From: Thermoplasmata archaeon
GTDB taxonomy: Archaea > Thermoplasmatota > Thermoplasmata > GCA-020350865
Assembly (NCBI GenBank): GCA_020351895.1
Contig: CP070672.1
Span: forward strand, 1,530,910-1,541,351
Length of the DNA stretch: 10,442 nucleotides
Direction: 5' to 3'
Numbering within the stretch: the first letter of the stretch is position 1; the number at the start of each line of letters is the position of its first letter. Both the position numbers and the translations under genes were made by a program. The notes beneath the pieces are model-generated. The model was not told the origin of the DNA. It was given only the letters and a program-made list of their open reading frames with translations, and ran no database searches. Of the stretch, positions 1 to 10,442 are shown piece by piece.

Positions 1-1
1 A

Positions 2-3000
2 AATTCGGTAACCTATGCAGGTTTACCCCTTGTGGATGGTACTGACCATTGGTTTTCGGTGAGGGTTTTCGATGGATTTGAGTGGAGCCTGTGGAATGAA
101 ACCCAATTTCACATGAATGCACTTTCCGAGGCCCAAGGATTGACAGTTCAAGGATATTCCTTGGGTACACAAGGAATAATGCATATAACGGATCACACAC
201 CAGATTTGGGTTGGTCGTTTTTTGATTCTGAAATTGGTGATTCGCAACAGGAATACGAAATCAGAGTGGGCACAGGATCTGGTCTCTCAGACATGTGGAC
301 TTTTGGACCTTCTTCAGGAGCAACTTCAATAGAGGTATACGCAGGTTTAACCTTGCTTGACGGATCCGATTATTGGTTTGGCATCCGGGTTTACGATGGC
401 TACGAATGGAGCCTGTGGAATGAGACACAATTTCATTTAAATTCACTTCCTCCCGCTCCTGTTCCCCCTCTAAGTCCGCCTGATGACAGCAACGTTCCCA
501 GCAGCCCTGCCCAAACCATAAGCTGGACGGCAGGGGGAGCCGATATCGAGGGAGATACCATAACCTATTGGTGGTATGTTGATTTCGACAATCCACCCAT
601 TCTCCCGTATCTGGCAAATGGAACCACAACTGGACTTTCGTCCGCATCATTTTCAACTTCGCCTGCAACTGATTATTATTGGTATGTCAATGCATCCGAT
701 GACTGGGAATGGAACACAACAATTGTATGGAACTTCACAACCTCTGCAATCGTGAACAATCCACCCGAAGCATTGGATCTTGCAGTTTCGGGATTCTCTG
801 AGGGAACAAACGGTATCATGCATATCACAGACCACACTCCACAACTGGAGTGGATATTCTCAGACCCAGATGGTGGGGACTCCCAACAGCAATATGAGGT
901 AAAGGTTGGTACTTCCCCGGGTCTTTCAGATATGTGGTCACCTGGTATCCAGGCAGGAGGGATAAACTCAGTAATGTATGGAGGACTTATTTTGCAGGAT
1001 GGAGTGGACTTTTGGTTTTCCATAAGGGTGAATGACGGGAATACATGGAGTGAATGGAATGAGACACAGTTTCATATGAACAGTGTAGAGGCTCGAGATT
1101 TGTTGGTCCAGGGATATACAACAGGCACTCTGGGAATCTTACATATCACTGACCATACTCCTGATCTGGGATGGTCCTACTGGGATTTGGAGATCGGGGA
1201 TTCACAAGGGCAGTACGAGATAAGAGTGGGGTCACAAACCGGTTTTTCAGATATGTGGTCCTTTGGACCTACGGCAGGACCCTCATCATCTGAAATTTAT
1301 GCAGGCTTGACTTTACTTGATGGGAAAGACTATTGGTTCGGTATCAGACTCCATGACGGTTATGAATGGAGCCAATGGAACGAAACCCTGTTTCATATGA
1401 ATGCCCTTCCTCCGGCTCCTGTTCCTCCTTTAAGCCCTCCCGATGATTCAAACATACCAAGCAGTCCAGCTCAGACCCTAAGTTGGAGTGCAGGAGGGGT
1501 CGATTCCGAGGGAGATACCATCACATATTGGTGGTATGTTGACACTGACAATCCCCCAATTCCACCTTATCTTACCAATGGCACCACAACCGGATTATCT
1601 TCATCTTCATTTACCACTTCCCCAGGGACTGATTACTATTGGTATGTCAATGCAACAGATGGCTGGGAATGGAATACTTCCATTCTATGGAATTTCACAA
1701 CATCTGCTGTAGTAAATAATCCACCAGAGGCATTGGACCTCTCCGTCTCAGGATACTCAGAAGGAACTTCTGAAATCATGCATGTCTTGGATCACACGCC
1801 AGATATGTCTTGGTCCTTCTTTGACTCAGATTTCGGGGATTCCCAACAGCAGTACGAGGTAAGAGTGGGCACACAATCGGGTTTCTCTGACATGTGGGCT
1901 CCAGGACCCCAGGTTGGTGCTGGTAATACTGAAACTTATTCTGGATTACTATTGATTGATGGAGTTGACTACTGGTTCGGAATCAGGGTCTTTGATGGGA
2001 ACACATGGAGCCTATGGAATGAAACCCTGTTTCATATGAACGCTCTACCACCAATTCCCATTCCACCACTCAATCCTCCTGATGATGCGAACATCCCAGA
2101 CAGCCCTGCTCAAACATTGAGCTGGACAGCAGGTGGAGCCGACTCAGAGGGTGATACCATCACCTATTGGTGGTATGTAGATACCGACAACCCGCCCGTT
2201 ATTCCCTTTATTGCCAATGGAACAACAACTGGTACCTCATCCAATTCATTTTCCACTGCCCCTGGGACAAACTATTACTGGATAATCAACGTCACTGATG
2301 GATGGGAATGGACAACAACCATCGTCTGGAATTTCACGACAACAGGATCCGTGAACATGCGCCCTGAGGCACGGAACTTATCGGTATCTGGATTTGGCGA
2401 GGCAACTACAGGTATTATGCATATTATGGATCCAACACCAGATTTGGGTTGGTCCTTCTTTGATTCAGATATTGGGGATTTCCAACAGCAGTTTGAGGTG
2501 AGGGTGGGGACCGCATCAGGGCTTTCCGATATGTGGGCCCCTGGACCCCAGGTAGGTGGTGGAAACAGCGTGGTTTATGCAGGTTCTCCTTTAGTGGATG
2601 GCACAGACTACTGGTTCGGAATTCTTGTCTACGATGGTTTGGATTGGAGCCTATTAAATGAAACAATGTTTCATATTAACTCCCAGCCTGTTGCTCATAG
2701 CCTAACAGTTGCAGGTTTCTCTGAGGGCTCGCAGGAGATAATGCACATCATTGACCATACTCCTGATTTGGGCTGGTTGTTCTCAGATTCTGAATCAGGG
2801 GATACCCAGGTTCAGTATGAAATCAGAGTAGGGACATCATCAGGCCTTTCTGATATGTGGGCCCCCGGAATTTCGGCCGGATCAGTAAACAATGCAGTTT
2901 ATGGAGGATCGGCACTATTGGATGACACAGACTATTGGTTTGGAATTCGGGTTTACGATGGCTATGAATGGAGTATCTGGAATGAAACTCAGTTTCACTT

Positions 3001-4939
3001 AAACAGCCTTGAGGTCCAGATCCTTAAGGTACAAAACTTCACAGATGGGTCTCAGGGTATATTGCGTATAACGGATCATACTCCTTATCTTAACTGGAGC
3101 CTCTGGGATGGCGAGGGAGATTCACAAACACAGTATGAAATCCGCGTCGGAACAGCACCAGGCCTTTTGGATATGTGGTCAATTGGACCACTTCCAGGTG
3201 CCACAACCTCGGAAATTTATACAGGCTTACCCTTGATGGACGGGTCTGATTACTGGTTTGGAATCAGAGTGTATGACGGCTATGAATGGAGTGTCTGGAA
3301 CGAAACGCAGTTTCATATGAATAGTGTCGAGGCCCGAAACCTGACAGTGCAGGGCTTTGCAGGTGGAAGCAGTGGAATATTGCACATTACAGACCATACC
3401 CCGGATCTTAGTTGGTTCTTCTATGACTCAGATTTGGGAGATGTACAGCAGCAGTACGAGATCAGAGTTGGAACAGCATCTGGTCTTTCTGATATGTGGG
3501 CACCTGGACCCCAGATAGGCGGAGAAAACAACGTGGTTTATGCTGGTTCTACATTAATGGATGGAACCGACTATTGGTACGGGATTTTGGTGTATGATGG
3601 AATAGAATGGAGCCAGTTAAATGAGTCCATGTTTCATGTGAACTTAAAACCCGAGGCTCAAGATCTATCTGTCTCAGGATTCTCAGATGGCACAGCCAAT
3701 ATCATGCACTTAATAGACCACACCCCTGATTTGGGCTGGACATTTTCCGATTTTGAGGTAGGTGATACACAGATGGAATACGAGGTAAGAATTGGGACAT
3801 CACCAGGCTCCTCTAATTTGTGGGCAGCAGGGCCTCAATCTGGAGCACAAACGAGCGTAGTATACGGAGGAATGACATTATTGGATGGAAATGATTACTG
3901 GTTCGGTATCCGAGTTTTCGATGGCTATGAATGGAGCGCGTGGAATGAAACTCAGTTTCACATGAATTCACCACCCCCAGCTCCTGTTCCACCTATAAAT
4001 CCATCTCACGACTCAGTGATTCCTAGCAATTTACTACAAACCCTAAACTGGACCGAGGGTGGTTTCGATTCAGAGGGCGATACCATCACATATTATTGGT
4101 ATATCGACACAGATAATCCCCCAGAAGCACCATATTTGGCAAGCAACTTCACATCAGAATTATTTTCCACAACTTTTGTAACCTCTCCTTCCACAACATA
4201 CTTTTGGCATGTGAATGCAACAGATGGCTGGGAGTGGAATTCCACCATAATCTGGAATTTCACCACTGAAAGTCCAGTGAACAATCTCCCTGAAGCCAGA
4301 GACCTAAAAGTTGCGGGATTCGCCCAAGGAATCCCAGAGATCATGCATATTACGGACCATTCCCCGGATCTTTCCTGGTCGTTTTTCGATTCAGATAATG
4401 GTGATATCCAGCAAAGTTACGAGATAAGGGTGGGCTCAGCATCAGGTCTATCAGATATTTGGGCACCTGGACCCTCTGATGGAACCATAACCACTGTCAC
4501 ATACTCTGGTTCAGATTTACAAGACGGATTCGATTATTGGTTTGGAATCAAGGTGCACGACGGAAAGGACTGGAGTCTATGGAATGAAATACAATTTCAT
4601 ATGAATGCACCTCCAGAGCCGATAAACATGATGGTTGAAGGAAATTCTGAGGGAACCTCAGAGATAATGTCTATTTCAAACCCTAATCCAGAGCTCGCCG
4701 GGTCCTTTACCGATCCTGAGAGTGATCTAACTGGTATCATGTATGAGATAAGAATCGGTTCAGCTGAAGGTCTATCAGATATGTGGGCATCAGGACCCAA
4801 TGAAGGTGCATTAGATTCTGTATCCTATGATGGACAAATATTGCAGGATGATACAGACTACTGGTTTGGCTTGAGGATCTTCGATGGTTTCGAGTGGGGT
4901 GCCTGGGAGGAGATCGTATTTCATATGGATTTCCCACCC
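2..4939 (+). repeat. A-type protein repeats: 11 full copies plus 1 partial, FN3/Ig-like
   Basis: Boundaries read in frame: partial A0 2-127; A1 128-445; A2 767-1087; A3 1088-1405; A4 1727-2044; A5 2366-2689; A6 2690-3010; A7 3011-3328; A8 3329-3652; A9 3653-3970; A10 4292-4615; A11 4616-4939. Lengths are 318, 321 or 324 bases (106-108 residues). Shared landmarks are TPDLGWSF, then an acidic loop such as DSDIGDSQQ, YEIRVGT, SDMW, a variable loop, VYAG, DYWFGIRV, DGYEWS and WNETQFHMN. The order of motifs (P-x-L-x-W, Q-x-x-Y-x-I-x-V, Y-A-G, Y-W-x-x-x-V, W-S-x-W, F) matches the Ig/FN3-like domain at the N terminus of GH78 rhamnosidases as I know it. That is a resemblance, not a search result. Copies differ by many synonymous changes, so they are old. 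A11 is the most divergent. Confidence 0.92.
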
Positions 4940-5899
4940 ACGCTTGACTGGACGGGAGAAGCCGATTATATCTTTGACGGGATATCTCCATGGATTGGAA
5001 ACACTTCATCAACATTTGTCTACAAGATAAAATATACACAACCTGGTAATTTCCCTCCAGCAACTGGAGATCCAAAACTTCATATCTTAAAGGATGGAAA
5101 TGAGGTATCAGGAAGCCCATATTCGATGACATTTGAAAGTGGATCCTATTCCCAGGGAGCGATATTCAGCTTTTCCCTTAATCTCACCGAGGGAATAAAC
5201 TACTCTTATTACTTCACAGCATCTGATGAGAAAGGAAGAGTTGCACAACCCACAGAAGAGAAGGATGGTCCCGATGTTATCGATGATACGAAAGAAATAA
5301 TTCGCCCTCTTCCTCCCACAAATACGTCTGTGGCAGCTCCAATTGAGAGGGGAAAATTGACAATCAATTGGGAAGCCACTCAAAGCGAGGATATAGCTGG
5401 ATATAAAATATACAGATCAGTCAATCAGATCGATTATGAGCCTGTGGGGACTGTTGATCCTCAGATATTGTCCTTTGAGGACTCCGATCTTGACGATGGC
5501 AAAACATATTACTATGTAGTAGTGACATTCGATTCAGAGGGTGTTGAATCCATAGATTCCAATGAAGTACATGAAACCACGATACTAGCACCCGAGGAGA
5601 AGCCCATAGATAAAGAAGATGAGTTTCAATTCAGCCTTTGGTTGATCCTCCCCATAATAGTTGTCATTGTACTGATTCTTATATTGATAATTCTTGCCCG
5701 TAAAAAGGGGCGAAAGGAAGAAGAGCCAATTCTCAGGGGAAGTACACCACCCTCACTTGATTCCGAAGAATCACCATCAGAAGAAAGAGAAAAGCCGTTA
5801 GAGCCAGAGGATCAGTTGGAAGATGATTCCACTACAAATGATAATGTGCAACAAATACCCAATGAAGATGAAAACCTTGCTCCTCCCAATGATGAATAG
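2..5899 (+). CDS. Giant repeat-containing cell-surface protein, C-terminally membrane-anchored (5' partial)
   Basis: The frame is open to the left edge. The GTG at 32 is only a valine inside a repeat: the ten codons before it (2-31) complete the repeat sequence (NSVTYAGLPL), so start and signal peptide lie outside. Visible part is 1965 residues, stop TAG 5897-5899. Order: eleven full plus one partial A repeats with four B repeats interleaved (2-4939); an Ig-like domain (about residues 1647-1770); a typical FN3 domain (about 1771-1859, with GYKIYRS and YYYVVVTFDSEG); one hydrophobic helix (about 1878-1899) followed by ARKKGRK; and an acidic tail to 1965. The positive residues after the helix place the tail in the cytoplasm and the repeats outside. 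Role is inferred: a stalk, S-layer-associated or adhesive protein. I see no enzyme domain in the visible part. A catalytic domain could lie upstream. Confidence 0.93.
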   Translation, partial: NSVTYAGLPLVDGTDHWFSVRVFDGFEWSLWNETQFHMNALSEAQGLTVQGYSLGTQGIMHITDHTPDLGWSFFDSEIGDSQQEYEIRVGTGSGLSDMWTFGPSSGATSIEVYAGLTLLDGSDYWFGIRVYDGYEWSLWNETQFHLNSLPPAPVPPLSPPDDSNVPSSPAQTISWTAGGADIEGDTITYWWYVDFDNPPILPYLANGTTTGLSSASFSTSPATDYYWYVNASDDWEWNTTIVWNFTTSAIVNNPPEALDLAVSGFSEGTNGIMHITDHTPQLEWIFSDPDGGDSQQQYEVKVGTSPGLSDMWSPGIQAGGINSVMYGGLILQDGVDFWFSIRVNDGNTWSEWNETQFHMNSVEARDLLVQGYTTGTLGILHITDHTPDLGWSYWDLEIGDSQGQYEIRVGSQTGFSDMWSFGPTAGPSSSEIYAGLTLLDGKDYWFGIRLHDGYEWSQWNETLFHMNALPPAPVPPLSPPDDSNIPSSPAQTLSWSAGGVDSEGDTITYWWYVDTDNPPIPPYLTNGTTTGLSSSSFTTSPGTDYYWYVNATDGWEWNTSILWNFTTSAVVNNPPEALDLSVSGYSEGTSEIMHVLDHTPDMSWSFFDSDFGDSQQQYEVRVGTQSGFSDMWAPGPQVGAGNTETYSGLLLIDGVDYWFGIRVFDGNTWSLWNETLFHMNALPPIPIPPLNPPDDANIPDSPAQTLSWTAGGADSEGDTITYWWYVDTDNPPVIPFIANGTTTGTSSNSFSTAPGTNYYWIINVTDGWEWTTTIVWNFTTTGSVNMRPEARNLSVSGFGEATTGIMHIMDPTPDLGWSFFDSDIGDFQQQFEVRVGTASGLSDMWAPGPQVGGGNSVVYAGSPLVDGTDYWFGILVYDGLDWSLLNETMFHINSQPVAHSLTVAGFSEGSQEIMHIIDHTPDLGWLFSDSESGDTQVQYEIRVGTSSGLSDMWAPGISAGSVNNAVYGGSALLDDTDYWFGIRVYDGYEWSIWNETQFHLNSLEVQILKVQNFTDGSQGILRITDHTPYLNWSLWDGEGDSQTQYEIRVGTAPGLLDMWSIGPLPGATTSEIYTGLPLMDGSDYWFGIRVYDGYEWSVWNETQFHMNSVEARNLTVQGFAGGSSGILHITDHTPDLSWFFYDSDLGDVQQQYEIRVGTASGLSDMWAPGPQIGGENNVVYAGSTLMDGTDYWYGILVYDGIEWSQLNESMFHVNLKPEAQDLSVSGFSDGTANIMHLIDHTPDLGWTFSDFEVGDTQMEYEVRIGTSPGSSNLWAAGPQSGAQTSVVYGGMTLLDGNDYWFGIRVFDGYEWSAWNETQFHMNSPPPAPVPPINPSHDSVIPSNLLQTLNWTEGGFDSEGDTITYYWYIDTDNPPEAPYLASNFTSELFSTTFVTSPSTTYFWHVNATDGWEWNSTIIWNFTTESPVNNLPEARDLKVAGFAQGIPEIMHITDHSPDLSWSFFDSDNGDIQQSYEIRVGSASGLSDIWAPGPSDGTITTVTYSGSDLQDGFDYWFGIKVHDGKDWSLWNEIQFHMNAPPEPINMMVEGNSEGTSEIMSISNPNPELAGSFTDPESDLTGIMYEIRIGSAEGLSDMWASGPNEGALDSVSYDGQILQDDTDYWFGLRIFDGFEWGAWEEIVFHMDFPPTLDWTGEADYIFDGISPWIGNTSSTFVYKIKYTQPGNFPPATGDPKLHILKDGNEVSGSPYSMTFESGSYSQGAIFSFSLNLTEGINYSYYFTASDEKGRVAQPTEEKDGPDVIDDTKEIIRPLPPTNTSVAAPIERGKLTINWEATQSEDIAGYKIYRSVNQIDYEPVGTVDPQILSFEDSDLDDGKTYYYVVVTFDSEGVESIDSNEVHETTILAPEEKPIDKEDEFQFSLWLILPIIVVIVLILILIILARKKGRKEEEPILRGSTPPSLDSEESPSEEREKPLEPEDQLEDDSTTNDNVQQIPNEDENLAPPNDE
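446..4291 (+). repeat. B-type protein repeats: 4 copies of 107 residues, interleaved with A repeats
   Basis: Four copies, each exactly 321 bases: B1 446-766, B2 1406-1726, B3 2045-2365, B4 3971-4291. Each starts with a proline-rich linker (PPAPVPPLSPPDD or a variant). Next come a WTAGG-like strand, DSEGDTITYWWYVD, DNPP, a Ser/Thr-rich strand, YYWYVNATDGWEWN, a WNFTT strand, and a VNNPP linker leading into the following A unit. The pattern of strands ending in aromatic-rich YWYV and WNFTT fits another Ig/FN3-like fold, seen widely in archaeal surface proteins. B copies follow A1, A3, A4 and A9. B4 is the most divergent, for example IPSNLLQ where B1 and B2 have PSSPAQ. Confidence 0.9.
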
Positions 5900-5985
5900 A
5901 GCCATCCAACATCAATCAAATCCTATTCTGAGAGCAACCTGGATTTATCCAAGGCAAATTCCATTGATAATCAACCATGGTTAGG

Positions 5986-6000
5986 CTTTTATATTTAAGA
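5986..6000 (+). promoter_or_regulatory. TATA-box-like promoter element for the DUF357 gene
   Basis: CTTTTATATTTAAGA lies 31-45 bases before the ATG at 6031. It matches the archaeal TATA consensus (TTTATATA-like). Transcription starting about 25 bases downstream would begin near 6016-6022, leaving a leader of only about 10-15 bases. No good Shine-Dalgarno sequence precedes the ATG, which fits a leaderless or very short-leader mRNA. Confidence 0.6.
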
Positions 6001-6030
6001 TTCACTTTCGTCTCTTAGAATTGGGATAAA

Positions 6031-6327
6031 ATGTCCACAACCAACATATCAAAGGAAAAGATCATGGACTATCTGGATAAAACCGAAAGAGGCCTAGCCA
6101 AGGTTAAAATTTTGGCACCAGACAGGTCCCATGCAAAGAAGATTGCAGAGGATTTTTTAAATATGGCCATCTCCTATTTCTCGGATGCAAAGCACTTTTT
6201 CGAAAGGGAGGAGTATGTTGATGCCTTCGCCTGTGTGAACTATGCCCATGGATGGCTGGATGCAGGGGTGAGGTTTGGTTTGTTTGATGTGGGTTCCGAC
6301 GATAAGCTGTTTACGTTGGCTGAGTAA
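6031..6327 (+). CDS. DUF357 family protein (small archaeal helical protein)
   Basis: A 98-residue soluble, mostly helical protein. I recognise the DUF357 signature: a helix with KIAEDFLNMAISYFSDAKHF, then a D/E-rich turn (EREEYVDAFA) and the family's characteristic YAHGWLDAGVRFGLF near residues 71-85. The length is near the family's usual size (roughly 75-100 residues). The family is essentially archaeal and its biochemical function is unknown, so none is assigned. The ATG follows a clear TATA-like box with a short predicted leader. The gene stands alone, 131 bases after the surface-protein stop and 219 bases before the redox operon, with its own promoter, so it is probably monocistronic. Confidence 0.88.
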   Translation: MSTTNISKEKIMDYLDKTERGLAKVKILAPDRSHAKKIAEDFLNMAISYFSDAKHFFEREEYVDAFACVNYAHGWLDAGVRFGLFDVGSDDKLFTLAE

Positions 6328-6340
6328 GTTCGGCAGAACT
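6327..6340 (+). other. Small perfect inverted repeat at the DUF357 stop codon
   Basis: AGTTC (6327-6331), a GGCA loop, then GAACT (6336-6340) form a 5-bp stem starting on the last base of the TAA stop. No T-run follows on the + strand, so it does not look like a canonical terminator. It could help mark the mRNA 3' end, or be chance. Confidence 0.2.
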
Positions 6341-6393
6341 GACCTGATATACAATCTATTAAATTAATTAAAAACAAGCCTCATTTAATTGTG

Positions 6394-6404
6394 ACGAATT
6401 TCGT
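6394..6404 (+). repeat. Perfect dyad ACGAA-T-TTCGT in the operon upstream region
   Basis: An 11-base perfect inverted repeat with a single central base, about 145 bases before the redox operon start and 67 bases after the DUF357 stop. It is followed by AAATTTTCC. Its symmetry would suit a dimeric regulator, but it lies far from the best promoter candidate, and a 5-base half-site can arise by chance in A/T-rich DNA. Confidence 0.2.
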
Positions 6405-6495
6405 AAATTTTCCTCTGTCCATTTGGTACAATTTACCTCTATAATACCATAAACATAATATAGTCACTTAAGTATGTGGGTGCGACATCGAATCT

Positions 6496-6506
6496 CATTA
6501 AAAATC
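6496..6506 (+). promoter_or_regulatory. Candidate TATA-like element for the redox operon
   Basis: CATTAAAAATC lies about 41-51 bases before the TTG start at 6547. Transcription starting near 6525-6530 would leave a leader of about 20 bases that still includes the GGTGAG at 6538-6543. A rival A/T-rich element, ATAATATAG, sits around 6456-6463 and would give a longer leader. The operon needs a promoter in this 219-base gap, but which element is used cannot be decided by eye. Confidence 0.3.
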
Positions 6507-6537
6507 ATCAAATTATTGAGGCATTCAGGGCGTTTAA

Positions 6538-6543
6538 GGTGAG
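6538..6543 (+). promoter_or_regulatory. Shine-Dalgarno site supporting the TTG start at 6547
   Basis: GGTGAG matches the archaeal anti-Shine-Dalgarno (AUCACCUCC). It ends three bases before TTG 6547, which is short spacing. An in-frame TAA at 6535-6537 rules out any start further upstream in this frame, and a later ATG (6592) would remove the twin-arginine motif. Confidence 0.55.
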
Positions 6544-6546
6544 AGC

Positions 6547-7383
6547 TTGAAAAAGGAAAAGCGGCATCCTGAGATCACTAGAAGAGAATTCATGGGAAGC
6601 ACTTGGAAACTTTTGAATGTTGGTGCATTCATCGCATTGGGGGGTCATCTCGGCTCACTTGCCGTTACCTCTATTTCTTCGGGACATCCGGATTCTTTGA
6701 CATGTTATGAATGCAGGGCCTGTGCCTCACCCTGTCCATGGAGGTTGGATCCATCTGGCTATCTTGTTGCTGCTAGGGTTAACAACCCCAATAGGAGAAT
6801 GCTGGCACAGTACAACATAAGACGATATAACAGGCTAATTGGAAACAGAGAGGAAGAAAGGAGGATGGATATTGACACACTTCATGGTCGGGATCCATAT
6901 ATGAAAGTAGTGATAGGGACCGTTAAAGAACGGGAACCTTTGAATCTTTTTGCAATGGATGGAGATCTCAGAGATCACCTTGTTCCTGGTACAGTTTCGG
7001 AGGAGATAAGGAGAACTTTTATCGACTATAGGTGGGCAATATCAAGTAAGGCAGTTGTGACCCAAATAGACGGGTCCAATTGGGAAATCTTTGACGATCC
7101 TGAGATATTTCGGATCCAAGATAATGGATTGACTCTCGAAGTTACAGGTGAGGATAAAGAGTACGATAAAAAGAATCCCATGCAGGCAACGGCTGCAAAG
7201 AAGGAATTGAAAAAACTAAAGGATAAGGGAGAGGAGGCTGAGTTGACAGATATATATGAAATGCGGGCCAAGGACTCCGCGTTCTATGATCCACTTTGTG
7301 CCAGATGCGAACCTGCCTGCCCAGTTGATCTTCCTATAACAAAATTCATTCGAGATGTGAAAGCTGATGAGAAATACAGATAA
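6547..7383 (+). CDS. Tat-exported iron-sulfur protein with split cluster motifs (7 cysteines)
   Basis: 278 residues from a TTG start. The N terminus is a twin-arginine signal: TRREFMG at residues 11-17, then a hydrophobic stretch to about residue 41, so the protein is exported folded with its clusters. Straight after comes a complete [4Fe-4S] motif, C53-x2-C56-x2-C59-x3-C63-P. About 190 residues without cysteine follow, including a highly charged stretch (EDKEYDKKN, KKELKKLKDKGEEAE). A second motif, C251-x2-C254-x3-C258-P, lies near the C terminus. These seven are the only cysteines, so the second site is one short of a standard [4Fe-4S] site. The first motif with DPSGYLVAARVNNP resembles HdrC-type proteins. 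It is first in the operon, 25 bases before the next gene. Role inferred: extracytoplasmic electron carrier of a membrane redox complex. Confidence 0.85.
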   Translation: MKKEKRHPEITRREFMGSTWKLLNVGAFIALGGHLGSLAVTSISSGHPDSLTCYECRACASPCPWRLDPSGYLVAARVNNPNRRMLAQYNIRRYNRLIGNREEERRMDIDTLHGRDPYMKVVIGTVKEREPLNLFAMDGDLRDHLVPGTVSEEIRRTFIDYRWAISSKAVVTQIDGSNWEIFDDPEIFRIQDNGLTLEVTGEDKEYDKKNPMQATAAKKELKKLKDKGEEAELTDIYEMRAKDSAFYDPLCARCEPACPVDLPITKFIRDVKADEKYR

Positions 7384-7408
7384 ATTACAGTAAAAGAAGG
7401 CGAAAAGA

Positions 7409-7990
7409 ATGGTGAAAATGCCAACCCCTATCGATAGAAGAAGGTTCATGAAGCATCTGGGTATTCTGGGCTTTGCTGGTGTTCTGGGAATGGGTATCGG
7501 AGAGATATTCTCTCCTACTGAATCCGATCTTATCGAGGCCGCTGCAAAAACCGAGATAGCCAGCAGACGGAAACTGATATGGGCTTCTCGACAGGATGCG
7601 GAGGAGGGAGATCCCGATAAAACTCTTACCGAGGCAAAATCAGGAGGTTTTCCCTTCATCAATAGGAGGGCTTGTGCATATCATCTGCCAAACCTAGAAG
7701 CCGGGGAAAATGATGCCCTTGTGTACGAGGACATAACCGACGATAATCAGCAGGATATTCATTTCTGCAGGGGGCCTTGTGTTGATGTGTGCCCTGTGGA
7801 TGTCCTGAATATAAGAACTTCTTCGGATGAAGCCGATAAAAATAGACGTTTACCGGGTTTAACAAGAAAATCAGCAGATGATGATCTAGAGAGAGATTGG
7901 GGCAATCCACAGACAGAATCAGGCTGCATAGGATGCCAGAATTGCTTCAAGATGTGTGGCTATGATGCCATTCAATGGGTCAATCCCTGA
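7409..7990 (+). CDS. Tat-exported ferredoxin-type protein, NapG/DsrO-like
   Basis: 193 residues. IDRRRFMKHLG at residues 8-18 followed by a hydrophobic run to about residue 31 is a twin-arginine signal. No clear AxA cleavage site follows, so it may stay as a membrane anchor. Eight cysteines: C89; C120-x3-C124-x3-C128-P; and C173-x2-C176-x2-C179-x3-C183-G. The last group is a normal [4Fe-4S] motif. The middle group has CxxxC spacing and probably uses C89 or a cysteine of the last group, as in two-cluster ferredoxins. Eight cysteines fit two [4Fe-4S] clusters. Start: ATG 7409 has a GAAGG eight bases upstream; ATG 7418 is an alternative, preceded by GGTGA at only two bases. It lies between two other Tat ferredoxins, 11 bases before the next gene. 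Likely an extracytoplasmic electron-transfer subunit; the partner is unknown. Confidence 0.85.
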   Translation: MVKMPTPIDRRRFMKHLGILGFAGVLGMGIGEIFSPTESDLIEAAAKTEIASRRKLIWASRQDAEEGDPDKTLTEAKSGGFPFINRRACAYHLPNLEAGENDALVYEDITDDNQQDIHFCRGPCVDVCPVDVLNIRTSSDEADKNRRLPGLTRKSADDDLERDWGNPQTESGCIGCQNCFKMCGYDAIQWVNP

Positions 7991-7994
7991 GGTG
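7989..7994 (+). promoter_or_regulatory. Shine-Dalgarno site that sets the third ferredoxin start at 8002
   Basis: GAGGTG overlaps the preceding stop codon (TGA 7988-7990) and ends seven bases before ATG 8002. The longer frame from ATG 7975 has no comparable site and would put extra residues with a cysteine before the Tat motif. Confidence 0.6.
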
Positions 7995-8001
7995 TATATG
8001 G

Positions 8002-8451
8002 ATGGCCATGAATAGACGATCGTTCGTAAAAATGCTGGGCGTGGCCGGCGCCTCGCTGCTCGTTTCCCTGGGACTTCAGAGCAGTGGAGTGAACAGAGTA
8101 AAGGCCGAAAAGAGTTTGATTCCCGGTGCAGGGGGCCTCGAAAAAGAGGAGTATCAAAAAATCGACAGTGATAGCTTTATCGGGCTCTGCTCAAGATGTG
8201 GTGTATGTATCAACGCTTGTCCATTTAAGGCCATCAAATCCAAGGAGATATTCTATCCTTCCTTGACAAGAGCCACGAGGGAAAAGTGCCCAGGTTACGA
8301 AACATGTGGCGTGTGTCTTGCTAACTGCCCAACCGATGCTTTGGGATTGGCATATGAGCCCCTTGGTGGAACCCCAGGTACCGAGAAATCACAGCTGTGG
8401 AACGGACCGACTCTGAGGCATGAAAGAGATATCATAGGACAAAATAGGTGA
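8002..8451 (+). CDS. Tat-exported 2[4Fe-4S] ferredoxin, NapG/MauM-like
   Basis: 149 residues. The start is taken at ATG 8002 because GAGGTG lies seven bases upstream and this places NRRSFVKMLG at residues 4-13, a normal twin-arginine signal, with hydrophobic residues to about 25. A VKA site near 33-35 could be the cleavage point. Cluster motifs are complete: C63-x2-C66-x2-C69-x3-C73-P, and C96-x5-C102-x2-C105-x3-C109-P. This matches the layout of small Tat ferredoxins such as NapG/MauM and DsrO, which pass electrons between a membrane quinol or cytochrome subunit and a partner outside. It is the most conventional of the three ferredoxins here. It ends five bases before the HdrC-like gene, whose ribosome site overlaps this stop codon, so the two are probably translationally coupled. 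Confidence 0.88.
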   Translation: MAMNRRSFVKMLGVAGASLLVSLGLQSSGVNRVKAEKSLIPGAGGLEKEEYQKIDSDSFIGLCSRCGVCINACPFKAIKSKEIFYPSLTRATREKCPGYETCGVCLANCPTDALGLAYEPLGGTPGTEKSQLWNGPTLRHERDIIGQNR

Positions 8452-8455
8452 ATAT

Positions 8456-8992
8456 ATGCTTAATATATGGGATGAATGGAATGTTTTTGCTGCCATCGCA
8501 ATGATCTTGGCATCGGTTCCGTTTCTCATCATGCTGTACGCCAGTGTAAGGGGTCATGAGGGGACCATACTCTGCATGCAGTGCCAGCAATGCGTTGCAG
8601 TTTGTCCTGTGAGGGCTGCTCAACCGGACAGATACATGGGCCCTTTAGGAATAGAGGTGACATCCAGATCCGGCACCAAGGAAAGGGCAGAGGAAGGTGG
8701 CTTGTTCTCATGTACATCATGCATGAGCTGCGTGGAGGCTTGTCCTAGAGGATTGAACGTGAAACATGATATGGATAAATTCAGACATTCCTTGGCAAAA
8801 GAAGGAATGGGGCAGATGGATGCTCATAAACACATAATAAACATGGCTTCGAATTACGGAAATGTATTTGATAAGGAACCATCAGAACTTCCTGATATAA
8901 AAACCCAAAAGGAGACTATAGTCAAATTTCTAAAAGGCTTTGCAAAGATAACGAAGTACGAGGATTTCGAGATAGGAGAGGAGAACAAGTGA
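8456..8992 (+). CDS. Membrane-anchored HdrC-like 2[4Fe-4S] protein
   Basis: 178 residues. One transmembrane helix at about residues 10-31 (VFAAIAMILASVPFLIMLYA) follows an acidic N terminus (WDEWN) and precedes VRGH, so the iron-sulfur domain is predicted to be cytoplasmic by the positive-inside rule. Two complete motifs follow: C40-x2-C43-x2-C46-x3-C50-P and C86-x2-C89-x2-C92-x3-C96-P. The CMQCQQC...CPV and CTSCMSC..ACPRG pattern with a helical C-terminal domain is typical of HdrC and of the iron-sulfur half of HdrD/DsrK/GlpC proteins. In that family it relays electrons to a CCG-domain partner, and the next gene encodes one, overlapping by four bases. AGGTGA, ending on the previous stop codon, is a ribosome site four bases before the ATG. 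The membrane helix is unlike soluble methanogen HdrC and suggests a membrane-bound complex. Confidence 0.88.
   Translation: MLNIWDEWNVFAAIAMILASVPFLIMLYASVRGHEGTILCMQCQQCVAVCPVRAAQPDRYMGPLGIEVTSRSGTKERAEEGGLFSCTSCMSCVEACPRGLNVKHDMDKFRHSLAKEGMGQMDAHKHIINMASNYGNVFDKEPSELPDIKTQKETIVKFLKGFAKITKYEDFEIGEENK
8980..8983 (+). promoter_or_regulatory. Shine-Dalgarno site for the GTG start at 8989
   Basis: GGAG ends five bases before GTG 8989, within a purine-rich GGAGAGGAG (8975-8983). The start overlaps the preceding TGA stop as GTGA, indicating coupled translation of the HdrC-like and HdrB-like subunits. Confidence 0.6.
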
Positions 8993-9789
8993 CTGAGAGG
9001 GTTACAAAACCTGTAATCGACAGCAGAACTGCCAAGGAGTGGGGTAGATTCGTTCTGTACGAAGGTTGCACAATGCCTAGAAGGATGGTGGGAAGCAGAT
9101 ACACAACAAGATTCGTTTTAGACAAATTCAACTTCGATTATACTGTCCTTGATAAATCAAGATGCTGTGGAGCACCTGTGATGAGATCGGGAGGTGAGGA
9201 TGTCAGCCTTGAGTGCAGGATGTACAATCTCGATCTCGTGAAGAAGGAGGGAATCGACCAGATCGTTTCTGGGTGCCCTGGATGTGGCTCGCAGCTTAAA
9301 ACCGAAGAAGCCGAGAAGATGGGAATACATGTATATCATTTAATAGAGGTCCTCTACGACCTGGCAAAAAACGGTGAAATCTACCAGAAGGACCTAATGC
9401 GTCCGATTCCGAAGTTAAAGGTTACTGCCCATTATCCTTGCCATATGCACCGGGGAATGCTCATCGATGCAAGAAAGATTCATGAAACCATTGTAACCGC
9501 CTTTCCGAACCTCGAATTTATTGAGATGGAGGATCCTGACAGATGTTGCGGCGCTGGGGGAGGGGTTCGGGCATCACAAAAAGAACTATCGTACACCATC
9601 AGAAGGGAGAAACTGGAATGCATCAAGGAGACTGGTGCCGATATCGTAATTGCAGCCTGCCCTTTCTGCGAGCTACAGATCGATGAGGGTCTGAGGACTG
9701 AATTGAAAACTGGCGCAAGATCCATCACACCCCAGAGCATGATAGCAATGTTCTTCAAAGACATAGGTCAGGAGGTGGCAAAGCTTTGA
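8989..9789 (+). CDS. HdrB-like (Fe-S)-binding protein with two CCG domains
   Basis: 266 residues, GTG start. Two cysteine-rich CCG domains (PF02754 type) are visible and intact: C27, CCG at 59-61 and C96-x2-C99 in the first; C151, CCG at 186-188 (CCGAGGG) and C224-x2-C227 in the second. In methanogen HdrB such motifs hold two non-cubane [4Fe-4S] clusters that reduce the CoM-S-S-CoB disulfide. In GlpC, LldE/LutA and DsrK relatives they serve other redox reactions. Length is slightly below HdrB (about 290-300). No membrane segment, so it is cytoplasmic, docking on the membrane-anchored HdrC-like protein encoded just upstream. Its substrate cannot be read from the sequence: the window has no HdrA and no methanogenesis gene, so a disulfide or persulfide substrate is only a guess. 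Overlaps both neighbours by four bases. Confidence 0.88.
   Translation: MTERVTKPVIDSRTAKEWGRFVLYEGCTMPRRMVGSRYTTRFVLDKFNFDYTVLDKSRCCGAPVMRSGGEDVSLECRMYNLDLVKKEGIDQIVSGCPGCGSQLKTEEAEKMGIHVYHLIEVLYDLAKNGEIYQKDLMRPIPKLKVTAHYPCHMHRGMLIDARKIHETIVTAFPNLEFIEMEDPDRCCGAGGGVRASQKELSYTIRREKLECIKETGADIVIAACPFCELQIDEGLRTELKTGARSITPQSMIAMFFKDIGQEVAKL
9771..9777 (+). promoter_or_regulatory. Strong Shine-Dalgarno site selecting the TTG start at 9786
   Basis: GGAGGTG, an almost full complement of the 16S 3' end, ends eight bases before TTG 9786. The rival ATG at 9801 would be 23 bases away, so TTG is the better start even though it is a rarer codon. Confidence 0.65.
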
Positions 9790-10145
9790 TCTTCGAGGGT
9801 ATGTCCTTGGAAAACAGCCTCATAATAATAGGACTCTTAGTCCTACTCGGTTTATTCTTTATTTTGCAGCTTAAGATGATGTTCTTTCCTCAAATGAAGG
9901 GGAGATTGATAGAGTTCGAGCCCATTTTCGATGGAAACTGCAATTCTTGCAGGGGGAAACGTAAGGGATTAACCAGCATTCCCGTTAAGGTGGAGACTGA
10001 TGAAGGCAAGATCATCTCGGCTGAAATCAGCTGTTGCACGATTTGCATTGAGAAAATCGGTGTGGGATCGAGAATCGGCGTGACGAAGATAGGTGACAGG
10101 CTCATTGTGCAGGCTTGTGCCAATATAAGGGGCAGGAACACTTAA
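9786..10145 (+). CDS. Small membrane protein with CxxC and CCxxC pairs, unknown function
   Basis: 119 residues, unrecognised. The TTG start overlaps the HdrB-like stop as TTGA and has a strong GGAGGTG site. An ATG six codons in (9801) is possible but less well placed. One transmembrane helix spans about residues 11-29, followed by K30, K38 and R40, so the C-terminal domain should face the cytoplasm. That domain has C52-x2-C55, then 27 residues, then C83-C84-x2-C87, plus C111 near the end. The two CxxC pairs could bind zinc (ribbon-like) or a metal cluster. The glycine/valine-rich end (VGSRIGVTKIGDRLIVQ) looks like a small beta-barrel, as in NfeD-type domains, but this is a weak resemblance. 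Its position between HdrB-like and a membrane subunit suggests an assembly or docking role for the complex. Confidence 0.8.
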   Translation: MIFEGMSLENSLIIIGLLVLLGLFFILQLKMMFFPQMKGRLIEFEPIFDGNCNSCRGKRKGLTSIPVKVETDEGKIISAEISCCTICIEKIGVGSRIGVTKIGDRLIVQACANIRGRNT

Positions 10146-10156
10146 ATTGAAAATAT

Positions 10157-10161
10157 GGTGA
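10157..10161 (+). promoter_or_regulatory. Shine-Dalgarno site for the last, partial gene
   Basis: GGTGA ends six bases before ATG 10168. An ATG overlapping this site (10155) is in another frame that soon stops, so it is not a start. Confidence 0.55.
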
Positions 10162-10167
10162 AAAAAT

Positions 10168-10442
10168 ATGGTGGTATTTGGATTTGAACTATGGTTCATC
10201 ATAGGGCTCATCGCCCTGGTACTGTTCTTCCTCGTAATAGTGGCATCACTTTTAGGATTCATCCCACAGGACCGTCTGCCAATTCAATCGGCTTTGGTTC
10301 TCACTGCATTCATAATCGCAATCCTGGCTTTCATAGGTCATCTCCTGGATCCTTCCATAGGACAAATAGGCTTTATCGATCTTGAAGGCATGATAATCAT
10401 CCATCCCATAACTGCTCTTGCTGCAGGATTCTTGGCTGCTGG
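10168..10442 (+). CDS. Multi-spanning membrane protein, possible cytochrome-b-like subunit (3' partial)
   Basis: The frame runs from ATG 10168 to the right edge without a stop (91 full codons visible). The start has GGTGA six bases upstream and lies 22 bases after the previous stop. It reads MVVFGFELWFIIGLIAL and is strongly hydrophobic: helix 1 about residues 8-32, helix 2 about 40-60, helix 3 beginning about 75 (MIIIHPITALAAGF) and running off the edge. H58 lies at the end of helix 2 and H79 near the start of helix 3. Histidines placed like this are typical heme-b ligands, and a cytochrome b or quinone-binding membrane subunit (as DsrM/NarI/HdrE) is what the operon needs. That identity is an inference from context and two histidines, not a recognised family. 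The overlapping open frame at 10191-10385 is a proline/histidine-rich shadow. Confidence 0.75.
   Translation, partial: MVVFGFELWFIIGLIALVLFFLVIVASLLGFIPQDRLPIQSALVLTAFIIAILAFIGHLLDPSIGQIGFIDLEGMIIIHPITALAAGFLAA

Follow-up and report, generated by a model that had tools for sequence, protein, structure and literature searches.

An approximately eight-gene set conserved in uncultured Thermoplasmata seems to build a membrane complex linking electron chemistry inside the cell to Fe-S proteins outside

The window analysed here is a stretch of 10,442 nucleotides from a Thermoplasmata archaeon. Its last part carries a compact run of genes encoding exported ferredoxins, a module resembling HdrC and HdrB, and membrane proteins:

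FdA: 6547-7383, + strand; TTG start, 278 aa, exported Fe-S protein
FdB: 7409-7990, + strand; 193 aa, ferredoxin with a Tat signal and 8 conserved Cys
FdC: 8002-8451, + strand; 149 aa, ferredoxin with a Tat signal and 8 conserved Cys
HdrC-like: 8456-8992, + strand; TfrB N-terminal type, one N-terminal TM helix, 2x4 Cys
HdrB-like: 8989-9789, + strand; TfrB C-terminal type, two complete CCG motifs
P6: 9786-10145, + strand; one TM helix and an OB-like barrel, CxxC-x28-CxxC
P7: 10168-10442 (window end), + strand; N-terminal 91 residues of a two-repeat membrane protein with an ion-transporter fold (nature from relatives)

All seven ORFs of the original prediction were recovered on the + strand with identical spacing (25, 11, 4, -4, -4 and 22 bases from FdA to P7), and the start of FdC was confirmed against the sequence. 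P7 is cut by the window end after 91 residues, and its nature is known from relatives alone.

Both the signals and the cysteine counts agree with the predicted run of three consecutive exported Fe-S proteins. FdA has 7 cysteines in total, in the motifs CxxCxxCxxxCP and DxxCxxCxxxCP, an RR signal whose hydrophobic segment is conserved, and a variable insert at about residues 121-235; FdB and FdC have 8 cysteines each. With the Tat signal model TIGR01409, FdC (24.3 bits) and FdB (17.4 bits) were above the cut-off of 16.7, and FdA gave no match, though its RR motif is present. TatC was detected in four of the five genomes carrying the cluster; it was found neither in the fragmentary G444 nor in the non-carrier G004. 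Twin-arginine signal and genomic Tat system are combined for FdA, FdB and FdC, by the RR motif only in the case of FdA. FdC is also weakly NapG-like (29.8 bits, for a cut-off of 269). The cluster-ligand cysteines of FdA, FdB, FdC, HdrC and HdrB are kept across the 5-6 aligned genomes, except at FdA position 248, which is Asp or Cys. A separate alignment of FdA was built from 28 of its 64 matches.

The HdrC-like protein has 8 cysteines. In the HdrB-like protein, where no TM segment was found, PF02754 (CCG) matched two stretches (113.6 bits), and both motifs are complete (C27, C59-C60, C96/C99; C151, C186-C187, C224/C227), which bears out the two CCG domains proposed earlier. The proposal of HdrC and HdrB as a separate-gene pair also stood, but their nearest kin had to be corrected: the best NCBIfam match of both is TfrB (4.2e-16 for the HdrC-like and 1.6e-49 for the HdrB-like protein). 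Judged from sequence, the two are therefore a split TfrB-type module. The TfrB model NF004898 has a cut-off of 385 bits, reached by neither HdrB-like (168.9) nor HdrC-like (58.6). TfrB is the Fe-S subunit of thiol:fumarate reductase (CoM/CoB fumarate reductase); the module of the cluster differs from it in being split in two and under the cut-off, and in that no TfrA partner was seen in the cluster. With the HdrB model TIGR03288, the HdrB-like protein scored 111.2 bits, below the cut-off of 345.15, and no HdrA was found by eye among the cluster ORFs, unlike in HdrABC.

The CxxC-x28-CxxC pattern of P6 is invariant in all 41 rows of its alignment, which left out G440 and G444, where the first Cys pair is altered. 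In two homologues of P7, P0161 and P0177, the P6 domain is fused ahead of P7a.

The last gene of the window had been described as encoding a histidine-bearing membrane protein. Relatives show it to be the N-terminal part of a longer protein that has an ion-transporter fold and four invariant cysteines. In these relatives P7 is a two-repeat membrane protein with a predicted INDY/ArsB fold over its full length, with two hairpins and two broken helices in the repeats, as in the DASS/CitMHS/ArsB superfamily. The repeats are identical to each other at 99 of 222 aligned positions (45%). C141, C185, C433 and C477 are present in every one of 80 aligned homologues. This alignment joins L001 and L002 to 78 homologues chosen from 120 listed (of 460 in all); the omitted rows were mostly near-duplicates, fragments, or half proteins carrying ectodomains. 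There is one such cysteine per helix break, and the four breaks are related by the repeat symmetry. Among the 120 listed homologues, 83 have both motifs twice, 31 both once, 4 two and one, and 2 two and none. Of the six in the last two groups, one (P0093) is truncated; the other five align with all four cysteines, meaning that the pattern used for counting was too strict. P7 differs from the DASS transporter VcINDY at the hairpin tips and loops: P7 has MPCGR, at both hairpin tips, and ASCGPS, with the invariant cysteines, whereas an excerpt of PMC9098524 places SNT motifs and Na+ sites there. By helix order, the P7 cysteines would map to the two clamshells that hold Na1 and Na2 in VcINDY, as far as the excerpt describes them.

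P7 is encoded as two genes in G003, G440 and G444, and it sits between P6 and NapH even where split. Single-chain homologues of P7 occur in several phyla: listed members of the family come also from Altiarchaeota (such as the 448-aa Altiarchaeales protein P0099), Deltaproteobacteria and Acidobacteria, where P7 may work alone; no FdA or P6 match carried a name from these three groups, in word-limited searches whose matches were mostly nameless.

In relatives P7 is followed by P8, a NapH-like membrane polyferredoxin, which completes the cluster beyond the seven genes of the window. P8 is complete in L001, L002, L041 and L060 (L061 stops inside it), and in three of these four loci it is fused to a GltD-like flavoprotein. 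L001 P8 matched the NADPH-dependent GltD type at 2.8e-139 (TIGR01316, 401 bits, below the cut-off of 471.75) and NapH at 4.5e-24, and the NapH model TIGR02163 (cut-off 213 bits) gave 85.4 bits for L001 and 92.8 for L041, both below it. NapH homologues have been reported from ANME archaea and Archaeoglobus, according to excerpts of PMC9012536 and PMC4543118. A NapH-like membrane polyferredoxin with a Tat ferredoxin recalls NapGH, but the NapH and NapG cut-offs are not reached, no Nap reductase was seen adjoining, and the NapH-GltD fusion sets most loci apart. The inspection to the right that had been suggested was carried out on the loci of the relatives: no DsrM, NrfD/DsrP, molybdoenzyme, HdrA or hydrogenase gene follows P8 in the ORF lists of L001, L002, L041 and L060 or in Pfam scans of ten ORFs adjoining or beyond it.

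The order FdA-FdB-FdC-HdrC-HdrB-P6-P7-P8 was found in two Thermoplasmata lineages, and in a third the cluster forms two blocks, FdABC and HdrC-HdrB-P6-P7-NapH. The order recurs in G001, G002 and G440, with all eight genes contiguous, and in G444 as far as its short contig extends. It is therefore not unique to one genome, and the predicted redox set of exported ferredoxins with split HdrC and HdrB keeps its order in relatives. Recurrence of both FdA and the gene order among related genomes takes the cluster beyond chance. We conclude that a set of about eight genes is conserved in uncultured Thermoplasmata, and it appears to build a membrane complex connecting electron chemistry inside to Fe-S proteins outside. 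As had been anticipated from its unfamiliar subunits, the set matches none of the known complexes tested at the cut-offs of their models. PF02508 (RnfA/E) had no match in any of the five carrier genomes (G001, G002, G003, G440, G444) and two matches in the one non-carrier compared. A search of six genomes gave no MCR.

Our preferred reading, held tentatively and at somewhat less than an even chance, is that the products of all the genes form a single electron-transfer complex in the membrane, which would join NADPH and a cytoplasmic CCG thiol/disulfide site to the exported ferredoxins and may be ion-coupled. In its favour are the conserved gene order, the constant place of P7 between P6 and NapH, the P6-P7a fusions, the conserved cluster ligands, the symmetric invariant cysteines and repeat identity of P7, the GltD and NapH likeness of P8, and the lack of PF02508 matches in the carriers. 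We infer the assembly into one complex, a cofactor in P7, NADPH as donor, the outward direction and the ion coupling. In the cytoplasm, NADPH would be oxidised by the flavoprotein domain of P8, where present, and the two CCG sites of HdrB, supplied by HdrC, would trade electrons with a thiol/disulfide partner or the like. The membrane would be crossed by P7 and the NapH-like helices, the four invariant cysteines of P7 forming a symmetric redox or metal site in mid-membrane, most likely an Fe-S cluster. Outside, electrons would pass to FdC, FdB and FdA and then to an external carrier, the opposite direction being possible. Against this reading, NapH alone could carry electrons, the fold of P7 is that of solute transporters, the ferredoxins of G003 are encoded apart, and P6 loses its first CxxC in G440 and G444. 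Since P7 has a transporter fold, its electron transfer could be coupled to ion movement, as in Rnf/Nqr. In RnfA-E/NqrD-E, an excerpt of PMC12174285 describes four cysteines on four broken helices holding a [2Fe-2S] cluster. The Cys4 set of P7 on four broken, symmetry-related helices resembles this intramembrane site, with a putative cluster and in another fold; halves on separate genes (P7 in G003, G440 and G444), a pyridine-nucleotide module and many Fe-S clusters are further likenesses to the system as described there. The difference is that P7 has no PF02508 match (L001 P7 was searched), and that no Rnf-type subunit was seen in the cluster. The most specific form of the proposal, in which P7 is an electron conduit derived from a transporter fold, with a Cys4 Fe-S cluster between the repeats and an elevator movement gating ion-coupled transmembrane electron transfer, is doubtful.

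The main rival, itself on the unlikely side, has P7 transport a soft solute by means of its cysteines (an arsenite-like metalloid, thiosulfate or another sulfur compound, or a thiol), with HdrCB, NapH and the ferredoxins reducing or oxidising the solute or its product and no electron role for P7. The 45% identity between repeats and the symmetric Cys4 set fit a symmetric ligand, however; the linkage of P7 to P6 and NapH is conserved, P6-P7a fusions included, and apart from HdrB the cluster has no obvious substrate-handling enzyme. Two independent adjoining modules, one for electron export (FdABC with NapH-GltD) and one made of HdrCB-P6-P7, are considerably less probable. G003 speaks for them in that FdABC and HdrC-HdrB-P6-P7a-P7b-NapH lie on different contigs, which shows that separate encoding of the ferredoxins is possible, but there NapH stays with HdrCB-P7 and not with FdABC. 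The contiguity of the eight genes in G001, G002 and G440 and the 4-base HdrC/HdrB/P6 overlaps in the window, G001 and G002 also argue against two modules.

CCG membrane complexes of the DsrMKJOP/Hme type combine one or more exported ferredoxins with membrane subunits and a CCG protein in the cytoplasm. The cluster shares this logic, and might be an ordinary lineage-specific variant of the DsrMKJOP/Hme or HdrDE type, which we regard as very improbable. HdrC and HdrB are separate genes instead of a single-chain HdrD-type DsrK, there are three ferredoxins, and the scores are far under the cut-offs (DsrK, 30.2 bits of 400 for the HdrB-like protein; DsrO, 14.3 of 200 for FdB). No cytochrome b gene was seen beside the cluster, and Pfam scans that covered P7 and/or P8 in L001, L002, L041 and L060, together with ten ORFs near by, gave neither DsrM cytochrome b nor NrfD-type DsrP. 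The membrane part consists of P7, with its ion-transporter fold, and a NapH polyferredoxin mostly bearing a flavoprotein domain, P6 being a further addition.

If the single-complex reading is right, the cluster would represent an undescribed means by which archaea pass electrons between the cytoplasm and the cell surface, encoded by genes that include neither cytochrome nor Rnf subunits. It would also point to the recruitment of a common solute-transporter fold as an electron-transfer subunit. Were P7 a conduit, it would amount to a redox pump that has converged on RnfA-RnfE/NqrD-NqrE, and proteins annotated as 'hypothetical protein' in several phyla would be its homologues.

Seven genes lie on the + strand at 6547-10442, and their ORF coordinates agree with the original prediction in spacing:

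6547-7383, + strand, FdA, exported Fe-S protein
7409-7990, + strand, FdB, exported Fe-S protein
8002-8451, + strand, FdC, exported Fe-S protein
8456-8992, + strand, HdrC-like protein of the CCG module
8989-9789, + strand, HdrB-like protein of the CCG module
9786-10145, + strand, P6, transmembrane protein with an OB-like barrel and CxxC pairs
from 10168 (truncated at the window end), + strand, P7, membrane protein of a two-repeat ion-transporter fold with four Cys invariant in relatives

Family scans of the window proteins bore out the ferredoxin and CCG domains. Of the three ferredoxins described as Tat substrates, FdB and FdC score over the Tat signal model and FdA has an RR motif only. The observation on the seven-gene set stands. 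TfrB was the best NCBIfam match of both the HdrC-like (4.2e-16) and the HdrB-like protein (1.6e-49), far below the TfrB cut-off in each case, and the pair is therefore best called a split TfrB-type module.

The FdA of the window itself is on a contig of 4,229,406 bases. A pattern-based scan of species genomes yielded three loci, L001 in Thermoplasmata archaeon bin33 (G001), L002 in Methanomassiliicoccales archaeon bin396 (G002) and L003 in Thermoplasmata archaeon SG225.bin14 (G003). Among relatives, the gene order recurs in G001, G002 and G440, and in part in G444. In G001 and G002 it reads FdA-FdB-FdC-HdrC-HdrB-P6-P7-P8. In G440 the order is the same, except that two genes, P7a and P7b, stand in place of P7 and P8 is preceded by a small unassigned ORF; the short G444 contig, cut at both ends, runs from FdB to P8 as in G440. 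G003 has the genes on two contigs: one begins with FdA-FdB-FdC, and the other carries HdrC-HdrB-P6-P7a-P7b-NapH. Identities of the G440 proteins to those of the window are 45% (FdA), 37% (FdB), 46% (FdC), 53% (HdrC-like) and 57% (HdrB-like). The cluster-ligand Cys of these five proteins are kept in the window and in G001, G002, G003 and G440, and those of HdrC and HdrB also in G444, with FdA 248 as the sole exchange. DsrM/NrfD/DsrP, molybdopterin enzyme, HdrA or hydrogenase genes, raised as possible downstream neighbours, were not seen in the relatives' loci: neither the ORF lists nor Pfam scans showed any of them, or a cytochrome b gene, beside the cluster. The scans covered ten ORFs that adjoin P8 or lie farther out, and these carry regulator, KaiC-type ATPase, surface-protein or other unrelated domains, or none.

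P8 was seen in relatives only, its position in the window genome lying past the window end. In L001 it has 753 residues: a NapH-like part (TIGR02163, 4.5e-24) is followed by ferredoxin-type domains and, last, by a flavoprotein of GltD-like type, akin to NADPH-dependent glutamate synthase subunits (2.8e-139), all of these matches being below the curated cut-offs. The fusion extends over nearly the whole length in G002 (78% identity) and G440 (49%). G003 has the NapH-like part alone (2.4e-26; 47% identity to residues 1-307 of L001 P8), so that the NADPH-type module is absent from its cluster.

Strong FdA matches were found in 2 of 400 genomes sampled within the G001 class (10 further were weak, at 19-22 bits), 2 of 3 of the G001 order and 1 of 12 of the G003 class. 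A phylum-wide sample of 389 genomes gave P7 matches in 3 (G003, G440 and G444; G001 and G002 were presumably outside the 389), and P7 matched in 2 of 5 of the G440 class. The cluster is therefore rare, yet it occurs in three of the phylum's classes under the tool's grouping. Comparison of protein lists with the first 31 P7 homologues, equal contig size being a proxy for the same contig, gave 7 apparent shared contigs for FdA and P7, 7 for P6 and P7, and 10 for FdA and P6.

Upstream of the cluster lies a giant repeat-rich surface protein (window 2-5899; L001:1266-7898; L002:2325-8993), whose N-terminal region in L001 and L002 contains by eye GCTCH, an unusual heme-like CXCH. A DUF357 protein (PF04010, 4.5e-28) is encoded ahead of the cluster at window 6031-6327; a similar ORF in L001 and L002 adjoins a gene of the other strand that looks msrB-like by eye, and the window ORF list has no msrB-like ORF. 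Upstream in G440 (L060:1-3907) are genes for activases of the acyl-CoA dehydratase/benzoyl-CoA reductase type (TIGR00241, 1.3e-80) together with one for a DsbD/ArsG-like permease, and the G440 FdB carries a rubredoxin-like insert (L060:4712-5419; NF045768, 1.2e-4, below cut-off); these observations come from a single genome, too narrow a basis for a conclusion on direction or substrate.

In 28 FdA sequences, conservation of the hydrophobic segment 16-47 roughly equals that of the first cluster region (each with a mean majority frequency of 0.86; invariant columns 11/32 and 22/43, respectively), which suggests a retained membrane anchor and not a cleaved signal. Position 248 is Asp in 62 of 64 FdA hits and Cys in one, no motif being found in the last; it is Cys in the G440 FdA. 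This exchange suggests that Asp 248 is the fourth ligand of its Fe-S cluster. Residues 121-235 (window 6907-7251) form a poorly conserved insert between two cluster motifs, present in some relatives and absent from others.

According to passages of the review PMC12174285, four interrupted inner helices of RnfA-RnfE/NqrD-NqrE, with one Cys each, hold an intramembrane [2Fe-2S], and a likeness to Na+/solute symporters is noted. P7 has a similar layout, but in another fold. Its gene sits among genes for Fe-S proteins predicted for both membrane sides, and between P6 and NapH even where it is two genes. Context and layout suggest electron transfer within a putative complex. P7 could instead be a carrier and not an electron conduit: its best structural match is ArsB, level with a sulfate carrier, and P7 also occurs in other phyla, where it may act alone. 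The separate FdABC contig in G003 shows that the ferredoxin genes need not sit with the rest, which counts against one complex. None of the 5 carrier genomes showed an RnfA/E-type gene, and G004, the sole non-carrier compared, which belongs to the G001 and G002 order, has two matches; in so small a sample, this absence is only suggestive of electron transfer. P7a often bears a large, presumably extracellular N-terminal domain (P7 homologues P0130 and P0138; L041:7928-9649 in G003; L060:7650-8900), CARDB in L041 and beta-helix PF13229 in P0130 and P0138, which implies that the P7 N-terminus is outside.

As to direction and partner, the presence of an NADPH-type flavoprotein, and of a NapH-like protein alongside Tat ferredoxins, would by analogy point to electrons flowing outward. 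MCR was found in none of the 6 genomes searched, and a methanogenic heterodisulfide is therefore an unlikely HdrB partner. The HdrB-like alignment matches at E 1e-20 or better in 10 places in G001, 8 in G002 and 6 in G003; CCG proteins are abundant in all three. Among the known complexes tested, none corresponds to the gene set. Its modules are known; their combination and, most of all, P7 are new within the open-licence full-text literature as far as searched.
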